Assembly: GCA_004570425.1 (NCBI GenBank)
Contig: SPQJ01000008.1
Location: 1-64,000 of the forward strand
Direction: 5' to 3'
DNA length: 64,000 nucleotides
Origin: Bacillus sp. AZ43
Lineage (GTDB): Bacteria; Actinomycetota; Actinomycetes; Mycobacteriales; Geodermatophilaceae
The position numbers were made by a program, and so were the translations under genes. The notes under the pieces are model-generated. The model was not told the origin of the DNA. It did not search any database and worked only from the letters and a program-made list of their open reading frames with translations. Below are positions 1 to 64,000 of this stretch, piece after piece (position 1 is the first letter of the stretch; the number at the start of each line of letters is the position of its first letter).

Positions 1-362
1 CGGAGGCGCGGCTGCTGGCCCGCCGCGGCCGCGCCCGGGACTCCGCCGGCCTGTCCGCGGTCGCGCGCCGGGCGAACCTGGCCGGCACGTTCGAGCGGGT
101 GCGACCGGTCCCGCCGGGCGCGCTCGCGGTCGTGGTGGACGACGTCGTCACCACCGGCGCGACGCTCACCGAGGCCGCCGCGGTGCTGGCTCCCGGCGGG
201 TCGGGGGACGCCACGCCGGTGCTCGCCGCGGTCGTCGCGGCGACCCCGCGCAGCGTCCCGGACCCGCCTCCCCGTGCCCACCTGCGGGTTGTCCGGAAGC
301 GGTCCCAGAACGTCCGTGGGCGGCCCGTCGATCGACTGTCGGTACCCGGGTGGAGGGACTAG
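1..362 (+). CDS. comF: ComF family phosphoribosyltransferase, C-terminal part
   Basis: The gene enters from the left edge and is read in the frame starting at base 3. It ends at TAG 360-362. The visible part carries the PRPP-binding signature of type I phosphoribosyltransferases (VVVDDVVTTGATL), preceded by the ComF-like stretch LSAVARRANLAGTF. ComF homologues support DNA uptake or related DNA metabolism in many bacteria, but the role in actinobacteria is not settled. The last 40 or so residues are low-complexity and end in PGWRD. It lies just upstream of hpf on the same strand, the comF-hpf-secA order typical of actinobacteria. The 5' end is outside the window. Confidence 0.85.
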   Translation, partial: EARLLARRGRARDSAGLSAVARRANLAGTFERVRPVPPGALAVVVDDVVTTGATLTEAAAVLAPGGSGDATPVLAAVVAATPRSVPDPPPRAHLRVVRKRSQNVRGRPVDRLSVPGWRD

Positions 363-365
363 CGT
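360..365 (+). promoter_or_regulatory. Likely -10 box (TAGCGT) of hpf
   Basis: TAGCGT matches the TAnnnT -10 consensus. Its first three bases are the TAG stop codon of comF. The predicted transcript would start near 372 and leave a leader of about 30 nt with GGGAGG before the TTG start of hpf. No clear -35 is visible. Confidence 0.45.
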
Positions 366-402
366 CGAAGCGACCCGTAACCGGCTCTACCGGGAGGTCC
401 CA

Positions 403-1083
403 TTGGAGATCGTGGTCCGTGGTCGCAACGTCGAAGTTCCCGAGCACTACCGCCAGCACGTCGAGGACAAGGTCGGTCAGCTGGAGCGTTTCGACACCAA
501 GCTCTCCCGCATCGACGTCGAGCTGTTCCACGAGAAGAACCCCCGCCAGTCGGCCCAGTGCCAGCGCGTCGAGATCACGCTGCGCGGCAAGGGCCCGGTC
601 GTGCGTGCCGAAGCCAGCGGCCCCGACTTCTACGCCGCCCTCGACCTGGCGTGCGCCAAGCTGGACAACCGGCTGAGGCGCGCGGCCGACCGGCGCCGCG
701 TGCACCACGGCCGCCGGACGCCGCCCAGCGTCCGGGTCTCGGGCAACACCGTCGCCGACGTGGCCGCCCTCGACGCGCTCGAGCTGGACCGCCAGCTCGC
801 CGAGGGCCCGCACGTGACCGATCTCGACGAGCACCTGCCCGGGCGGATCGTGCGGGAGAAGCACCACCCCGCCACGCCCATGACCGTCGACCAGGCGCTG
901 CACGAGATGGAGCTGGTCGGGCACGACTTCTTCCTGTTCCAGTGCGCCGACACCGGTGTGCCGACGGTCGTCTACCGCCGGCACGCCTACGACTACGGCC
1001 TCATCCGGCTGACCGAGGTGCCGCAGGACGGCACCGCGGCCCCGGCCCGGTCGCGGCCGGAGGCCGCCGTCACCACCGCCTGA
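403..1083 (+). CDS. hpf: Ribosome hibernation promoting factor, long form
   Basis: The 226-aa product binds 30S subunits in the mRNA/tRNA channel and promotes inactive 100S ribosome dimers in stationary phase or stress. The N-terminal HPF/RaiA domain (about 1-100) starts EIVVRGRNVEVPEHYRQHV. A linker follows, then a C-terminal dimerisation domain (about 165-226) with MTVDQALHEMELVGHDFFLF and TGVPTVVYRR. Two-domain architecture marks the long form of actinobacteria and firmicutes. I chose TTG at 403 because the family motif begins immediately there and GGGAGG lies 6 nt upstream. An in-frame upstream start at 274 would add unrelated sequence overlapping comF. Confidence 0.93.
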   Translation: MEIVVRGRNVEVPEHYRQHVEDKVGQLERFDTKLSRIDVELFHEKNPRQSAQCQRVEITLRGKGPVVRAEASGPDFYAALDLACAKLDNRLRRAADRRRVHHGRRTPPSVRVSGNTVADVAALDALELDRQLAEGPHVTDLDEHLPGRIVREKHHPATPMTVDQALHEMELVGHDFFLFQCADTGVPTVVYRRHAYDYGLIRLTEVPQDGTAAPARSRPEAAVTTA

Positions 1084-1091
1084 CCCCGTCC

Positions 1092-1120
1092 GCGGGAGGG
1101 CGCGCCGCGCGCCCTCCCGC
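1092..1120. terminator. Bidirectional hairpin between hpf and GNAT gene
   Basis: A perfect 12-bp stem (GCGGGAGGGCGC with its complement at 1109-1120) with a 5-nt loop sits between two convergent genes, 8 bp after the hpf stop. There is no T-tract, as is common for GC-rich actinobacterial terminators. Placement and strength support a shared terminator. Confidence 0.7.
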
Positions 1121-1125
1121 GCCGG

Positions 1126-1677
1126 TCACTCCCCGGCCAGCCGGCCGAACAGCACCGCGTCGCCGTGGGAGCCGTCGCGGTAGTCCAGGCAGCTGCGGAC
1201 GACGCCCTCCCGCGTGAACCCGGCCCGGTCCGCCGTCGCCAGGGAAGCGGCGTTGCGGACGTCGACGTACAGGTGCACGCGGTGCGCCCCGCGCGCGATG
1301 CCCCAGTCGGCCAGCGCGCGCGCCGCCTCCGCGGCGTACCCGCGCCCCCGGGCCCACGGTGCGACCGTGTAGCCGATCTCGGGCCCCAGCCGGCCGGCGC
1401 GCAGGTAGAGACCCGCCGTCCCGGCGAAGCCGTCGTCGTCCTGCAGCACGACGGACAGCCCCGTCCGGTCGCTGCGCTCGCGCATGGCCTGCTCCTCGAC
1501 GAAGAACCGGGCGTCCTCGCGGGTGTAGGGCACCGGCATCGCGCTGATCCAGCGCTGCGACTCCGGGTCCTGCGACGCCCGGTGGACGGCGTCGACGTCG
1601 GCGGGCAGGAACGGCCGCAGGAGGAGACGAGGCGTCTCGATGGTCTCGGTGATCAGGTCGACGCCGCTGAGGTCCAC
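1126..1677 (-). CDS. GNAT family N-acetyltransferase (RimJ/RimL-like)
   Basis: The 183-aa protein has the ETPRLLLRPFLPADVDAV opening typical of RimJ/RimL-type GNAT enzymes. The acetyl-CoA pyrophosphate loop is seen as VAPWARGRGYAAEAARAL, followed by VDVRNAASLATADRAGF. These enzymes move an acetyl group from acetyl-CoA to an N-terminal or small-molecule amine; the substrate cannot be told from sequence. The GTG start lies 10 bp after the upstream PPOX-type gene on the same strand, so the two are probably co-transcribed. No good ribosome binding site is visible, consistent with reading through from the upstream gene. Confidence 0.85.
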   Translation of the reverse strand: MDLSGVDLITETIETPRLLLRPFLPADVDAVHRASQDPESQRWISAMPVPYTREDARFFVEEQAMRERSDRTGLSVVLQDDDGFAGTAGLYLRAGRLGPEIGYTVAPWARGRGYAAEAARALADWGIARGAHRVHLYVDVRNAASLATADRAGFTREGVVRSCLDYRDGSHGDAVLFGRLAGE

Positions 1678-1687
1678 CCGACCATCG

Positions 1688-2080
1688 TCAGGCGTTGCCC
1701 AGCACCCGGTCGACCGAGATCTCGAGGACGACGCGCAGCGGGTTCTCGCGGGGCTGCCGGTAGCGCCGCGCGTAGCGGGCGACGGCGTCGGCGACCGACT
1801 CGGCGTCGTCCCGGACCACCGCCGTCCCCTCCAGGGTGAGCCAGCGCCGGCCGTCGACGGAGCAGACGGCGACCCGCCGCTGCCCGGCGCGCACGTGGGC
1901 GGCCTTGGCCGAGGTGCCCGACGTGATCACCCGGGCGGTCGCCGTGTCGTGGTCGTAGGTGACGCCGACCGGGACCACGTGCGGCGTCCCGTCGGGCCGC
2001 AGGGTGGTGAGCGTCGCCAGGTGCCGCTCGGCGAGGAATGCGCGCGCGCCGGGGCCGAGGTCGTGGGGATCGTGGGGCAC
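1688..2080 (-). CDS. PPOX-class F420-dependent oxidoreductase-like protein
   Basis: The 130-aa protein shows the split-barrel fold pattern of pyridoxamine 5'-phosphate oxidase-like flavin/F420 proteins: [20 protein letters not shown] at the N terminus and a [15 protein letters not shown] stretch. Actinobacterial members of this size are usually F420-binding reductases of unknown substrate. The GTG start at 2080 is preceded by TAGCCT with a 6-nt gap, suggesting a leaderless mRNA. It is divergent from secA, whose own -10 lies about 50 bp away, and is followed by the GNAT gene. Confidence 0.8.
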
Positions 2081-2086
2081 GCGGGA

Positions 2087-2092
2087 AGGCTA
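2087..2092 (-). promoter_or_regulatory. -10 box TAGCCT, leaderless start of PPOX gene
   Basis: On the minus strand TAGCCT ends 6 nt before the GTG at 2080, so transcription would begin at or next to the start codon. Confidence 0.6.
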
Positions 2093-2141
2093 CGGATCGT
2101 CCGGCGGGGTCGTGCTGGCTGATCCGCGGCCGGGAGCCGCC

Positions 2142-2147
2142 TACGCT
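2142..2147 (+). promoter_or_regulatory. -10 box TACGCT upstream of secA
   Basis: TACGCT lies 6 nt before GTG 2154. No Shine-Dalgarno motif fits between, so a leaderless secA transcript is predicted. Confidence 0.6.
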
Positions 2148-2153
2148 GGGGTC

Positions 2154-5129
<2,976 letters not shown>

Positions 5130-5134
5130 AAGAC

Positions 5135-5187
5135 GACCCCGTCCCTCTCACCCTTCGCACGCTCGGGGCGAGCCTCCGGACGGGGCC
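5135..5187. repeat. Structured intergenic repeat, copy A (3' of secA)
   Basis: Outer arms CCCCGTCC and GGACGGGG pair over 8 bp and enclose CTCGGGGCGAGCCT. The same outer arms and the same inner GCTCGGGGCGAGCCT string recur at 63474-63527. Here it lies between convergent secA and the Rv3235-like gene, ending exactly at the latter's stop, so it probably also terminates transcription. Confidence 0.75.
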
Positions 5188-5733
5188 TCAACCGATCTGC
5201 AGGGCGGTGCAGCGCCAGCGGCCGTCGATGCCCTCGAGGCGGGCGGCGACGGCGTGCGCCCGGCCGCCCCGGCGGGCGACGGCGCTGATCTCGGCGACGC
5301 CGTCCACCGGCTCGCACACGTGCACCCGGCCGATGAGCAGGGGGGCGGTGCCGTCGGCGCACCAGCGGGGGCGCCGTCCGGCGTGCAGGGCGGTGTAGAC
5401 GCCCGGCGAGGTCATCGCCTGCAACTGGGTGATCGGCCGGCGCCCCGCCAGTGCCTCCAGGGTGCAGGTCACCAGGCGGCGTCCGGCCGCCCGGGGGTCG
5501 GGCAGCTCGGCGCGAGGTGACCACGCGGGCCCGAAGTCGTCGTCCGGGCGTCCGAGGGTACGGGGCCGGGGGCCGGGCCGGTGCAGTCGCCGGGGCGCCG
5601 GCACCCCCGGGAGGACCAGGCGAAGGGGATGCCGCTCGTCCGCCAGCGGCGGCTGGGGCGGGTGGACCACGACCAGCCGGAGCGGTGGTCGGGTGGCCGT
5701 CGGGTCGACGTCGGGTCGGGTGGGTGCGGTCAT
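5188..5733 (-). CDS. Rv3235 family protein
   Basis: A 181-aa protein with a long Pro/Arg-rich N-terminal half and a compact C-terminal domain (about 85-181) ending GRWRCTALQIG. This ending and the RPITQLQAMTSPGVY segment match the Rv3235-like family that lies next to secA in actinobacteria. No catalytic motif is visible and the function is unknown. The ATG start lies about 45 bp downstream of the LysM gene on the same strand, so the two are likely one unit. The stop codon abuts repeat copy A. Confidence 0.7.
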   Translation of the reverse strand: MTAPTRPDVDPTATRPPLRLVVVHPPQPPLADERHPLRLVLPGVPAPRRLHRPGPRPRTLGRPDDDFGPAWSPRAELPDPRAAGRRLVTCTLEALAGRRPITQLQAMTSPGVYTALHAGRRPRWCADGTAPLLIGRVHVCEPVDGVAEISAVARRGGRAHAVAARLEGIDGRWRCTALQIG

Positions 5734-5778
5734 CGCTGTCTCCCGGGTCGGGGGTGGTCGGTGGAGGAGTGGCGGAGC

Positions 5779-6465
5779 TCAGCCGCGGCCCGGTGGCCGC
5801 AGAACCTGGCCGGGCAGCAGGTGGTCGGGGTCCGGGCCGATGACGGCTGCGTTGGCCGTCCACCACGCGTGCGCCGTCTCGGCCACCTGGCCGTCGGTGG
5901 GCGGGAGTCCCGTGTCCTCCCGCAACCGGGCGGCCGCGATGTGCCAGAGGCAGTCGCCGCGGACGACGACGTGCTCGTCGTCCGCGGCCGGGGTCGCCGT
6001 GCCGGTGGGCCAGTCCGGGATCGGTGGGGGCGGGACCGGAGGAGCCGCGGTGGGCCAGTCCGGGACGGTCCCGGCCGGGGACGCCATCGCGGGCGGGGCG
6101 CCGACGACCACGGCTGCGCCGACGACCGGCGTCACGCCGAGACCGATCCCGAGGAGGAGGGCCGCGGCGCGGCGGGCACCCTCCGGGAGGACCGCGCGGC
6201 TGGCGAACTCCGCCGCCGCGCCGAGCAGGCCCGGGAGGGCCGAGGCGGCCGTGAGACACAGACCGACGGCGCCCCAGAGCCAGACCAGCCAGGCGACCAG
6301 CCCGGTTGCGGCGACGGCGAGGGCGTCGGTGCCCTCCGTGTCGACGGTCCGCTGCGCCGCGGCGAGCGCGCGGGCCATGTCGCCGAGCGGTGGGCTCAGC
6401 GCGGCCAGCGCGATGGCCACCAGGCCCATCGCGGCTGCTGTGAGGGTCGCGCGACGCGTGGACAT
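5779..6465 (-). CDS. LysM domain membrane protein
   Basis: The 228-aa protein has an N-terminal membrane segment (about 9-30), a second strongly hydrophobic segment (about 52-85) and a third near 104-128. A Pro-rich linker with repeated PDWPT follows, then a C-terminal LysM domain (about 170-225) containing EHVVVRGDCLWHIAAARL and DPDHLLPGQVL. LysM domains bind N-acetylglucosamine in peptidoglycan, so it is probably a wall-contacting membrane protein. I chose ATG 6465 because GAGGAG lies upstream and the signal-like sequence begins there. Longer in-frame starts have only shadow composition. Confidence 0.85.
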   Translation of the reverse strand: MSTRRATLTAAAMGLVAIALAALSPPLGDMARALAAAQRTVDTEGTDALAVAATGLVAWLVWLWGAVGLCLTAASALPGLLGAAAEFASRAVLPEGARRAAALLLGIGLGVTPVVGAAVVVGAPPAMASPAGTVPDWPTAAPPVPPPPIPDWPTGTATPAADDEHVVVRGDCLWHIAAARLREDTGLPPTDGQVAETAHAWWTANAAVIGPDPDHLLPGQVLRPPGRG

Positions 6466-6537
6466 GCCTGCTCCTCTCGTTGACGGATGCAGACTAAAGC
6501 AGGCAAATGCGACCAAACGCAAGAGACGGCGAGGATC

Positions 6538-6543
6538 TAGGGT
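6538..6543 (+). promoter_or_regulatory. -10 box TAGGGT, leaderless start
   Basis: TAGGGT is followed by 6 nt and then ATG 6550. It lies back to back with the LysM gene promoter region. Confidence 0.6.
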
Positions 6544-6549
6544 CGGGGC

Positions 6550-7113
6550 ATGCGCTGGCAGCAGCTGTTCGAGGACCTGGCGTCGCAGTTCGAGGCGGAA
6601 CAGGTCGCGGCCGAGGACGCGGAGTCGGCTTCCCGGGCGCGCGCCGAGGTGGGCGCCCTCCGGCTCGTCGACCGGCTCGGTGGGGCGCGCGGCCAGCGGC
6701 TCGTCCTGGGTGTGGGTGCGCCGGGGTCGGTCGGGGGGATCCTGACCGGCGTGGGTCCGGACTGGGTCCTGCTCGAGGACGACCAGGGCCGGGATCAGCT
6801 GGTGGCGCTGGCGGCCGTGCGGACGGTGTCCGGCCTCGGACGGGTCACCGCCGCGCCGGAACCGCCCGGGGCGGTGCGGGCGCGGCTGGATCTGCGCCGG
6901 ACGTTGCGCGGGCTGGTGCGCGACCGGTGCTCGGTGCAGGTGCTCCTGGACGACGGCGGCGTGCTGACCGGCACGCTCGACCGCGTCGGCGCCGACCACG
7001 TCGAGCTGGCCGAGCACCCGCTGGACACGCCGCGGCGGGCGGAGTCCGTGCGCGGGGTGCGGGCGGTGGTCATCGGCGCGATCGCGGTCGTGCGGGCGAC
7101 GACACCGGGCTGA
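6550..7113 (+). CDS. Conserved hypothetical protein, Sm-like repeat pattern
   Basis: I do not recognise this 187-aa gene by name. It begins MRWQQLFEDLASQFEAEQ, a family-like opening I associate with uncharacterised actinobacterial proteins. Two similar beta-rich stretches are visible: VGGILTGVGPDWVLLEDDQG (about 60-79) and a related VLTGTLDRVGADHVELAE (about 138-155). They resemble the strand pattern of Sm/LSm-like barrels that bind nucleic acid or peptides. There is no signal peptide or membrane segment. The gene stands alone between divergent LysM and convergent HTH genes. Confidence 0.65.
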   Translation: MRWQQLFEDLASQFEAEQVAAEDAESASRARAEVGALRLVDRLGGARGQRLVLGVGAPGSVGGILTGVGPDWVLLEDDQGRDQLVALAAVRTVSGLGRVTAAPEPPGAVRARLDLRRTLRGLVRDRCSVQVLLDDGGVLTGTLDRVGADHVELAEHPLDTPRRAESVRGVRAVVIGAIAVVRATTPG

Positions 7114-7137
7114 GCCGTCCGGGAGTCGGCTGCGTCG

Positions 7138-7377
7138 TCAGGTGCCGGAGGTCTCCGAGTCGGCGGTCTCCTCGGCCGGCACCGTGCCGGCGCGGGCCTC
7201 GGCGTACTTCTGCTGGATGAAGCGCTCGAGCTCGTCCACCTCGACCCGCCACTGCCCGCGCCCGCCGATCTGGATGGCGATGAGCTCCTTGCGGCGGACG
7301 AGCGCGTAGGCCTGGGACCACGAGACGTTGAGGATCTCCGCGACGTCGTCGAGGGTCAGGAAGCGAGGGGTGGGCAT
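7138..7377 (-). CDS. Small helix-turn-helix regulator, excisionase/BldC-like
   Basis: The 79-aa protein is essentially a single winged MerR-type HTH: FLTLDDVAEILNVSWSQAYA then VRRKELIAIQIGGRGQWRVE and DELERFIQQKY. This is the pattern of HTH_17 excisionase-like proteins, of which BldC is the studied developmental regulator in Streptomyces. It is too short for a sensor domain. It is divergent from the SAF and CpaE-like pair across a 210-bp spacer rich in direct and inverted repeats, so autoregulation or control of that pair is a reasonable inference. Confidence 0.8.
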   Translation of the reverse strand: MPTPRFLTLDDVAEILNVSWSQAYALVRRKELIAIQIGGRGQWRVEVDELERFIQQKYAEARAGTVPAEETADSETSGT

Positions 7378-7440
7378 CGTTGTCGTCTCCGTCCGGTCCC
7401 CGTCAGTGTGTCAGCCCGATCGCGGGACAGTAGCCGTCGT

Positions 7441-7547
7441 CCACACACGAACGTGTGGATGGCGAGTGCGCGTGGATGCATCCATGACGCATCATCTGCA
7501 TCCATCCGCCGTCATGCCGCCTTCCGGCATCCGACACGCCCGTGTCG
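7441..7547. promoter_or_regulatory. Dyad- and repeat-rich operator region
   Basis: Between the HTH gene and the SAF gene lie: CCACAC/GTGTGG arms (7441-7458), a perfect 12-bp palindrome TGGATGCATCCA (7473-7484), direct repeats TGCATCCAT starting at 7477 and 7497 (20-bp period), ATGCCG/CGGCAT arms (7514-7530), and CGACACG/CGTGTCG arms separated by 2 nt (7532-7547). Such density suggests protein binding sites. Confidence 0.55.
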
Positions 7548-7587
7548 TCGGCGTCGTGCGTCACCCGGCGCGGGAGGTGAGGGTGCT

Positions 7588-8334
7588 GTGACCGCCGTCG
7601 GGATGCCGCCTGCCCCGGCGACCGGGCGCGAGCCGCTGCCCGGCCCGGCCCGGCGCGTCCGCCCGCCGCGCTGGCTGGATCTGCGTCTCGTGCTCGGCGT
7701 CCTGCTGGTGCTCGGGTCCGTGCTGCTGGGAGCCCGCGTCGTCGGCTCGGCGGACGCGACGGTCCCGGTCTGGGCGGTCAGCGCCGACCTCGCGGCCGGC
7801 ACCGAGCTCGAGGCCGGTGACCTGGTCGCGGTCGACGTCCGCCTGGACGACACCGCGGACGCCTATCTGTCGACCAGCGTCCGTCCGGAGGGCCGGACCC
7901 TGGGGCGGGCGGTCCGGGAGGGGGAGCTGCTCCCGAGGTCGGCCCTGGAGGAGGCCGGCGAGCTGGTGCAGCTGGCCCTGCCGGTGCAGTCCGGCTACGT
8001 CCCGCCGGGCCTGGAGCGGGGCCGGCTGGTCGACGTGTACGCCGTCGCCGACCCGGCGGCGGGGGCAACCGCGGTGGCCGACGGCAGCGTGACCCTCGTG
8101 GTGCGGCGCGCGCCGGTCGAGGCGGTGTCCGGCCGTTCCGAAGGCGTGCTGTCCACCCCGACGACCGCCGTTCAGGTCGTCGTGGCGGTGGCCGCCGACG
8201 ACGCGGCAGACGTCCTGGCCGCGATCGCCGGCCGCCCGCTGGTCGTCGTCGCCCACGGATCGGTGGACGGCGACGGCGGAACCGCGGGTGCTCCCGGTGC
8301 GCGTGCCCCCCAGCGCGCGGGACCGGCCGGCTGA
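7588..8334 (+). CDS. SAF domain protein, CpaB/RcpC-like
   Basis: The 248-aa protein has a cytoplasmic Pro/Arg-rich start, one membrane segment (about 34-53, LRLVLGVLLVLGSVLLGARV) and an extracytoplasmic SAF domain (about 60-130) with DLAAGTELEAGDLVAVDVRL and GRAVREGELL. SAF proteins of the CpaB/RcpC group act in Flp/Tad pilus assembly or at the cell surface. GTG 7588 is preceded by GGGAGGTGAGG; the longer open frame upstream runs through the operator region. The stop overlaps the next ATG (TGATG), so the two are translationally coupled. No other tad genes are nearby, so pilus function is not shown. Confidence 0.8.
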   Translation: MTAVGMPPAPATGREPLPGPARRVRPPRWLDLRLVLGVLLVLGSVLLGARVVGSADATVPVWAVSADLAAGTELEAGDLVAVDVRLDDTADAYLSTSVRPEGRTLGRAVREGELLPRSALEEAGELVQLALPVQSGYVPPGLERGRLVDVYAVADPAAGATAVADGSVTLVVRRAPVEAVSGRSEGVLSTPTTAVQVVVAVAADDAADVLAAIAGRPLVVVAHGSVDGDGGTAGAPGARAPQRAGPAG

Positions 8335-9629
8335 TGGCGCTGCAGGTGTTCACCGCGGTGACCGGCGCGGCGTGGGAGTCGGAGCTGGTCGGAGCGCTGG
8401 ACCGCGCCGACCACGGGGTCACGGTCGTCCGACGCTGCGTCGACGTCTCGGAGCTGCTCGCGGTGGCCGCGACCGGTACCGGCCAGGCGGCCCTGCTCTC
8501 CGCGGAGCTGCGGCGTCTCGACGGTGACGCGGTGGCCCGCCTGGAGGCCGCGGGTGTCGCCGTCGTGGGGCTCGTGGAACCGGGCGACGAGCCCGCCGCC
8601 GACCGGCTGCGCAAGCTGGGCGTGCGGCAGGTGCTCCCTGCCGATGCCGACCCCCACACCATCGCTCGGGCGCTGCGCGAGGCGGTCGCCGGCGCTCCGG
8701 TCGCCGGCCGCGACGTCGCCGACCCGCGCAGCGCGCTGCCCGTCTTCGGGGTCCCGGAGCAACCGCCGGCGTCGCCCGCGGGCGAGGGCCGGGTGGTGGC
8801 GGTCTGGGGCCCGACCGGAGCGCCGGGTCGCACCACCGTCGCCCTCGGTCTCGCCGACGAGCTGTCCCGCCTGGGGGTGTCCGCCCTCCTGGTCGACGCC
8901 GACGTGTACGGCGGCGTGATCGCCCAGCTGCTCGGCCTCCTCGACGAGTCCCCGGGGCTCGCGGGTGCCGCCCGCCTCGCCGCGTCGGGGACGCTGGACG
9001 CTGCCGGGCTGGTCCGGTTCGCCTGGGCGGTGCGGCCGCACCTGCGCGTGCTCACCGGGCTGGCGCGGGCGGACCGCTGGCCCGAACTGCGGCCCCGGGC
9101 GGTGACGGCCGTGCTGGAGGAGGCTCGCCGGCTCGCCGGCGTGACCGTCGTCGACTGCGGCTTCAGCCTGGAGGACGACGAGGAGCTGTCGTTCGACACG
9201 GCGGCGCCGCGGCGCAACGGGGCGACGCTGGCGGTGCTCGAGCACGCCGACACGGTGCTGTGCGTGAGCGGTGCGGATCCCGTGGCGCTCCAGCGGAGCA
9301 TCCGGGCTCTGGGCGAGCTGCGCGACGTGCTGCCCGACGTCGAGCCGGTCGTCGTGGTCAACCAGGTGCGACGCGGACCGGTGCCGGGTGACCCGCGCCG
9401 GGAGATCGCCGACGCGCTCGAGCGCTTCGCCGGGCGCGAGGTGCGCTGCTTCCTGCCGGCCGACCGCCGCGCCACCGACGTCGCCCTCGCCTCCGGCCGC
9501 ACCCTGGCCGAGGTCGCCGCGGGCTCCCCGCTGCGGACGGAGCTGCGGGCACTCGCGGCGGCGCTGGCCGACGTCCCCCTGCCCACCGGCCGGAGGCGCG
9601 GCCTCCTGCGCCGGGCGTCCGCGGGATGA
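8334..9629 (+). CDS. CpaE/TadZ-like MinD-family ATPase with altered P-loop
   Basis: The 431-aa protein has an N-terminal atypical receiver-like domain (about 1-125) and a C-terminal MinD/ParA fold. The deviant Walker A is GPTGAPGRTTVALGLADEL (about 162-180), where the usual lysine before the threonine is arginine. LLVDADVYGGVIAQLLGL and VTVVDCGFSLEDDEE give the Switch I/Walker A' and Walker B regions. TadZ/CpaE proteins place Tad machinery at the pole, and several have degenerate ATP sites. It overlaps the SAF gene by 1 bp. Its function here is inferred from fold and partner only. Confidence 0.8.
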   Translation: MALQVFTAVTGAAWESELVGALDRADHGVTVVRRCVDVSELLAVAATGTGQAALLSAELRRLDGDAVARLEAAGVAVVGLVEPGDEPAADRLRKLGVRQVLPADADPHTIARALREAVAGAPVAGRDVADPRSALPVFGVPEQPPASPAGEGRVVAVWGPTGAPGRTTVALGLADELSRLGVSALLVDADVYGGVIAQLLGLLDESPGLAGAARLAASGTLDAAGLVRFAWAVRPHLRVLTGLARADRWPELRPRAVTAVLEEARRLAGVTVVDCGFSLEDDEELSFDTAAPRRNGATLAVLEHADTVLCVSGADPVALQRSIRALGELRDVLPDVEPVVVVNQVRRGPVPGDPRREIADALERFAGREVRCFLPADRRATDVALASGRTLAEVAAGSPLRTELRALAAALADVPLPTGRRRGLLRRASAG

Positions 9630-9690
9630 CGCCGAGGTGTGCGCCGCCCCGGGGCGGCCGTAGTTTGGGCTCCCGATCCCGAGGAGACCG

Positions 9691-11070
9691 ATGGTCGAGC
9701 GGCTGAGCAGACTGGATGCCTCGTTCCTGTACCTGGAGGAACCGGACACCCCCATGCACGTGGGCGGAGTGCTCGTCCTCGAGCGCCCGCCCGGCGGCGT
9801 GGAGGCCCTGGCCGCGCTCATCGAGGCCCGGCTGCCGCTGGTGCCGCGGTACCGGCAGCGGGTGGCGGAGGTGCCCGGTCACCTGGCCGATCCGGTGTGG
9901 GTGGACGACCCCGAGTTCGACATCGCCTACCACGTCCGGCGGTCCGGGCTGCCGCGCCCGGGCACCCAGGCGCAACTCCTCGACCTGGTCTCCCGGCTGA
10001 CCTCGCGCCCGCTCGACCGGCGGCGGCCGCTGTGGGAGGCGTACCTGGTGGAGGGGCTCTCGGACGACCGCGTCGCGGTGGTGACGAAGACGCACCCCGC
10101 GCTGGTCGACGGGCTCAGCGCGCTCGACATCGGCCAGGTGCTGCTCGACGTCGACCCCGACGCGCCCACGCCCCCGGCCGAGGAGTGGCGGCCGCAGCGG
10201 CCACCCACCGGCGCGGCCCTGGTGTGGGACGCCCTCGACGGCTACGTCCGCAGGCCCTCGGCGATCGTGGAGGCGGCCTTCGGGGCGGTCACCGACGCGA
10301 GGGCGACCGCGGCCCGCGTGGGCGGGGCGCTGGGGGGCCTGCTGCGGACCGCCCGGACGACGCTCATGGCCGCACCGCACAGCCCGCTGAACGCCTCCGT
10401 GGGGCGCCAGCGCCGGGTCGCGGTCGCGCGGGCGGAGCTCGACGACCTCAAGAAGATCCGCAAGGCGCACGGCGGGACGGTCAACGACGTGCTGCTCGCC
10501 GTCGTCACCGGCGCTCTCCGCGAGTGGCTGCTCTCCCGCGGGGAGCCCGTCGTCGGTGGGACGTCGGTGCGCGCGCTGGTCCCGCTGTCGATGCGGGACG
10601 AGGACGCCACGCCGGGCAACCGGGTCTCCTCCTACCTGGTGGACCTCCCGGTCGGCGAACCCAACCCGCGGGTCCGGCTGACCCGGCTCAGCTACGCGAT
10701 GAGGGGGATCACCTCGCACGGTCAGTCGGTCGGGGCGGACAGCCTCATCGCGCTGACCGGGTTCGCGCCGTCCACGCTGCACGCGCTGGGCGCCCGGGCG
10801 GCCCGCGGGCTGTCCCGGCGGTTGTTCAACCTGGTCGTCACCAACGTGCCCGGCCCCCAGCTGCCGCTGTACGCCGCGGGCAGCCGCATGCTCGAGGTGT
10901 TCCCCGTGGTCCCGCTGGCCCGCGGCCAGGGCCTCTCCATCGGCATGACGAGCTACGACGGGCGGGTGTACTTCGGGTTCAACGCCGATCGGGACGGCGT
11001 CGGGGACGTCGATGTGCTGGCCGACCTGATCGAGCAGGAGGTCGCCGAACTGGTGGAGGCGGCCGGCTGA
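9691..11070 (+). CDS. Wax ester synthase/diacylglycerol acyltransferase-like protein
   Basis: The 459-aa protein matches the actinobacterial WS/DGAT family from end to end: MVERLSRLDASFLYLEEPDT at the start, VARAELDDLKKIRKAHGG and VNDVLLAVVTGALREWL in the middle, LFNLVVTNVPGPQLPLYAAG and IGMTSYDGRVYFGFNADRD near the end. Family members transfer acyl-CoA to fatty alcohols or diacylglycerol for storage lipid. The active-site motif HHxxxDG appears as HPALVDG (about residue 133), so the second, catalytic histidine is proline. It resembles the Rv1425-type subgroup with altered motifs, so catalytic activity is doubtful. GAGGAG precedes the ATG. Confidence 0.85.
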   Translation: MVERLSRLDASFLYLEEPDTPMHVGGVLVLERPPGGVEALAALIEARLPLVPRYRQRVAEVPGHLADPVWVDDPEFDIAYHVRRSGLPRPGTQAQLLDLVSRLTSRPLDRRRPLWEAYLVEGLSDDRVAVVTKTHPALVDGLSALDIGQVLLDVDPDAPTPPAEEWRPQRPPTGAALVWDALDGYVRRPSAIVEAAFGAVTDARATAARVGGALGGLLRTARTTLMAAPHSPLNASVGRQRRVAVARAELDDLKKIRKAHGGTVNDVLLAVVTGALREWLLSRGEPVVGGTSVRALVPLSMRDEDATPGNRVSSYLVDLPVGEPNPRVRLTRLSYAMRGITSHGQSVGADSLIALTGFAPSTLHALGARAARGLSRRLFNLVVTNVPGPQLPLYAAGSRMLEVFPVVPLARGQGLSIGMTSYDGRVYFGFNADRDGVGDVDVLADLIEQEVAELVEAAG

Positions 11071-11118
11071 TCCCGCGGCCGGGATACGGTCGCCCTTTCG
11101 ACGAGGGGAGCCACCCGG

Positions 11119-11631
11119 GTGCGCGTGTACCTGCCTGCCACCACCACGGTCCTGCGGAGACTGGTGGACGAGGGGAACCTGCCCGGCCCGCACACCGCGT
11201 TCGCCGTGACGCCGCAGCTGCGGGACTTCTACGAGCTCAGCGACGCCGAGACCGACGTCGAGGAGCTGGAGTACGCGGCGCTGATGGGCGCGGCGCGTGC
11301 CAGCCTGCGGCTCATCGACATCGACCCCGCCGCGGCCCGCCGGCGCGTGGTCGTGGCGGCCGACGTCCCGGACGCCGCCGTGCGGCCGCTCGACGACCCG
11401 GACACCGACCGGGGGGCGGTGCGGGTGGAGGCCGACATCGCGATCCGGGACGTCGCGAGTGCGCACATCGACGGCGCCGACGCGGAGGACGACGTCCGGG
11501 CGGCGGTGGGCGTGGTGCTCGAGGCCGACCTGGGCAGCGAGGACGCCCAGTTCGTCGTCGACCAGGCGGAGGGTCACGAGCTGGCCTGGTACGCGAGCCA
11601 GGAGATGGGCTCGGCGCTGGAACTGCTCTGA
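11119..11631 (+). CDS. DUF6912 family protein
   Basis: The 170-aa protein begins VYLPATTTVLRRLVDEGNLP and contains HTAFAVTPQLRDFYE, a pattern I associate with the uncharacterised actinobacterial DUF6912 family. It is acidic and soluble, with no membrane segment or recognisable catalytic motif. The GTG start has GAGGGGAG upstream and a TACGGT -10 box at 11085-11090. The last 58 bp overlap the 3' end of the convergent FHA-FtsK gene, in different frames. Confidence 0.65.
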   Translation: MRVYLPATTTVLRRLVDEGNLPGPHTAFAVTPQLRDFYELSDAETDVEELEYAALMGAARASLRLIDIDPAAARRRVVVAADVPDAAVRPLDDPDTDRGAVRVEADIAIRDVASAHIDGADAEDDVRAAVGVVLEADLGSEDAQFVVDQAEGHELAWYASQEMGSALELL

Positions 11632-14600
11632 GCCGGCGTCGCCGATCCCGTCCCGGGAACCGTCACCCGCCGGGCGACCTGCACGCGTTCCAGGGCGGCG
11701 CCCGCGACCAGCCACCCGCTGCCGGGTCGCCGGGGCACCGGGGTGCGCGGGAGCCGGACCCCCAGCAGGTCCGCGTCGCCCGGGCCCGGGCACAGCAGCA
11801 GGCCCGTCCGGCTGCGCCGCAGGGCGGCCACCGGCCCCTGGTAGTGCGCCGACAGCTGGCCCGGGTCCCCGGCGGCGAGCAGCACCACCTCCGGCCGGCC
11901 CATCCCGGCCGCCAGCCGCGCGACGGCCGGAGCGTCCGCGGGCGCGCCGATGTCGTCGGCGACGACCACTCCGGGCCGGTCACCGACCTCGTGCAGCCAC
12001 CGGGCGAGCGCGTCGCCGTCCCGTGGATCGACGTGGGGGACGTCCGGCAGCCCCGGCAGGTGCCGGCCGGCGGGGCCGAGGACGAGGACGGCGGCGCCGA
12101 GCGCGTGCAGGTGCTGGGCGAAGGCGCTCAGGGCCGCCGTGCGCCCGCTACCGGGCGGACCGGCCACGAGGAGGCCACCGGTGCGGGACAGATCCACCGT
12201 GAGCGGCCGGCCCTCGTCACCTCCCGGCCCGACGGGCAGCAGCAGCCCGGGGCCGCCGGCGACCGGCTGCGGGAGGGGCAGGCAGGGCTGCGCAGGTAGC
12301 TCGGGGATGGTGAGTGGCCGCCCCTGGCGCACCGGACCACCGCGGGCGCCGGTGAGGGGCCGGGGCAACGCGAGCTGGCACTCGTGGCCTTCTTCCCCCA
12401 CGAGCGCGCGACCGGGAGGCCGGTGCGCCGGCACGGAGCGGACAGCGACGCCGGCGACGGCGTAGTCGGCGCGATCGGGGAGGGGCAGCACCAGCCGGTG
12501 ACGCGCGACGGCGGCGATCCGGCCTCCGGGGACGGCGCGGTCGGTGGTCGCCACGCAGGTCAGCCCGGCCGCCGCCCCGTCGCGGAGCACCCGGAGCAGG
12601 TGCCCCGAGCCGCGGCCGGGGTCGGAGTCGTCCAGGACGGCGGTGACGGTCTCGAGTCCGTCGACCAGCAGCAGCAGTCTCGGGCGTCGCCCGGGCACTG
12701 AGCCGGCTCGCCGCGCGGCCACTTCCTCGGCGAGCCGGTCCACCAGCCGGACCGTCCGCAGCGCGTCCTCGCTGGTCACCACCGTGCCGGTGTGCGGGAG
12801 GAGCGCGGCCTCCGGACCCAGCACCCCGGAGCCACCCTCGATGACGTGGACGTGCAGTTCGTCCGCGTCGTACCGGCGCACGGCCTCCGCCAGCACGGTG
12901 CGCAACGCGGTGGTCCGGCCGCTGCGCGGCCCCCCGACCGCGAGCCACGTGCCTCCCTCGTCGAGATCGAGCCGCAGCACCGGCTGGCTCTGGTCCTCGG
13001 GGCGGTCGAGGAGGCCGAGCGGCAGGCGGCGGTCCGCGTCCGCGCCCGCCTCGTCCAGGGCACCGGGCGGGATCACCTCCGGCAGCGCGGGCCGCCACGG
13101 GCGGTGCGGCAGGGGTGTCCCGGTGCTCCGCGCCCGGGCGTCGAGCATCCGGCAGATGGCGGTCAGGTCGCTCTCGGCGACCCCCGGAGGTGCACCATCC
13201 GGGGTCGTCTCCCTGACGGGCCAGGACCATGGCCGGACCTGTGGCTCGCGGGTCGCCGGCGTCGGTGCCGGGCCGGTCACCCGCGCGGTCTGCAGCTCGA
13301 TCGGTGCTCCGCCGCCCGAGCGGAGCAGCGCGCGTCCCGGGACGTCGACCGGGAGGTGTGCCGCCGAGCCGGCGCCCAGCACGTCCCGCGACTCGGACTC
13401 GTCGGTGGTACGCAGGCAGATGCGCAGGTTGCAGTTGGCCCTGATCTCCGGCGAGACGACGCCGCTGGGGCGTTGGGTGGCCAGCACCAGGTGCACACCG
13501 AGCGACCGGCCCCGCTGGGCGATGGACACCAGCCCGGGCACGAACCCGGGGAGCTCCTCCGACAGGCCGGCGAACTCGTCGACGACGATGACCAGGCGGG
13601 CCAGCTCGACCCCCTCCGGCAGGGCGGCCACGTCGGCGACACGGTGGGCCGCCAGCACGCCCTCGCGTCGGGTGAGCTCGGCGCCGAGCGACCGCAACGC
13701 GCGCGCGGTGGTCTGTGCGTCGAGGTCGGTCACCACCCCGACGGTGTGCGGCAGCGCCGCCGCCTCGGCGAACGCCGCACCGCCCTTGTAGTCGACGAGC
13801 AGGAAGGAGCACCGGTCGGGCGGGTGGTGCAGGGCCAGGCTCGCGATCAGGGTCTGCAGGAGCTCCGACTTGCCCGATCCCGTGGTGCCGGCGACCAGGG
13901 CGTGCGGACCGTCCCGGCACAGGTCGACGTGCAGGGGGCCGTCGACCGTGCGCCCGAGGGAGGTGATCAGGCGGTCGCGGGCGCGGGTCCACGATCCGGC
14001 CCGGTCGCCGTGCTCCGCAGCGATGTCCAGCAGGCGCACCCGCCGGGGGAGCCGGTCGCCGGCCGACGCCGGCCGCAGGGCCGCCAGGTCGCGGGCCAGC
14101 TCGGTCGCCAGAGTGCTCGACAGCCGGTCGATCGTGATGCCTGCCCGGTCGGCGACCCCCTCCTGCTCCAGGCGACCGGTGTCGCCGGTCTCCCCGGTCA
14201 GGTGCAGCAGCGCGTCCACCGGCGCGGTCACGGCCGCAGCGGTCTCGGCCGTGGTGACCGCCAGGACGCCAAGGTGGCGCGCCGCCCGGAGGGCGGTCGC
14301 GGTCCGGGCGTCCAGCGGGCAGTCGACGACCACCACCAGCTGGCCGCTCGAGGGGCCGGCGCCCCGTGCCCGACGCGCCGCGACGACATCGGCCAGTCGG
14401 GCGTGCAGGTGCTCGTCACCGCCCGGAGCGCCGGTCGCGATCAGGACCGCCGAGGCGGGCAGGTGCGGCAGCCAGCGGGCCCATGACCAGTCGGCGAGGC
14501 GTTCCGGGGTCACGACCAGCAGGAGGTCGACGGAGCCGGGGGCGTGCAGGGTGCAGAGCTGGGCCAGCACGGCCGCGAGACAACCCGTCGCGCGCTCCCG

Positions 14601-15794
14601 CGGGCCCACCACCGCCAGTCCTCCGGTCGTGCGCAGATCGACGACCGCAGGGACGTGCGGTGCCGTCTCCCGGGACCGTGCGCCGTCCCCGTCCAGGCGC
14701 AGGACCCTGGTCGGCCCGGGCCCCGAGCCGACCCGCACCTGCAGGCCCAGGACGTCCGCCGGGGAGCGCGCCCACAGCTCGGTGCTGCGGCGGCGGGCGG
14801 CCGTGGTGAGCGTGGCCAGGTCCGGGTGGGCTCCCTCCGCGGCGCGGACGTCGGCCCGGACCGCAGCTGCGAGGCGCCCCTCGGCCTCGCGGACCGCCTG
14901 CCGATGGGCGGCCAGCTCGCGTCGTCCGGTCCGGCGCCCGGACCACCGCTCCGAGAGCCACGTGCCGAGGGCCACCACGGGGCTGAGCAGGGCGAAGAAC
15001 AGGAAGCTCGGAGTCCGGAGCAGCCAGGCCATGGCGACGCCGCCCACGGCGGGAAGGGCGACGGCCACCCAGGCCAGCCGCCGCGGTGGCGGGGGCGAGG
15101 GAGGACGGGGGAACCGGACCTCCACCTCGACCGGCGGCGCGGTGAACCTCGGCACCGGTCGCAACCGCCGCCGGCCGTCGGTTCCCGCCTCCAGGACCGC
15201 GGCCGGCGACGACGGCCCGGCGAGCGCCAGGGCGGTGCCGCCGAGCCGGAGCACGGCGCCCACCGCCCAGTCGCGGGGTTCGGCGGAGAGCTCCGTGTCG
15301 TCGAGCCGGGTCCCGTTGCTGGAGCCGAGCTCGGCGACGGTGACCGTGCCGTGGCCGACGTCGACCGTGGCGTGTCTGCGGGACACGTCAGGGTCGCGCA
15401 GGCGCACCGTGACGCCGGTGCCACGGCCGATGACGTGCCGTCCCTGCCCGACCGGTAGGGCTCGACCGGCGTCGGGCCCGCCCACGACGTGGAGCGCCAG
15501 CGCGCTCGACGGCCGGTCGCCGCGGGCGCGCCGCACGGGTCGGTCGACGCCCAGGAGGGCCCCGTGATCGAACGCCGGATCGGTCAGCGGGGTGTCGTCG
15601 AGGAGGCGGGTGGACCCCGACCACAGGGCGTCGACCGACCTGCCCAGGGCCCGGGCGACGGCGGGGAGCACGTCGCCGATCCGATGACCCACGGTCGCGG
15701 TGACCTCGACGTCGACGGCACCGAGCTCGCCGGACAACGTCCAGCAACGGGTCGCGGTCGTGCCGTACTCGTCGGCCGAGGGGGGAGGGAGCAC
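11574..15794 (-). CDS. FHA-FtsK/SpoIIIE ATPase, EssC/EccC-like type VII secretion motor
   Basis: The 1406-aa protein has an N-terminal ubiquitin-like/FHA region (FHA about 110-190, with SRRHATVDV and LGSSNGTRLDD), two membrane helices (about 245-290), then three FtsK-type ATPase domains. Domain 1 has canonical Walker A GTTGSGKSELL (about 634) and Walker B LVIVVDEFAGL. Domain 2 has GGPRSGRTTALR (about 953) and domain 3 has GPPGSGRTAALS (about 1208), both with Arg for the P-loop Lys. This architecture is that of EssC-like motors that export WXG100 proteins. GTG 15794 has AGGA upstream; the longer frame runs back into the divergent WXG100 gene. The C terminus overlaps the DUF6912 gene by 58 bp. 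Confidence 0.88.
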   Translation of the reverse strand: MLPPPSADEYGTTATRCWTLSGELGAVDVEVTATVGHRIGDVLPAVARALGRSVDALWSGSTRLLDDTPLTDPAFDHGALLGVDRPVRRARGDRPSSALALHVVGGPDAGRALPVGQGRHVIGRGTGVTVRLRDPDVSRRHATVDVGHGTVTVAELGSSNGTRLDDTELSAEPRDWAVGAVLRLGGTALALAGPSSPAAVLEAGTDGRRRLRPVPRFTAPPVEVEVRFPRPPSPPPPRRLAWVAVALPAVGGVAMAWLLRTPSFLFFALLSPVVALGTWLSERWSGRRTGRRELAAHRQAVREAEGRLAAAVRADVRAAEGAHPDLATLTTAARRRSTELWARSPADVLGLQVRVGSGPGPTRVLRLDGDGARSRETAPHVPAVVDLRTTGGLAVVGPRERATGCLAAVLAQLCTLHAPGSVDLLLVVTPERLADWSWARWLPHLPASAVLIATGAPGGDEHLHARLADVVAARRARGAGPSSGQLVVVVDCPLDARTATALRAARHLGVLAVTTAETAAAVTAPVDALLHLTGETGDTGRLEQEGVADRAGITIDRLSSTLATELARDLAALRPASAGDRLPRRVRLLDIAAEHGDRAGSWTRARDRLITSLGRTVDGPLHVDLCRDGPHALVAGTTGSGKSELLQTLIASLALHHPPDRCSFLLVDYKGGAAFAEAAALPHTVGVVTDLDAQTTARALRSLGAELTRREGVLAAHRVADVAALPEGVELARLVIVVDEFAGLSEELPGFVPGLVSIAQRGRSLGVHLVLATQRPSGVVSPEIRANCNLRICLRTTDESESRDVLGAGSAAHLPVDVPGRALLRSGGGAPIELQTARVTGPAPTPATREPQVRPWSWPVRETTPDGAPPGVAESDLTAICRMLDARARSTGTPLPHRPWRPALPEVIPPGALDEAGADADRRLPLGLLDRPEDQSQPVLRLDLDEGGTWLAVGGPRSGRTTALRTVLAEAVRRYDADELHVHVIEGGSGVLGPEAALLPHTGTVVTSEDALRTVRLVDRLAEEVAARRAGSVPGRRPRLLLLVDGLETVTAVLDDSDPGRGSGHLLRVLRDGAAAGLTCVATTDRAVPGGRIAAVARHRLVLPLPDRADYAVAGVAVRSVPAHRPPGRALVGEEGHECQLALPRPLTGARGGPVRQGRPLTIPELPAQPCLPLPQPVAGGPGLLLPVGPGGDEGRPLTVDLSRTGGLLVAGPPGSGRTAALSAFAQHLHALGAAVLVLGPAGRHLPGLPDVPHVDPRDGDALARWLHEVGDRPGVVVADDIGAPADAPAVARLAAGMGRPEVVLLAAGDPGQLSAHYQGPVAALRRSRTGLLLCPGPGDADLLGVRLPRTPVPRRPGSGWLVAGAALERVQVARRVTVPGTGSATPAQSSSSAEPISWLAYQASS

Positions 15795-15899
15795 GTGCGG
15801 ATCCTGGCCGGTCCGGCCGGTCGCGCGGGGCGGGTCCGGACGATCTGTGGACAGCGGCCCGCCTGTGGACAGCGCCGTCGGGCCGGCCCGCCGACGCCC

Positions 15900-15905
15900 T
15901 AGCGT
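15900..15905 (+). promoter_or_regulatory. -10 box TAGCGT of WXG100 gene
   Basis: TAGCGT is placed 39 nt before the GTG start, giving a leader of about 33 nt with GAGGAGGAA as ribosome binding site. The FHA-FtsK gene starts divergently at 15794. Confidence 0.5.
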
Positions 15906-15944
15906 GGCCCGCCACCGGGAAGGACCCGCGATCGAGGAGGAACC

Positions 15945-16238
15945 GTGAAGGTCGACATCGCCACCCTGCAGTCCATGGCCGGCCAGTGCCGCGGCGAGGC
16001 CGCCGAGACCGCCGGCCGGCACGCCACGCTGTCCAGCAGCATCAACAGCTCGGTGCTCGACGGCTGGACCGACAGCCAGGCCGCCCTGCGGTTCACCGAG
16101 CTCTACGAGCAGTGGCGGATGTCCGCCCAGGGGGTCAGCGACGCCCTGACCGGCATGGGCACGCTGCTGAACAACGTGGCCGCCTCCTACCAGCAGCACG
16201 AGGCCGACATGGCGGCGCGCATCGGGTCGATGATCTGA
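15945..16238 (+). CDS. WXG100 family (ESAT-6-like) protein
   Basis: The 97-aa protein is all-helical with the central turn LDGWTDSQAALRF (W-x-D in place of the usual W-x-G) between two amphipathic helices, and no signal peptide. It has the length and helix-turn-helix hairpin of WXG100 secretion substrates. A single copy is divergent from the FHA-FtsK motor, which is its likely exporter. No EccB, EccD, EccE or mycosin gene is in the window, so either the system is minimal or other components are elsewhere. A strong GAGGAGGAA precedes the GTG start. Confidence 0.85.
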   Translation: MKVDIATLQSMAGQCRGEAAETAGRHATLSSSINSSVLDGWTDSQAALRFTELYEQWRMSAQGVSDALTGMGTLLNNVAASYQQHEADMAARIGSMI

Positions 16239-16395
16239 CCGACGCGGCCCGGGAGGCGCTCCGGAGCGGCGTCCGTAAGATCATCCACCGTCCAGCCGGG
16301 GCACCGACGCTCCTCCCGTGGCAGCCGGCCCGCCGATGCGGGCCGGGCCACGCGCGCCGGTGACCGGCTCAGTCGTCGAGGTCGGGAGCGCGCAG

Positions 16396-16905
16396 ATGCA
16401 GTTCGGTCGGTACTACGAGGAGTTCGAGGTCGGTGCCGTCTACAAGCACTGGCCCGGGAAGACCGTCACCGAGTACGACGACCACCTGTTCTGCCTGATC
16501 ACGATGAACCACCACCCGCTGCACATGGACGTGAACTACGCGGAGAAGACGACGGACTTCGGCAGGAACGTCGTCGTCGGCAACTACATCTACTCGCTGC
16601 TGCTCGGCATGAGCGTCCCCGACGTCTCGGGCAAGGCGATCGCCAACCTGGAGATCGAGTCGCTCCGCCACGTCGCGCCGACGTTCCACGGCGACACGAT
16701 CTACGGCGAGACCACCGTCCTCGACAAGACCGAGTCGAAGTCGAAGGACGACCGCGGCGTCGTCTACGTCGAGACCATCGGCTACAAGCAGGACGGCACG
16801 GTCGTGTGCATCTTCCGCCGGAAGGTCATGGTGCCCAAGCGTTCCTACGGCGAGGCCCGCGGCGGCGAGCAGCCCGGCCGCCCGGAGCCCACGCCCCGCG
16901 GCTGA
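16396..16905 (+). CDS. MaoC-like hot-dog dehydratase
   Basis: The 169-aa protein fits the single hot-dog MaoC dehydratase family: FGRYYEEFEVGAVYKHWPGK, YDDHLFCLITMNHHPLHMD (the Asp/His catalytic region) and VVVGNYIYSLLLGMSV. Members hydrate enoyl-CoA or mesaconyl/methylfumaryl-CoA thioesters. Conservation of NHHPLH suggests the mesaconyl-CoA hydratase-like branch, which is an inference. ATG 16396 follows GGGAG and is where family similarity begins; a TAAGAT -10-like box lies at 16276-16281. It stands alone between WXG100 and the convergent NUDIX gene. Confidence 0.85.
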   Translation: MQFGRYYEEFEVGAVYKHWPGKTVTEYDDHLFCLITMNHHPLHMDVNYAEKTTDFGRNVVVGNYIYSLLLGMSVPDVSGKAIANLEIESLRHVAPTFHGDTIYGETTVLDKTESKSKDDRGVVYVETIGYKQDGTVVCIFRRKVMVPKRSYGEARGGEQPGRPEPTPRG

Positions 16906-16942
16906 GCCTGCAGGACTCGACGTGCGGGGGCGCGCGGCCGGC

Positions 16943-17350
16943 TCAGCCCGGCAGCGCGCCCCACGCGCGCAGCGTCTCCAGCAGCCGCGGAGTGCACGGC
17001 AACCGAGCCAGCGTCGCGGGATCGGCGAACACCACGTCGGTCGCGTCGTCGCCGGCGACCGGCTCGGCTGCGGGGTCCACGAGCGTGCAGGCGAGGTCGA
17101 CGACGTCGTAGACGACGCCGTCCCCCGGGATCGAGACCCGGCCGACCACCCCGCCGGCGCGTACCCGCAGACCCGTCTCCTCGAGCACCTCCCGCTCGAC
17201 CGCCCGCTCCACGGTCTCGCCCGGCTCCACCCGGCCGCCCGGTACCGACCACAGGCCCGCGCTCGGCGCCTGCCCGCGCCGGATCAGCAGCAGCCGCCCG
17301 GCCGCGTCCAGCACCACCCCGCCCACGCAGGGGACGACCGGCTGCTCCAC
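16943..17350 (-). CDS. NUDIX hydrolase
   Basis: The 135-aa protein carries a complete Nudix box, GRVEPGETVERAVEREVLEETGL (shown here in two parts: GRVEPGETVERAVERE and VLEETGL), for Mg-dependent hydrolysis of a nucleoside diphosphate linked to another moiety. The fold starts VVPCVGGVVLDAAGRLLLI. I place the start at GTG 17350 rather than 17371 because TAGCGT lies 7 nt upstream of it, predicting a leaderless transcript, and the Nudix fold begins right after. The substrate is unknown; the short length suggests an MutT/ADP-ribose type housekeeping enzyme. Confidence 0.85.
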   Translation of the reverse strand: MEQPVVPCVGGVVLDAAGRLLLIRRGQAPSAGLWSVPGGRVEPGETVERAVEREVLEETGLRVRAGGVVGRVSIPGDGVVYDVVDLACTLVDPAAEPVAGDDATDVVFADPATLARLPCTPRLLETLRAWGALPG

Positions 17351-17357
17351 GCACGGC

Positions 17358-17363
17358 ACGCTA
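17358..17363 (-). promoter_or_regulatory. -10 box TAGCGT, leaderless start of NUDIX gene
   Basis: On the minus strand TAGCGT ends 7 nt before GTG 17350. This fixes the start inside the longer open frame. Confidence 0.6.
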
Positions 17364-17433
17364 CGCACCACGGGCCGACGGCCGCAGCGCTCCGCTTGAC
17401 GAACCCTCCCCGGTCACAGGACGGTGTCTCCCG

Positions 17434-18057
17434 ATGAGCGTCTCGCCGGTCTGCCCCCGCTGCGGCGAGACGCTGGTCGTCCGGCCGGGCTCCGCCGCGC
17501 AGGCCTGGTGCCACACGCACGGCGCCGTCACCCCGCTGCACCACACCGTGCTGGTCGCCCACGACGCGATCTCCGCGGTCACCGCGGACGCCCGCGTGCC
17601 GGCCTGGGTGCCCGACCCGATGCCGGCCGGCTGGTCGGTCACCGGCCTGGCCTGGGGCGGCGAGCCGGGAGCCCGCGCGATCGTCGTCGACTGTGCCGGT
17701 CCCGCGCCGCTCGGTGGGTCCGCCGAGCTGGTCCTTGTCGCCGAGGAGCCCGGCACCGGCGTCGGCTGCGGCTACGCCGGGCTGCCCGGGCTCGACCCCG
17801 GCGACGTCATCGAGGGCCCGTCGGCGGTCGACGTCAAGGCAGCCGGCCAGCACGCCCCCTTGTGGACCGTGCCGACCACCGACGACCGCGCCGCCTTCGT
17901 GGGGGAGGCCTACGGCGTCTGGCTGTGGCTGGTCATGTGGCCGATGAACGCCGCCTGGCTGCTCGCCGAGCAGCTCGAGCTGCTGGACCTGCGGGAGCGC
18001 ATCTACCCCGACCTGCCGCTCGGCCCGCCGAGCGAGCACCTGCTGCCCGGCAGCTGA
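17434..18057 (+). CDS. DUF6758 family protein with zinc-ribbon N terminus
   Basis: The 207-aa protein starts with a likely zinc ribbon (CPRCGETLVV then CHTHG, residues about 7-32) and continues with a globular domain containing VPAWVPDPMPAGWSVTGLAW and LPGLDPGDVIEGPSAVDVKA. A hydrophobic amphipathic stretch (GVWLWLVMWPMNAAWLLAEQ) is near residue 170. This matches the actinobacterial DUF6758 family of unknown function. It heads a same-strand group with the small membrane protein, PH-domain protein and PHP phosphoesterase. Confidence 0.7.
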   Translation: MSVSPVCPRCGETLVVRPGSAAQAWCHTHGAVTPLHHTVLVAHDAISAVTADARVPAWVPDPMPAGWSVTGLAWGGEPGARAIVVDCAGPAPLGGSAELVLVAEEPGTGVGCGYAGLPGLDPGDVIEGPSAVDVKAAGQHAPLWTVPTTDDRAAFVGEAYGVWLWLVMWPMNAAWLLAEQLELLDLRERIYPDLPLGPPSEHLLPGS

Positions 18058-18223
18058 GCGGAACCGCACCGGTCACGTTCATGATCGGCGCGTCGCCCCT
18101 GTGGCCGCTGGGTCCTGTGTTACCCATGGGACGAAGCCGTCCGCCTCAGTCCGGTGGACCCTGTACCCGCAGGCTCGCACGCCCCCGGAGCCTGCCCGCC
18201 CGAGCGCACCCGTGGAGGTGGCG

Positions 18224-18382
18224 GTGAACCTCAAGAAGGTCGTCACCTGGTTGGTCGTCGCATTCGTCGTCTTCTACGTCATCCAGGCACCGGAGCAGTC
18301 CGCCGAGCTCGTGCGCAACGCCGGTCAGGCGCTCGGCGACGCCGCGTCCTCGCTCGCGGCCTTCGTCGGCTCCCTGGTCTGA
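18224..18382 (+). CDS. Small single-pass membrane protein, 52 aa
   Basis: This short gene encodes a basic start NLKK, one membrane helix (VVTWLVVAFVVFYVIQA, about 6-22) and a helical tail with SAELVRNAGQALGDAASSLA. GTG 18224 follows GTGGAGGTGG at good spacing. Codon third positions are strongly G/C, and the next gene begins 13 bp after the stop. No function is recognised; co-occurrence with a PH-domain membrane protein suggests a membrane-associated accessory role. Confidence 0.7.
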   Translation: MNLKKVVTWLVVAFVVFYVIQAPEQSAELVRNAGQALGDAASSLAAFVGSLV

Positions 18383-18395
18383 CGCAGCCGAGCGC

Positions 18396-19046
18396 GTGGC
18401 CGGCCCCGCGCCCCTGGAGGACCTGCCTCCCCGGGCGAGCAAGGACGTCCAGAAGTACCTCCTGCCCGGCGAGAGCGCGGTGGTCGCCACCCGCCGGCAC
18501 TGGGCGGTGCTGATCGAGCCCACGGTGAAGTTCCTGCCGGTCTTCGTCGCCGGGGGCTGGTTGCTGCTCTACGACCCCGACAACCGGGTGACCAGCTCCG
18601 CCGGGTTGATCGTCCTCGTCGCCGCGCTCGTCTACTACGGGCTGCGGGTCGGCGAGTGGTGGATGCGGCACTTCATCGTGAGCACCCGCCGCGTGCTGCT
18701 GACCTCCGGCGTCATCGTCCGGACGGTGACCCTGCTGCCGCTCCGCCGGATCACCGACCTCACCTGGAAGGAGACCCTGCTCGGGCAGGTGCTGGGCTAC
18801 GGCACCTTCCGCTTCGAGTCCGCCGGCCAGCAGCAGGCGCTGTCGGAGATCACCTTCCTGCCCGGGGCCGACGTCCTCTACCGCCGGGTGAGCGCCCTGC
18901 TGTTCAGCAGCGACTGGGGCGGCGGCGGTGCCGCCTCGGCCGGCGACGACGAGGGCAACCTCGAACCCCCGCCGTCCACCTCGCCGGGCTGGCCCGGACG
19001 CCGCGACACCGAGCCGATCCAGGGCCTGCCGCCGCAGCAGTCGTGA
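18396..19046 (+). CDS. PH-domain (YdbS/bPH2-like) membrane protein
   Basis: The 216-aa protein has two membrane helices (about 44-60 and 68-85), then a bacterial PH-like domain (about 90-175) with FIVSTRRVLLTSGVIVRTV and LPLRRITDLTWKE, the typical bPH2 strand pattern. A disordered Gly/Pro tail of about 40 residues ends it. Such proteins face the cytoplasm and are often membrane-organising factors of unknown mechanism. It lies 13 bp after the 52-aa membrane ORF, so the two are almost certainly co-transcribed. Confidence 0.85.
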   Translation: MAGPAPLEDLPPRASKDVQKYLLPGESAVVATRRHWAVLIEPTVKFLPVFVAGGWLLLYDPDNRVTSSAGLIVLVAALVYYGLRVGEWWMRHFIVSTRRVLLTSGVIVRTVTLLPLRRITDLTWKETLLGQVLGYGTFRFESAGQQQALSEITFLPGADVLYRRVSALLFSSDWGGGGAASAGDDEGNLEPPPSTSPGWPGRRDTEPIQGLPPQQS

Positions 19047-19062
19047 GGAATGCTGGTCGGTG

Positions 19063-19920
19063 ATGCGGATCGACCTGCACACCCACTCGTCGGTGTCCGA
19101 CGGCACCGAGACGCCGGCGCAGCTCCTGACGACGGCCCGCGCCGCCGGCCTCGACGTGATCGCCCTGACCGACCACGACACCACGGCGGGCTGGACGGTC
19201 GCCGAGGCCGCGCGCCCGGCCGGGCTGACCGTGGTCCCCGGCATGGAGCTGTCCTGCCGCTGGTTCCCCGACGACCAGCCGCCGATCAGCGTCCACCTGC
19301 TCGCCTACCTGTTCGACCCCGACCACCCGGCGTTCGCCGTCGAGCGGGCGCGGCTGCGCGACGAGCGGCTGGGGCGCGGCGAGCGCATCGTGGCCGGGCT
19401 GGTCGCCGCCGGCTACGGGCTGAGCTGGGACCAGATCGTCGAGCGATCGGAGGGCGGCGTGGTGGGCCGCCCGCACATCGCCCGGGCGCTGGTCGAGGCC
19501 GGTGCCGCCGAGTCGGTCGACCACGCGTTCGCCACCCTGCTGCACCACCGCAGCCCGTACTACGTGACCAAGGCCGACACCGACGTCCGCGAGGGCATCG
19601 CCCTGGTCCGTGCCGCCGGCGGCGTGCCGGTCTTCGCGCACGGCCTGGCCACCAAGCGCGGGCGCGTGGTCGGCGACGACGCCGTCGCGGCCATGGCCGA
19701 GGCGGGCCTGCTCGGCCTGGAGGTCGACCACCCCGACCACTCCGCCGAGGAGCGGGAGCACCTGCGCGGGCTGGCCGACGACCTCGGGCTGATCGTGACC
19801 GGCTCCAGCGACTACCACGGCACGAACAAGACCACCCCGATCGGCGCCTGCACCACCGCGCCCGACCAGCTCGAGGCGATCCTGGCCGCGGGCACCGGCA
19901 GCGCGCCGTTCCGCGACTGA
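19063..19920 (+). CDS. PHP domain metal-dependent phosphoesterase
   Basis: The 285-aa protein has all PHP metal-binding motifs in order: RIDLHTHSSVSDGTETP (HxH), ALTDHDTTAGW, VVPGMELSC, VFAHGLA and GSSDYHGTNK. It is closest in layout to YciV/TrpH-type 3',5'-nucleoside bisphosphate phosphatases that remove the 3' phosphate from pAp or degrade short RNA. The ATG at 19063 directly precedes the first motif; GTG 19060 is an alternative. It follows the PH-domain gene by 16 bp. Confidence 0.88.
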   Translation: MRIDLHTHSSVSDGTETPAQLLTTARAAGLDVIALTDHDTTAGWTVAEAARPAGLTVVPGMELSCRWFPDDQPPISVHLLAYLFDPDHPAFAVERARLRDERLGRGERIVAGLVAAGYGLSWDQIVERSEGGVVGRPHIARALVEAGAAESVDHAFATLLHHRSPYYVTKADTDVREGIALVRAAGGVPVFAHGLATKRGRVVGDDAVAAMAEAGLLGLEVDHPDHSAEEREHLRGLADDLGLIVTGSSDYHGTNKTTPIGACTTAPDQLEAILAAGTGSAPFRD

Positions 19921-19944
19921 GCCGGGACCGTCGGACCCCCTGGC

Positions 19945-19950
19945 TACCGT
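19945..19950 (+). promoter_or_regulatory. -10 box TACCGT, leaderless start of RecB-like gene
   Basis: TACCGT is followed by 7 nt and ATG 19958. This favours ATG 19958 over the GTG at 19949, which overlaps the box. Confidence 0.6.
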
Positions 19951-19957
19951 GAGGGGC

Positions 19958-20821
19958 ATGGCGACGCCGGACCGCGGGAGCGGGCAGCTGGAGATGGCCG
20001 GGATGCCGCGCCGGCTGTTCTCCGCGACCCCGAGCAAGCTGGCGTCCTTCGCCGACTGCCCGCGCCGCTACCGGTTCGCCTACGTCGACCGGCCGACCCC
20101 GCCGCGGGGGCCGGCCTGGGCGCACAACACCGTCGGCGCCGCCGTGCACGCGGCGCTGCGGTCGTGGTGGGACCTGCCGGTGGAGAAGCGGACGACCGGC
20201 GCGGCCCGCCAGCTCCTCTACGCGGCCTGGTCGCAGAACGGGTTCCGCGACGCCGAGCAGGCCGACCGCTGGCGGGCGCGCGCGGCGGGCTGGCTGACCG
20301 ACTACGTGGCCACCCTCGATCCCACCGACGAGCCGGTCGGCAACGAGCGCACGGTCGGCGCCACCACCGAGCGGCTGGCGCTGTCCGGCCGGGTCGACCG
20401 CATCGACCAGCGCGGCGACGAGCTGGTGGTCGTCGACTACAAGACCGGCCGCTCGGTCTGCACCGACGACGAGGCCCGCGGGTCACCCGCGCTGGCCGCC
20501 TACGTGCTCGGTGTGCGCCGCACGCTGCGCCGTCCCTGCAGCCGGGTCGAGCTGCACCACCTGCCCAGCGGCACGGTGGCCTCCTTCGAGCACACCGAGC
20601 GCTCGCTGGCCAACCACGTCCGCCGGGCCGAGGACATCGCGGAGGACATCACCGCCGCCACGGAGCGCGCGGCGGCGGGGGAGGACCCGGACGCCGCCTT
20701 CCCGGCGGTTCCCGGTCAGCAGTGCAGCTGGTGCGACTTCCGCCCGAGCTGCCCGACCGGGCAGGCCGCCGTCCCGCCGCGGGAGACCTGGAGCTTCCTC
20801 GCCGAGGAGGACACCGGCTGA
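19958..20821 (+). CDS. RecB-family PD-(D/E)XK nuclease
   Basis: The 287-aa stand-alone nuclease contains SATPSKLASFADCPRRYRFA, the first cysteine region, GAAVHAALRSWWDL with the nuclease His, the catalytic VDRIDQ...VVVDYKTGRS motif, and a final CSWCDFRPSCP cluster. Four cysteines (one N-terminal, three C-terminal) fit a [4Fe-4S] staple like that of Cas4/AddB. No helicase domain is present. Related actinobacterial proteins sit outside recBCD/adn loci and their substrate is unknown. Confidence 0.88.
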   Translation: MATPDRGSGQLEMAGMPRRLFSATPSKLASFADCPRRYRFAYVDRPTPPRGPAWAHNTVGAAVHAALRSWWDLPVEKRTTGAARQLLYAAWSQNGFRDAEQADRWRARAAGWLTDYVATLDPTDEPVGNERTVGATTERLALSGRVDRIDQRGDELVVVDYKTGRSVCTDDEARGSPALAAYVLGVRRTLRRPCSRVELHHLPSGTVASFEHTERSLANHVRRAEDIAEDITAATERAAAGEDPDAAFPAVPGQQCSWCDFRPSCPTGQAAVPPRETWSFLAEEDTG

Positions 20822-20947
20822 AGGCCGGTTCGAGCGCCGCTGCCTGTCCGTCGCGGATTCGCCGGACGGCGGCTGCAGGGAGAGCCCGCGTTAGTCCTCT
20901 AGACCCTCTTGAACCGACGCGCGGCGGTCGACCCGGCTGATTACTTC

Positions 20948-21607
20948 CTACAACAGATCCTTCGCGGCGATCACTACGAGGCTCAGAATCTGAATGCTGG
21001 TACCCAAGGAGAGTAGGCGCGAGGTTGATCGCTCGTACTTGCTCCGCCGTAGAACTTCGCGCCTAAGTTGACCAACTAGGTCGTTGGTGTACGGAATGAG
21101 GCGGCTCCTAAGGTTGTCACTCTCGTTTATGAGGGCCTGTAGTGCGGCGGGGCCCATCGCCGAGGCTTCGTTTCTCGCGCGAAAGAGGTCATCGAGTTCT
21201 GGTGTCTTCTCAGGTCCTCCCGTCGAATCGATATTAAGGCCCAATCCGCTCGCAGCGTCAGCGCCAGCCTGGGTGAGCCATGCGACCGTCGTGGAGAAGT
21301 GGCTTTCGTAAAAGGCGCCGGGAGCAGCTGGCGGAATGGCTGCGACTGCCCACAGTAAGCACGCCGATCTATGAGTTGCAAGCGATTGGGCCATCGCTGT
21401 GTGAGCTCTCTGGATTCGCCCTTGCAGCTCGTCAATCTTCTCGTCGAACGTGGCCTTCACTTGGCCGCGCTTCGCCGCAATGAAGTTCGTGACGATCGCT
21501 GCGGTGACCGCCAGTACGACGCCGACAATTATGACGGCAACTTGCGCTGTCGACAAACCGTCTGCCGCCTCCGCAGGTAAGGTGACGTGCACAGTAATTA
21601 CCCCCAA
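20948..21607 (-). CDS. Unrecognised low-GC membrane protein
   Basis: I do not recognise this 219-aa gene. It has an N-terminal membrane helix (about 19-42), a charged coiled-coil-like stretch (KRGQVKATFDEKIDELQGRI), a weaker hydrophobic segment (ACLLWAVAAIPPAAPGAFY) and a C-terminal membrane helix after ERSTSRLLSLG. The two ends in the membrane with a helical middle recall, loosely, small effector-like membrane proteins, but no family is claimed. Local GC is visibly much lower than either neighbour and codon use is relaxed, which suggests recent acquisition. The start is uncertain: TTG 21607 or GTG 21592. Confidence 0.55.
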   Translation of the reverse strand: MGVITVHVTLPAEAADGLSTAQVAVIIVGVVLAVTAAIVTNFIAAKRGQVKATFDEKIDELQGRIQRAHTAMAQSLATHRSACLLWAVAAIPPAAPGAFYESHFSTTVAWLTQAGADAASGLGLNIDSTGGPEKTPELDDLFRARNEASAMGPAALQALINESDNLRSRLIPYTNDLVGQLRREVLRRSKYERSTSRLLSLGTSIQILSLVVIAAKDLL

Positions 21608-21885
21608 GCGCTAGCGATGTGGGCTGCGCGAACGGAGAAAGTCTCCTGACTCCGTCATGTTTCGGCACCACCGTCCGACAGACGCGCAGAGGCGGCTACT
21701 CATCGTGCCTGTGCGGATCAGCAGATTGGGTCAAGTGGCCCGAGGCACGTCACCCCACTCCGACCTCTCCCTGAGTGGGCCGCGTAGGACGAGTTTCACG
21801 GGTTCCCCGGGCCAGATGCCCTGGCTGCATCTCGGGCGGACGCATCCGCGGAGTTTGCCGAATCTGTCATCCACTGTTGCCGTAT
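21608..21885. other. Low-GC spacer with no supported gene
   Basis: This 278-bp stretch continues the low-GC composition of the gene at 20948-21607. No ORF with convincing codon bias or ribosome binding site is seen. It ends at the stop of the LysE-type exporter. Confidence 0.6.
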
Positions 21886-22521
21886 TCAGCCGCCGCTGAG
21901 CCCGCGGACGGCGAGGGAGACGCCCAGCGCCGTCATGACCACGGCGATGACCAGGTCGAGCACCCGCCAGGCGCTGGGACGGGCGAAGACGGGGCGCAGC
22001 ACCCGCGCGCCGAACCCGAGACCGGCGAACCAGCCGGCGCTGCCGGCCATCGCTCCCGCCGCGAACCACCAGCGGTCGTCCTCGTACGTCGACGACAGCG
22101 ACCCGAGCAGCACGACGGTGTCCAGGTAGACGTGCGGGTTGAGCCAGGTCAGCGCCAGGCAGGTCGCCACCGTGACCGCGAGGCCGGTGCGTGCGCCGGA
22201 CGCGTCGGCGGCCAGGGCGGCCGACGGCCGCAGTGCCCTCCGGGCGGCCATCGCGCCGTAGGTGAGCAGGAACGCCGCGCCCGCCAGGCAGACCACGGTC
22301 AGCAGGCCCGGCTGGCGCAGCAGCAGCGCCCCCGCGCCGAGCACCCCGGCGCCGATGAGCGCCACGTCGGACACCGTGCAGACCGCCACGACGGCGCCCA
22401 CGTGCTCCAGGCGCAGCCCCTGCCGCAGGACGAAGGTGTTCTGGGCCCCGATCGCCACGATGAGGGACAGGCCGAGACCCAGACCGGCGAAGAGGGCGGG
22501 CCAGGCGGGGGAGGAGAGCAC
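21886..22521 (-). CDS. LysE/ArgO-type amino acid exporter
   Basis: The 211-aa protein has about six membrane helices and the family signature GLSLIVAIGAQNTFVLRQGL near the N terminus, plus TWLNPHVYLDTVVLLGS in the second half. LysE/ArgO exporters expel lysine and arginine (or canavanine) when cytoplasmic levels rise. It is divergent from a LysG/ArgP-type regulator with only 70 bp between the start codons, the standard arrangement. TAGCGT lies 6 nt upstream of the GTG start, so the message is probably leaderless. Confidence 0.9.
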   Translation of the reverse strand: MLSSPAWPALFAGLGLGLSLIVAIGAQNTFVLRQGLRLEHVGAVVAVCTVSDVALIGAGVLGAGALLLRQPGLLTVVCLAGAAFLLTYGAMAARRALRPSAALAADASGARTGLAVTVATCLALTWLNPHVYLDTVVLLGSLSSTYEDDRWWFAAGAMAGSAGWFAGLGFGARVLRPVFARPSAWRVLDLVIAVVMTALGVSLAVRGLSGG

Positions 22522-22527
22522 GCGCCC

Positions 22528-22533
22528 ACGCTA
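22528..22533 (-). promoter_or_regulatory. -10 box TAGCGT of exporter gene
   Basis: On the minus strand TAGCGT ends 6 nt before GTG 22521. Confidence 0.6.
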
Positions 22534-22560
22534 GGAAGCCCGGTGACGACAGACCAGCTC

Positions 22561-22568
22561 AGAATTCT
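22561..22568. promoter_or_regulatory. Palindrome AGAATTCT, candidate LysG/ArgP operator core
   Basis: An 8-bp perfect palindrome of low local GC lies between the two divergent -10 boxes, inside the spacer of the regulator promoter. LysR-type regulators bind such dyads and usually repress themselves while activating the divergent gene. The assignment is positional only. Confidence 0.4.
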
Positions 22569-22578
22569 TCACCATCCG

Positions 22579-22584
22579 TAGCAT
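22579..22584 (+). promoter_or_regulatory. -10 box TAGCAT of LysR-type regulator
   Basis: TAGCAT is followed by 7 nt and GTG 22592, predicting a leaderless message. Confidence 0.6.
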
Positions 22585-22591
22585 CTCTTAC

Positions 22592-23488
22592 GTGGATCTC
22601 GAACTGGGCCAGCTCCGGGCCCTCGCCGCCGCCGTCCGCGCCGGGACCCTCGACGGCGCGGCCCGTGAACTCCGCATCACCCCGTCGGCGGTCAGCCAGC
22701 GGCTCAAGGCGCTGGAGGCGGCGACCGGGCGGGTGCTGCTGGTGCGCTCCAAGCCGGTGCGCGTCACCGACTCCGGCGCGGCCGTGCTCCGGCTGGCCCG
22801 CCAGGTCGAACTGCTGGCCGCCGACACCGCCCGCGACCTGGACGACGAGGGCGACGGCGGCCCGGTGCCGGTGCCCATCGCCGTCAACGCCGACTCGCTG
22901 GCGACCTGGGTGCTGCCCGCGCTGGCACCGCTGGCCGACGACCACCGTTTCGACCTGCACCGCGCCGACCAGCAGGACACCGGCGACCTCCTGCGGGACG
23001 GCACGGTCATGGCCGCGGTGACCGCCGAGGCCGACCCGGTGCCCGGGTGCCGCGTGACCCGGCTGGGCGTCATGCGCTACCGGCCCACGGCGACCCGGGC
23101 GTTCGCCCGCCGCTGGTTCCCCGACGGCGTCTCGGCCGGCGCCCTGTCCGCCGCGCCGGTCGTCGTCTTCGACCGCAGCGACGACCTGCAGCACGCCTAC
23201 CTGCGCCGGTGGGGCGTCGAGGCGCCGCCGACGCACTACGTGCCGTCGTCCGCCGACTACCTGCGGGCGGTCGCCCTGGGCTTCGGGTGGGGAACGCTGC
23301 CCGACCTGCAGGTGGCGATGGCCCGCGACACCGAGGTCGCCGAGCTCGTCGAGATCGACCCCGACGGCGCGACCGACGTCGTCCTGTACTGGCAGCAGTG
23401 GCGGCTGCGCTCCCCGGCACTCGACCGGGTCGCCGAGGCGGTCCTCGGCGCGGCCCGGCGGCACCTGGACCGCCAGGTCAGGCGCTGA
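22592..23488 (+). CDS. LysR-type regulator, ArgP/LysG family
   Basis: The 298-aa regulator opens with DLELGQLRALAAAVRAGTLD and the HTH AARELRITPSAVSQRLKALE, then the ArgP-specific GRVLLVRSKPVRVTDSGAAV. An effector domain follows with VPIAVNADSLATWVLPAL and YVPSSADYLRAVALGFGWG. ArgP/LysG senses lysine/arginine and activates the exporter gene, which is its divergent neighbour here. The last 11 bp overlap the convergent MpaB-like gene. Confidence 0.9.
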   Translation: MDLELGQLRALAAAVRAGTLDGAARELRITPSAVSQRLKALEAATGRVLLVRSKPVRVTDSGAAVLRLARQVELLAADTARDLDDEGDGGPVPVPIAVNADSLATWVLPALAPLADDHRFDLHRADQQDTGDLLRDGTVMAAVTAEADPVPGCRVTRLGVMRYRPTATRAFARRWFPDGVSAGALSAAPVVVFDRSDDLQHAYLRRWGVEAPPTHYVPSSADYLRAVALGFGWGTLPDLQVAMARDTEVAELVEIDPDGATDVVLYWQQWRLRSPALDRVAEAVLGAARRHLDRQVRR

Positions 23489-24323
23489 GCGGCTGCTCCG
23501 GTGCGACCCGCTCCCAGCCGGCCCACACGATCGGCGATCGCTGCGCCCGCTGCGGGAGGCGCAGCAGCGCCTGGCGGAACGCCTTGAGCGGGGGACCCGC
23601 CGCGACGTCGGTCAGCCCGAGACCGGGCAGCGAGTACATCCGCCGGGCCCACTGCGGCAGCAGCGCGACCGCGAGCGTCGCGAGGCCGCCCCACGCGCCC
23701 TGCGCCGGGGTCAGGTAGCGCACCCAGGTCGGCATCGGGGGCAGCACGATCAGCCGGTAGGCGTCCCGTGCCGCGGGGGTGAGCGCGAGGGAGGGGCGCA
23801 TCGCGGTGAAGTAGTCGGCCAGCGCACCGACGGAGTCCGGCACGTCGGCGCGGTCGACACCGATCAGCTCGGCCGCCGTCACCTGCTCGGCGACGTAGCG
23901 GTCCGCGTCGTCGTCGGTCAGCGGCAGCCCGGCGCGGCGCGCGACGGTCAGCAGCGAGTCGACCTCGCAGCAGTGCACCCACAGCAGCAGGTCGGGGTCG
24001 TCGACCCGGTAGGTGCGCCCGGTCGTCTCCTCGGTGGCGCCCAGGCGTCGGTGGATGGCGCGCACGCGCTCCACCGCGGCGGCGGCCTCGGTGCGGGTGC
24101 CGAAGGTGACGGTGTCGACGTAGGCAGCGGTCCGCACCAGTCGGGGCCACGGCTCCTCGCGGAAGCCGCCGGAGAACCGGGCGACGCCGTCCATGGCGAC
24201 CGGGTGCAGGGCCTGGAGCAGCAGGGCGCGCAACCCGCCGACGGAGAAGGACGGGTCGGTGTGGATCCGCCAGCTCACGCTGTCCGGCCCGAAGAACCCG
24301 AGCCGGTCCTCCTCCGGTGTCAC
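23478..24323 (-). CDS. Oxygenase MpaB family protein (DUF2236)
   Basis: The 281-aa protein has the DUF2236 pattern: LGFFGPDSVSWRIHTDPSFS, LLLQALHPVAMDGVARFS and WVHCCEVDSLL. The histidines of LHPVAM and VH in the latter are the expected heme ligand/active-site positions in this latex-clearing-protein/MpaB superfamily. The biological substrate is unknown in most actinobacteria. It is last in a minus-strand cluster and overlaps the hydrolase gene by ATGA, indicating translational coupling. Confidence 0.85.
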   Translation of the reverse strand: MTPEEDRLGFFGPDSVSWRIHTDPSFSVGGLRALLLQALHPVAMDGVARFSGGFREEPWPRLVRTAAYVDTVTFGTRTEAAAAVERVRAIHRRLGATEETTGRTYRVDDPDLLLWVHCCEVDSLLTVARRAGLPLTDDDADRYVAEQVTAAELIGVDRADVPDSVGALADYFTAMRPSLALTPAARDAYRLIVLPPMPTWVRYLTPAQGAWGGLATLAVALLPQWARRMYSLPGLGLTDVAAGPPLKAFRQALLRLPQRAQRSPIVWAGWERVAPEQPLSA

Positions 24324-25237
24324 GACGCCGCCGAGGCGTCCGCCCAGAAGTCGAGCAGCACCTCCACGGTCCGGCGCGGGTTCTCGACCGCGGGGGAGTG
24401 GATCGAGTTCAGGATGACCTCGTGCCGGGCGCCCAGCCGCTCCGCCATGTCGGCCTGCACGTGCGGCAGCCAGGCGTCGTCGGCCTCGCCGTGGGCGACC
24501 AGCAGCGGCAGCCCGGCGGCCGCGAGCTCCGCCGTCCGGTCGGGCTCGTTCAGCATCGCGTCGGCCATGCCGCGCAGCCCGGCCGCGGAGTTGCGCAGGA
24601 ACCGGCGGGAGTAGAACTCCCGGGTCGGCGCGGGGACGGCCTGCGCCTTCGGGTCGGTCATCGCGACCTGCTCGAGGGTCTCGTGCACCAGCTGCACGCC
24701 GCCGGCGTCGAGCAGCGGGCCGAGGTGGTCGAGCAGGTCGGCCCGGCGGCCGGTCAGCTTCGAGGGGCCCGAGCCGAGCAGGGTGAAGGAGGTGAACAGG
24801 GCCGGCTCGGCCAGCACCGCGGCGCGGGTGACCAGGCCGCCGAAGCTGTGGCCGAGCAGGTGCAGCGGCTCGCCTGACTCCTCCCGCAGGACCCGCGCGA
24901 CGGCGACGACGTCGCGCCCCAGCTCCTCGACCGAGTACTCGGCCGGGTCGTCGGGGCCGGGCGACTCGTACTGCCCGCGCTGGTCGATCGCGACCACCCG
25001 GTAGCCGGCCTCGGCCAGCGGGGCCAGCAGCGGAGCGAAGTCCTCCTTGCTGCCGGTGTAGCCGGCCACCAGCAGGGCCGTCCCGCGCGGCGCCTCGCCG
25101 CCGGTGTCCAGCGCGGCCAGGGGGCCGGCCCGGCCGGGGAACGTGCGCGCGCTCGCGTCGTGGTCGGCGAGCTGCCGCAGGTCGTCGGGGGCGATGGCGA
25201 GGGGCACGGAGTAGTCGGGACCGCCGGGCAGGACCAT
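24320..25237 (-). CDS. Alpha/beta hydrolase
   Basis: The 305-aa protein has the oxyanion region LLVAGYTGSKEDF, the nucleophile elbow LLGHSFGGLVT (Gly-His-Ser-Phe-Gly), an acid in VAHGEADDAWL and a catalytic His in NSIHSP. It therefore has an intact Ser-Asp-His triad. Substrate is not predictable; esterase, lipase or lactonase activity is possible. It is coupled by a 4-bp overlap to the downstream MpaB-like gene and starts 43 bp after the PQQ-like gene. Confidence 0.85.
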   Translation of the reverse strand: MVLPGGPDYSVPLAIAPDDLRQLADHDASARTFPGRAGPLAALDTGGEAPRGTALLVAGYTGSKEDFAPLLAPLAEAGYRVVAIDQRGQYESPGPDDPAEYSVEELGRDVVAVARVLREESGEPLHLLGHSFGGLVTRAAVLAEPALFTSFTLLGSGPSKLTGRRADLLDHLGPLLDAGGVQLVHETLEQVAMTDPKAQAVPAPTREFYSRRFLRNSAAGLRGMADAMLNEPDRTAELAAAGLPLLVAHGEADDAWLPHVQADMAERLGARHEVILNSIHSPAVENPRRTVEVLLDFWADASAAS

Positions 25238-25280
25238 GGTCCCCAGTGAACCCCGCCGCGCCGGGCCGTGCAGCGGTGGG

Positions 25281-26414
25281 TTACCGGTGGCCGGTCACGC
25301 GGTCGTCCGAGCGCACCAGCACCACGGGGCCGACGACCGAGACCGAGCCGCCGGGGGCGAGCTCGGCGGTGGTCACCCGGCTGGTCTCGGCGCCGGTCGC
25401 GGGGTCGCGGGACACCACGCCGTCCGCGTCGGCGAGCAGCAGCGGCGCGCCGGGCTCGGCCATGACCGTCGAGACCGGGAGCCCGGTCGCCGCGGCCTCC
25501 CAGAGCCACGCACCGGACGCGACGTCGGTCGCCGTCACCGTGCCCCCGACCCGCAGCAGCGACACGGTGCCGGCAGTCGCCTGGTCGACGTCCGTGGCGC
25601 CCTCGGGCAGGGGGTGCGTCGCGAGCACGGCGCCGTCCGGACCGGAGAGCGTCCGCACCTCGCCGCCGACCCGGACGGTCACCGCGCCGTCGGCCCCCAG
25701 CAGCTCGACGTCGTCGGTGGCCGGCAGGTCGTGGTGCCAGTGCTCCGATCCGGCGAACCCGTCCAGCAGCCGCACCTGCACCGGGCCGTCACCCCCACAG
25801 CGCTGCAGGACGACGACGCCGGTGCTCCCGGTGTCCGCGCCGAGCAGCCGGCAGCCGGACGGGGCCGCGGAGCGCCACCGGACGTTGTCGTTCACCGGGT
25901 CGAGCGTCACGACCCCGCCGGGGTTGCTCGCCAGGACGATCGCGGTGGTGGAGTCGAGGACGGCGTCGCCGGCGAGGCTGAGGTTGCGCGTCCAGGCCCG
26001 CACGCCGGTGCCGGCATCGAGCGCGACGGCCTCGTCGCAGCGGTCCTCCGTGGCGAAGACCGCCACCGCGACGCCGTCGGTCGCGGTCAGGCCGCACAGC
26101 CGGGCGTTGGACCGCGTGTAGCTCCACGCCTCCTCGCCGGTCTGCAGGTCGAGCCCGCGCACGCCGTGCGCGGACCCCATGACCACCCGGCCCTCCTGCA
26201 CCGGGTCCTCCGGCACCGGGTCGCCGGTGGCCGACCAGGCCTCGGAGACGGCACCGGCCGGCGCCCCCGAGGGGACGTCGGCCGGTGGCGCGGTGGTGCT
26301 GTCGGTGGCGGCGGCGTCCGAGCCGCGCCACAGCAGGGCGGCGACCAGGACCAGCGCCACGGTGGCCGCCGTCCACACCAGGACCCGCAGCGGCGGGCGG
26401 GTGAGGGCAGCCAT
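25281..26414 (-). CDS. PQQ-binding-like beta-propeller protein, membrane-anchored
   Basis: The 377-aa protein has a short cytoplasmic start, one membrane helix (about 11-28, VWTAATVALVLVAALLW) and an extracytoplasmic beta-propeller with repeated blades such as GVRGLDLQTGEEAWSYTR, ALDAGTGVRAWTRNL and VTLDPVNDNVRWR. The blade motif (A-x-D-x-x-T-G-x-x-x-W) defines PQQ-like repeats; catalysis is not implied. It starts 6 bp after the DEAD-box helicase stop, the same pairing I recall for Rv3211/Rv3212 in mycobacteria. Confidence 0.85.
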   Translation of the reverse strand: MAALTRPPLRVLVWTAATVALVLVAALLWRGSDAAATDSTTAPPADVPSGAPAGAVSEAWSATGDPVPEDPVQEGRVVMGSAHGVRGLDLQTGEEAWSYTRSNARLCGLTATDGVAVAVFATEDRCDEAVALDAGTGVRAWTRNLSLAGDAVLDSTTAIVLASNPGGVVTLDPVNDNVRWRSAAPSGCRLLGADTGSTGVVVLQRCGGDGPVQVRLLDGFAGSEHWHHDLPATDDVELLGADGAVTVRVGGEVRTLSGPDGAVLATHPLPEGATDVDQATAGTVSLLRVGGTVTATDVASGAWLWEAAATGLPVSTVMAEPGAPLLLADADGVVSRDPATGAETSRVTTAELAPGGSVSVVGPVVLVRSDDRVTGHR

Positions 26415-26419
26415 GGGTG

Positions 26420-28066
26420 TTACGCGGCGGACTCGGAACCGCCGCCGCCGCGGTTGGCGCCGCCCCGGCGACGACGACGGCGCGGCTTGGTGGCCGTGCC
26501 CTCCGCCGGAGCCGACTCGGAGCCCGCGGCCGGGGCCGACCCGTCCTGGCCGGCCTCGGAGCCACCGCGGCGGGTGCGGCGCCGCGGGCGGCTCTTGCCG
26601 CCGCCGGTGCCCTGCTCGCCGTCACCGGACCGCCCACCGGACGGGCCGCGGGAGTCGCCACGGCCGCCGGAGGCCGGGCGGTTGCGCTTGCCGGTCTCGC
26701 CGAGGTCCTCCAGGGTCTCCGCCTCGAGGCCCTCCCGGGTCCGCTGGGACCGCGGTAGGCGGCCGGTCGCCGTCTCGGGGACGTCGAGGTCGGTGTAGAC
26801 CCACTTCGAGGTCGAGTAGGTCTCCGGCGGGTCGGCGAAGTCGAGGTCGAGCGCCTTGTTGATCAGCTGCCAGCGGGGGATGTCGTCCCAGTCGACCAGG
26901 GTGACGGCGACACCGGTGCTGCCGGCGCGGCCGGTGCGGCCGATCCGGTGCACGTAGGTCTTCTCGTCCTCCGGGCACTGGTAGTTGACGACGTGGCTGA
27001 CGCCGGTGACGTCGATGCCTCGGGCGGCGACGTCGGTGGCGACGAGCACGTCGACCTTGCCGCTGCGGAAGGCGCGCAGCGCCTGCTCGCGGGCGCCCTG
27101 GCCGAGGTCACCGTGCACGGCGGCCGCGGCGAACCCGCGGTCGACCAGCTCGTCGGCGACCTTCTGCGCGGTCCGCTTGGTGCGGCAGAAGACCATCACC
27201 AGGCCGCGGTCGCGCGCCTGCAGCACGCGGGCGAGCAGCTCGGGCTTGTCGAGGTTGTGCGCCCGGTAGATGAACTGCGTCGTCTGCGGGACGGTCGAGC
27301 CCTCGTCGTTGCCGTGCGCGCGGATGTGCGTCGGCTGGGTCATGAACGACCGGGACAGCGTGACGATCGGGCCGGGCATGGTGGCCGAGAACAGCATTGT
27401 CTGCCGCTTCTCCGGGACCATCGCGAGAATCCGCTCGATGTCGGGCAGGAAGCCCAGGTCGAGCATCTCGTCGGCCTCGTCGAGGACGAGGACCTTGACC
27501 TTGCCGAGGATCAGGTCGCCGCGCTGGGCCAGGTCGAGCAGCCGGCCGGGGGTGCCGACGACGACCTCGACGCCCTTCTGCAGGGACTCGATCTGCGGCT
27601 CGAACGCGCGCCCGCCGTAGATGGCCTGCACGCGGATGCCGCGCGTGGCGCCGGCGGTGCCGAGGTCGCGGGCGACCTGCACGCACAGCTCGCGGGTGGG
27701 GACGACGACCAGCGCCTGCGGGACGCCGTCGCCGCCCTCGGCGGGCGGGCTGACCCGCTGCAGCAGCGGGACGCCGAAGCCGAGGGTCTTGCCGGTGCCC
27801 GTGCGCGCCTGGCCGATGAGGTCGTTGCCGGCCAGCGCCAGCGGGAGGGTCAGCTCCTGGATGGCGAAGGTGCGGGTGATCCCGGCGTCGGCCAGCGCGG
27901 CGACGATGTCGGGGTGCACGTCGAAGTCGCTGAACAGCGGGCTGTCGCTGGCGACGGGCGCGCCGCCGAGCTCCTCGACCTGCGCCTCGAGCTCCTCGGG
28001 GGCGGGCGCGCCGGACTCGGCGTGGTCGATCGCGGGGGACGTGGGGGTGTTCTCGGTGGAGGTCAG
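26420..28066 (-). CDS. DEAD-box RNA helicase (RhlE-like), probable CTG start
   Basis: The 548-aa helicase unwinds short RNA duplexes in ribosome assembly or mRNA turnover. Motifs in order: Q motif (TFAIQELTLPLAL), ARTGTGKTLGFGVPLL, PTRELCVQVAR, VLDEADEMLDLGF, LFSATMPGPI and YVHRIGRTGRAG, then an Arg/Gly-rich tail (about 470-548) for RNA binding. The only ATG/GTG/TTG in frame is GTG 27919, but that would remove the aromatic residue of the Q motif (FSDFD, just upstream). In-frame coding sequence continues to CTG 28066, which has AGAGGCGAGAG before it. I therefore extend to CTG with moderate certainty. Confidence 0.88.
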   Translation of the reverse strand: MTSTENTPTSPAIDHAESGAPAPEELEAQVEELGGAPVASDSPLFSDFDVHPDIVAALADAGITRTFAIQELTLPLALAGNDLIGQARTGTGKTLGFGVPLLQRVSPPAEGGDGVPQALVVVPTRELCVQVARDLGTAGATRGIRVQAIYGGRAFEPQIESLQKGVEVVVGTPGRLLDLAQRGDLILGKVKVLVLDEADEMLDLGFLPDIERILAMVPEKRQTMLFSATMPGPIVTLSRSFMTQPTHIRAHGNDEGSTVPQTTQFIYRAHNLDKPELLARVLQARDRGLVMVFCRTKRTAQKVADELVDRGFAAAAVHGDLGQGAREQALRAFRSGKVDVLVATDVAARGIDVTGVSHVVNYQCPEDEKTYVHRIGRTGRAGSTGVAVTLVDWDDIPRWQLINKALDLDFADPPETYSTSKWVYTDLDVPETATGRLPRSQRTREGLEAETLEDLGETGKRNRPASGGRGDSRGPSGGRSGDGEQGTGGGKSRPRRRTRRGGSEAGQDGSAPAAGSESAPAEGTATKPRRRRRRGGANRGGGGSESAA

Positions 28067-28375
28067 TGCTCTCGCCTCTGGTCTGCTGGGGAACGGGGCC
28101 CGCGCCGGGGGCGCGTCGGTCCAGTCCCGGGTCGGTTGTCGCGGGATCGGTTCCAGCGCCGACGCGGCCAGCAGACCGGGCGTCAGGTGCCCGGGAGACA
28201 GCCCGGAGGGGCGTCATCCAGCGGTTGTCAGCGCACAGATACACAGCGCACCCGGGGGCACGCCGATTCCCATGGTAGCGCGGCGACCGGTTAGCCTTCC
28301 CGCGCCGCGCTGTCGGGGTGACCTGGGCCACCTGCTGCGACCGGCGTCCCGAACCCGCGGACACAGGAGATGTGT
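28067..28375. other. Divergent intergenic region with long helicase leader
   Basis: There is no gene in these 309 bp. On the minus strand a TACCAT box is seen near 28271-28276, implying a 5' leader of about 200 nt for the helicase mRNA with several possible hairpins, including GCGC-flanked arms near 28230-28250. On the plus strand TTAGCCT near 28291-28297 could serve the ferritin-like gene. Confidence 0.45.
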
Positions 28376-29029
28376 GTGACGACCCCGGTCGACAGCAGCG
28401 CCGTCGTGGACCTGCTGGGCGCGCTCGCCTACGCCGAGCTCAGCGCCTTCGACCGCCTCGCCGAGGACGCGCGGATGGCGCCGACCCTCGCCGGCCGCGC
28501 CGCGCTCGCGAAGATGGCGGCCGCGGAGATCGCCCACCACGGGCAGCTCACCGCCCGGCTGACCGAGCTCGGGGCCGACCCCGCCGAGGCCATGGCCCCC
28601 TTCGTGGCCGCGCTGGACGCGTTCCACCGCGCGACCCGGCCGAGCACCTGGCTGGAGGGGCTGGTCAAGGCCTACGTCGGCGACGGGCTCGCCTCCGACT
28701 TCTACCGCGAGATCGCCGCGTTCCTGCCCGAGCGCGACCGCGACCTCGTGCTGGAGGTCCTCGCCGACACCGGCCACGCCGACTTCGCCGTCCGCGAGGT
28801 GCGCGCGGCGATCAAGGCCGACCGCAAGGTCCCCGGCCGGCTGTCGCTGTGGGGACGGCGGCTGGTCGGCGAGGCGATGAGCCAGTCGCAGGCCGTCATC
28901 GCCGAGCACGACCGGCTGGCGGAGCTGATCATCGCGGGGACCGGCGACCTCGCCGGCGTCGCCCGGTTGATCGAGCGGATCACCGCCGCCCACACCAAGC
29001 GCATGAAGGCGCTGGGCCTCAACCCATGA
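28376..29029 (+). CDS. Ferritin-like fold protein
   Basis: The 217-aa helical protein shows a four-helix-bundle pattern with paired Glu/His positions (LAYAELSAFDRLAEDA, MAAAEIAHHGQL, VLADTGHADFAVREV) typical of actinobacterial ferritin-like proteins related to MiaE/tRNA hydroxylases. The catalytic role is not established. GTG 28376 was chosen over ATG 28370 because AGGAGA sits 6 nt before the GTG but touches the ATG. It is coupled to the SDR gene by ATGA. In mycobacteria a homologue also neighbours the DEAD-box helicase (Rv3210c/Rv3211 from memory). Confidence 0.8.
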   Translation: MTTPVDSSAVVDLLGALAYAELSAFDRLAEDARMAPTLAGRAALAKMAAAEIAHHGQLTARLTELGADPAEAMAPFVAALDAFHRATRPSTWLEGLVKAYVGDGLASDFYREIAAFLPERDRDLVLEVLADTGHADFAVREVRAAIKADRKVPGRLSLWGRRLVGEAMSQSQAVIAEHDRLAELIIAGTGDLAGVARLIERITAAHTKRMKALGLNP

Positions 29030-29706
29030 CGGGAGCCCTCGTGCGGCACCTGCTCGTCGTCGGGGCCGGTCCCGGCATCTCCGCCGCCACCGCCCGTCGC
29101 CTCGGCCGGCAGGGGTACGCCGTCGGTCTGATCGGCCGCCGGCAGGAGGCGCTCGCCGACCTCGCCACCGAGCTGCGGGGGTCCGTGCCACGGGTCGAGT
29201 GGGCCGCTGCCGACGCCGGGGACGCCGCCGAGCTCAGGGGCGCCGTCGAGGGGCTGGTCGACCGGATCGGGCCGGTCGACGTGCTGCTCTACAACGTGTC
29301 CGTCGGCCGCGAGGCGGCCGTGCCGGAGCTGACGCCGGAGGACCTGCTGGCCGACGTCGCCGCCGGCGCGGTCGGGCTGCAGACGGCGGTGCGCGCGGTG
29401 CTGCCCGGGATGCGTGAGCGCGGCGCCGGCACGGTGCTGGTGACCGGGGGCGGCTCGGCCGACCGGCCCATCGCGTCGATGGCGAGCCTCGGCGTCCAGA
29501 AGGCCGCCCTCCGCGCGCTGGCCGAGGTGCAGGCGCGGGCGCTGGCGCCCGAGGGCATCCACGTGGCGACGGTGACGGTGCGCGGGCTGGTGGGGGAGGA
29601 CCGGCAGATCACCCCCGACCGGGTGGCGGACCTCTACGCCGAGCTGGTCGCCGAGACCGCCGGCCCGCGCGAGGGCTGGCGGACCACCATCGACCTCACC
29701 CCGTGA
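29026..29706 (+). CDS. SDR-fold protein lacking the catalytic Tyr
   Basis: The 226-aa protein has a Rossmann start LLVVGAGPGISAATARRL and SDR core motifs (VDVLLYNVSVGRE, TVLVTGGGSADRP). In the YxxxK active site the Lys is present (SLGVQKAAL) but the Tyr position is Leu. It may be a non-oxidoreductase SDR or use another residue. The ATG overlaps the TGA of the ferritin-like gene by 4 bp. GTG 29041 is a possible shorter start. Confidence 0.8.
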   Translation: MTGALVRHLLVVGAGPGISAATARRLGRQGYAVGLIGRRQEALADLATELRGSVPRVEWAAADAGDAAELRGAVEGLVDRIGPVDVLLYNVSVGREAAVPELTPEDLLADVAAGAVGLQTAVRAVLPGMRERGAGTVLVTGGGSADRPIASMASLGVQKAALRALAEVQARALAPEGIHVATVTVRGLVGEDRQITPDRVADLYAELVAETAGPREGWRTTIDLTP

Positions 29707-29710
29707 GCGC

Positions 29711-29749
29711 CGGAGGGCGCCGTCCGCAGGATGCGGACGACGCCCTCCG
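29711..29749. terminator. Long hairpin between SDR and DUF3107 genes
   Basis: Arms 29711-29727 and 29733-29749 pair over 17 positions with one mismatch around a 5-nt loop. It sits 4 bp after the SDR stop and before the convergent DUF3107 stop, so it can end transcription from both sides. Confidence 0.75.
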
Positions 29750-29770
29750 GGCGGTGTTCCAGGTGGTGCT

Positions 29771-30007
29771 TCAGGCTCCGGCGATGAAGCCGACGCGGCG
29801 CTGGTCGGCCTGCGCGATCTCCACGTAGGCGATCCGGTCGACGGGGACGACGACGCGACGACCCCGCTCGTCGACCAGGGTCAGCAGACCGTCCTTGGTC
29901 GAGCCGGACATGGCCGCGGCGACGTCCGCAGCGATCTCGTCAGGGGTCTTGGGGCTGTCGATGACCAGCTCCCGGGGGGAGTGCTGAACACCGATCTTCA
30001 CTTCCAC
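29771..30007 (-). CDS. DUF3107 family protein
   Basis: The 78-aa protein matches DUF3107 across its length: VKIGVQHSPRELVIDSPKTP, a central helix, then RVVVPVDRIAYVEIAQAD and a final RRVGFIAGA. The function is unknown. It is the homologue of mycobacterial Rv3208A/TB9.4 (from memory), which also lies next to a TetR gene. A TAGCGT -10 at 30045-30050 gives a leader of about 30 nt with GAGGAGG before the GTG start. Confidence 0.88.
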   Translation of the reverse strand: MEVKIGVQHSPRELVIDSPKTPDEIAADVAAAMSGSTKDGLLTLVDERGRRVVVPVDRIAYVEIAQADQRRVGFIAGA

Positions 30008-30104
30008 GTGGGCGATGCCTCCTCGGTTCGCGCGACTGCCCCCAACGCTAGCCCAGCGGCCGGGGACCCGACCCCCTGTGCGGGTGCGCCGTCAGCGAAC
30101 GCGG

Positions 30105-30734
30105 TCAGTCGACGCGCGGGAAGCCGGAGATGCCCCGCCACGCCAGCGCCGACATCAGCGACACCGCTTCGTCGCGGGACACGGTGCCCTTGCGCGGCAG
30201 CCACCAGCGGGCGCTGGTCTCGGCCAGCCCGGTCAGGCCCGAGGCGAGCAGCAGGGCCCGCTCCGGGTCCCCGCCGGTGTCCGCGGCGATCACCTCGGCG
30301 ATCGCCTCCACGCAGACGCCGGTGCCCCGGTCGACGATCGCGCTGACGTCGGGGTCGTTGCGCAGGTCGGACTCGAAGACCAGGCGGAAGGCCTCGCCCT
30401 CGGCGTCGATGAAGTCGAAGTAGGCGCCGACGGCGGCGTCCACGCGGGCACGGTTGTCGTGCGTGCGGGCCATCGCCTCGTTGACCCGGTCGGCCAGCTC
30501 GGAGACGTGCTCCTCGAGCAGGGCCAGGTAGAGCTCCCGCTTGCCCGGGAAGTGCTGGTAGAGGACCGGCTTGCTCACCCCGGCGCGGTCGGCGATGTCG
30601 TCCATCGCGGCGGCGTGGAAACCCTGGGCGACGAACACGTCCTGCGCGGCGCGCAGCAGCTGCAGCCGCCGGGCACCCCGGGGGAGTCGGGACGTGCGCC
30701 GGCTGTTGACGGCGGGAGGACGGGGCGGCTGCAT
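30105..30734 (-). CDS. TetR/AcrR family transcriptional regulator
   Basis: The 209-aa regulator has an N-terminal HTH (about 22-70): GARRLQLLRAAQDVFVAQGF then MDDIADRAGVSKPVLYQHFP. The ligand-binding domain contains FDFIDAEGEAFRLVFESDLR and an ending GTVSRDEAVSLMSALAW. It resembles mycobacterial Rv3208. It is divergent from an alpha/beta hydrolase with 68 bp between starts, so that hydrolase is a candidate target. A TAACAT -10 box 10 nt upstream predicts a leader of only a few bases. Confidence 0.88.
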   Translation of the reverse strand: MQPPRPPAVNSRRTSRLPRGARRLQLLRAAQDVFVAQGFHAAAMDDIADRAGVSKPVLYQHFPGKRELYLALLEEHVSELADRVNEAMARTHDNRARVDAAVGAYFDFIDAEGEAFRLVFESDLRNDPDVSAIVDRGTGVCVEAIAEVIAADTGGDPERALLLASGLTGLAETSARWWLPRKGTVSRDEAVSLMSALAWRGISGFPRVD

Positions 30735-30744
30735 GGCAGGGGGG

Positions 30745-30750
30745 ATGTTA
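30745..30750 (-). promoter_or_regulatory. -10 box TAACAT of TetR gene
   Basis: On the minus strand TAACAT ends 10 nt before ATG 30734, giving a nearly leaderless transcript. Confidence 0.5.
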
Positions 30751-30789
30751 CCGGCGGGTTCTCGAACCGCCCGTCCGACGTCGGAGGAT

Positions 30790-30795
30790 TACCGT
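30790..30795 (+). promoter_or_regulatory. -10 box TACCGT, leaderless start of hydrolase
   Basis: TACCGT is followed by 7 nt and ATG 30803. It shares a 40-bp divergent region with the TetR -10 box. Confidence 0.6.
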
Positions 30796-30802
30796 CGAGT
30801 GG

Positions 30803-31876
30803 ATGTCCGAAGCACCTCCGCCCGGCGTCGCCGTCGACGACGTCCCGGTCGCGCGCCCGTCGGCCACCCGGCTCCCGCAGCTCACCTCCCTCGTGCCGCC
30901 GTGGCCGGGCGAGCAGCTGCCGGTGCGGGGCGGCGAGGTGTACGTGCGCGCGACGCCGTGGACCGGTCCGGTGGACGGGGCCCGGGAGGGGGCGCCGCGT
31001 GAGCGGGCGCTCTACGTGCACGGCCTGGGCGGGGCGTCGACCAACTGGACCGACCTGGCGGCGCTGCTCGCCGTCCGGTTCGACGGCTGGGCGCTCGACC
31101 TCCCCGGGTTCGGCCGGTCGCAGCCGCCGCCGCGGGGCCGGTACTCGATCCGAGGGCACGTGCGCGCGGTCGTCGACGTCCTCGAGCACGTCGTCGGCCT
31201 GCCGGGCGAGGCCCAGGGACGGCCCGTGCACCTGCTGGGCAACTCGCTGGGCGGGCTGGTCAGCCTGCTGGTCGCCTCCCGCCGTCCCGACCTGGTGGCC
31301 ACGCTGACGCTGGTCTCGCCGGCGATGCCGGTCTACCGCGTGCCGCCGGCGTTCAGCCGGGTGCTGCTGCTCCTGCTCGTGCCGGGGGTCCCGACGCTGG
31401 CCGCGAGGCGCATGGGCGGCATCACGCCGGAGGAGAGCGTCCGGGCCATGGTCCGGATGTGCTTCGGCGAACCGGACCGCGTCCCCCGCGAGCGGATCGA
31501 GCAGGCGGTGGAGGAGACCCGGGAGCGCGCCGAGCAGCCCTGGGCCGGCAACGCGCTGACCCGCAGCATGCGCGGGCTGATCACCTCCTACCTGCGGGTG
31601 GGCGCGGCGAACGCCTGGCGGGCCGCCCGCACGCTGCGGGTGCCGACGCTGGTGCTGTGGGGTGCGCGCGACAAGCTGGTCGATCCCGCGATGGCCCCGC
31701 GGCTGGCCTCCGTCGTCCCGGATGCGCGGCTCGAGGTGCTCGAGCGGGTCGGGCACGTGGCGATGCTGGAGGCCCCCGAGGCGACGGCGCGGGCGGTGCT
31801 CGGCATGGTCGAGGAGACCGCGGCGTGCCGTGCGGAGCGCACTGCTGTCGACACGCCACCCAGCGTGAGACGCTGA
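30803..31876 (+). CDS. Alpha/beta hydrolase
   Basis: The 357-aa protein has ALYVHGLGGASTNWTDLAAL (oxyanion loop), DLPGFGRSQPPPRG, the nucleophile elbow LLGNSLGGLVSLLVA, the acid in LWGARDKLVDP and catalytic His in RVGHVAMLEAPE. A variable lid region with hydrophobic LLLLLVPGVPTLAAR lies between. The triad is intact; substrate unknown. It is divergent from TetR and followed 33 bp later by the DUF3152 gene. Confidence 0.85.
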   Translation: MSEAPPPGVAVDDVPVARPSATRLPQLTSLVPPWPGEQLPVRGGEVYVRATPWTGPVDGAREGAPRERALYVHGLGGASTNWTDLAALLAVRFDGWALDLPGFGRSQPPPRGRYSIRGHVRAVVDVLEHVVGLPGEAQGRPVHLLGNSLGGLVSLLVASRRPDLVATLTLVSPAMPVYRVPPAFSRVLLLLLVPGVPTLAARRMGGITPEESVRAMVRMCFGEPDRVPRERIEQAVEETRERAEQPWAGNALTRSMRGLITSYLRVGAANAWRAARTLRVPTLVLWGARDKLVDPAMAPRLASVVPDARLEVLERVGHVAMLEAPEATARAVLGMVEETAACRAERTAVDTPPSVRR

Positions 31877-31909
31877 GCGGGCCGAGGACGGGGAGCGACG
31901 AGGAGCACA

Positions 31910-32857
31910 GTGCCGCCAGGTGGAGGACGTCCCGACGGCCGTCCGTCGGGCGGTCGCCCGGCTGACGCGCGCCGGCCCTCCGTCCGCACCGCCGAGCGGC
32001 CCGCCCCGCTGGTCGCCCGTCCGGAGCTGCCGGCTCCGCCGCGCCGGCCGGCCCGCCGACCGCCCAGCGGCGTCCGCCGCTTCGTGGAGCGCTACGGCTG
32101 GCGCGCCTACGCCATCCCCCTCCTGACGATCGCCACCGTCGCGACCCTCGTCGACCTCGCCGTCGGCACACCGCAGGGGCCGGACTCCGGCGCGACGGCC
32201 GCGCCGACGACCGCGGCCGTCGTCAGCGCGCCCGTGGTCGAGGAACCCACCCCCACGGCGCCCGCGGAGGGCGACGCCGACCCGACCGGGGCACCGCCGA
32301 CCGTGGGCGTGGAGAGCTACGTCGGGCGCGGGGAGGGCACGCTCTCGGTCGTCGACGGGGCGTCGCAGGTGTACGGCAGCGGTCCGCTGCAGCGGTTCAT
32401 CGTCGAGGTGGAGAACGGCATCGGCGTCGACGGCGGGCAGTTCGCCCGGGCCGTCGAGGCGACCCTGGCCGACCCGCGCTCGTGGGGCAGCGGCGGGCAG
32501 ATGTCCTTCCAGCGCGTGGGTGCCGCCGAGGCGGCCGCCGGGGGCTTCGAGTTCAAGGTGAGCCTCGTCAGCCCGGGCAGCATGGAGACCTACTGCCCCG
32601 GGGTCGGCACCGGCGGGTACACGTCCTGCCGCTACGCCGACCGCGCCGTCATCAACCTGGCCCGCTGGGCCACCGCCGTCCCCGACTACGAGGGCGACGT
32701 CGCCACCTACCGGCAGTACGTGGTCAACCACGAGGTCGGCCACGTGTTCGGGCACGGCCACCAGGACTGCCCCGGCCCCGGGCAGGTCGCCCCGGTGATG
32801 CAGCAGCAGACCCTCGGCCTCGAGGGGTGCACCAAGAACGCCTGGCCCTACCCCTGA
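31910..32857 (+). CDS. DUF3152 family membrane-anchored metalloprotease-like protein
   Basis: The 315-aa protein has an Arg/Pro-rich cytoplasmic start, one membrane helix (about 64-82, IPLLTIATVATLVDLAV), a low-complexity Pro/Thr linker, and an extracytoplasmic DUF3152 domain (about 135-315). The domain holds HEVGHVFGHGH, an HExxHxxGxxH metzincin-type zinc motif, and paired cysteines around YCPGVGTGGYTSCRY. A zinc peptidase activity is likely but unproven. GAGGAG precedes GTG 31910. Confidence 0.87.
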   Translation: MPPGGGRPDGRPSGGRPADARRPSVRTAERPAPLVARPELPAPPRRPARRPPSGVRRFVERYGWRAYAIPLLTIATVATLVDLAVGTPQGPDSGATAAPTTAAVVSAPVVEEPTPTAPAEGDADPTGAPPTVGVESYVGRGEGTLSVVDGASQVYGSGPLQRFIVEVENGIGVDGGQFARAVEATLADPRSWGSGGQMSFQRVGAAEAAAGGFEFKVSLVSPGSMETYCPGVGTGGYTSCRYADRAVINLARWATAVPDYEGDVATYRQYVVNHEVGHVFGHGHQDCPGPGQVAPVMQQQTLGLEGCTKNAWPYP

Positions 32858-32963
32858 GCCGCGGGCGCTTCCGCGGGAGCGCGCCGAGGTCTACGGTCGG
32901 CACCGGTGCGCCGGGAAGCCTGGTCGGCAGTCGTGGTCCCGACTCCGTGGGAAGGCCTCCGCC

Positions 32964-33866
32964 ATGTCCGCACCTGCCGCCGTCCGTGCCCGCGAGCTGA
33001 CCAAGCGCTTCGGGACCACCGTCGCCGTCGACGGACTGTCCCTCGACGTCCCTGCCGGTGAGGTGTTCGGCTTCCTGGGCCCCAACGGCGCCGGCAAGTC
33101 GACCACCATCCGCATGCTGCTGGGACTGCTGCGACCGAGCGCCGGCGCCGCCGAGATCTTCGGCCGGCCGGCCACCGACGTGGAGCAGGCGCACCGCCGG
33201 CTCGCTTACGTGCCGGCCGACGTCGCCCTGTGGCCGACGCTGACCGGGCAGGAGTGCCTGGACCTGCTCGCCGGGGTCGGCCCCGGCACCGATCCGGACT
33301 ACCGCGCGGAACTCGTCGAGCGCTTCGCCCTCCAGCCCGGCAAGCGCGCTCGGGCCTATTCCACGGGCAACCGGCAGAAGGTCGCGCTGGTCGCGGCGTT
33401 CGCGACGCGCGCGCCGCTCCTCGTGCTCGACGAGCCCACGAGCGGCCTCGACCCGCTGATGGAGCGGGAGTTCCGGCGCTGCATCGCCGAGGCGGCCGAG
33501 CGCGGCCAGACGGTGTTCCTCAGTTCGCACCAGCTGGCGGAGGTCGAGGCCGTCTGCACGCGGGTCGGCATCCTGCGGCAGGGGCGGCTCGTCGAGGTCG
33601 CCGGCCTGGAGGAGCTCCGCCGGTTGCGTCGCTCGGAGGTCGTCGTCGACCTGAACCGTCCCGCCCCGCAGCTGCGCGCCCTGGACGGGCTGCCCGGGGT
33701 CGCGGACCTGCGCTGGCAGTCGGACACCCGGCTCACGCTGGCACTCACCGGCCCGCCGGGGCCCGCGCTCCGCGCTCTCGGTGACGCCGACGTGGCCCGG
33801 ATCGACGTCCGCGAGCCGACCCTGGAGGAGATCTTCCTCGACTACTACGGCGAGGTGACGTCGTGA
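32964..33866 (+). CDS. ABC-2 type exporter, ATP-binding subunit
   Basis: The 300-aa ATPase has Walker A GPNGAGKSTTI, a signature YSTGNRQKVAL (variant of LSGGQ), Walker B LLVLDEPTSGLDP and the switch His in LSSHQLAEVEAV. A C-terminal regulatory region follows. It has the layout of drug or antibiotic exporters of the DrrA type. The stop overlaps the permease GTG (GTGA), so the two subunits are coupled. Confidence 0.9.
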   Translation: MSAPAAVRARELTKRFGTTVAVDGLSLDVPAGEVFGFLGPNGAGKSTTIRMLLGLLRPSAGAAEIFGRPATDVEQAHRRLAYVPADVALWPTLTGQECLDLLAGVGPGTDPDYRAELVERFALQPGKRARAYSTGNRQKVALVAAFATRAPLLVLDEPTSGLDPLMEREFRRCIAEAAERGQTVFLSSHQLAEVEAVCTRVGILRQGRLVEVAGLEELRRLRRSEVVVDLNRPAPQLRALDGLPGVADLRWQSDTRLTLALTGPPGPALRALGDADVARIDVREPTLEEIFLDYYGEVTS

Positions 33867-35494
33867 CCAGCCGGACGGCGGCACCTCCGCAGGCCCCGCC
33901 CGTCCAGCCGGCGCCCGCGCGCGGGCCGGTGCGGCTGGCGGTCCGCCTCGTCCGCCGCGGGACCCTCGTCGTCACCGCGATCTCCGCGGTGCTCCCCGCG
34001 TTCGTGGCCGCCGAGTACCGGGACACCTTCCAGGGCGCGATGTCGGCTGACTCCCTGACGGCGCTCGCCGACAACCCGGCGATCCGCACGCTGTTCGGTC
34101 CGGCCCGGGCGCTCGACGACGCCGGCGGCTTCACCGTGTGGCGCACCGGGACCGTCCTCGCCGTCCTCGTCGGTGTCTGGGCGGCGCTCACCGCCACCCG
34201 GGTGACGCGCGGGGAGGAGGAGGCGGGCCGCTGGGACCTGCTGCTGGCCGGCAGGCTGCGCCCGGTCGCGCTCGTCCGGAGCCAGCTCGCCGTCGTCCTC
34301 GCGGCGGCGGCGCTGCCGGGGATCGCGGTGGCCGCCGGGATGCTGCTGACCGGAACGGCGACGACGGGCTCGGCGCTCTTCGGGGCGGTCGTCGTCGGCG
34401 CCGGGGTGACCGGCGCGGCCGTCGGCGGTCTGGCCGCCCAGCTCCTCGCCGAGCGGCGGGCCGCGTCGGGCCTCGCGGTCGCGGCGGTCCTCGGCGGGCT
34501 GTTGCTGCGCATGGTGGGCGACGGCGTCGATGCGCTGGCCTGGCTCCGCTGGCTCAGCCCCTTCGGCCTGCTGAGCACCGTCGCCCCCTACGCCGACGAC
34601 CGGGCCGCACCGCTGCTGGAGCTCGCCGTCCTGGCCGCCGTCCCGGCGGTCGCCGCGGTCGCCCTCGCGGGCCGGCGGGACATCGGCGCGGGCGTGCTCC
34701 GGGTCCGCGACGTCGACCGCTCGCCGAGCCGGTTGCTCGGCAGCCTCGCCGGTCTGGCGCTGCACCGGGTCCGGCGGCCGGTGCTCACCTGGGGCCTCGG
34801 CCTCGGCGCCTACTTCCTGCTCATCGGGCTGCTGGCGACGGCGATGCTCGACTTCCTCCGGGACAACGCGCAGTTCGCCGAGCTCGCGACGCAGGCCGGG
34901 TTCGCCGAGCTCGGGTCGGTCCAGGGCTACGCGGCTTCGCTGTTCTCGCTGCTCGCCGTCCCGGTGGGGGCGTTCGCCTCCGGTCGGATCGCGGCGAGCG
35001 CCACCGACGAGGCCGCCGGCCGGCTGACGCTGCTCTACTCGCTGCCGGTCGGGCGGACCCGATGGCTGGGTACGGACGCGATCGCGGTGGCCCTGGGCTG
35101 CGTCGTCCTGACGCTGGTGGCCGGACTGGCCACCTGGGCCGGCGCGGCGTGGGCCGACGCCGGCCTCACCCTCGGCGAGGCCGTGACCGGCGCGCTGAAC
35201 GTCGTCCCGGTGGCCCTGCTGTGCCTGGGTGCCGCGGTGCTGGCGCTGGGCTGGGCACCCGGTGCGGTGCTGCCGATCGGACTGCTGCCGGCCGCCGGCG
35301 GCTACCTGCTCCTGGTCTTCGCGGACTCGTTCGGCTGGCCGGACGCCGTCCGCTCGCTGTCGCCGTTCGCGCACCTCACCGGGGTTCCTGCCGAGTCGCC
35401 GGACTGGACCGGGCTCACGGGGATGGTCGTGGTGGCGGTCCTCCTGGGACTCGCCGGGCTGGCCGGCTACGCCCGGCGGGACCTGCGCGGCTGA
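33863..35494 (+). CDS. ABC-2 type exporter, permease subunit
   Basis: The 543-aa permease has about 12 hydrophobic segments in two similar halves, for example GTVLAVLVGVWAALTATRV, LAVVLAAAALPGIAVAAGML and SLFSLLAVPVGAFASGRIA. The twin motif TRVTRGEEEAGRWDLLLAGR / AASATDEAAGRLTLLYSLPV, one in each half, is typical of tetronasin-resistance-like ABC permeases. Export of an unidentified hydrophobic compound is likely. The pair is inserted between DUF3152 and moeZ, which I recall as neighbours in mycobacteria. Confidence 0.85.
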   Translation: MTSRTAAPPQAPPVQPAPARGPVRLAVRLVRRGTLVVTAISAVLPAFVAAEYRDTFQGAMSADSLTALADNPAIRTLFGPARALDDAGGFTVWRTGTVLAVLVGVWAALTATRVTRGEEEAGRWDLLLAGRLRPVALVRSQLAVVLAAAALPGIAVAAGMLLTGTATTGSALFGAVVVGAGVTGAAVGGLAAQLLAERRAASGLAVAAVLGGLLLRMVGDGVDALAWLRWLSPFGLLSTVAPYADDRAAPLLELAVLAAVPAVAAVALAGRRDIGAGVLRVRDVDRSPSRLLGSLAGLALHRVRRPVLTWGLGLGAYFLLIGLLATAMLDFLRDNAQFAELATQAGFAELGSVQGYAASLFSLLAVPVGAFASGRIAASATDEAAGRLTLLYSLPVGRTRWLGTDAIAVALGCVVLTLVAGLATWAGAAWADAGLTLGEAVTGALNVVPVALLCLGAAVLALGWAPGAVLPIGLLPAAGGYLLLVFADSFGWPDAVRSLSPFAHLTGVPAESPDWTGLTGMVVVAVLLGLAGLAGYARRDLRG

Positions 35495-35603
35495 GCCGGC
35501 GGCGGGGGACCCGTCGAGGGGGAATCCCCACGCCTGTCACGCTGTTGTGGCACCTGTTCGCCGGTCCTCGCGGGCCGCTGTCGATCGAGCCGAGGAGCAA
35601 GAC

Positions 35604-36764
35604 GTGTCCCTGCCACCCCTGGTGGAGCCCGCCGCCGACCTGTCCATCGAGGAGGTCCGCCGCTACAGCCGCCACCTGATCATCCCGGACGTCGGGATGG
35701 ACGGGCAGAAGCGGCTGAAGAACGCCAAGGTGCTCGCCGTCGGCGCCGGCGGCCTCGGCTCGCCGGTGCTCATGTACCTCGCCGCGGCCGGTGTCGGCAC
35801 GCTGGGCATCGTCGAGTTCGACACCGTCGACGAGTCGAACCTGCAGCGCCAGATCATCCACGGGCAGTCCGACGTGGGCCGGTCCAAGGCCGAGAGCGCG
35901 CGCGACTCCATCAAGGAGATCAACCCGCTGATCGACGTCCGCCTGCACGAGACGCGGCTCGACAGCGACAACGTGCTCGACATCTTCGGCCAGTACGACC
36001 TGATCGTCGACGGCACCGACAACTTCGCCACGCGCTACCTGGTGAACGACGCGTGCGTGCTGCTGAACAAGCCCTACGTGTGGGGCTCGATCTACCGCTT
36101 CGACGGCCAGGTCTCGGTCTTCTGGAACGAGCACGGCCCGAACTACCGCGACCTCTACCCGGTGCCCCCGCCGCCCGGCATGGTCCCGAGCTGCGCCGAG
36201 GGCGGCGTGCTCGGCGTCCTCTGCGCCACGATCGGCGCGATCCAGGCCACCGAGGCGGTCAAGCTGATCACCGGCATCGGCGAGACGCTGCTCGGCCGGC
36301 TCATGGTCTACGACGCCCTGGAGATGACCTTCCGCACGATCAAGGTGCGCAAGGACCCCGAGGCCGAGCCGATCACCGGGCTCATCGACTACGAGGCCTT
36401 CTGCGGTGTCGTGTCCGAGGAGGCGCAGGAGGCGGCCGCCGGCTCGACGATCACCGTCGACGAGCTCAAGGACATGATGGACGCCGGCAAGGACTTCGAG
36501 CTGATCGACGTCCGCGAGCCCAACGAGTACGAGATCGTCTCGATCCCGGGCGCGACGCTCATCCCCAAGGACGAGATCCTCTCCGGCCGCGCCCTGGCGC
36601 AGCTGCCCAACGACAAGCCGATCGTGCTGCACTGCAAGACCGGAGTGCGCTCGGCCGAGGTCCTCGCCGCGGTGAAGAACGCCGGCTTCAAGGACGCCGT
36701 GCACGTCCAGGGCGGCGTGACCGCGTGGGCGACGCGCATCGACAAGGCCCTGCCGACGTACTAG
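35604..36764 (+). CDS. moeZ: Adenylyltransferase/sulfurtransferase MoeZ
   Basis: The 386-aa fusion has an N-terminal ThiF/MoeB E1-like domain with nucleotide loop VLAVGAGGLGSPV (about 43-55), ESNLQRQIIH and PSCAEGGVLGVLC, and a C-terminal rhodanese domain (about 290-386) with the persulfide Cys344 in LHCKTGVRSAE. It adenylates and then thiolates the C-terminal glycine of sulfur carrier proteins for molybdopterin, thiamine, cysteine or other thio-product pathways. GTG 35604 follows GAGGAGCAAGAC. A terminator and a repeat-like sequence follow the stop. Confidence 0.93.
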   Translation: MSLPPLVEPAADLSIEEVRRYSRHLIIPDVGMDGQKRLKNAKVLAVGAGGLGSPVLMYLAAAGVGTLGIVEFDTVDESNLQRQIIHGQSDVGRSKAESARDSIKEINPLIDVRLHETRLDSDNVLDIFGQYDLIVDGTDNFATRYLVNDACVLLNKPYVWGSIYRFDGQVSVFWNEHGPNYRDLYPVPPPPGMVPSCAEGGVLGVLCATIGAIQATEAVKLITGIGETLLGRLMVYDALEMTFRTIKVRKDPEAEPITGLIDYEAFCGVVSEEAQEAAAGSTITVDELKDMMDAGKDFELIDVREPNEYEIVSIPGATLIPKDEILSGRALAQLPNDKPIVLHCKTGVRSAEVLAAVKNAGFKDAVHVQGGVTAWATRIDKALPTY

Positions 36765-36765
36765 A

Positions 36766-36825
36766 AGGACCCCCTCGCCCCCCGACCCTCGCTCCGCTCG
36801 GGCCGGGACCCTGCGAGCGGGCCGG
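36766..36825. repeat. Diverged structured repeat, copy B (3' of moeZ)
   Basis: This stretch shares AGGACCCC and CCTCGCTCCGCTCGGG with copy C at 63474-63527, but the outer right arm is replaced by GCGAGCGGGCC. It is immediately followed by a strong hairpin. Confidence 0.5.
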
Positions 36826-36865
36826 ACGGCCCGGCGCGTTCCCCTCGGGGGGCGTGCCGGGCCGT
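36826..36865 (+). terminator. Hairpin terminator after moeZ
   Basis: Perfect 10-bp arms ACGGCCCGGC (36826-36835) and GCCGGGCCGT (36856-36865) flank a loop that itself contains CCCC/GGGG. TCGTCGTCTTG follows, a weak T-containing tail. Confidence 0.7.
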
Positions 36866-36884
36866 CGTCGTCTTGACTGACGAC

Positions 36885-37469
36885 ATGTCCGACTTCTCCC
36901 CGGCGGAGCTGATCGAGCTCTTCCAGCGCGCCCAGAACCAGTTCACCGACCGGGTCGACGCCGTCGAGCCGGGGCAGTGGGACGACGAGTCGCTGCCCGG
37001 CTGGACCGTCGCGGACCTGGTCGCCCACCTGGTGAACGAGGCGCTCTGGGTGCCGCCGCTGCTGGCCGGCGAGCCGGTGGACATGATCGAGGGCCGGTTC
37101 CCCGACGGCACCGACGACCTGCTCGGCGACGACCCGCTGCTCGGCTGGGAGTCCGCCGCGGACGCAGCGCTGGCCGCGTTCGCCGCGGACGACGCCCTGC
37201 GGCACACCGTCCACCTCTCGCGCGGGCCGACGCCGGCGAGCGAGTACATCTTCGAGATGGCCACCGACCTGACCGTGCACGCCTGGGACCTCGCGAGGGC
37301 CACCGACGGCGACACCGTGCTGGACGGCGAACTGGTGACCGCGGCCCTCGTCTACGCCGAGCGGCTGCCCGAGGACGGCGTGCCCGGGCTGTTCGACCCG
37401 CCCCTGGACGTGCCGCCGACCGCCTCGCCGCAGACCCGGCTCCTGGCGCGGTTCGGCCGCCGCGGCTAG
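36885..37469 (+). CDS. TIGR03086/DinB-like metal-binding protein
   Basis: The 194-aa helical protein fits the mycothiol-dependent maleylpyruvate isomerase/DinB superfamily: WTVADLVAHLVNEALWVPPL supplies the first metal-binding His and EMATDLTVHAWDLARATDG the second His region. Such proteins often use mycothiol as thiol cofactor, which fits an actinobacterium. Substrate unknown. ATG 36885 is preferred; TTG 36873 in the same frame is possible. Confidence 0.8.
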   Translation: MSDFSPAELIELFQRAQNQFTDRVDAVEPGQWDDESLPGWTVADLVAHLVNEALWVPPLLAGEPVDMIEGRFPDGTDDLLGDDPLLGWESAADAALAAFAADDALRHTVHLSRGPTPASEYIFEMATDLTVHAWDLARATDGDTVLDGELVTAALVYAERLPEDGVPGLFDPPLDVPPTASPQTRLLARFGRRG

Positions 37470-37540
37470 AGCCCCCGGCACGATGGCCCACGGGCAGCCG
37501 TTCCGGTCGCACGAATGGCCGCCCCACGGACATCGCTTGC

Positions 37541-37546
37541 CATGAT
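37541..37546 (+). promoter_or_regulatory. -10-like CATGAT upstream of ATL gene
   Basis: CATGAT (one mismatch to TAnnnT) is followed by 6 nt and GTG 37553, matching the leaderless spacing seen in the window. Confidence 0.4.
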
Positions 37547-37552
37547 CGTCGC

Positions 37553-37885
37553 GTGACCCCCGACCCGGCCGACGTCGACGAGGCGGTGTTCGACGTCGTC
37601 GAGCGCATCCCGCCCGGCCGGGTCAGCACGTACGGCGCGATCGGCGAGCTGATCGGCGTCGGGCCGCGGCGCGTGGCCCGCGCGCTGTCCTCCGGCGGTG
37701 GCGCCGTCCCCTGGCACCGGGTGGTGCGCGCCGACGGGACCGCGGCGGAGCCGGTCCGCGTGCGCCAGCTGGAGCTGCTCGCCGCCGAGGGCGTGCCGGT
37801 GCGCGACGGCCGCGTCGTGATGTCCGCCGTCCGCTGGCCCGACGACTCCAGCACTCCCGGCGATGTGCCGATCAGGAGGGCATGA
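37553..37885 (+). CDS. Alkyltransferase-like protein (ATL)
   Basis: The 110-aa protein is the DNA-binding half of O6-alkylguanine transferases: IPPGRVSTYGAIGELIGV and PRRVARALSSGGGAVPWHRV. The reactive cysteine of the PCHR motif is tryptophan (PWHRVV), so it cannot accept alkyl groups. ATL proteins flag O6-alkylguanine for nucleotide excision repair. A homologue lies near adnA in mycobacteria (Rv3204 from memory). The stop overlaps the ATG of a 54-aa ORF. Confidence 0.9.
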   Translation: MTPDPADVDEAVFDVVERIPPGRVSTYGAIGELIGVGPRRVARALSSGGGAVPWHRVVRADGTAAEPVRVRQLELLAAEGVPVRDGRVVMSAVRWPDDSSTPGDVPIRRA

Positions 37886-38046
37886 AAAGCATCGCGTGCA
37901 GTGCGGTGGCCCAGGCCGGGCTCGTCGCGACGACGGCGTCCCTCGACGACGAGGCCGCCTGGCCGCTCCTGCAGGTCGCCGGCTGGCTGACCACGGCCGC
38001 CGACCTGATGGTCGAGGCCGGGCTGCGCGAGGCCGCGCTGGCCTGA
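37882..38046 (+). CDS. Small 54-aa protein coupled to ATL
   Basis: ATG 37882 overlaps the ATL stop (ATGA) and has AGGAGGG ideally placed inside the ATL gene. The product starts MKSIACSAVAQAGLVATTAS and ends EAGLREAALA, mostly helical and Ala-rich. Third codon positions are overwhelmingly G/C. No known family is recognised. Translational coupling to ATL points to a role with it or with adnA, which starts 45 bp later. Confidence 0.65.
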   Translation: MKSIACSAVAQAGLVATTASLDDEAAWPLLQVAGWLTTAADLMVEAGLREAALA

Positions 38047-38091
38047 TCGCCGGTACCCGGAACTGTCGCCCCCACGTGATTCCATCGGGGG

Positions 38092-41000
38092 GTGGCACAG
38101 GGGGGAGCGGCACCGGTCTACCGGCTCGTCACCGGTGAGGCGCCCCGGCTGTCGGCGCCGCGGCTCGACCCCACCCAGCAGGCGGTCGTCGACCACCCGG
38201 GCGGTCCGCTGCTCGTGCTCGCCGGACCCGGCACGGGCAAGACGACGACGATCGTCGAGGCGGTCGCCGCCCGCATCGACGCCGGCGTGGATCCCGAGCA
38301 GATCCTCGTCCTGACGTTCAGCCGCAAGGCCGCCGCGGAGCTGCGCACCCGCATCACCGGCCGGGTCGCCCGCACCATCCGCGAGCCGTTGGCCCGGACC
38401 TTCCACTCCTACGCCTACGGCGTCCTCCGCCGCGCCGCGCTGCTGCGCGGCGACGCCCCGCCCCGGCTGCTCACCTCCGCCGAGCAGGACGCCGTCGTCG
38501 CCGAGCTGCTCCGAGGCGACGTCGAGGAGGAGGGTGCGGTCCGCTGGCCCGAGGCGATGGCGCCGGCCCTGGCCACCGCGGGCTTCCGCGGCGAGCTGCG
38601 CGACCTGCTGATGCGCGCCACCGAGCGCGGCGTGGACCCCGGCGTGCTCGCCGCCTGGGGGCGGGAGACCGGCCGCGACCACTGGGTGCTGGCCGCCGCG
38701 TTCCAGGAGCAGTACGAGGCGGTCACGGCCTTCTCGACGGCGGGCGGCGGCGACGCCTCCGGCTACGACCCCGCCGAGCTGGTGCGGCAGGCGATCGCCG
38801 AGCTGGACGGCGACCCCGAGCTGCTGCGCCAGGAGCGCGAGCGCGCCCGCTGGCTGTTCGTCGACGAGTACCAGGACACCGACCCCGCCCAGGTCGAGCT
38901 GCTCGAGCTGCTCGCCGGGCGCGGCGGCAACCTCGTGGCGGTCGGCGACCCCGACCAGTCCATCTACGCCTTCCGCGGCGCCGAGCCGCGCGGCATCGGC
39001 GAGTTCCCCGAGCGGTTCCGGCACACCGACGGGCGCCCGGCCGGCCGGGTCTCGCTCGGCGTCTGCCGCCGGTCGGGGGCGGAGCTCCTCCGGGTCACCC
39101 GCGCGGTCGCCGAGGGGCTGCCCGGTCCCTGGGAGCACCGCCGGCTCGCGCCCGGCGAGGCCACCGCGCCCGGCACGGCCGAGGTGCACGTCTTCGGCTC
39201 GGCGGCGGTCGAGGCCGCGTACGTCGCCGACGTGCTGCGGCGTGCCCACCTGCTCGACGGCGTCCCGTGGTCGCAGATGGCCGTCGTCGTGCGCACCGCC
39301 GTCGCGCTCGGGCCGCTGCGCCGGTCGCTCGCGTCGGCCGGCGTCCCGGTCGCGGTGTCCGCCGACGACCTGCCGCTGGCCGCCCAGCCCGCCGTCGCCC
39401 CGTTCCTCACCGCGCTGAGCGCCCTGCTGCCGCCCGCCGGTTCGGGGCCCGAGTCCGAGGGCGCCGCCCAGGGGCTCGACGAGCCGGCCGCCGAGGCGCT
39501 GCTCGCCTCCCCGCTGGGCGGGGCGACGGTGCTCGACCTGCGCCGGCTCCGGCGGGCGGTGCGCATCGCCCTGGCCAAGCAGGGGGTCGACGTCGCCGAA
39601 CGCGGGACGCCGCTGGCGCTGGCCCTCGGCGACGACACCCTGCTCGACTCGCTGCCGCCACACGTCTCGGGCCCCGCCCGCCGCGTGGCCGCCGTCCTCT
39701 CCGCCGGGCGGCTGGCGCTCGCCCACGACGGCACCGCCGAGGACGTGCTGTGGGCCATGTGGCAGGCCAGCGGCCTCGCCCAGCGCTGGGCCCGCGCGAG
39801 CGCCGCCGGAGGCCCGCCGGGCGCGGTGGCCGACCGCGACCTGGACGCCGTCGTCGCGCTCTTCGACGCCGCCGCCGGGTTCGTCGACCGGCTGCCCTCG
39901 GCCGACGTGCGCGCCTTCGTCGCCCACCTCTCGGCCCAGGAGCTGCCCGGCGACACCGGCGCGGCGCGCGCGGTCACGGGGGAGACCGTCCGCTTGCTGA
40001 CCGCGCACGCCTCCAAGGGCCTGGAGTGGGACCTCGTCTGCGTCGCCGGGGTGCAGGAGGGCGTCTGGCCCGACCTCCGCGAGCGGTCGACCCTGCTCGG
40101 CACCGAGGAGCTGGTGGAGCGGGCCTCCGGCATCGACGGCACCGCGGTCGACCGGCGCACCCTCGCGCTCGCCGAGGAGCGGCGGCTGTTCTACGTCGCC
40201 TGCACCCGCGCCCGGAAGCGGCTCGTCGTCACTGCGGTCGAGGGCGCCCTGGACGGCGCCGACGCCGGGGCGACCGCCTCCCGCTTCCTCGACCTCGTCG
40301 TCCCGCCCCCGCCGGACGGCCGGCCGCTCACCGAGCTGCCCCGCTCGCTCACCCTGCCCGCGCTGGTCGCCGACCTGCGCCGCGCGGTGGCCGACCCGCA
40401 GACCCCGGCGCACCGGCGGTCGGCCGCCGCCTCGGTGCTGCGCCGGCTCGCCGACGAGGGGGTGCCGGGTGCCGCGCCGTCGTCCTGGTGGGGGCTGGCC
40501 CCCCTGTCGGACGACGCCCCGCTCGTGCCGGAGGAGGACGCCGTCCGCGTGCGCCCCTCGGGCATCGAGACCTTCCAGCGCTGCCCCCTGCGCTGGGTGC
40601 TCGGCGCCGTCGGCGCCGAGGCCTCGCCCGATACAACCCGCACCGTCGGCACCGCGGTGCACGACGTGGCGCAGCAGGTCGCCGAGGGGCTGCCGCCGGC
40701 CGAGGCGCCCGCGGCGCTGGCCGCCGAGCTCGACCAGCTGGACCTGGGGCCGGGCTGGTCCGACCAGCGCCAACGGGTGACGGCGCAGGAGATGCTCGAC
40801 AAGTTCCTCCGGTGGCACGCGGCCAACGGCCGCGAGCTGCTCGGCGCCGAGGAGGACTTCGACGTGACCGTCGGCCGCGCGCGGATCCGCGGGCAGGTCG
40901 ACCGGCTGGAGCGGGACGCCGAGGGACGCCTGGTGGTCGTCGACCTCAAGACCGGCAAGACGGCGGCCAAGAACACCGAGGAGCACGGCCAGCTCGCCGC

Positions 41001-41286
41001 CTACCAGGTGGCGATCGCGGCCGGCGCCTTCGGCGACCACGGCAGCGTCCCCGGCGGCGCCGCGCTGCTGCAGGTCGGCACCGGCGCCAAGGCGAAGGAG
41101 CAGCACCAGGAGCCGCTGCCCGCCGACGTGCCCGTGAGCGAGACGTGGGCGGGCCAGCTGCTGGCGCAGGTGGGCGAGGGCATGGGTGCGGCCACCTTCG
41201 AGGTGCGCACCGGCACCCACTGCTCGCGGTGCCCGGCCCGCCGCAGCTGCCCGCTGCAGGAGCCCGGCCGGCAGGTGACCGCGTGA
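38092..41286 (+). CDS. adnA: ATP-dependent helicase-nuclease subunit AdnA
   Basis: The 1064-aa protein combines a UvrD-type helicase with a C-terminal RecB-like nuclease. Walker A is GPGTGKT (45-51), Walker B FVDEYQDTDPAQ (about 256), motif III DQSIYAFRGAEP and motif V LTAHASKGLEWDLV. The nuclease catalytic motif is VVVDLKTGK near 948. Cysteines in FQRCPLRW (about 828) and HCSRCPARRSCP (about 1043-1053) fit a [4Fe-4S] staple. AdnA pairs with AdnB to resect DNA double-strand breaks. The GTG start follows CGGGGG. Confidence 0.93.
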   Translation: MAQGGAAPVYRLVTGEAPRLSAPRLDPTQQAVVDHPGGPLLVLAGPGTGKTTTIVEAVAARIDAGVDPEQILVLTFSRKAAAELRTRITGRVARTIREPLARTFHSYAYGVLRRAALLRGDAPPRLLTSAEQDAVVAELLRGDVEEEGAVRWPEAMAPALATAGFRGELRDLLMRATERGVDPGVLAAWGRETGRDHWVLAAAFQEQYEAVTAFSTAGGGDASGYDPAELVRQAIAELDGDPELLRQERERARWLFVDEYQDTDPAQVELLELLAGRGGNLVAVGDPDQSIYAFRGAEPRGIGEFPERFRHTDGRPAGRVSLGVCRRSGAELLRVTRAVAEGLPGPWEHRRLAPGEATAPGTAEVHVFGSAAVEAAYVADVLRRAHLLDGVPWSQMAVVVRTAVALGPLRRSLASAGVPVAVSADDLPLAAQPAVAPFLTALSALLPPAGSGPESEGAAQGLDEPAAEALLASPLGGATVLDLRRLRRAVRIALAKQGVDVAERGTPLALALGDDTLLDSLPPHVSGPARRVAAVLSAGRLALAHDGTAEDVLWAMWQASGLAQRWARASAAGGPPGAVADRDLDAVVALFDAAAGFVDRLPSADVRAFVAHLSAQELPGDTGAARAVTGETVRLLTAHASKGLEWDLVCVAGVQEGVWPDLRERSTLLGTEELVERASGIDGTAVDRRTLALAEERRLFYVACTRARKRLVVTAVEGALDGADAGATASRFLDLVVPPPPDGRPLTELPRSLTLPALVADLRRAVADPQTPAHRRSAAASVLRRLADEGVPGAAPSSWWGLAPLSDDAPLVPEEDAVRVRPSGIETFQRCPLRWVLGAVGAEASPDTTRTVGTAVHDVAQQVAEGLPPAEAPAALAAELDQLDLGPGWSDQRQRVTAQEMLDKFLRWHAANGRELLGAEEDFDVTVGRARIRGQVDRLERDAEGRLVVVDLKTGKTAAKNTEEHGQLAAYQVAIAAGAFGDHGSVPGGAALLQVGTGAKAKEQHQEPLPADVPVSETWAGQLLAQVGEGMGAATFEVRTGTHCSRCPARRSCPLQEPGRQVTA

Positions 41287-44200
41287 CGGAGCAACTCTCG
41301 TTCGACGATCTCCTGCTCGACGCGGGGCCGGGGACCGCGGCCCCCCGGCGGGTGCTCACCCCGGCCGAGGTCGCGGCCCGCTGCGGGCTGTCCTACGCGC
41401 CGTCGCCCGAGCAGGCCCGCGTGGTCGAGGCGCCCGCCGACCGGCCGCTCGTCGTCGTCGCCGGGGCCGGGTCGGGCAAGACCGAGACGATGGCCGCCCG
41501 GGTCTCGTGGCTGGTGGCCAACCGGATCGTCGAGCCCGAGGAGATCCTCGGCCTGACCTTCACCCGCAAGGCCGCCAGCGAGCTCAACGAGCGGATCCGC
41601 CTGCGGCTCGGGGCGCTGGCCCGGCACCCGGAGACCGAGCCCGAGCTGCGCGAGCGGCTGGAGATCGCCCAGCCGACCGTCTCCACCTACCACGGTTACG
41701 CGGCCGCGCTGGTCGCCGAGCACGGGCTGCGGATCGGCGTCGAGCCGGGCGCCGGTGTGCTCGGCCCGGCCATGTGCTGGGGGCAGGCGGCCCAGGTCGT
41801 CGGCGCCTACACCGGCGACATGAGCGACGTGCCGCTCACCCTGCTCACCACCGTCGAGGACGTGCTGGCCCTGGCCGCCGACCTCGGCGAGCACGACATC
41901 AGCCCGGCCGCCCTGCGGTCCTGGACGGCGCGGCTGGAGTCGCAGATCGCCTCCTACGCCGACGCCCCGCGGAAGAAGGGGCCGTACGCCCCGGTGCTGG
42001 AGATGCTCGCCCGGCAGAAGGCGCGGGTCGCGCTGCTGCCGCTCGTCGAGGCCTTCGAGGCGCGCAAGCGGGCCGCGGGGGCCATCGACTACGCCGACCA
42101 GGTCGCCTACGCCGCGCGGATCGCCGTCGCCTCGCCCGAGGTGGGCCGCCGCGAGCGCGCCCGGTGGAAGGTCGTGCTGCTCGACGAGTACCAGGACACC
42201 AGCGTCGGCCAGCTGCGCATGCTGGAGGCGCTGTTCGGCCGGGCCACCGGCCACCCGGTGCTGGCCGTGGGCGACCCGCGGCAGTCCATCTACGGCTGGC
42301 GCGGGGCGTCGGCCGGCACCATCGAGCGCTTCGACCGCACCTTCCCGGGCCTGCCCGGACGGCGGGCCGAGCGGCTGACCCTCGCCACGAGCTGGCGCAA
42401 CGACGAGGCGGTCCTCTCCGTCGCCAACGCCGTCTCGGCGATGCTGCCGCCGCCCGAGCAGCCGCTGCCCGACCTCGCGCCCGCGCCCACCGCCGGCCGG
42501 GGTGCGGTCACCGTCGGGCTCTACGAGACCGTCGCCGACGAGACGGAGGCACTGGCCGACCGGCTGGCCGCGTGCTGGAAGAACGACGACCCGCTGGTCG
42601 CCCGCTCCGACGGCAAGCACCCGACCGTCGCGGTTCTGGTGCGCACCCGCAAGCAGCTGCCCGGTATCAGAGCGGCGCTGCGCGAGCGCGGGCTGCCGGT
42701 CGAGGTCGTCGGCCTCGGCGGTCTGCTCGAGGTGCCCGAGGTCTCCGACGTCGTCGCCACCCTCACCGTGCTGGTCGACCCCACCGCCGGCGACGCGCTC
42801 GGGCGGCTGCTCACCGGGGCGCGCTGGCGGATCGGCCCCCGCGACCTCGCCGCGCTGGAGGCCCGCGCCCGGCTGCTGGTCCGCTCCCGCCGTCCGCAGG
42901 CCGCGGAGGGTGAGGCGCCCGCCGTGGAGATGCCGACGGAGCGGGGCAGCATCGTCGAGGCGCTCGACGACCTCGGTGGCCCGGAGGCGTACTCGCAGGC
43001 CGGCTACCGGCGGCTGCGGCGGCTCGGCGCGGAGCTCGCGCACCTGCGCACCCGGCTGGGGGAGTCGCTCCCCGACCTGGTCGACGAGGTCGCCCGCACC
43101 CTCGGCCTGGAGACCGAGCTGGCCAGCGCGCCCGGCGCCAGCCCGGCCGGTGCCCGCGCCCACCTCGACGCGCTGCACGGGGTGGCCGCGGAATTCACCG
43201 AGCTCGCCGAGCTGCCCTCGCTGCCGGCCTTCCTCGGCTACCTGAAGGACGCCGAGGAACGTGAGCGCGGGCTGGAGCCGGGTGAGGTCGCGGTGAACCC
43301 CGACGCCGTCCAGCTGCTCACCGGGCACTCGGCGAAGGGCCTGGAGTGGGACGTCGTCGCCGTCCCCGGGCTCACCGTCGACCAGTTCCCGGCGAAGGCC
43401 GACACCAGCGACTCCTGGATCCGCGACCCCGGCGCCGTCCCGGCCGACCTGCGGCTCACCGACCGCGAGGAGCTGCCCCGGCTGAGGCTGCCGGTGCCAG
43501 GGTCCGGCGACCAGGCCGCGGTCAAGGCTGCGCTCGAGGAGTACGTCCAGGACTGGAAGGACTTCGGCACCGCCGAGGAGATCCGGCTGGGCTACGTCGC
43601 CGTCACCCGCGCCCGGCACCTGCTGTTGTGCTCGGGCAGCTGGTGGCGCGACGGCGTCAAGCCGTGCGGTCCCTCGTCGCTGCTGCACACCGCCAAGCAG
43701 GCCTGCGAGGACGGCGCCGGCACCGTCGTGCACTGGGCCGACCCACCCGCGGACGACGCCACCAACCCGGCGCTCGCGGAGTGGCCGGTCGGCGTCTGGC
43801 CGGCCGACCCGCTGTCGTCGGGACGGCGGCGCGCGCTCACCGCGGCGGCGGAGCTGGTCACCGCCGCGGCGCCGCACCCGCTCGACCCGGAGCAGGCGCT
43901 CGAGGGCGGCGACCCGGTGGTCGAGCAGTGGGTGCGCGACGCCGACCTGCTGCTGCGCGAGCGGGCCCGGCACGCCAGCCCGACCGTCGACGTCCCGCTG
44001 CCCTCGCACCTGTCGGTGTCCGCGCTCGTGACGCTGCGGCGCGACCCGGCGGAGCTGGCCCGGCGGCTGCGGCGGCCGATGCCGGCGGCTCCGGCTCCGC
44101 AGGCCCGGCGGGGGACCGCGTTCCACGCGTGGCTGGAGGAGCGGTTCGGCGCGGCGAAGCTGGTCGACCTCGACGAGCTGCCCGGCTCCGGCGACGAGCT

Positions 44201-44600
44201 CGCGGCGCCCGACGGGGCGCTGGCCGAGCTGCAGGAGGCGTTCCTCGCCAGCGAGTGGGCCGACCGCCAGCCCGCCGAGGTCGAGGTCCCGTTCGAGACG
44301 CCGCTGGGTCCGCTCACCCTGCGCGGCCGCATCGACGCGGTCTACCAGCGGGAGGACGGCGGCTTCGAGGTCATCGACTGGAAGACCGGCCCACCGCCGT
44401 CGGGCGCCGAGCTGTCCGCGGCCGCCGTGCAGCTGGCCGCCTACCGGCTGGGCTGGTCGCGACTGACCGGCGTCCCGGTGGAGCGGGTGAGCGCCGGGTT
44501 CCACCACGTCGCCGCCAACCTCACCGTGCGCCCCGTCGACCTGCTCGACGAGGCCGGCCTGCTCGCGCTGGTCGCCGGCACCGCCGACGACGAGGCCTGA
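41283..44600 (+). CDS. adnB: ATP-dependent helicase-nuclease subunit AdnB
   Basis: The 1105-aa partner has Walker A AGAGSGKTET (about 60), TFTRKAASELNERI, Walker B LLDEYQDTSVGQ (about 299), RQSIYGWRGASAG, LLTGHSAKGLEWDVV and a C-terminal nuclease with VIDWKTGPP (about 1030). A lone GTG overlaps the adnA stop by 4 bp (GTGA), ensuring paired synthesis. In mycobacteria AdnB is the leading motor of the heterodimer. The gene ends 11 bp before the convergent response regulator. Confidence 0.93.
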   Translation: MTEQLSFDDLLLDAGPGTAAPRRVLTPAEVAARCGLSYAPSPEQARVVEAPADRPLVVVAGAGSGKTETMAARVSWLVANRIVEPEEILGLTFTRKAASELNERIRLRLGALARHPETEPELRERLEIAQPTVSTYHGYAAALVAEHGLRIGVEPGAGVLGPAMCWGQAAQVVGAYTGDMSDVPLTLLTTVEDVLALAADLGEHDISPAALRSWTARLESQIASYADAPRKKGPYAPVLEMLARQKARVALLPLVEAFEARKRAAGAIDYADQVAYAARIAVASPEVGRRERARWKVVLLDEYQDTSVGQLRMLEALFGRATGHPVLAVGDPRQSIYGWRGASAGTIERFDRTFPGLPGRRAERLTLATSWRNDEAVLSVANAVSAMLPPPEQPLPDLAPAPTAGRGAVTVGLYETVADETEALADRLAACWKNDDPLVARSDGKHPTVAVLVRTRKQLPGIRAALRERGLPVEVVGLGGLLEVPEVSDVVATLTVLVDPTAGDALGRLLTGARWRIGPRDLAALEARARLLVRSRRPQAAEGEAPAVEMPTERGSIVEALDDLGGPEAYSQAGYRRLRRLGAELAHLRTRLGESLPDLVDEVARTLGLETELASAPGASPAGARAHLDALHGVAAEFTELAELPSLPAFLGYLKDAEERERGLEPGEVAVNPDAVQLLTGHSAKGLEWDVVAVPGLTVDQFPAKADTSDSWIRDPGAVPADLRLTDREELPRLRLPVPGSGDQAAVKAALEEYVQDWKDFGTAEEIRLGYVAVTRARHLLLCSGSWWRDGVKPCGPSSLLHTAKQACEDGAGTVVHWADPPADDATNPALAEWPVGVWPADPLSSGRRRALTAAAELVTAAAPHPLDPEQALEGGDPVVEQWVRDADLLLRERARHASPTVDVPLPSHLSVSALVTLRRDPAELARRLRRPMPAAPAPQARRGTAFHAWLEERFGAAKLVDLDELPGSGDELAAPDGALAELQEAFLASEWADRQPAEVEVPFETPLGPLTLRGRIDAVYQREDGGFEVIDWKTGPPPSGAELSAAAVQLAAYRLGWSRLTGVPVERVSAGFHHVAANLTVRPVDLLDEAGLLALVAGTADDEA

Positions 44601-44610
44601 TCCGGCGACG

Positions 44611-45282
44611 TCAGGGCGTGCGCTCGACCAGACCGGTCTCGTACGCCAGAACGACGGCCTGCACGCGGTCGCGCAGCCCGAGCTTGGTGAGGATGCGGGT
44701 GACGTGCGTCTTCACGGTCGCCTCCGCCATGTACAGCTGGGCGCCGATCTCGGCGTTCGACATCCCCCGTGCCACGGCCCGCAGCACCTCCAGCTCACGA
44801 GGCGTCAGCTCGGCGAGCGCCGGGACCAGCTGCTCGGGCTCCCGGGGTGGGGGACGGCGCACGTAGGTCTCGACGAGCCGCCGCGTCACGCTGGGCGCGA
44901 GCAGCGTCTCCCCAGCGGCGCACGCCAGCACGGCACTGGCCAGGGCGTCGGGGGGTGTCGTCTTGAGCAGGAACCCGGAGGCACCGATGGTGAGGGCCTG
45001 GAACACGTAGTCGTCGAGGTCGAACATCGTCAGGATCAGCACCCGCGTCGCCGGGCAGCGGGCGAGGATCTCGGCGGTGGCGGTCAGCCCGTCGCCCCCG
45101 GTCATCTCGACGTCCATGAGCACGACGTCCGGTGCCAGGTCCTGAGCCGCCCGCACCGCCGTCGGCCCGTCGGCTGCCTCGCCGACCACCTCCACGCCGT
45201 CGTGCGCCTCGAGGATCGCGGTCAGGCCGCCACGGAGCAGGTCGTGGTCGTCGACCACCAGCACGCGCACCGCCCGGTTCAC
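44611..45282 (-). CDS. NarL/LuxR-family response regulator
   Basis: The 223-aa regulator has a receiver domain (about 1-125) with the acidic pair in VLVVDDHDLLRGGL, phospho-acceptor Asp in DVVLMDVEMTGGDGL and Lys in GFLLKTTPP. A C-terminal LuxR HTH (about 155-215) follows: LTPRELEVLRAVARGMSNAE and VKTHVTRILTKLGLRDRVQ. It overlaps the kinase gene by ATGA, so the pair is a two-component system. Its signal is unknown. Confidence 0.92.
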   Translation of the reverse strand: MNRAVRVLVVDDHDLLRGGLTAILEAHDGVEVVGEAADGPTAVRAAQDLAPDVVLMDVEMTGGDGLTATAEILARCPATRVLILTMFDLDDYVFQALTIGASGFLLKTTPPDALASAVLACAAGETLLAPSVTRRLVETYVRRPPPREPEQLVPALAELTPRELEVLRAVARGMSNAEIGAQLYMAEATVKTHVTRILTKLGLRDRVQAVVLAYETGLVERTP

Positions 45283-46901
45283 GCCGGTGCCCCCGACGAC
45301 TCGGCCGTGACGCGCGGGAGGCGGGCGTGCACCCGGAAACCGCCTCCGGCGGCGGGGCCGGTGGCCAGCTCGCCGCCGAACTGCGCCACGCGCTCGGCGA
45401 TCCCCACCAGCCCGAACCCGCGCCGGGCGGTCCGGGAGGGACCGGGGCCGTCGTCCTCGACGGAGATCTCGACGCCGGTCGGGCCGTAGATCAGGTGCAC
45501 CCTGACGGAGGCGCCGGGTGCGTGCCGCAGCGCGTTGGTGAGCGACTCCTGCACCACCCGGTAGACCACTCCGGAGAGGGTGTCGTCCAGCCGGCCGGTC
45601 TCGACGAGCTCGACGTCGAGGCCGGCAGCCCGCATCCGCTGCACCAGGGCGTCCAGCCGGTCGGCCGCGGGGACGGGGCTGCCCGCCAGCGGGAGTCCCA
45701 TGGCGCCCTGCTCGATGACCGCGACCAACCGGTCGAGTTCGTCGACGCTGGTGACCGCGGTCTGCCGCACCACGTCGAGCGCCGCACGAGCCCGGTCCCG
45801 GTCCACCGCGCGGAGTGCCTGCGCCGCGGCGGCCTGCATGACCATCACGCCGACGCCGTGCGACACGACGTCGTGCAGATCCCGCGCCACGGTGAGGCGC
45901 TCCGCGCGGACGGCCGACTCCGCGGCCTGCTCCAGCTCGGCCGTACGCCGCCGCGCCGCTTCCCGGGCCGCCGCCGTGCGCCTCGCCCGGTGGCCCACGA
46001 ACGCTCCGGCCAGCGCCGGCACCCCCAGGATCACCAGGTCGATCGCCAGGTTGTCGGGGTCACGCCACCTCTGGGCGACGACGACGCAGCCCGCCAACGC
46101 CGCGAACCCCAGCCAGTCCGACCGACGGGACCGCGCCGCGGCCGCCCACGCCAGCCCACCCAGCGTCACCAGCACCCACAGCCCGCCGGCCACCGGACGG
46201 TCGAGGACGGCCCCCAGCAGATAAGCGATCCCGCAGACCGCGGCGCCCGTCCCCGGGGCCACCCCGCGCAGCCCCAGGGTGGCCGCCGCCAGCGTCGTCA
46301 GCGCCCACGCGGTCGGGGAGACGGACCCGGCGGGCACGGCCGGCGGGGCGGCGGACAGCGCCTCGACCAGCCCCAGGACCCCAGCACCTGCCCCCAGGGC
46401 CAGGTCGATCCGGCGGCGTGCCGGCGCGGCGCGCGGCGGCACGTCCGGTCCCGCGTCGTCCTCCGCGTCACGGAGCAGTCCCAGCATCCGCCGCAGCTCG
46501 TCGGCGGCGCGTCGGCCCTCCTCCTGCACGGCGGTCAACGCCGCCGAGGGGTCGTCGTCCCAGCGACGATCCGCCTCCTCGGCCGCCCCGGACATGCGCA
46601 CCGTCGAGGACCGGACCATCTCTTCGATGTCGGCGGCCAGCAGCACTCGCTCCTGGACCACGGCCCGGCGCGCCGCCTCGTCCTCGCCGGTCGCGACCAG
46701 CTGCTCGGCCGCCCGCCGGGCGGCGTCCTCCCGCCGGACCGCGGCCCGCGCGAGCAGCAGCAGGACGGCCAGGCACTCGAGCAGGATCGCCGTCCACACG
46801 AGGTCCAGCGGTCGGTCGGTGCCGTCCAGCGCCACCAGTCCGACCACGGCCGTCGGAGCGGCCAGCAAGGCCAGCACCTGGAGCGGACGTGGCCTGGTCA
46901 C
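45279..46901 (-). CDS. Sensor histidine kinase, NarX/DesK-type (HisKA_3)
   Basis: The 540-aa kinase has two hydrophobic blocks (N-terminal, about 10-55, and central, about 150-300, with roughly eight membrane segments in all) flanking a cytoplasmic helical stretch that contains RRAVVQERVLLAADIEEMVR. The phosphoacceptor motif is VARDLHDVVSHGVGVMVM, followed by a HATPase domain with VEDDGPGPS and GFGLVGIAERV. The helical stretch ahead of the central block resembles a second, partial dimerisation helix. I chose GTG 46901 because TACGGT lies 7 nt upstream; the longer frame to 46976 begins in the divergent spacer. Confidence 0.88.
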   Translation of the reverse strand: MTRPRPLQVLALLAAPTAVVGLVALDGTDRPLDLVWTAILLECLAVLLLLARAAVRREDAARRAAEQLVATGEDEAARRAVVQERVLLAADIEEMVRSSTVRMSGAAEEADRRWDDDPSAALTAVQEEGRRAADELRRMLGLLRDAEDDAGPDVPPRAAPARRRIDLALGAGAGVLGLVEALSAAPPAVPAGSVSPTAWALTTLAAATLGLRGVAPGTGAAVCGIAYLLGAVLDRPVAGGLWVLVTLGGLAWAAAARSRRSDWLGFAALAGCVVVAQRWRDPDNLAIDLVILGVPALAGAFVGHRARRTAAAREAARRRTAELEQAAESAVRAERLTVARDLHDVVSHGVGVMVMQAAAAQALRAVDRDRARAALDVVRQTAVTSVDELDRLVAVIEQGAMGLPLAGSPVPAADRLDALVQRMRAAGLDVELVETGRLDDTLSGVVYRVVQESLTNALRHAPGASVRVHLIYGPTGVEISVEDDGPGPSRTARRGFGLVGIAERVAQFGGELATGPAAGGGFRVHARLPRVTAESSGAPA

Positions 46902-46908
46902 GACGGCG

Positions 46909-46914
46909 ACCGTA
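46909..46914 (-). promoter_or_regulatory. -10 box TACGGT, leaderless start of histidine kinase
   Basis: On the minus strand TACGGT ends 7 nt before GTG 46901. Confidence 0.6.
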
Positions 46915-47080
46915 GCGAGGCAGGTGTCCGCGGTCGTCCATCTCAGGTCGTAGTCGTGGTGCGCCTCGGGTCGCATCCGACTCGGTCCCTCTCGGCGGAC
47001 GACGGCGGCTGGGCGCCGTTCCTAGCGTCCCCGGTGCCCGGGCGGTGGACGGCCGCCGCCCCGATCGAGGAGAGATCAGC

Positions 47081-47689
47081 ATGAGCACGACACTGTCCCG
47101 CGGCGCGCTCGCCGCCGCCGTCCTCACCTCGGCGATCGCCCTCGGCGACGCCGTCTGGCAGGCGACGGCCGACGGGCCGGCGCCGTGGGCGCCGCACGAG
47201 GGGATCGAGTGGGTGTGGCGGGCCGGCGAGGCGTCGCACGGCATCACGTACGCGCTGCTGGCGGCACTCCTGGCCCACTCCGGTGGGCGCATCGACGCCG
47301 GTCGCGCCGTCGTCCGCTGGCTCCGCCGGGTCCTCGCCGTCGTCCTCGGCGTGCTCGGGGCCGGCTACCTGGCCTCGGCGGCGGTCGAGCTGGACACCGC
47401 CGGGCCCATGGGCGCGGTGATGGGCGTGGGCTTCCTCGCCCTCTTCCCCCTGGCCGTGGCACTGGGCGCCGTGCTCGTCGCACGACGCGAGACCCGCTAC
47501 CCCGGCGCGTGGGTGCTCGTCTCCGTGGTGCCGCTGATCGGCCTCACCGCGGTGGCCTCGACCGTGGGGTGGGCGCACCCCGGGTACGTCGAGACGGCGG
47601 TCTACCTGGGCCTCGCCCTGCTCGGGGTCCTGCCTCGGGCGGTGGGAGAGCGTGGGGCCGAGCCCGCGCTGAGTGGCTGGTCGCGGTAG
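47081..47689 (+). CDS. Unrecognised polytopic membrane protein
   Basis: The 202-aa protein has about six membrane helices, including ALAAAVLTSAIALGDAVW, SHGITYALLAALLAH, VLAVVLGVLGAGYLASAAVE, GVGFLALFPLAVALGAVLVA and AWVLVSVVPLIGLTAVAS. No conserved motif identifies a substrate. ATG 47081 follows GAGGAGAGATCAGC. It is divergent from the two-component system at 180 bp and may be its target, which is an inference from position only. Confidence 0.7.
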   Translation: MSTTLSRGALAAAVLTSAIALGDAVWQATADGPAPWAPHEGIEWVWRAGEASHGITYALLAALLAHSGGRIDAGRAVVRWLRRVLAVVLGVLGAGYLASAAVELDTAGPMGAVMGVGFLALFPLAVALGAVLVARRETRYPGAWVLVSVVPLIGLTAVASTVGWAHPGYVETAVYLGLALLGVLPRAVGERGAEPALSGWSR

Positions 47690-47700
47690 CGGGCGTGCCG

Positions 47701-48552
47701 TCAGGCCGAGGCGATGCGGTCCAGGATGGCGCGGGCCAGCTGCTCCGGTGCCTGCTCCGGGATCCAGTGCGTGATGCCGGCCAGCTCCACGAACCGGTAG
47801 TCGCCGGTGACGTGGTTGGCGCACGCCTCGGCCGCGGTGCGGCCGATCGCGACGTCGCCGTCGCTCCACACGTACGTCGTCGGCACCTCCACCGGGTCCA
47901 CCCGGACGTCGGAGCTCATCGCCCGGTACCAGTTCAGGGCCGCGGTCAGCGCGCCCGGCGCCGACAGCACCGCCACGTACTCGTCGATGGCCTCGGCCGG
48001 GACGCCCGTCTCGCCGTCCGCGCCGGCCAGCATCCGCCGGAGCCGCCGCGCGTCGTCGGCCAGCAGCACCTCCTCGGCCTTGCCGGCCTGCCAGAACAGC
48101 CGGATGTAGGCCGACCGCTCCTTCTGCTCGGGGTCGGCTCGGAACGCCGCGGTGTAGGCCGCCGGGTGCGGCACCGACACCGCGGTGAGCGAGCGCACCC
48201 AGTCGGAGTGCCAGGCGGCCAGCGTCCACGCCACGTTGGCGCCCCAGTCGTGCCCGACGACGTCGGCCACCGGGATCTCCAGCGCCGTCATCAGGTCGGC
48301 CGTCACCTGCGCCAGGTTCTGCATCGAGTAGGCCTCGACCTCGCCGGGCCGCGCGCCCGGGGAGTAGCCGAGCTGGTCGGGCGCGTAGGTGCGCAGCCCG
48401 GCCTGCGCGAGCAGCGGCGTCACCGCCGCCCACGACGCCGACGTCTCCGGGAAGCCGTGCAGCAGCAGCACCGGCCGCCCGTCCTCGGGGCCGTCGACGC
48501 GGACGTCGAAGGTCAGGTCGCCGACGTCGGTGCGCAGCAGCTCTCCGGACAT
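47701..48552 (-). CDS. Epoxide hydrolase/dehalogenase-type alpha/beta hydrolase
   Basis: The 283-aa protein has LLHGFPETSASWAAVTPLL (oxyanion HGFP), the nucleophile elbow VVGHDWGANVAWTLA with Asp as nucleophile, and catalytic His in LAGITHWIPEQAPE. An Asp nucleophile marks epoxide hydrolases and haloalkane dehalogenases rather than esterases. The physiological substrate is unknown. A TAGCGT -10 box lies 7 nt before ATG 48552. Confidence 0.87.
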   Translation of the reverse strand: MSGELLRTDVGDLTFDVRVDGPEDGRPVLLLHGFPETSASWAAVTPLLAQAGLRTYAPDQLGYSPGARPGEVEAYSMQNLAQVTADLMTALEIPVADVVGHDWGANVAWTLAAWHSDWVRSLTAVSVPHPAAYTAAFRADPEQKERSAYIRLFWQAGKAEEVLLADDARRLRRMLAGADGETGVPAEAIDEYVAVLSAPGALTAALNWYRAMSSDVRVDPVEVPTTYVWSDGDVAIGRTAAEACANHVTGDYRFVELAGITHWIPEQAPEQLARAILDRIASA

Positions 48553-48559
48553 GGCCGCG

Positions 48560-48565
48560 ACGCTA
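48560..48565 (-). promoter_or_regulatory. -10 box TAGCGT, leaderless start of hydrolase
   Basis: On the minus strand TAGCGT ends 7 nt before ATG 48552. Confidence 0.6.
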
Positions 48566-48608
48566 TCGGGCCGGATCCGCGGCGTCGCACCTCGCTGCTG
48601 ACCGGGGC

Positions 48609-48637
48609 TGGACCTCGCTCACACTTCGCCATACGTT
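48609..48637 (+). promoter_or_regulatory. Promoter of DUF6351 gene
   Basis: TGGACC (48609-48614, 4 of 6 to TTGACA) and TACGTT (48632-48637) are separated by 17 bp. Transcription would begin near 48644, just before a palindrome. Confidence 0.45.
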
Positions 48638-48646
48638 GCTCACCAA

Positions 48647-48664
48647 CCGTGATGTCGATCACGG
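48647..48664. promoter_or_regulatory. CRP-like palindrome
   Basis: CCGTGAT and ATCACGG form perfect 7-bp arms around GTCG. The core reads GTGA-N6-TCAC, the half-site pattern of CRP/GlxR-family regulators. It overlaps the expected transcription start of the DUF6351 gene, a repressing position. Confidence 0.5.
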
Positions 48665-48682
48665 CCTCGACGAGGAGGACGA

Positions 48683-50755
48683 GTGAGAGTACGCAGGAGA
48701 GCGGTGGCCGGACTGGCGGCCGCGGCCATGGCCGTCCCGGTGCTGCCCGCACTGGCGACGGCGGCGACGGCGGCGCCGGACTCGGGGATCACCGTGGAGG
48801 TGCTCTCCACCCGGCCCGACACGATCACCGGCGGCGACGCGCTGGTGCAGGTGAGGGTCCCGGACGACGCGGCAGCGAAGCACCTGCGGCTGGAGGCCGC
48901 GGGAACGGACCGCAGCTCCACCCTGGTCGAGGTGGCTCCCCGGACCTTCCAGGCGCTGCTCACCGACCTGCCCGAGGGTGAGAGCACGCTCGTCGCCCGC
49001 GCGAACGGCAAGGGGAAGGGCACCCCGGCGGGCCGGTCGGCCACCCTGCAGGTCGAGAACTTCCGCACCACGGGCCCGATCTACTCGGGGCCCCAGCAGC
49101 AGCCGTGGGTCTGCGAGAACGCCACGGCCGGGCTCGCGCCGGCCACGGACAGCGCCTGCTCGGCGCCTGTGCAGGTGCAGTACCGCTACCGGACGACGGC
49201 GGGCACGTTCGCGCCCCTCACCGACCCCGCCAAGCCTCCGGCGGACGTGGCGACCATCCAGCGCGACGGCACGGCCGTGCCCTACGTCGTCCGCCTCGAG
49301 CGCGGCGTCCTCAACCGCGGTCTGTACGAGATCGCCGCCCTCTACGACGGGCAGCAGCCCTCGCCCTTCCGTGCCGAGCGCGGACTCAACGGCGCGATGG
49401 CGATGACCTTCGGCGGGGGCTGCAACGTCGGCTACCACATGGGGCCCGCGACGGCCGGGGTCATGGACGACAACTTCCTGAGCCGCGGCTACGTCGTGCT
49501 CTCGTCGTCGCTGCTGGTCAACAACACCAACTGCAACCCCGTGACCGCCTCCGAGACCGCGCTGATGGTCAAGGAGCGGGCGATCGAGACGTACGGCGTC
49601 GACCGGCACACCATGGGCTGGGGCGGTTCCGGCGGCGCGATCATGCAGTACACGATCCAGCACGCCTACCCCGGGATCCTCGACGGTCTGCTGCCCTCGG
49701 TCAGCTACGCCGACTCGGTGAGCAACGCCGGGCCGCCGGACTGCGAGCTGCTGCTGAAGCAGGGGTTCGCCGGCGTCCCGCTGAACGCCGCGCAGCAGGC
49801 GGCGATCGCGGGTGCCCCGAACCCGCTCGTCTGCCACGCGTGGTCCGCGACCTTCGCCGACCGGATCGACGCCACCCGCGGCTGCGACCCGGTCGTGCCG
49901 AGGCCGCTGTACCACCCGGACACCGCGCCGGACGGGGTGCGCTGCTCCCTGGCCGACCACCTGGTCACCCAGCTCGGGAAGGCCGACGACGGCTTCGCCC
50001 GGCCGAGCTTCAGCAACGACGGCGTCCAGTACGGGCTGACGGCGCTGCAGAACGGCACCATCACCGCCGAGCAGTTCCTCCGGGTCAACGAGCAGGTGGG
50101 TGGCTACGACCGCGACGGCGTCCGGCAGCCGCAGCGCACGGTCGGTGACCCGGTGGCCTTCCGGCGGGCGTTCGAGACGGGGCTCATCACCTCCGGCCTG
50201 GGCGGCATCGGCCAGGTGCCGACCATCGACCTGCGGACCTACACCGACAACGCCATGGACATCCACAACTCCTTCTGGTCGGTGGCGATCCACGAGCGCC
50301 TGGTGCGCGACGGCGTCGACCCGCGGGTCCACGCGCGCTGGATCTTCACCGGGAGCCGGGCGGGGGAGGCGATCGACGCGATGGAGCAGTGGCTGACCGC
50401 CATCGACGCCGACACCGCGGCCGGGACGGCGGAGGAGAAGGTCGTCCGCAACCGCCCGGCCGCCGCCTCCGACGGCTGCTGGCCGACCCCGACCGGCGGC
50501 AAGGTGGAGGACCTGGCGGCCTGCTACTCCGGTGCCTACCCGTACAAGGGTGACTCCCGGACGGCGGCCGGCGGCCCGATCACCACGGACGTCGGCATGT
50601 GCCAGCAGAAGCCGCTGGACCGCGCCGCGTACGCGCAGACCTTCACCGACGAGCAGTGGGCGCGGATGGAGAAGCTGTTCCCGAACGGCGTCTGCGACTA
50701 CAGCGAGCCCGGTGTCGGTCAGGTCCCGCTGACGGGAACCTGGCAGACGTACTGA
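48683..50755 (+). CDS. Secreted DUF6351 family protein
   Basis: The 690-aa protein has a signal peptide (RRAVAGLAAAAMAVPVLPAL, cleavage near TAA-APDSG) and matches the large uncharacterised DUF6351 family. A Gly-x-Ser-x-Gly element is visible in TMGWGGSGGAIMQYTIQHAY, compatible with an alpha/beta hydrolase-like fold, and HNSFWSVAIHERLVRDG lies in the C-terminal half. Several cysteine pairs fit an extracytoplasmic location. GTG 48683 follows GAGGAGGAC. Its regulation by a CRP-like factor is suggested by the upstream palindrome. Confidence 0.8.
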   Translation: MRVRRRAVAGLAAAAMAVPVLPALATAATAAPDSGITVEVLSTRPDTITGGDALVQVRVPDDAAAKHLRLEAAGTDRSSTLVEVAPRTFQALLTDLPEGESTLVARANGKGKGTPAGRSATLQVENFRTTGPIYSGPQQQPWVCENATAGLAPATDSACSAPVQVQYRYRTTAGTFAPLTDPAKPPADVATIQRDGTAVPYVVRLERGVLNRGLYEIAALYDGQQPSPFRAERGLNGAMAMTFGGGCNVGYHMGPATAGVMDDNFLSRGYVVLSSSLLVNNTNCNPVTASETALMVKERAIETYGVDRHTMGWGGSGGAIMQYTIQHAYPGILDGLLPSVSYADSVSNAGPPDCELLLKQGFAGVPLNAAQQAAIAGAPNPLVCHAWSATFADRIDATRGCDPVVPRPLYHPDTAPDGVRCSLADHLVTQLGKADDGFARPSFSNDGVQYGLTALQNGTITAEQFLRVNEQVGGYDRDGVRQPQRTVGDPVAFRRAFETGLITSGLGGIGQVPTIDLRTYTDNAMDIHNSFWSVAIHERLVRDGVDPRVHARWIFTGSRAGEAIDAMEQWLTAIDADTAAGTAEEKVVRNRPAAASDGCWPTPTGGKVEDLAACYSGAYPYKGDSRTAAGGPITTDVGMCQQKPLDRAAYAQTFTDEQWARMEKLFPNGVCDYSEPGVGQVPLTGTWQTY

Positions 50756-50839
50756 CGTCGACCGGCACCACGGCCGGGCACGGCGGTGAGCGATCACCGG
50801 CGTGCCCGGCCTCGTCGTCCCCGGGGCAGCGGGCGCAGC

Positions 50840-50845
50840 TACCGT
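50840..50845 (+). promoter_or_regulatory. -10 box TACCGT, leaderless start of M20 gene
   Basis: TACCGT is followed by 7 nt and GTG 50853, which sets the start inside a longer open frame. Confidence 0.6.
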
Positions 50846-50852
50846 CCCCACC

Positions 50853-52262
50853 GTGAGCAGCGAGCGCGACTACGTCACCGCCCACCTCGACGACCTGCAC
50901 GCCGACCTCGACGCCTGGCTGCGCATCCCGTCGATCTCCGCCGACCCGGCCCACGCCGGCGACGTCGCCGCCAGCGCCGCCTGGCTGGCCGACGCCCTGC
51001 GCCGCGTCGGCTTCCCGACCGTCGAGATCTGGCCGACCCCCGGCGCGCCCGCGGTCTTCGCCGAGTGGCCGAGCGCCGACCCGGGAGCGCCCACCGCGCT
51101 CGTCTACGGCCACCACGACGTGCAGCCGGTCGACCCGCTGGAGCTGTGGGAGCACCCGCCGTTCGAGCCCACCCGCGTCGAGACGCCGGACGGTCCCGAG
51201 CTGCACGCCCGCGGCGCGATCGACGACAAGGGCAACGTCTCGTTCCACCTGCTCGGCATGCGGGCGCACCTGGCCGCCACCGGCCGCGACACCCCGGCCG
51301 TCACGGTCATGCTGCTCATCGAGGGCGAGGAGGAGTCCGGCTCGCCGCACTTCGCCGACCTGCTCCGCGAGCGCCGCGACCGGCTCGACTGCGACGTCGT
51401 CGTCGTCAGCGACACCGGCATGGCCGCACCGCACCTGCCCAGCGCCGTGACGTCGATGCGCGGCCTGGCCGAGGTCGAGCTGACCCTGCGCGGCCCCGCC
51501 GTCGACCTGCACTCCGGCTCGTTCGGCGGCGGCGTGCCCAACCCGCTGCACGCCATGGCGAAGCTGCTCGCGACCCTGCACGACGAGCACGGCCGGGTGA
51601 CGCTGCCCGGCTTCTACGACAGGGTGCGGCCGCTCTCCGACCGCGAGCGCGAGCTCATGGGCCGGGCGCCGTTCGACGAGAAGGCGTGGCTGGCCGGGCC
51701 GGCGGCGTCGCGGGTCGCCAGCGGCGAGGCCGGCTTCACCACGCAGGAGCGCATCGGCGCCCGCCCGACCGCCGAGGTCAACGGCATGTGGGGCGGCTAC
51801 CAGGGCCCCGGCCACAAGACGATCATCCCGGCCGAGGCGCACGCCAAGCTCACCTTCCGGCTGGTCGCCGACCAGCGCCCGGAGGAGATCGCCCCGATGG
51901 TCCGGGCGTGGGTGGAGGCCAACCTCGTCCCCGGCATCGAGGCCGAGGTGCGCGCCCCGGCGGGCGGCGTCGCGCCGTGCGCCAGCGACCTCGACTCCCC
52001 GTGGATGGACGCGCTGCTGTCGGCCATCGGCCAGGCATGGGACGCCGACCCCGGCGACGTCCTCTTCATGAAGGAGGGCGGCAGCGGGCCGGAGGCCGAC
52101 CTCGTCGAGCAGCTCGGAGCGCCGCTGCTCTTCCTCGGCGCCGGCCTGCCGACCGACCGCATCCACTCGCCCAACGAGCGGGTGCTGCTGCCCATGCTCC
52201 ACCGGGGCGCGGAGGCGGCGGCCCACCTGTGGCGCGAGCTGGCGGCGATCCGCGCCCGCTAG
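50853..52262 (+). CDS. M20 family dipeptidase
   Basis: The 469-aa metallopeptidase has all family motifs: YGHHDVQPVDPLELW (first zinc ligand His/Asp), RGAIDDKGN (bridging Asp), IEGEEESGSPHF (catalytic Glu pair) and the dimerisation domain with STDLHSG-like AVDLHSGSFGG. It probably hydrolyses dipeptides or N-acyl amino acids in the cytoplasm. GTG 50853 is used because TACCGT lies 7 nt upstream; upstream in-frame sequence is not family-like. Its stop overlaps the convergent methyltransferase by 4 bp. Confidence 0.92.
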   Translation: MSSERDYVTAHLDDLHADLDAWLRIPSISADPAHAGDVAASAAWLADALRRVGFPTVEIWPTPGAPAVFAEWPSADPGAPTALVYGHHDVQPVDPLELWEHPPFEPTRVETPDGPELHARGAIDDKGNVSFHLLGMRAHLAATGRDTPAVTVMLLIEGEEESGSPHFADLLRERRDRLDCDVVVVSDTGMAAPHLPSAVTSMRGLAEVELTLRGPAVDLHSGSFGGGVPNPLHAMAKLLATLHDEHGRVTLPGFYDRVRPLSDRERELMGRAPFDEKAWLAGPAASRVASGEAGFTTQERIGARPTAEVNGMWGGYQGPGHKTIIPAEAHAKLTFRLVADQRPEEIAPMVRAWVEANLVPGIEAEVRAPAGGVAPCASDLDSPWMDALLSAIGQAWDADPGDVLFMKEGGSGPEADLVEQLGAPLLFLGAGLPTDRIHSPNERVLLPMLHRGAEAAAHLWRELAAIRAR

Positions 52263-53032
52263 GCGGAGGTGCCGACGACGACGGTCGCGCCCAGCTCGTC
52301 GTCGGCGACCACCCGGGCACGCAGCCCGGCCGCGGTGACCGCGTCCACCGCGGCCGGGACCTGCTCCTCGGCGACCTCGAAGAGCACGGATCCGGCGGGC
52401 GCCAGCCACGGCGGCGCACCGGCCAGCACCCGGCGCGCGACGTCGAGCCCGTCGGCGCCGCCGTCCAGCGCGGCGCGGGGCTCGTGGTCGCGCGCCTCGG
52501 GCGGCATGAGCGCGACCGCCCCGCTCGGCACGTACGGGACGTTCGCGGCCAGCACGTCCACCCGCCCCCGCAGCCGGGCGGGCAGCGCGTCGAACAGGTC
52601 GCCCTGGTGCACCTCGGCGTCCGGCAGGTTCCGCCGGGCCAGGGCGACCGCCTCCGGGCTGATGTCGGCGGCGTGCAGCTCGGTCCCCGGCACCGACGCG
52701 ATCACCGCCGCACCCACCGCCCCGACGCCGCAGCAGAGGTCCACGACCACCCCGCCCGGCCGCGCCAGCGACACGGCCTGCCGCGCCAGCAGCGCCGTCC
52801 GCTGCCGGGGCACGAACGCCCCGGGGCCGACGGCCAGCCGCAGGCCGCAGAACCCCACCCAGCCCAGCAGGTGCTCCAGCGGCTCGCCCTCGACCCGGCG
52901 GTCCACCAGGTCCTCGAGCTCGGCGCCCGACGCGGCCGCCGCGACGAGCAGCCGGGCCTCGTCCTCGGCGAAGACGCAGCCGGCCGCGCGCAGTCGCGCG
53001 ACGACGGTGGACTCCGTCGGATCAGCGGTCAC
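52259..53032 (-). CDS. PrmC/HemK-like glutamine N5-methyltransferase
   Basis: The 257-aa class I methyltransferase has an N-terminal helical domain (LVDRRVEGEPLEHLLGWVGF), the SAM motif VVVDLCCGVGAVGAAV and the substrate motif NVPYVP in place of the canonical NPPY. The NVPY variant is known in a subgroup of actinobacterial paralogues annotated as putative protein-glutamine methyltransferases. Release-factor methylation is possible but a distinct target is likely. GTG 53032 follows GAGGGAGG. Confidence 0.85.
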   Translation of the reverse strand: MTADPTESTVVARLRAAGCVFAEDEARLLVAAAASGAELEDLVDRRVEGEPLEHLLGWVGFCGLRLAVGPGAFVPRQRTALLARQAVSLARPGGVVVDLCCGVGAVGAAVIASVPGTELHAADISPEAVALARRNLPDAEVHQGDLFDALPARLRGRVDVLAANVPYVPSGAVALMPPEARDHEPRAALDGGADGLDVARRVLAGAPPWLAPAGSVLFEVAEEQVPAAVDAVTAAGLRARVVADDELGATVVVGTSA

Positions 53033-53072
53033 CGGGCCTCCCTCGCAGCGGCGGGGAACCGTACCGGCGTCC

Positions 53073-53078
53073 TAGGCT
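53073..53078 (+). promoter_or_regulatory. -10 box TAGGCT, leaderless start of DUF2510 gene
   Basis: TAGGCT is followed by 7 nt and GTG 53086. Confidence 0.6.
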
Positions 53079-53085
53079 GGCGACC

Positions 53086-53976
53086 GTGACCGGACCCGGC
53101 CAGCCGGCCCCGCCGCCCGGCTGGTACCCCGACCCCGACGGCACGCCGGGGATGGTGCGCTGGTGGAACGGCGCGGGCTGGTCCGACGTCGCCACCCCGG
53201 CCGGGCCGGGCGTCGCCGTCCAGTCCTCGCCCGTCCTCGCCCCGCCCACGCCGGTGCCCGCGCCGGCCGAGCAGCGGTTCGAGGAGGAGCCACCGTCCGG
53301 CGGCGGTTCCCGGACCGCCTGGGTCCTCGGGATCTCGCTGCTGGCGCTCGTCGCTGTCGTCGTCGCCGCCGTGTTCATCGGCCGGCCGGACGGCGACCCG
53401 AAGGCCGGACCCGCGCCGTCCACCCTGGTCCCCGTGCCCTCCGGCCCGGAGTTCCCGCCGGGGACCGTGCGGATCATCGACGAGGCCGCCGGCATCTCCT
53501 ATCCCTACCTCGGCGAGAACTGGTACGAGTTCGACCTCGGCATGCAGGCCGAGGTCACCGCCATCGCCGGCCAGTACTTCGTGACGCAGGACGTCACGCC
53601 CGAGGGCACCACGTTCATCGCCCAGTGCACCTCCGGGCCGCTCGCCGACGGGCTCGGGTGGGCCGGGCCCTCGACGCTGCAGACGACCACGCAGACCGTC
53701 GCCGACAGCGTCCGCTTCAACTACTACCCCCGGCCGAACGAGCGGACCGTGCTGCGCGACGAGGCGCGCACGGTCGACGGGCACGCCGCGTACCTCTACG
53801 AGTTCCAGCTCGCCTGGGACGTCGAGGGCTACGACGCCAGCGGCGAGCGGGCGGCGCTGCTCCTCGTCGACGTCGGCCGCCCCGCCCCGGCGCTGCTCTA
53901 CATCTCGATCCCCAACACCCACGCCGAGCTCTACGGGGTCATCGACCGCGTCCTCGACGCCGTCGAGGTGTTGTAG
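53086..53976 (+). CDS. DUF2510 domain membrane protein
   Basis: The 296-aa protein starts with a DUF2510 motif (PPGWYPDPDGTPGMVRWWNG), then a Pro-rich linker, one membrane helix (about 79-99, TAWVLGISLLALVAVVVAAV) and a C-terminal extracytoplasmic domain of about 170 residues of unknown fold with YPYLGENWYEFDLGMQAEVT. DUF2510 is a short cytoplasmic module of unclear function common in actinobacteria. It is followed 25 bp later by the M16 pair, which has its own leaderless start. Confidence 0.82.
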   Translation: MTGPGQPAPPPGWYPDPDGTPGMVRWWNGAGWSDVATPAGPGVAVQSSPVLAPPTPVPAPAEQRFEEEPPSGGGSRTAWVLGISLLALVAVVVAAVFIGRPDGDPKAGPAPSTLVPVPSGPEFPPGTVRIIDEAAGISYPYLGENWYEFDLGMQAEVTAIAGQYFVTQDVTPEGTTFIAQCTSGPLADGLGWAGPSTLQTTTQTVADSVRFNYYPRPNERTVLRDEARTVDGHAAYLYEFQLAWDVEGYDASGERAALLLVDVGRPAPALLYISIPNTHAELYGVIDRVLDAVEVL

Positions 53977-53988
53977 GCGCACCCCGAT

Positions 53989-53994
53989 TACTGT
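53989..53994 (+). promoter_or_regulatory. -10 box TACTGT, leaderless start of M16 gene
   Basis: TACTGT is followed by 7 nt and GTG 54002. Confidence 0.6.
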
Positions 53995-54001
53995 CGGGAC
54001 C

Positions 54002-55312
54002 GTGACTGCAGCCGGTACCGAACTGACCCTGCGGCACCCGGTGGAGCGCTTCACGCTCGACAACGGCCTGCGCGTCGTCCTCGCCCCCGACCGCAGCGTG
54101 CCGGTGGTGGCGGTGAGCGTCTTCTACGACGTGGGCATGCGCAACGAGCCCGAGGGCCGCACGGGCTTCGCCCACCTCTTCGAGCACATGATGTTCCAGG
54201 GCTCGGCCAACGTCCCGAAGATGGAGCACGCCCGCCTGGTCCAGGCGGCCGGCGGCACGTTCAACGGCTCCACCCACCAGGACTACACGAACTACTTCGA
54301 GGCGCTGCCGGCCGAGGCGCTCGAGCGCGCGCTGTTCCTCGAGGCCGACCGCATGGCGGCGCCGGCGATCACCGAGGAGAACCTCCGCAACCAGATCGAC
54401 GTGGTGAAGGAGGAGATCCGGGTCAACGTGCTCAACCGGCCCTACGGCGCCTTCCCCTGGTTGCAGCTGCCGCAGGTCGCCTTCGGGAGCTTCGCCAACA
54501 CCCACGACGGCTACGGCTCGTTCGTCGACCTCGAGTCCTCGACCGTGGACGACGCCGCCGACTTCTTCTCCACCTACTACGCGCCGGGCAACGCCGTCCT
54601 GTGCATCGGCGGCGACCTCGACGTCGGGGAGACCGAGCGGCTCGTCCAGCGCTGGTTCGGACCGGTCGCCGCCCGCCCCGTGCCCCCGCTGCCGCCGACC
54701 GGTGAGCCGCTGCCGACGACGGTCCGGACCGCGGTCGTCGAGGACGCGCTCGCCCCGGCGCCGGCCCTCGCGATGGGCTGGCGGGTGCCCGACCCGGTCG
54801 GCGACTTCGACCGCTACCTGGGCACCGTGCTGCTGGCCGAGCTGCTGAGCGAGGGCGACGCGTCGCGGCTGGAGCGGCGGCTGGTGCACGGCGACCGGAT
54901 CGCGATCGCCCAGAGCAGCTACGTGGGCCTCTTCGGCGACCCGTTCGACGTCCGCGACGCCACCCTGCTCACCACGCAGGTGCACCACCCCGCCGCCGTC
55001 CCGGCCGAGAAGGTGATGGCCGCGATCCACGAGGAGGTCGGGCGGATCGCGGAGGACGGCGTCCCGGCCGACGAGCTGCGCCGCGTGCAGGCGCGCACCG
55101 AGGCCCAGCTGCTCCGCCAGGCCGACTCGGTGCTCGGCCGCACCCTCGGCTTCGCCGCCGCCGAGCTGGTGCACGGCCGCGCCGAGCTGGCCGGGGAGCT
55201 GGCCGCCCGGCTGGCCGCCGTGACGCCCGAGGCCGTGCAGGCCGCCGCCCGCGACCTGGACCCCGGGACGGTCGCCGTCCTCGAGCTGCGCGCCACGGGA
55301 GGCTCGCGATGA
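54002..55312 (+). CDS. M16 family metallopeptidase, catalytic subunit
   Basis: The 436-aa protein carries the inverted zinc motif HLFEH (HxxEH) in GFAHLFEHMMFQGSANVP, near residue 60, and the downstream Glu region LFLEADRMAAPAITEENL. The fold opens FTLDNGLRVVLAPDRSVPVV. M16 enzymes degrade peptides inside a clam-shell chamber made of two homologous halves. Here the halves are separate genes, and the next gene supplies the non-catalytic half. The two overlap by ATGA. Confidence 0.92.
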   Translation: MTAAGTELTLRHPVERFTLDNGLRVVLAPDRSVPVVAVSVFYDVGMRNEPEGRTGFAHLFEHMMFQGSANVPKMEHARLVQAAGGTFNGSTHQDYTNYFEALPAEALERALFLEADRMAAPAITEENLRNQIDVVKEEIRVNVLNRPYGAFPWLQLPQVAFGSFANTHDGYGSFVDLESSTVDDAADFFSTYYAPGNAVLCIGGDLDVGETERLVQRWFGPVAARPVPPLPPTGEPLPTTVRTAVVEDALAPAPALAMGWRVPDPVGDFDRYLGTVLLAELLSEGDASRLERRLVHGDRIAIAQSSYVGLFGDPFDVRDATLLTTQVHHPAAVPAEKVMAAIHEEVGRIAEDGVPADELRRVQARTEAQLLRQADSVLGRTLGFAAAELVHGRAELAGELAARLAAVTPEAVQAAARDLDPGTVAVLELRATGGSR

Positions 55313-56664
55313 GCCTGGACCTGTCCCTGATCCCACCGCTGGGCGAGCCCCGGCCGCAGCCGGCACCCACGGCGGTCGAGTCGGAGCTGCCCAACGGGCT
55401 GCGGCTGGTCGTCGTCCCGCGTCCCGGGGTGCCGCTGGTCGAGCTGCGCCTGCGGGTGCCGTTCGCGTCCACCACGGCGGCCGACGCCGCTGCGCACACC
55501 GCGCTCGGGTCGGTGCTGTCCGGCGCCGTCCTGCTCGGCACGGAGAGCCACGACCAGACCGGCATCGCCCAGCTCCTGCAGGGGCACGGCGCCGAGCTGT
55601 CGGTGTCCACCGATCCCGACCGGCTGCTGTTCGCCACCACGCTGCTCCCGGACGGCCTCGGCCCCGTCCTCGGGGTGCTCGGCGAGCTGCTCACCGCGGC
55701 CACCTACCCCGACGACCAGGTCGAGGGCGAGCGCGACCGGGTCGCCGAGCGGATCGTCATCGCCCTCTCGCAGCCGGGCGTCATCGCGCGCGGCGCCCTG
55801 GCCGCCCGCCGCTACGGCGACCACCCCTACGCCATCACGCTCCCGGACCCGGCGCTGGTCACCGGCGTCGACGGCGCCGCCCTGCGCGACCTGCACCGGA
55901 CGCGGGTCCTCCCCGCGGGCAGCACGCTCGTCCTGGTCGGTGACGTCGACCCGGCCCGCGCGGCCGACGCGGTCGCCACCGCGCTCGGCGGGTGGACGGG
56001 CAGCGGCCACGCCGTCGAGGCACCGCCGGCGCCCGCGCTGCCCGCCGCCGGCATCGAGCTGGTCGACCGGCCCGGCGCGGTGCAGTCGAACATCCGGCTC
56101 GGCGGCCCGGCCCCCGGACGCACCGACCCCGACCTCGCCGCCGTGCGGCTGGCCAGCATGATCTTCGGCGGGTACTTCTCCTCCCGCCTGGTCGAGAACA
56201 TCCGCGAGCGGCGCGGCTACACCTACAGCCCGCGCAGCTCGGTCGACCACCAGGCCGCCGGCTCCTCGTTCCTGGTCGAGGCCGACGTCGCGACGGAGGT
56301 GACCGCGCCCGCCCTCCTGGAGACCTGGTACGAGCTGGGCCGCATGGCGCTGCTGCCGGTGACCGATGCCGAGCTCGACGGCGCCCGCCGCTACATCCTG
56401 GGCAGCATGGCCCTGTCGACGGCGACCCACGCCGGGCTGGCCAGCACCGTGTCCGCGCTCGTGGGCGCCGGCCTCCCGCCGAGCTGGCTCACCGAGCACC
56501 AGCAGGCGCTCGCCGCGGTCACCGTCGAGCAGGTCCGGGAGGTGTCCCAGCGCTACCTGGCGACGCCGGGGCTCACCGCGGTCGTCGTCGGCGACGCCGC
56601 CCGGGTCGCCGGCCCGCTGGGCGCTCTGGCCCCGGTCAGCGTCCGTCGCAGCGCACCGGCATGA
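55309..56664 (+). CDS. M16 family peptidase-like protein, non-catalytic subunit
   Basis: The 451-aa protein has the M16 fold (LPNGLRLVVVPRPGVPLVEL) but no HxxEH: the corresponding segment reads ALGSVLSGAVLLGTESH. It keeps the substrate-binding Arg/Tyr element (RERRGYTYSPRSS) used by inactive partners to complete the active site across the chamber. This asymmetry predicts a heterodimeric peptidase with the upstream gene. The stop overlaps nudC by 4 bp (ATGA). Confidence 0.9.
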   Translation: MSLDLSLIPPLGEPRPQPAPTAVESELPNGLRLVVVPRPGVPLVELRLRVPFASTTAADAAAHTALGSVLSGAVLLGTESHDQTGIAQLLQGHGAELSVSTDPDRLLFATTLLPDGLGPVLGVLGELLTAATYPDDQVEGERDRVAERIVIALSQPGVIARGALAARRYGDHPYAITLPDPALVTGVDGAALRDLHRTRVLPAGSTLVLVGDVDPARAADAVATALGGWTGSGHAVEAPPAPALPAAGIELVDRPGAVQSNIRLGGPAPGRTDPDLAAVRLASMIFGGYFSSRLVENIRERRGYTYSPRSSVDHQAAGSSFLVEADVATEVTAPALLETWYELGRMALLPVTDAELDGARRYILGSMALSTATHAGLASTVSALVGAGLPPSWLTEHQQALAAVTVEQVREVSQRYLATPGLTAVVVGDAARVAGPLGALAPVSVRRSAPA

Positions 56665-57581
56665 CGGTGCCCGCCTCGGCCTGGCCCGAAGGCGCCGGAC
56701 CGTCCTCCGGCGAGGTGCCGGTCCTGTCGCGGGTCGCGCACGACCGCGCGCACCTGGCGCGCTCCCTCCCGGACCCGGCCGGTGGCCGGCCGGTGCGCGT
56801 GCTCACCGTCGACGACCGGCGAGCCGTGCCCGTGGCCGAGGGACCGGACGGTCCGGAACTGGTGTGGGACGAGCGGCCGGAGTTCCCGCAGGGCGGGGTG
56901 TACCTGGGGGAGGCGGGCGGAGTCCCGTACGCCGCCGTCCGCGGCGAGCGGTCCCTCACCGTCAACGGGCGCGCGGTCGACAGCTGGCTGGGGCTGCGCG
57001 AGGTGGGCGCCGACCTCGGTGACCTCGACGCCGGGCTGCTGGTCGAGGCGGTCGGGATCCTGGAGTGGCACGACCGGCACCGGTACAGCCCGCTGACCGG
57101 GAACCCCACCACCGTGGAGCAGGCCGGCTGGGTGCAGCGCGATCCGGAGACCGGCACCCCGTTCTTCCCCCGGACCGACCCCGCGGTGATCATGCTCGTG
57201 CACGACGGCGCCGACCGCGTCGTCCTCGGCCGGCAGGCGGTGTGGCCGCCGGGGCGGTTCTCGATCCTCGCCGGGTTCGTGGAGCCGGGGGAGTCCGCCG
57301 AGGCCGCCGTCGCCCGCGAGGTCGCCGAGGAGGTCGGGCTCGCGGTCACCGACATCCGGTACGTGACCAGTCAGCCCTGGCCCTTCCCGCAGTCGCTGAT
57401 GCTCGGGTTCGTCGCCCGCGCCGAGAGCGACGTCCTCGAGGTGGACACCACCGAGATCGAGGAGGCGCGCTGGTTCACCCGCGACGAGCTGAACTCCGGC
57501 GGGGGACCGGCGGCCCTGCCGCCGCCGCTGTCCATCGCGCGGCACATCCTGGATCGCTGGTTGGCCGGCGACTTCAGCTAG
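56661..57581 (+). CDS. nudC: NADH pyrophosphatase NudC, lacking zinc-ribbon cysteines
   Basis: The 306-aa enzyme cleaves NAD(H) to NMN(H) and AMP and may remove NAD caps from RNA. It has a complete Nudix box (GFVEPGESAEAAVARE and VAEEVGL) followed by SQPWPFPQSLMLG, the hallmark NAD-specific motif. The zinc-ribbon segment between the domains (HRYSPLTGNPTT to GTPFFPRTDPAVI) has no cysteines, unlike E. coli NudC. ATG 56661 overlaps the upstream stop. The last 8 bp overlap the convergent kinase-like gene. Confidence 0.92.
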   Translation: MTVPASAWPEGAGPSSGEVPVLSRVAHDRAHLARSLPDPAGGRPVRVLTVDDRRAVPVAEGPDGPELVWDERPEFPQGGVYLGEAGGVPYAAVRGERSLTVNGRAVDSWLGLREVGADLGDLDAGLLVEAVGILEWHDRHRYSPLTGNPTTVEQAGWVQRDPETGTPFFPRTDPAVIMLVHDGADRVVLGRQAVWPPGRFSILAGFVEPGESAEAAVAREVAEEVGLAVTDIRYVTSQPWPFPQSLMLGFVARAESDVLEVDTTEIEEARWFTRDELNSGGGPAALPPPLSIARHILDRWLAGDFS

Positions 57582-58227
57582 CGAACCTGCCGCCGAGCAC
57601 GAGCGCCGGGCGGTCGGGGTGGTCGGCCAGGACGACGGCGTCGGCCAGACCCGCGGGGTCGACCTCGTCGTCGTAGCGGTCGAACGCCGGCAGCTCCCAC
57701 GCCTGCTCCGGCGGGGTCAGCCGGCGCCGTGCCCCGGGTGACATGCGCAGGTGCACGACGACGTCGAACGCCAGCCCGATGCCCTGCAGCAGCGCGCCGG
57801 GCACCAGCACCACCCCGGCCGGCGGTGCCGGGCGGCGACGGGCGCGCGCGGCCCGGTCGCGCTCGAGGTCCCACAGCACCGGCAGGTACTCGCCGGAGCC
57901 GCCCGGCCCCAGCGGGCCGAGCACCTCGCGGGTGAGCGCCCCTGCGTCCAGCCAGTCGGTGTAGCGGGCGTCGGGGTCGGTGCGGCCGTGCTCGAGGCGG
58001 AGGGACGCCGGCCGGTAGAAGCCGGTCGCCGGGACGACGGCGGCACCGCGCCCCAGGCCCGGGAGCGCCTCGGCCAGCGCCGCCGCCAGGGCGTCCGGTC
58101 CGGCCGCGTCGGGACCGTCGACGGCGACCCGCAGGGCAGCGGCCCCCGGCTCCGGGGACAGCGGGGCGAGGAGGACGGCGAGGCGACCGGTGAGCGCCTC
58201 CGGGGTGAGCGGCTCCGGACGGCTCAG
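57574..58227 (-). CDS. Uridine kinase-like protein with degenerate P-loop, probable CTG start
   Basis: Reading back in frame gives a 217-aa protein beginning SRPEPLTPEALTGRLAVLLA. It has a P-loop-like VAVDGPDAAGPDALAAALAE in which the Gly-Lys-Ser/Thr part is Gly-Pro-Asp. Later motifs FYRPASLRLEHG and YDDEVDP resemble the uridine kinase family. No ATG, GTG or TTG exists in frame before GTG 57924, which would delete the P-loop region. CTG 58227 overlaps the upstream TGA (CTGA), so coupled re-initiation at CTG is my best model. ATP binding is doubtful. Confidence 0.6.
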   Translation of the reverse strand: MSRPEPLTPEALTGRLAVLLAPLSPEPGAAALRVAVDGPDAAGPDALAAALAEALPGLGRGAAVVPATGFYRPASLRLEHGRTDPDARYTDWLDAGALTREVLGPLGPGGSGEYLPVLWDLERDRAARARRRPAPPAGVVLVPGALLQGIGLAFDVVVHLRMSPGARRRLTPPEQAWELPAFDRYDDEVDPAGLADAVVLADHPDRPALVLGGRFAS

Positions 58228-58892
58228 GAAACGCCGTCCGCGGTGGCCACGGGCGGGCGCGCGGGCGTCCGGGGAGCCGGGGCCACCACGGACTGCACGA
58301 CGGCGCCCTTGCGGCGCAGGCCCGGCGTCGGCACCGAGCGCCCGGGCGGCTTCCGGGCCGACGCGTCGGCCTCCGGATCCGCCGGCGTGTCGGACGGCAG
58401 GCCGTCGAGCACCTCGCGGGCGAGCTCGGCGACGGGGCGTCCCTGCGAGCGGGCGTCGCGCCGCAGCGCCTCGAAGGCCGCGCGCGGGCTGGTGCCGGCG
58501 CGCTCGGCGAGCACGCCGATCGCGCGCTCGGTGGACACCCGCGCGGCCAGGGCGTGCTCGAGCTGGGCGACCGTGCGCTCGAGCTCGGCGACGCGCGCCA
58601 CCTCGGGATCCACGGGGTCGGCGGCCGGGCCGTTCTGGCCGCGGGCGGAGCGCCGGGCCGAGCGGTCCGGCTCGACGAGCGCGCCGTACTCCTCGGCGAT
58701 CAGGTCGGCGAGGGACAGGCCCTCGACCAGGTCGTCGGCGGGCTCGCTGCCGGCGGGGGACTGCACCGCCCAGCCGCGGGCGGTCCGGGTCAGCGCGATC
58801 GGGGCCGGCTCGGCACCGGTGCTGTCGGCGTCGGCACCGCGGCCCCCCTGGGGGCGATCGTGCCCCTTCGAGGGCCGGGGACCGGGGATCAC
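58224..58892 (-). CDS. ANTAR domain protein
   Basis: The 222-aa protein has a disordered start, a coiled-coil helix (ELERTVAQLEHALAARVSTE) and an ANTAR domain (about 130-180): VSTERAIGVLAERAGTSPRA then FEALRRDARSQGRPVAELAR. ANTAR proteins bind paired RNA hairpins and prevent transcription termination. No GAF or receiver sensor is present, so control may come from partners. The tail (about 185-222) is Pro/Ala-rich. The GTG start follows the mrx1 stop by 7 bp. Confidence 0.85.
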   Translation of the reverse strand: MIPGPRPSKGHDRPQGGRGADADSTGAEPAPIALTRTARGWAVQSPAGSEPADDLVEGLSLADLIAEEYGALVEPDRSARRSARGQNGPAADPVDPEVARVAELERTVAQLEHALAARVSTERAIGVLAERAGTSPRAAFEALRRDARSQGRPVAELAREVLDGLPSDTPADPEADASARKPPGRSVPTPGLRRKGAVVQSVVAPAPRTPARPPVATADGVS

Positions 58893-58899
58893 CGTCTGC

Positions 58900-59166
58900 T
58901 CACGCCTCCGGACGCGGGCCCAGCTGGGCCTTCACCTGGTCGATGGTCGGGTTGGTCAGCGCGACGCCGTCGGGGAACAGCAGCGTCGGGACCGTGCGGT
59001 TGCCGCCGTTGGCCTTCATCACCAGCTCGGCCGCGGCCGCGTCGTGCTCGATGTTGACCTCGGCGAACGGGATCCCCTCGCGCTGCATGAGCTTCTTGAG
59101 CCGTACGCAGTACCCGCACCAGTCGGTGGTGTACATCGTCACGGAAGCCGTGGGGGTCGAGGTCAT
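58900..59166 (-). CDS. mrx1: Mycoredoxin-1
   Basis: The 88-aa glutaredoxin-fold protein has the redox motif WCGYC, the cis-Pro TVPTLLFPDG and MYTTDW typical of Mrx1. It reduces mycothiol-mixed disulfides, so this organism should make mycothiol. The gene lies between uvrD2 and nudC, as in M. tuberculosis (Rv3198A from memory). ATG 59166 follows GGAGG in reverse orientation (plus-strand CCTCC near 59176). Confidence 0.93.
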   Translation of the reverse strand: MTSTPTASVTMYTTDWCGYCVRLKKLMQREGIPFAEVNIEHDAAAAELVMKANGGNRTVPTLLFPDGVALTNPTIDQVKAQLGPRPEA

Positions 59167-59291
59167 CGAGGGGGATCCTCCCTGGTAGGCGCGAACCGGT
59201 CCACCCCCCGGGAGGGTGTCGTCCGGCGTGTGTCCAGGGCAACGCCGCCCTCGGGGTGATGCTTCCCGCCGTCGGTGGCCCGGTCGCCCCG

Positions 59292-60098
59292 CTAGCGGGA
59301 GAAGGAGAAGGACCGGCCGGCAAGGCCGTCGATGTCGAGCGTGTACTCGATGGCGGTGGCGTCCGCCACGCTGTAGCCGTCCTTGAGGGTGAACGACCCC
59401 CCGGGAGGAATCTCCTGCGGCCGGCCGATGATGCCGACGACGTCTCCGTCCCTGACCTCCGAGACCTGGTCGTCGGCACCGGTGTCCGCGACGTCGGAGA
59501 ACACGAAGTCCGTGTCGAACGCCTGGCTGGTCGACAGGTTGCGGACGGTGACGGTGAAGAAGACGGTGGTCGCGTAGAGCTGTCCTTCCCGAACGGCGTA
59601 CTCGGCCCGCGCGTCGAGGACGGTGGCCGCCTCGCTGGGGGTGAAGGGCACCGGCGCCTCGACGGTGATCTCCAGGGGGATGTCGTTGCTCCCAGCCGTG
59701 GACCGGAAGCGGGCCGTCTCACCGAAGGTGAGGTCGCCGTCCCTGGTCTCGTCCCAAGTGGTCTCCGTAGGAGTCGGCTCGGGGGCGGCCGGTGTCCCGA
59801 CGTCGGCGGGGGGAGAACTCGCGGTGGCGTCGGCCGGCGCGGCGGTGGTGCCCTCGTCGTCGCCGAAGATCGCGCCGAGGGTCAGGCCGCCGACCGCCAC
59901 GACGGCCAGGCCCGCGAAGGCGGCAGCCGTCGCGCGGCTCATCCTGGGCCGTGGACGGCGGAAGGTGAGGGCGGTGCGGAAGGTCCCCTGGTCCCGGTCG
60001 ACCAGGTGCCAGCCGTCCGCCTCCCACTTGGCGATGGTCCTGGCCTCCGTGCCGCGAACCGCCTGGACGGTCTTTTCCTCGTCCCTGGTGACGGCCAC
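59292..60098 (-). CDS. Single-pass membrane protein with extracytoplasmic Ig-like domain
   Basis: The 268-aa protein has a cytoplasmic start (VQAVRGTEARTIAKWEADGW), one membrane helix (about 57-75, AAAFAGLAVVAVGGLTLGAI), a Thr/Pro-rich linker and a C-terminal beta-rich domain resembling DUF4352-type telomeric/antigen-like folds: LYATTVFFTVTVRNLSTSQA and PPGGSFTLKDGYSVADAT. No function is claimed. GTG 60098 is preferred over longer starts, since AACGGATC follows a GGGGGA run and TATGCT at 60143-60148 (minus strand) would be its -10 box. Confidence 0.7.
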   Translation of the reverse strand: MAVTRDEEKTVQAVRGTEARTIAKWEADGWHLVDRDQGTFRTALTFRRPRPRMSRATAAAFAGLAVVAVGGLTLGAIFGDDEGTTAAPADATASSPPADVGTPAAPEPTPTETTWDETRDGDLTFGETARFRSTAGSNDIPLEITVEAPVPFTPSEAATVLDARAEYAVREGQLYATTVFFTVTVRNLSTSQAFDTDFVFSDVADTGADDQVSEVRDGDVVGIIGRPQEIPPGGSFTLKDGYSVADATAIEYTLDIDGLAGRSFSFSR

Positions 60099-60142
60099 GA
60101 TCCGTTCCCCCGCTCCCCGCACGCCTTCCCCGAATGACGTCG

Positions 60143-60148
60143 AGCATA
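60143..60148 (-). promoter_or_regulatory. -10 box TATGCT of membrane protein gene
   Basis: On the minus strand TATGCT lies about 45 nt upstream of GTG 60098, giving a short leader with GGGGGAAC. Confidence 0.45.
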
Positions 60149-60262
60149 GGAACGGCCTCGCCGGGGCGCGCCGCCGAAGGTTGGGGATGCGTCCTCGCGG
60201 TGTCCCTGCCGGCTGAGAGGATCGGGCGAGCACGTCGGTCGGAACGAGGAAGAGGGGGTCCG

Positions 60263-62290
60263 GTGCCGCAGATTGCATCCGTCGGCCGGGCCGCGGAACC
60301 GGACTCCAGGGCGGAGCACGTCCTGGCCGCCCTGGACGACGAGCAGCGCGCCGCGGCGAGCGCCGTCACCGGCCCGGTCTGCATCCTGGCCGGTGCCGGG
60401 ACGGGCAAGACCCGCACGATCACCCACCGGATCGCCTACGGCGTCCACTCGGGCGTCTACGTCCCCGAGCAGGTCCTGGCGGTCACCTTCACCGCCCGGG
60501 CCGCGGGGGAGCTGCGCGGCCGGCTCGCGGCGCTCGACGTCGGCGGCGTGCAGGCGCGGACCTTCCACGCCGCGGCGATGCGCCAGCTGCGCTACTTCGC
60601 CCCCCGCGTGCTCGGCGGCCCGATGCCGGCGCTCATCGAGAACAAGCTCCGCGTGGTGGCCACGGCGGCGGCGCGCAACCGGCTCACCACCGACCGCACC
60701 AGCCTGCGCGACCTGGCCAGCGAGATCGAGTGGGCCAAGACCACGCTGGCGACCCCCGACGACTACCCGGCCCGGGCCCGGGCGGCCGGCCGGGAGCCGC
60801 CGTTCGACGCCGCCGCGGTCGCCGCCGTGTACGCCAGCTACGAGCAGGCAAAGCAGCGCGACGGGGCACTCGACTTCGAGGACCTGCTGCTGGTCACCGC
60901 CTACGCCATCGAGGAGCACCCGGCGGTGGCCCGCGAGGTGCGGGCGCAGTACCGGCACTTCGTCGTCGACGAGTACCAGGACGTCAACCCGCTGCAGCAG
61001 CGGCTGCTCGACGCGTGGCTGGGCGGGCGGGCCGAGGTCTGCGTCGTCGGGGACCCGAACCAGACGATCTACTCGTTCACCGGCGCCGACCCCGACTACC
61101 TGCTCGGCTTCGCCGACCGCTATCCCGACGCCACCGTGGTCAAGCTCGAGCGCGACTACCGGTCCACGCCGCAGGTGGTGGGCCTGGCCAACCGGCTGAT
61201 CGGCCAGGCCCCGAAGCGCAAGGGGCTGCCGGGTCTGCGCCTGCTGGGCCAGCGGCCCGATGCCGGCGAGCCGACGTTCGTCGAGCACCCCGACGAGCCG
61301 GCCGAGGCGGCGGCGGTCGCCGCGAGGTGCAAGGCGCTGATCGAGTCCGGGATGCCGGCCGCCGAGATCGCCGTCCTGTTCCGGATCAACGCCCAGTCGC
61401 AGGTGTACGAGGCCGCGCTCGCCGACGTCGGCGTGCCCTACGTCCTCAAGGGCGGTGAGCGCTTCTTCGAGCGGCCCGAGGTCCGGGAGGCCGTGCTCCT
61501 GCTGCGCGGGGCGGCGGCCGGCGGGACCGAGCCCGGTGCCCTCGTGCCCACGGTCCGCGACGTGCTCGCCTCGGTCGGGTGGGCCGAGCACCGCCCGCCC
61601 GCCGGCGGCGCGGCCCGCGACCGCTGGCAGTCGCTGGCCGCGCTGGTCGACCTCGCCGTCGACCTGGTGGCGGAGAACCCGTCGCTCGACCTCGCCGGGT
61701 TCGTCGACCACCTGGCCGAGCGGGCCAACGCCCAGCACGCCCCGACCGTGCAGGGCGTGACGCTCGCGTCGATGCACGCGGCCAAGGGCCTGGAGTGGGA
61801 CGTCGTCTTCGTCGTCGGCCTGGTCGACGGGGTCGTCCCGATCGCGCAGTCGCTCTCCCGCCCCGACGCGGTGGAGGAGGAGCGCCGGCTGCTCTACGTC
61901 GCGATCACCCGGGCCCGCGAGCAGCTGTCGCTGTCCTGGTCGCTCGGCCGCAACCCGGGGGCCAAGCGCGCCCGGCCGCGCAGCCGCTTCCTCGACGGGC
62001 TCGCCCCCGGCTCGGGCCCGACGGCACCGGTCGCCCGACGTCCCGCCAAGCGCCCGAAGGTCGTGCTCGAGGGCGAGGCGGGGGAACTGTTCGAACGGCT
62101 GAGGGCGTGGCGCAGCCAGACGGCGCAGTCGGCGTCGGTCCCGGCGTACGTCGTCTTCACCGACGCGACGCTGCAGGCCATCGCCGAGACGCGCCCCTCG
62201 ACGATGCGCGAGCTCTCCGGGCTGCCCGGCATCGGGGCGCGCAAGCTCGACCTGTACGGCGCCGACGTCCTGGCCGCGATCAACGGCTGA
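60263..62290 (+). CDS. uvrD2: DNA helicase UvrD2, HRDC form without tetracysteine module
   Basis: The 675-aa superfamily 1 helicase has Walker A AGAGTGKTRTI (about 44-54), Walker B VVDEYQDVNPLQ, NQTIYSFTGADP and LASMHAAKGLEWDVV. A C-terminal HRDC domain (about 630-675) ends SGLPGIGARKLDLYGADVLA. Mycobacterial UvrD2 has a four-cysteine module between helicase and HRDC; here that segment reads RRPAKRPKVVLEGEAGELFE with no cysteine. GTG 60263 follows GAGGAAGAGGGGG. It lies directly before the whiB7 leader. Confidence 0.93.
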   Translation: MPQIASVGRAAEPDSRAEHVLAALDDEQRAAASAVTGPVCILAGAGTGKTRTITHRIAYGVHSGVYVPEQVLAVTFTARAAGELRGRLAALDVGGVQARTFHAAAMRQLRYFAPRVLGGPMPALIENKLRVVATAAARNRLTTDRTSLRDLASEIEWAKTTLATPDDYPARARAAGREPPFDAAAVAAVYASYEQAKQRDGALDFEDLLLVTAYAIEEHPAVAREVRAQYRHFVVDEYQDVNPLQQRLLDAWLGGRAEVCVVGDPNQTIYSFTGADPDYLLGFADRYPDATVVKLERDYRSTPQVVGLANRLIGQAPKRKGLPGLRLLGQRPDAGEPTFVEHPDEPAEAAAVAARCKALIESGMPAAEIAVLFRINAQSQVYEAALADVGVPYVLKGGERFFERPEVREAVLLLRGAAAGGTEPGALVPTVRDVLASVGWAEHRPPAGGAARDRWQSLAALVDLAVDLVAENPSLDLAGFVDHLAERANAQHAPTVQGVTLASMHAAKGLEWDVVFVVGLVDGVVPIAQSLSRPDAVEEERRLLYVAITRAREQLSLSWSLGRNPGAKRARPRSRFLDGLAPGSGPTAPVARRPAKRPKVVLEGEAGELFERLRAWRSQTAQSASVPAYVVFTDATLQAIAETRPSTMRELSGLPGIGARKLDLYGADVLAAING

Positions 62291-62343
62291 CAGCGAACCG
62301 ACCCCGCGTCCGAACCTCGTGACACGTTCTGAGGAACTCGCGG

Positions 62344-62382
62344 TTAATTCGATTGACCCCTTCTCCGGGCGGGCCATAGTGT
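62344..62382 (+). promoter_or_regulatory. WhiB7-type promoter of whiB7 leader
   Basis: TTAATT (62344-62349) is followed by exactly 3 bp, then -35 TTGACC (62353-62358), an 18-bp spacer and -10 TAGTGT (62377-62382). WhiB7-activated promoters are known to carry an AT-rich element 3 bp upstream of the -35, contacted by the WhiB7 AT-hook. Transcription would begin near 62389, about 500 nt before whiB7. Confidence 0.8.
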
Positions 62383-62459
62383 CCTCTCACACACGCGAGA
62401 CACCCCCGCGTCCCCGGCCGTCCGGCCGGGGTGCGAGACCGAGGAAGGAGGGGGTTCCT

Positions 62460-62747
62460 GTGATCACCACGAAGCTGACGATGGCCCCCGCCGATCTCCT
62501 CGGCCTGGGCCTCGACGTGCGCCCGGCCTACGGCCCGGGCCTGTGCAGCGGCACCGAGTTCACGGCGGTGCACACGGCTGCGCCCACCGCTCCGCTCCAG
62601 GGGACCGGTCTGCCCACCGGCGGCACCGCTGTCCGCCTGCGCCCCGCCACCCGTCGGCCCCTCGGCGCCGTCGTCGTGACGAAGACCTTCATCGAGAACA
62701 ACGGCACCACCCTCGGGATCCACTCCTCGAGGAGACCGCAGAGCTAA
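62460..62747 (+). CDS. Leader ORF upstream of whiB7, 95 codons
   Basis: GTG 62460 follows AAGGAGGGGG. The frame runs 95 codons to TAA 62747 with strong G/C third-position bias, so it is probably translated. The product starts ITTKLTMAPADLLGLGLDVR and ends FIENNGTTLGIHSSRRPQS; no known family is recognised. A 12-bp palindrome CTCCTCGAGGAG lies near its 3' end (62723-62734). It stops 22 nt before an intrinsic terminator, placing ribosome progress in position to control read-through into whiB7. In mycobacteria the whiB7 leader also carries an upstream ORF, but a shorter one. Confidence 0.7.
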   Translation: MITTKLTMAPADLLGLGLDVRPAYGPGLCSGTEFTAVHTAAPTAPLQGTGLPTGGTAVRLRPATRRPLGAVVVTKTFIENNGTTLGIHSSRRPQS

Positions 62748-62768
62748 GCGCTCGACCGGTCCTCCACG

Positions 62769-62813
62769 AGGCCGCGGAACCCGAACCCGGGATCCGCGGC
62801 CTTTCTCTTTTCT
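62769..62813 (+). terminator. Intrinsic terminator/attenuator in the whiB7 leader
   Basis: Perfect 10-bp arms AGGCCGCGGA (62769-62778) and TCCGCGGCCT (62793-62802) with a 14-nt loop are followed by a T-rich run TTCTCTTTTCT. It lies between the leader ORF and whiB7 on the coding strand, the usual place for conditional termination. Confidence 0.85.
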
Positions 62814-62892
62814 CCGCGAACCCGGCACACCGACCCATCGGTCGGCGGGCCCCCGCCGGCCGTCGCAGAGACGAGAACGAGGAGGAGCGGCA

Positions 62893-63234
62893 GTGCAGCA
62901 GACGATCGACCGCCCGACGTCCCACCGCCGACCCGGGCTCCCCTGGACCGGCGGACTGCCCCCGAGACGACCCACGCCACTGGCCCCCGCGCCGGTGCGG
63001 CGCCCCCTGCCGTGCCGGGAGGGGGACTCCGAGCTGTGGTTCGCCGAGAGCCCCGCACAGCTGGAGCAGGCCAAGGCCCTGTGCGGCAGCTGCCCGATCC
63101 GCAACGCCTGCCTGGCCGGCGCCCTGGACCGGGGGGAGCCCTGGGGCGTCTGGGGCGGCGAGATCTTCGACCGCGGTGTCGTCATCGCGCGCAAGCGGCC
63201 GCGGGGCCGTCCCCGCAAGGTCGTCGCCGCGTGA
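62893..63234 (+). CDS. whiB7: Transcriptional activator WhiB7
   Basis: The 113-aa iron-sulfur protein activates intrinsic antibiotic resistance genes with SigA. Four cysteine ligands are seen (LPCREGD, then LCGSCPIRNACL), then the Wbl turn GVWGGEIFD and a C-terminal AT-hook KRPRGRPRK that distinguishes WhiB7 from other Wbl proteins. The N-terminal Pro/Arg-rich extension (about 1-38) is longer than in mycobacteria. GTG 62893 follows GAGGAGGAGCGG. The gene sits between uvrD2 and the ABC1 kinase, the conserved whiB7 position. Confidence 0.95.
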   Translation: MQQTIDRPTSHRRPGLPWTGGLPPRRPTPLAPAPVRRPLPCREGDSELWFAESPAQLEQAKALCGSCPIRNACLAGALDRGEPWGVWGGEIFDRGVVIARKRPRGRPRKVVAA

Positions 63235-63305
63235 TGACCGAACGCATCCACATCGACCGGTCCCGACTCATCGGAGCGGGACCCACCACTTCCGAAGGAC
63301 ATGCC

Positions 63306-63470
63306 ATGTACATGCTCGAACACGATCTGGCCCGCAGCCGGATGGACGAGATGCACGCCGAGGCCGCCGCGGCCTCCCGTGCCCGTCGGCTGTACCTGGC
63401 CCGCCGCGCGGCTCGCCGCGCGGAGCGCGCGGTCCGCCGCGCCGCCCGGGCCAGCGCCGCCGTCTACTAA
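63306..63470 (+). CDS. Small basic helical protein downstream of whiB7
   Basis: The 54-aa product (MYMLEHDLARSRMDEMHAEA through ARASAAVY) is one long Arg/Ala-rich helix with strong coding bias. ATG 63306 has GAAGGA 7 nt upstream; an alternative ATG at 63234 overlaps the whiB7 stop (TGATG) and would add 24 residues. Similar small ORFs follow wbl genes or stand alone in actinobacteria in my recollection, but no function is known. The net positive charge suggests contact with nucleic acid or membrane. Confidence 0.65.
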   Translation: MYMLEHDLARSRMDEMHAEAAAASRARRLYLARRAARRAERAVRRAARASAAVY

Positions 63471-63473
63471 GAG

Positions 63474-63527
63474 GACCCCGTCCTCCTCACCCCTCGCTCC
63501 GCTCGGGGCGAGCCTCTGGACGGGGCC
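63474..63527. repeat. Structured intergenic repeat, copy C
   Basis: GACCCCGTCC and GGACGGGGCC form the outer arms. The inside holds CTCACC, CCTCGCTCCGCTCGGG and GGGCGAGCCTC. It begins 3 bp after the stop codon of the small ORF and closely matches copy A after secA. Confidence 0.75.
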
Positions 63528-63546
63528 GCCGCTCCAGCACGTCACC

Positions 63547-63587
63547 AGGCCGGTTCGGACGCTTCCCGAGGGCGTCCGGACCGGCCT
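63547..63587. terminator. Long hairpin before the ABC1 kinase stop
   Basis: Arms 63547-63562 and 63572-63587 are complementary at 15 of 16 positions (one G-T wobble) with a 9-nt loop. It separates the convergent small ORF and ABC1 kinase. Confidence 0.7.
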
Positions 63588-63596
63588 CGTCCCCGT

Positions 63597-64000
63597 TCAG
63601 TCCACGAAGCCGGGGAGCCACTCCTCGAGGACGCTGCGGAAGTCGCCCGCGGCGTCGAGCTGGCAGAGGACACCGATCGACCCGATGGTCACCCGGTGGA
63701 TGAGCAGGTAGGCGGGGGGCAGGTTCAGCTGCCGGCCGAGCCGGCTGGCGTCGTTGCGGGGGTCGGCGATCCGGGCCGCCTGCTCCTGCATCCAGGCGCG
63801 GGTGAAGTGGAAGTGCCGGTCGACCACCGGGTCCAGCAGCGGCCGCAGGTACTCCAGGACGCCCTGGGCGTCGACCTCCACGTTGGGCCGCACGAAGCCC
63901 TCGGCGCGCAGGTCGGCGAGCACCTCGTCGGCCTTGCCGGCCAGCGCCCAGCGCAGCAACCGGCCGATCGGCTCGGGGTGCCCGTCGGGCAGCCGTGCCG
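63597..64000 (-). CDS. ABC1/AarF/UbiB family kinase-like protein, C-terminal part
   Basis: The gene runs off the right edge. The visible C-terminal 134 residues include RLPDGHPEPIGRLLRWALAG, VDAQGVLEYLRPLLDPVVDR, FHFTRAWMQEQAARIADP and RVTIGSIGVLCQLDAAGDFR, and end EEWLPGFVD. This matches the C-terminal region of the ABC1 kinase that neighbours whiB7 in mycobacteria (Rv3197 from memory). ABC1 kinases are atypical kinases or ATPases linked to quinone or lipid biology. The catalytic core lies outside the window. Confidence 0.85.
   Translation of the reverse strand, partial: ARLPDGHPEPIGRLLRWALAGKADEVLADLRAEGFVRPNVEVDAQGVLEYLRPLLDPVVDRHFHFTRAWMQEQAARIADPRNDASRLGRQLNLPPAYLLIHRVTIGSIGVLCQLDAAGDFRSVLEEWLPGFVD

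Follow-up and report, generated by a model that had tools for sequence, protein, structure and literature searches.

A probable uORF-controlled transcription attenuator ahead of whiB7 in the Geodermatophilaceae, with two conserved features inside its uORF

What governs the transcription of whiB7 in Bacillus sp. AZ43, a soil bacterium that the GTDB lineage places in the Geodermatophilaceae? We addressed this question in a window of 64,000 nucleotides, the whole stretch of DNA that was analyzed (contig SPQJ01000008.1, positions 1 to 64,000 of the forward strand), by comparing the leader of the gene with those of its relatives. We propose, with a probability of roughly 0.88, that the leader is a uORF-controlled transcription attenuator of the whiB7/wblC type, i.e. 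a Geodermatophilaceae example of a mechanism that is already known. This estimate applies to the explanation as a whole, for which comparison supplies the anatomy, the reading frame and the antiterminator pairing, and from which we infer a drug-dependent read-through, a ribosome stall at an Arg-Leu-Arg (RLR) motif and a pause of RNA polymerase.

The whiB7 gene, its surroundings and its promoter

The gene at 62893..63234 (+ strand) codes for a protein of 113 aa with a WhiB domain (Pfam PF02467, Whib, 6.4e-16) and a C-terminal RGRPRK AT-hook-like motif, which scores 16.2 bits with the AT_hook model, under the cut-off of 17.4. It is the best among six WhiB-like matches in its own genome, its closest named relatives are those of Blastococcus and Geodermatophilus and, as judged by similarity, it is a WhiB7 orthologue. 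With an E cut-off of 1e-25, whiB7 was recovered in 107 of the 112 genomes of the family, its own included, and 103 leaders were taken for comparison. Two near-complete family genomes, G072 (98%) and G074 (95%), yielded none at that cut-off, and the gene may have been lost or have diverged in them. On one side of whiB7 in the window lies a gene for a helicase of the UvrD type that also has an HRDC domain (60134..62290), and on the other an ORF on the opposite strand (63597..63998) whose product resembles an ABC1/AarF-type kinase by look; this helicase-whiB7-kinase order may correspond to the mycobacterial uvrD2-whiB7-Rv3197 order. An Arg/Ala-rich ORF of 54 codons (63306..63470) is situated just 3' of whiB7, and had a tblastn match (E up to 1e-5) in 9 of 270 loci, many of which end too early to judge.

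The leader opens with a WhiB7/WblC-type promoter (62344..62382, + strand), in which inspection of the sequence places TTAATT at 62344..62349, followed after 3 bp by the -35 box TTGACC (62353..62358) and, after a further 18 bp, by the -10 box TAGTGT (62377..62382). A promoter scan of 61500..64000 returned one promoter-like site, as against 0.0 +/- 0.1 in shuffles, with the identical -35 but a shifted -10 (CATAGT, spacer 16). Within the family, 90 of the 103 leaders possess a TTGAC-type -35, and in 87 of these 90 at least 5 of the 6 positions in the block 3 bp upstream are A/T; 10 further leaders combine a TTGC-type -35 with a similar AT-rich block, and the promoter block is present in 97 of the 103 in total. 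The binding site of WblC in Streptomyces, GAAAWY, is reported to lie 3 nt upstream of the -35 (PMC7157823), which is the position held here by the AT-rich block TTAATT with different letters; hence, the promoter fits autoregulation by position and not through its exact letters. In ten of the 103 leaders the promoter, start, stop or frame departs from the rule or cannot be assessed (L008, L127, L130, L162, L172, L173, L174, L184, L185 and L186).

An earlier note, made from the sequence alone, had recognized a WhiB7-type promoter here; the location of the boxes and the retention of the promoter block in the family bear this out. The coordinates that it gave for the promoter, a 95-codon GTG ORF, the hairpin and whiB7 were confirmed by a check of the sequence, and only its spacings needed revision, the distance from stop to stem being 20 nt rather than 22 and that from stem to whiB7 being 89 nt rather than about 80. 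A search of Rfam at E up to 1 yielded no family for the whiB7 leader, the sole weak match (E 0.42) falling elsewhere in the window, at 63717..63773. From the sequence comparisons, it is the conservation across Geodermatophilaceae that most strongly supports the leader being real.

A translated uORF and a choice between two RNA structures

Downstream of the promoter, a strong Shine-Dalgarno site (AAGGAGGGGG, 62445..62454, + strand) precedes a putative regulatory uORF (62460..62747, + strand) that begins with GTG at 62460 and extends over 95 codons to TAA at 62745-62747. In the other leaders of the family, a uORF start was accepted only where a Shine-Dalgarno-like site lay within a fixed search range, and a stop only at a conserved GAGC/GGGC-stop motif, a procedure by which 7 of 102 leaders were unscorable and 95 were scored. 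In all but one of these 95 (L162), start and stop are a multiple of three nucleotides apart, and frame 0 is open and the +1 frame closed in each of the remaining 94. As this frame is kept in 94 of 95 leaders across 44 distinct lengths, we consider it very likely that the uORF is translated. The preservation of the start-to-stop distance as a multiple of three also led us to drop a +1 frameshift at the mid-uORF element described below.

The uORFs of the family range from 57 to 134 codons, the start call of the shortest (L175) being doubtful. In a wider set, 137 loci with a uORF call under the same Shine-Dalgarno rule, the median is 78 codons; six Mycobacterium/Mycolicibacterium-titled loci span 55-81 codons, three from Rhodococcus 54-56, and eight of nine from Nocardia 104-120, the ninth being called at 24. 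Against these figures the 95 codons of the present uORF, which had earlier been deemed unusually long, are ordinary, and the further suggestion that so long an ORF might entail a different sensing mechanism finds no support.

An intrinsic terminator with a T-rich tail follows the uORF at 62768..62815 (+ strand). Its stem (62768-62803) comprises 10 perfect pairs, an outer G-U pair, an A.A mismatch and 4 inner pairs, and its predicted fold of -31.1 kcal/mol (z -6.2) was equalled in 0 of 200 shuffles. A simple terminator scan reported 0 sites and missed this hairpin, the T-tract of which is interrupted. The terminator arm AGGCCGCGG is found upstream of whiB7 in 102 of the 103 family leaders, the exception, L008, being cut by the end of its contig; across 100 family leaders the terminator is paired in 98.7% of cells and, being nearly invariant, it furnishes no compensatory changes. 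Further downstream, between the terminator and the Shine-Dalgarno site of whiB7, an alignment of 39 leaders displays a conserved GC-rich pair of inverted repeats at 62830-62859 (CCGAC..GGTCGG and CGGCGGG..CCGCCGG), which could be a second layer of control or an RNA-stability element.

The 5' arm of the terminator can alternatively pair with the 3' end of the uORF, the two forming the outer arms of a single nested stem, the predicted antiterminator (62713..62784, + strand), in whose apical loop the uORF stop codon is located. In the absence of the terminator 3' arm this structure folds at -40.3 kcal/mol (z -4.7); once that arm is present, the terminator outcompetes it in folding. Across 100 family leaders the antiterminator forms in 84.1% of cells, versus 29-56% in slid controls. 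Within the family, in an alignment where one clade is offset by a base, its outer pair has UA-to-CG changes in 29 sequences, which reflect few events, and further pair types amount to 20 versus 22.0 in shuffles, i.e. no excess. At 120 loci outside the family, the pairing of a uORF end with the terminator arm of its own locus (matched) is on average 2.8 kcal/mol more favorable than that with the arm of another locus (mismatched), a gain that 0 of 2000 permutations equalled, relatedness among the loci being only partly removed; a segment 60 nt further upstream, taken as a control at 113 loci, has no such gap (matched -17.93 versus mismatched -18.14). Likewise, matched pairs rank among the best 5% of partners at 22 of 120 loci, and at 5 of 113 in the control. 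As read from these comparisons, the outer pairing of the antiterminator covaries outside the family and is mutually exclusive with the terminator.

The uORF peptide is for the most part free to vary in sequence and length between genera, and the parts that persist, by eye, are the N terminus, an 18-nt element, a motif of the form Arg/Lys-X-Arg/Lys (+X+) and an RNA-constrained C terminus. The C termini are lineage-specific and alike within lineages (e.g. GIHSPGRPLS, STPGDLPPEDPLS, AWSPPV and RSRHRSRLR), as one would predict were the RNA arm to set the peptide sequence; a reading of them as the product of another frame was rejected, the RNA arm having shifted by one base with the frame unchanged. 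One might suppose from the conserved frame and the length of 95 codons that the uORF and whiB7 are co-transcribed genes, the former for a small protein with a function of its own, and that the terminator is an ordinary one. We regard this as most improbable: searches of Pfam and NCBIfam at E up to 1 matched nothing to the product, few of its parts persist and its length in the family is elastic, and its C terminus differs where the RNA arm is displaced by a base.

We favor instead the attenuator, and envisage its working as follows. WhiB7, together with the housekeeping sigma factor, would activate whiB7's own promoter, and ribosomes would load on the uORF behind RNA polymerase. Where the uORF is completed, the terminating ribosome in the antiterminator loop would hold the antiterminator open, the terminator would form and transcription would stop ahead of whiB7. 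Where ribosomes fall short of the stop codon, on account of a ribosome-targeting drug or a missing aminoacyl-tRNA, the 3' end of the uORF would pair with the 5' arm of the terminator, and whiB7 would be transcribed past the antiterminator so formed. Drug-dependent read-through is thus the predicted behavior of the leader in Bacillus sp. AZ43.

Attenuation of whiB7/wblC mediated by a uORF has been described (PMC11550727, PMC4128351, PMC7157823, PMC12121999, PMC13236596, PMC13393426), and is credited to Burian and Thompson 2018 and to Lee, Lee and Roe 2022 (cited in PMC11550727, PMC12121999, PMC13393426). The described system shares with the present one the gene, a promoter whose WhiB7/WblC site is 3 nt upstream of the -35, a uORF, an intrinsic terminator, and an antiterminator that is freed on failed uORF translation; it differs in sequence and host family, and the available parts of these sources make no mention of the RLR motif or the 18-nt element. 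Termination under uORF control, with read-through when translation of the leader fails, had also been the central suggestion of the earlier note, and it gains support both here and from the mechanism described for whiB7/wblC (PMC11550727, PMC12121999, PMC7157823, PMC13393426).

Two conserved features inside the uORF

Comparison of the leader ORF across Geodermatophilaceae, which had been put forward as a check, did uncover both a conserved peptide and a conserved nucleotide element. The peptide is the RLR motif, an instance of +X+, at codons 59-61 of the window's uORF (62634..62642, + strand), a candidate site of macrolide/ketolide arrest. With the last 14 residues excluded, RLR occurs in 57 of 94 family uORFs, where shuffles average about 2, and +X+ in 88 of 94, where shuffles give about 31, none being present in the other 6. 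When 35 gene-like ORFs of the window are cut into segments of matching length, RLR is seen in 8% of these and +X+ in 53%. Clustering at 70% identity leaves the RLR enrichment in place (35 of 59 versus 1.4); at 50% and 40% global identity too few sequences remained. At the motif the third bases vary (CGC 25, CGG 19, CGT 13; CTC 29, CTG 28), and this variation of the wobble bases with the amino acids constant points to selection on the peptide. The signal is weaker outside the family, with RLR in 14 of 120 uORFs (2.4 in shuffles) and +X+ in 83 of 120 (44.6). The Arg-rich +2 frame is itself mildly enriched in RLR (54 of 94 versus 34 in shuffles), which calls for caution as to composition.

RLR is known as the arrest motif of the ErmDL leader peptide (PMC8298421), in which its codons are reported to be those where macrolide- or ketolide-bound ribosomes stop; it is at residues 6-8 there, as opposed to residues 59-61 of 95 here, the candidate arrest site. 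An RLR-bearing uORF also governs hflXr by attenuation in the hflXr/rli80 leader of Listeria monocytogenes, which resembles ours further in its terminator/antiterminator switch and its drug-resistance output, although its uORF has 14 codons, its host is a Firmicute and its gene is a different one (PMC6310831). We posit that the conserved RLR would act as a macrolide/ketolide arrest site in the whiB7 uORF: a ribosome stopped at codons 59-61 would be 34 codons before the stop, and hence would leave the antiterminator free.

A simpler account would have the uORF serve as a general sensor of translational coupling, in which any failure of translation leads to read-through and the peptide, RLR included, senses nothing and just reflects an Arg-rich and GC-rich sequence. 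This is a serious contender, to which we give slightly less than an even chance: whiB7/wblC is reported to answer many unrelated drugs as well as amino acid starvation, and the greater part of the peptide does vary freely between genera in both sequence and length. It sits poorly, however, with the excess of RLR over residue shuffles and over the ORF segments of the window, with the changing wobble bases beneath constant amino acids, and with the surplus of +X+ beyond the family.

The second feature is a conserved mid-uORF nucleotide element, CAGGGGACCGGTCTGCCC (62598..62615, + strand), a candidate programmed pause site of RNA polymerase. Its pattern, CAGGGSACCNGTNTGYCC, recurs mid-uORF in several lineages, and the only exact match to it in the own genome is that at 62598-62615. 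Bases were counted in 70 instances located through the peptide alone, 45 from the family and 25 from elsewhere. Codon 4 ends in T in 69 of them (background 7% and 13%) and codon 5 ends in G in all 70; since codon 4 may encode Gly, Arg, Ser, Ala or Thr, the fixation of these third bases indicates conservation of the nucleotides beyond that of the peptide. A QGTGLP motif considered as a peptide-level signal was replaced on these grounds, and the idea that translation might also start internally, at the element's NTG codon, was dropped because CTG prevails there (53 of 70). With a 1% shuffle threshold, a matrix trained outside the family recognizes the element in 73 of the 94 uORFs of the family, without exception in frame 0; the converse search, from the family outward, finds it in 33 of 118 uORFs, 32 of them in frame 0, with Nocardia among the lineages. 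This constant frame could instead speak for a role at the level of codons or peptide.

The consensus elemental pause is reported to have G at -10, a pyrimidine at -1 and G at +1 (PMC10268239), with which G5, T14 and G15 of the element align, in a register that we picked ourselves and to a consensus that is weak. Antibiotic-responsive attenuators with a NusG-dependent polymerase pause are found in the tlrB and vmlR leaders of Bacillus subtilis, the tlrB pause allowing time for translation of the leader peptide and the vmlR pause being regulatory (PMC12288461). The pause motif of these leaders is T-rich (TTNTTT) and was demonstrated experimentally (PMC12288461), whereas the element here is GC-rich and its role is a conjecture. 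As a working hypothesis, the 18-nt element would make the polymerase pause and so give the ribosome time to catch up.

The element might alternatively pair with the attenuator as an anti-antiterminator. The window's copy could form 9 bp with GACCGGTCC in the 3' strand of the antiterminator, with a duplex z of -2.5 for the window's own leader and a mean of -1.1 in 32 family leaders, but in 29 further loci (5 of them named Geodermatophilaceae) the mean z is -0.25 even though the element is nearly the same. Element-attenuator pairing as a general rule was rejected on this last value, and we consider this alternative to the polymerase pause improbable.

Spread across the class and implications

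A covariance model built from the leader RNA only was used to scan 296 genomes of the class, the own one included, at E up to 0.01, and matched in at least 175 of them, in 79 of 115 genera; this count is a lower bound because the filters of the class scan are stricter. In another family of the same order (f2), at least 20 genomes were without a match and one had it. Among 83 loci sampled from the matches (29 + 54), every one has a WhiB7 homologue, 45-75% identical, directly downstream on the same strand, the distance from the RNA match to the start of the WhiB7 match being -3 to 306 nt (median 112). Thus, the model locates whiB7 attenuators by RNA alone.

The attenuation of whiB7/wblC has been described; the roles that we assign to the two sub-features conserved within the uORF are predictions. 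The available parts of the literature searched (including PMC4974804, with Lee 2022 outside it) contain no mention of the RLR motif and the 18-nt element in a whiB7 uORF. A 2025 paper describes ribosome stalling within the whiB7 uORF as still untested (PMC12121999), and one from 2026 names stalling inside the uORF as the inducer, with no stall codons given in the part available (PMC13236596). The RLR codons and the 18-nt element supply exact positions, and this renders the question of stalling directly testable.

We tentatively advance, as a proposal with the odds somewhat against it, that the whiB7 uORF in many actinomycetes is a two-part cassette for timing and sensing. In it, the 18-nt pause would hold the polymerase until the ribosome catches up and, elsewhere in the same frame, a +X+ peptide would in many lineages, often as RLR in Geodermatophilaceae, arrest macrolide- or ketolide-bound ribosomes. 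In actinobacteria, whiB7 underlies intrinsic resistance to many of the drugs that target the ribosome; if the uORF does operate as such a cassette, then a broad sensor of translation would carry within it a dedicated and sensitive input for macrolides.
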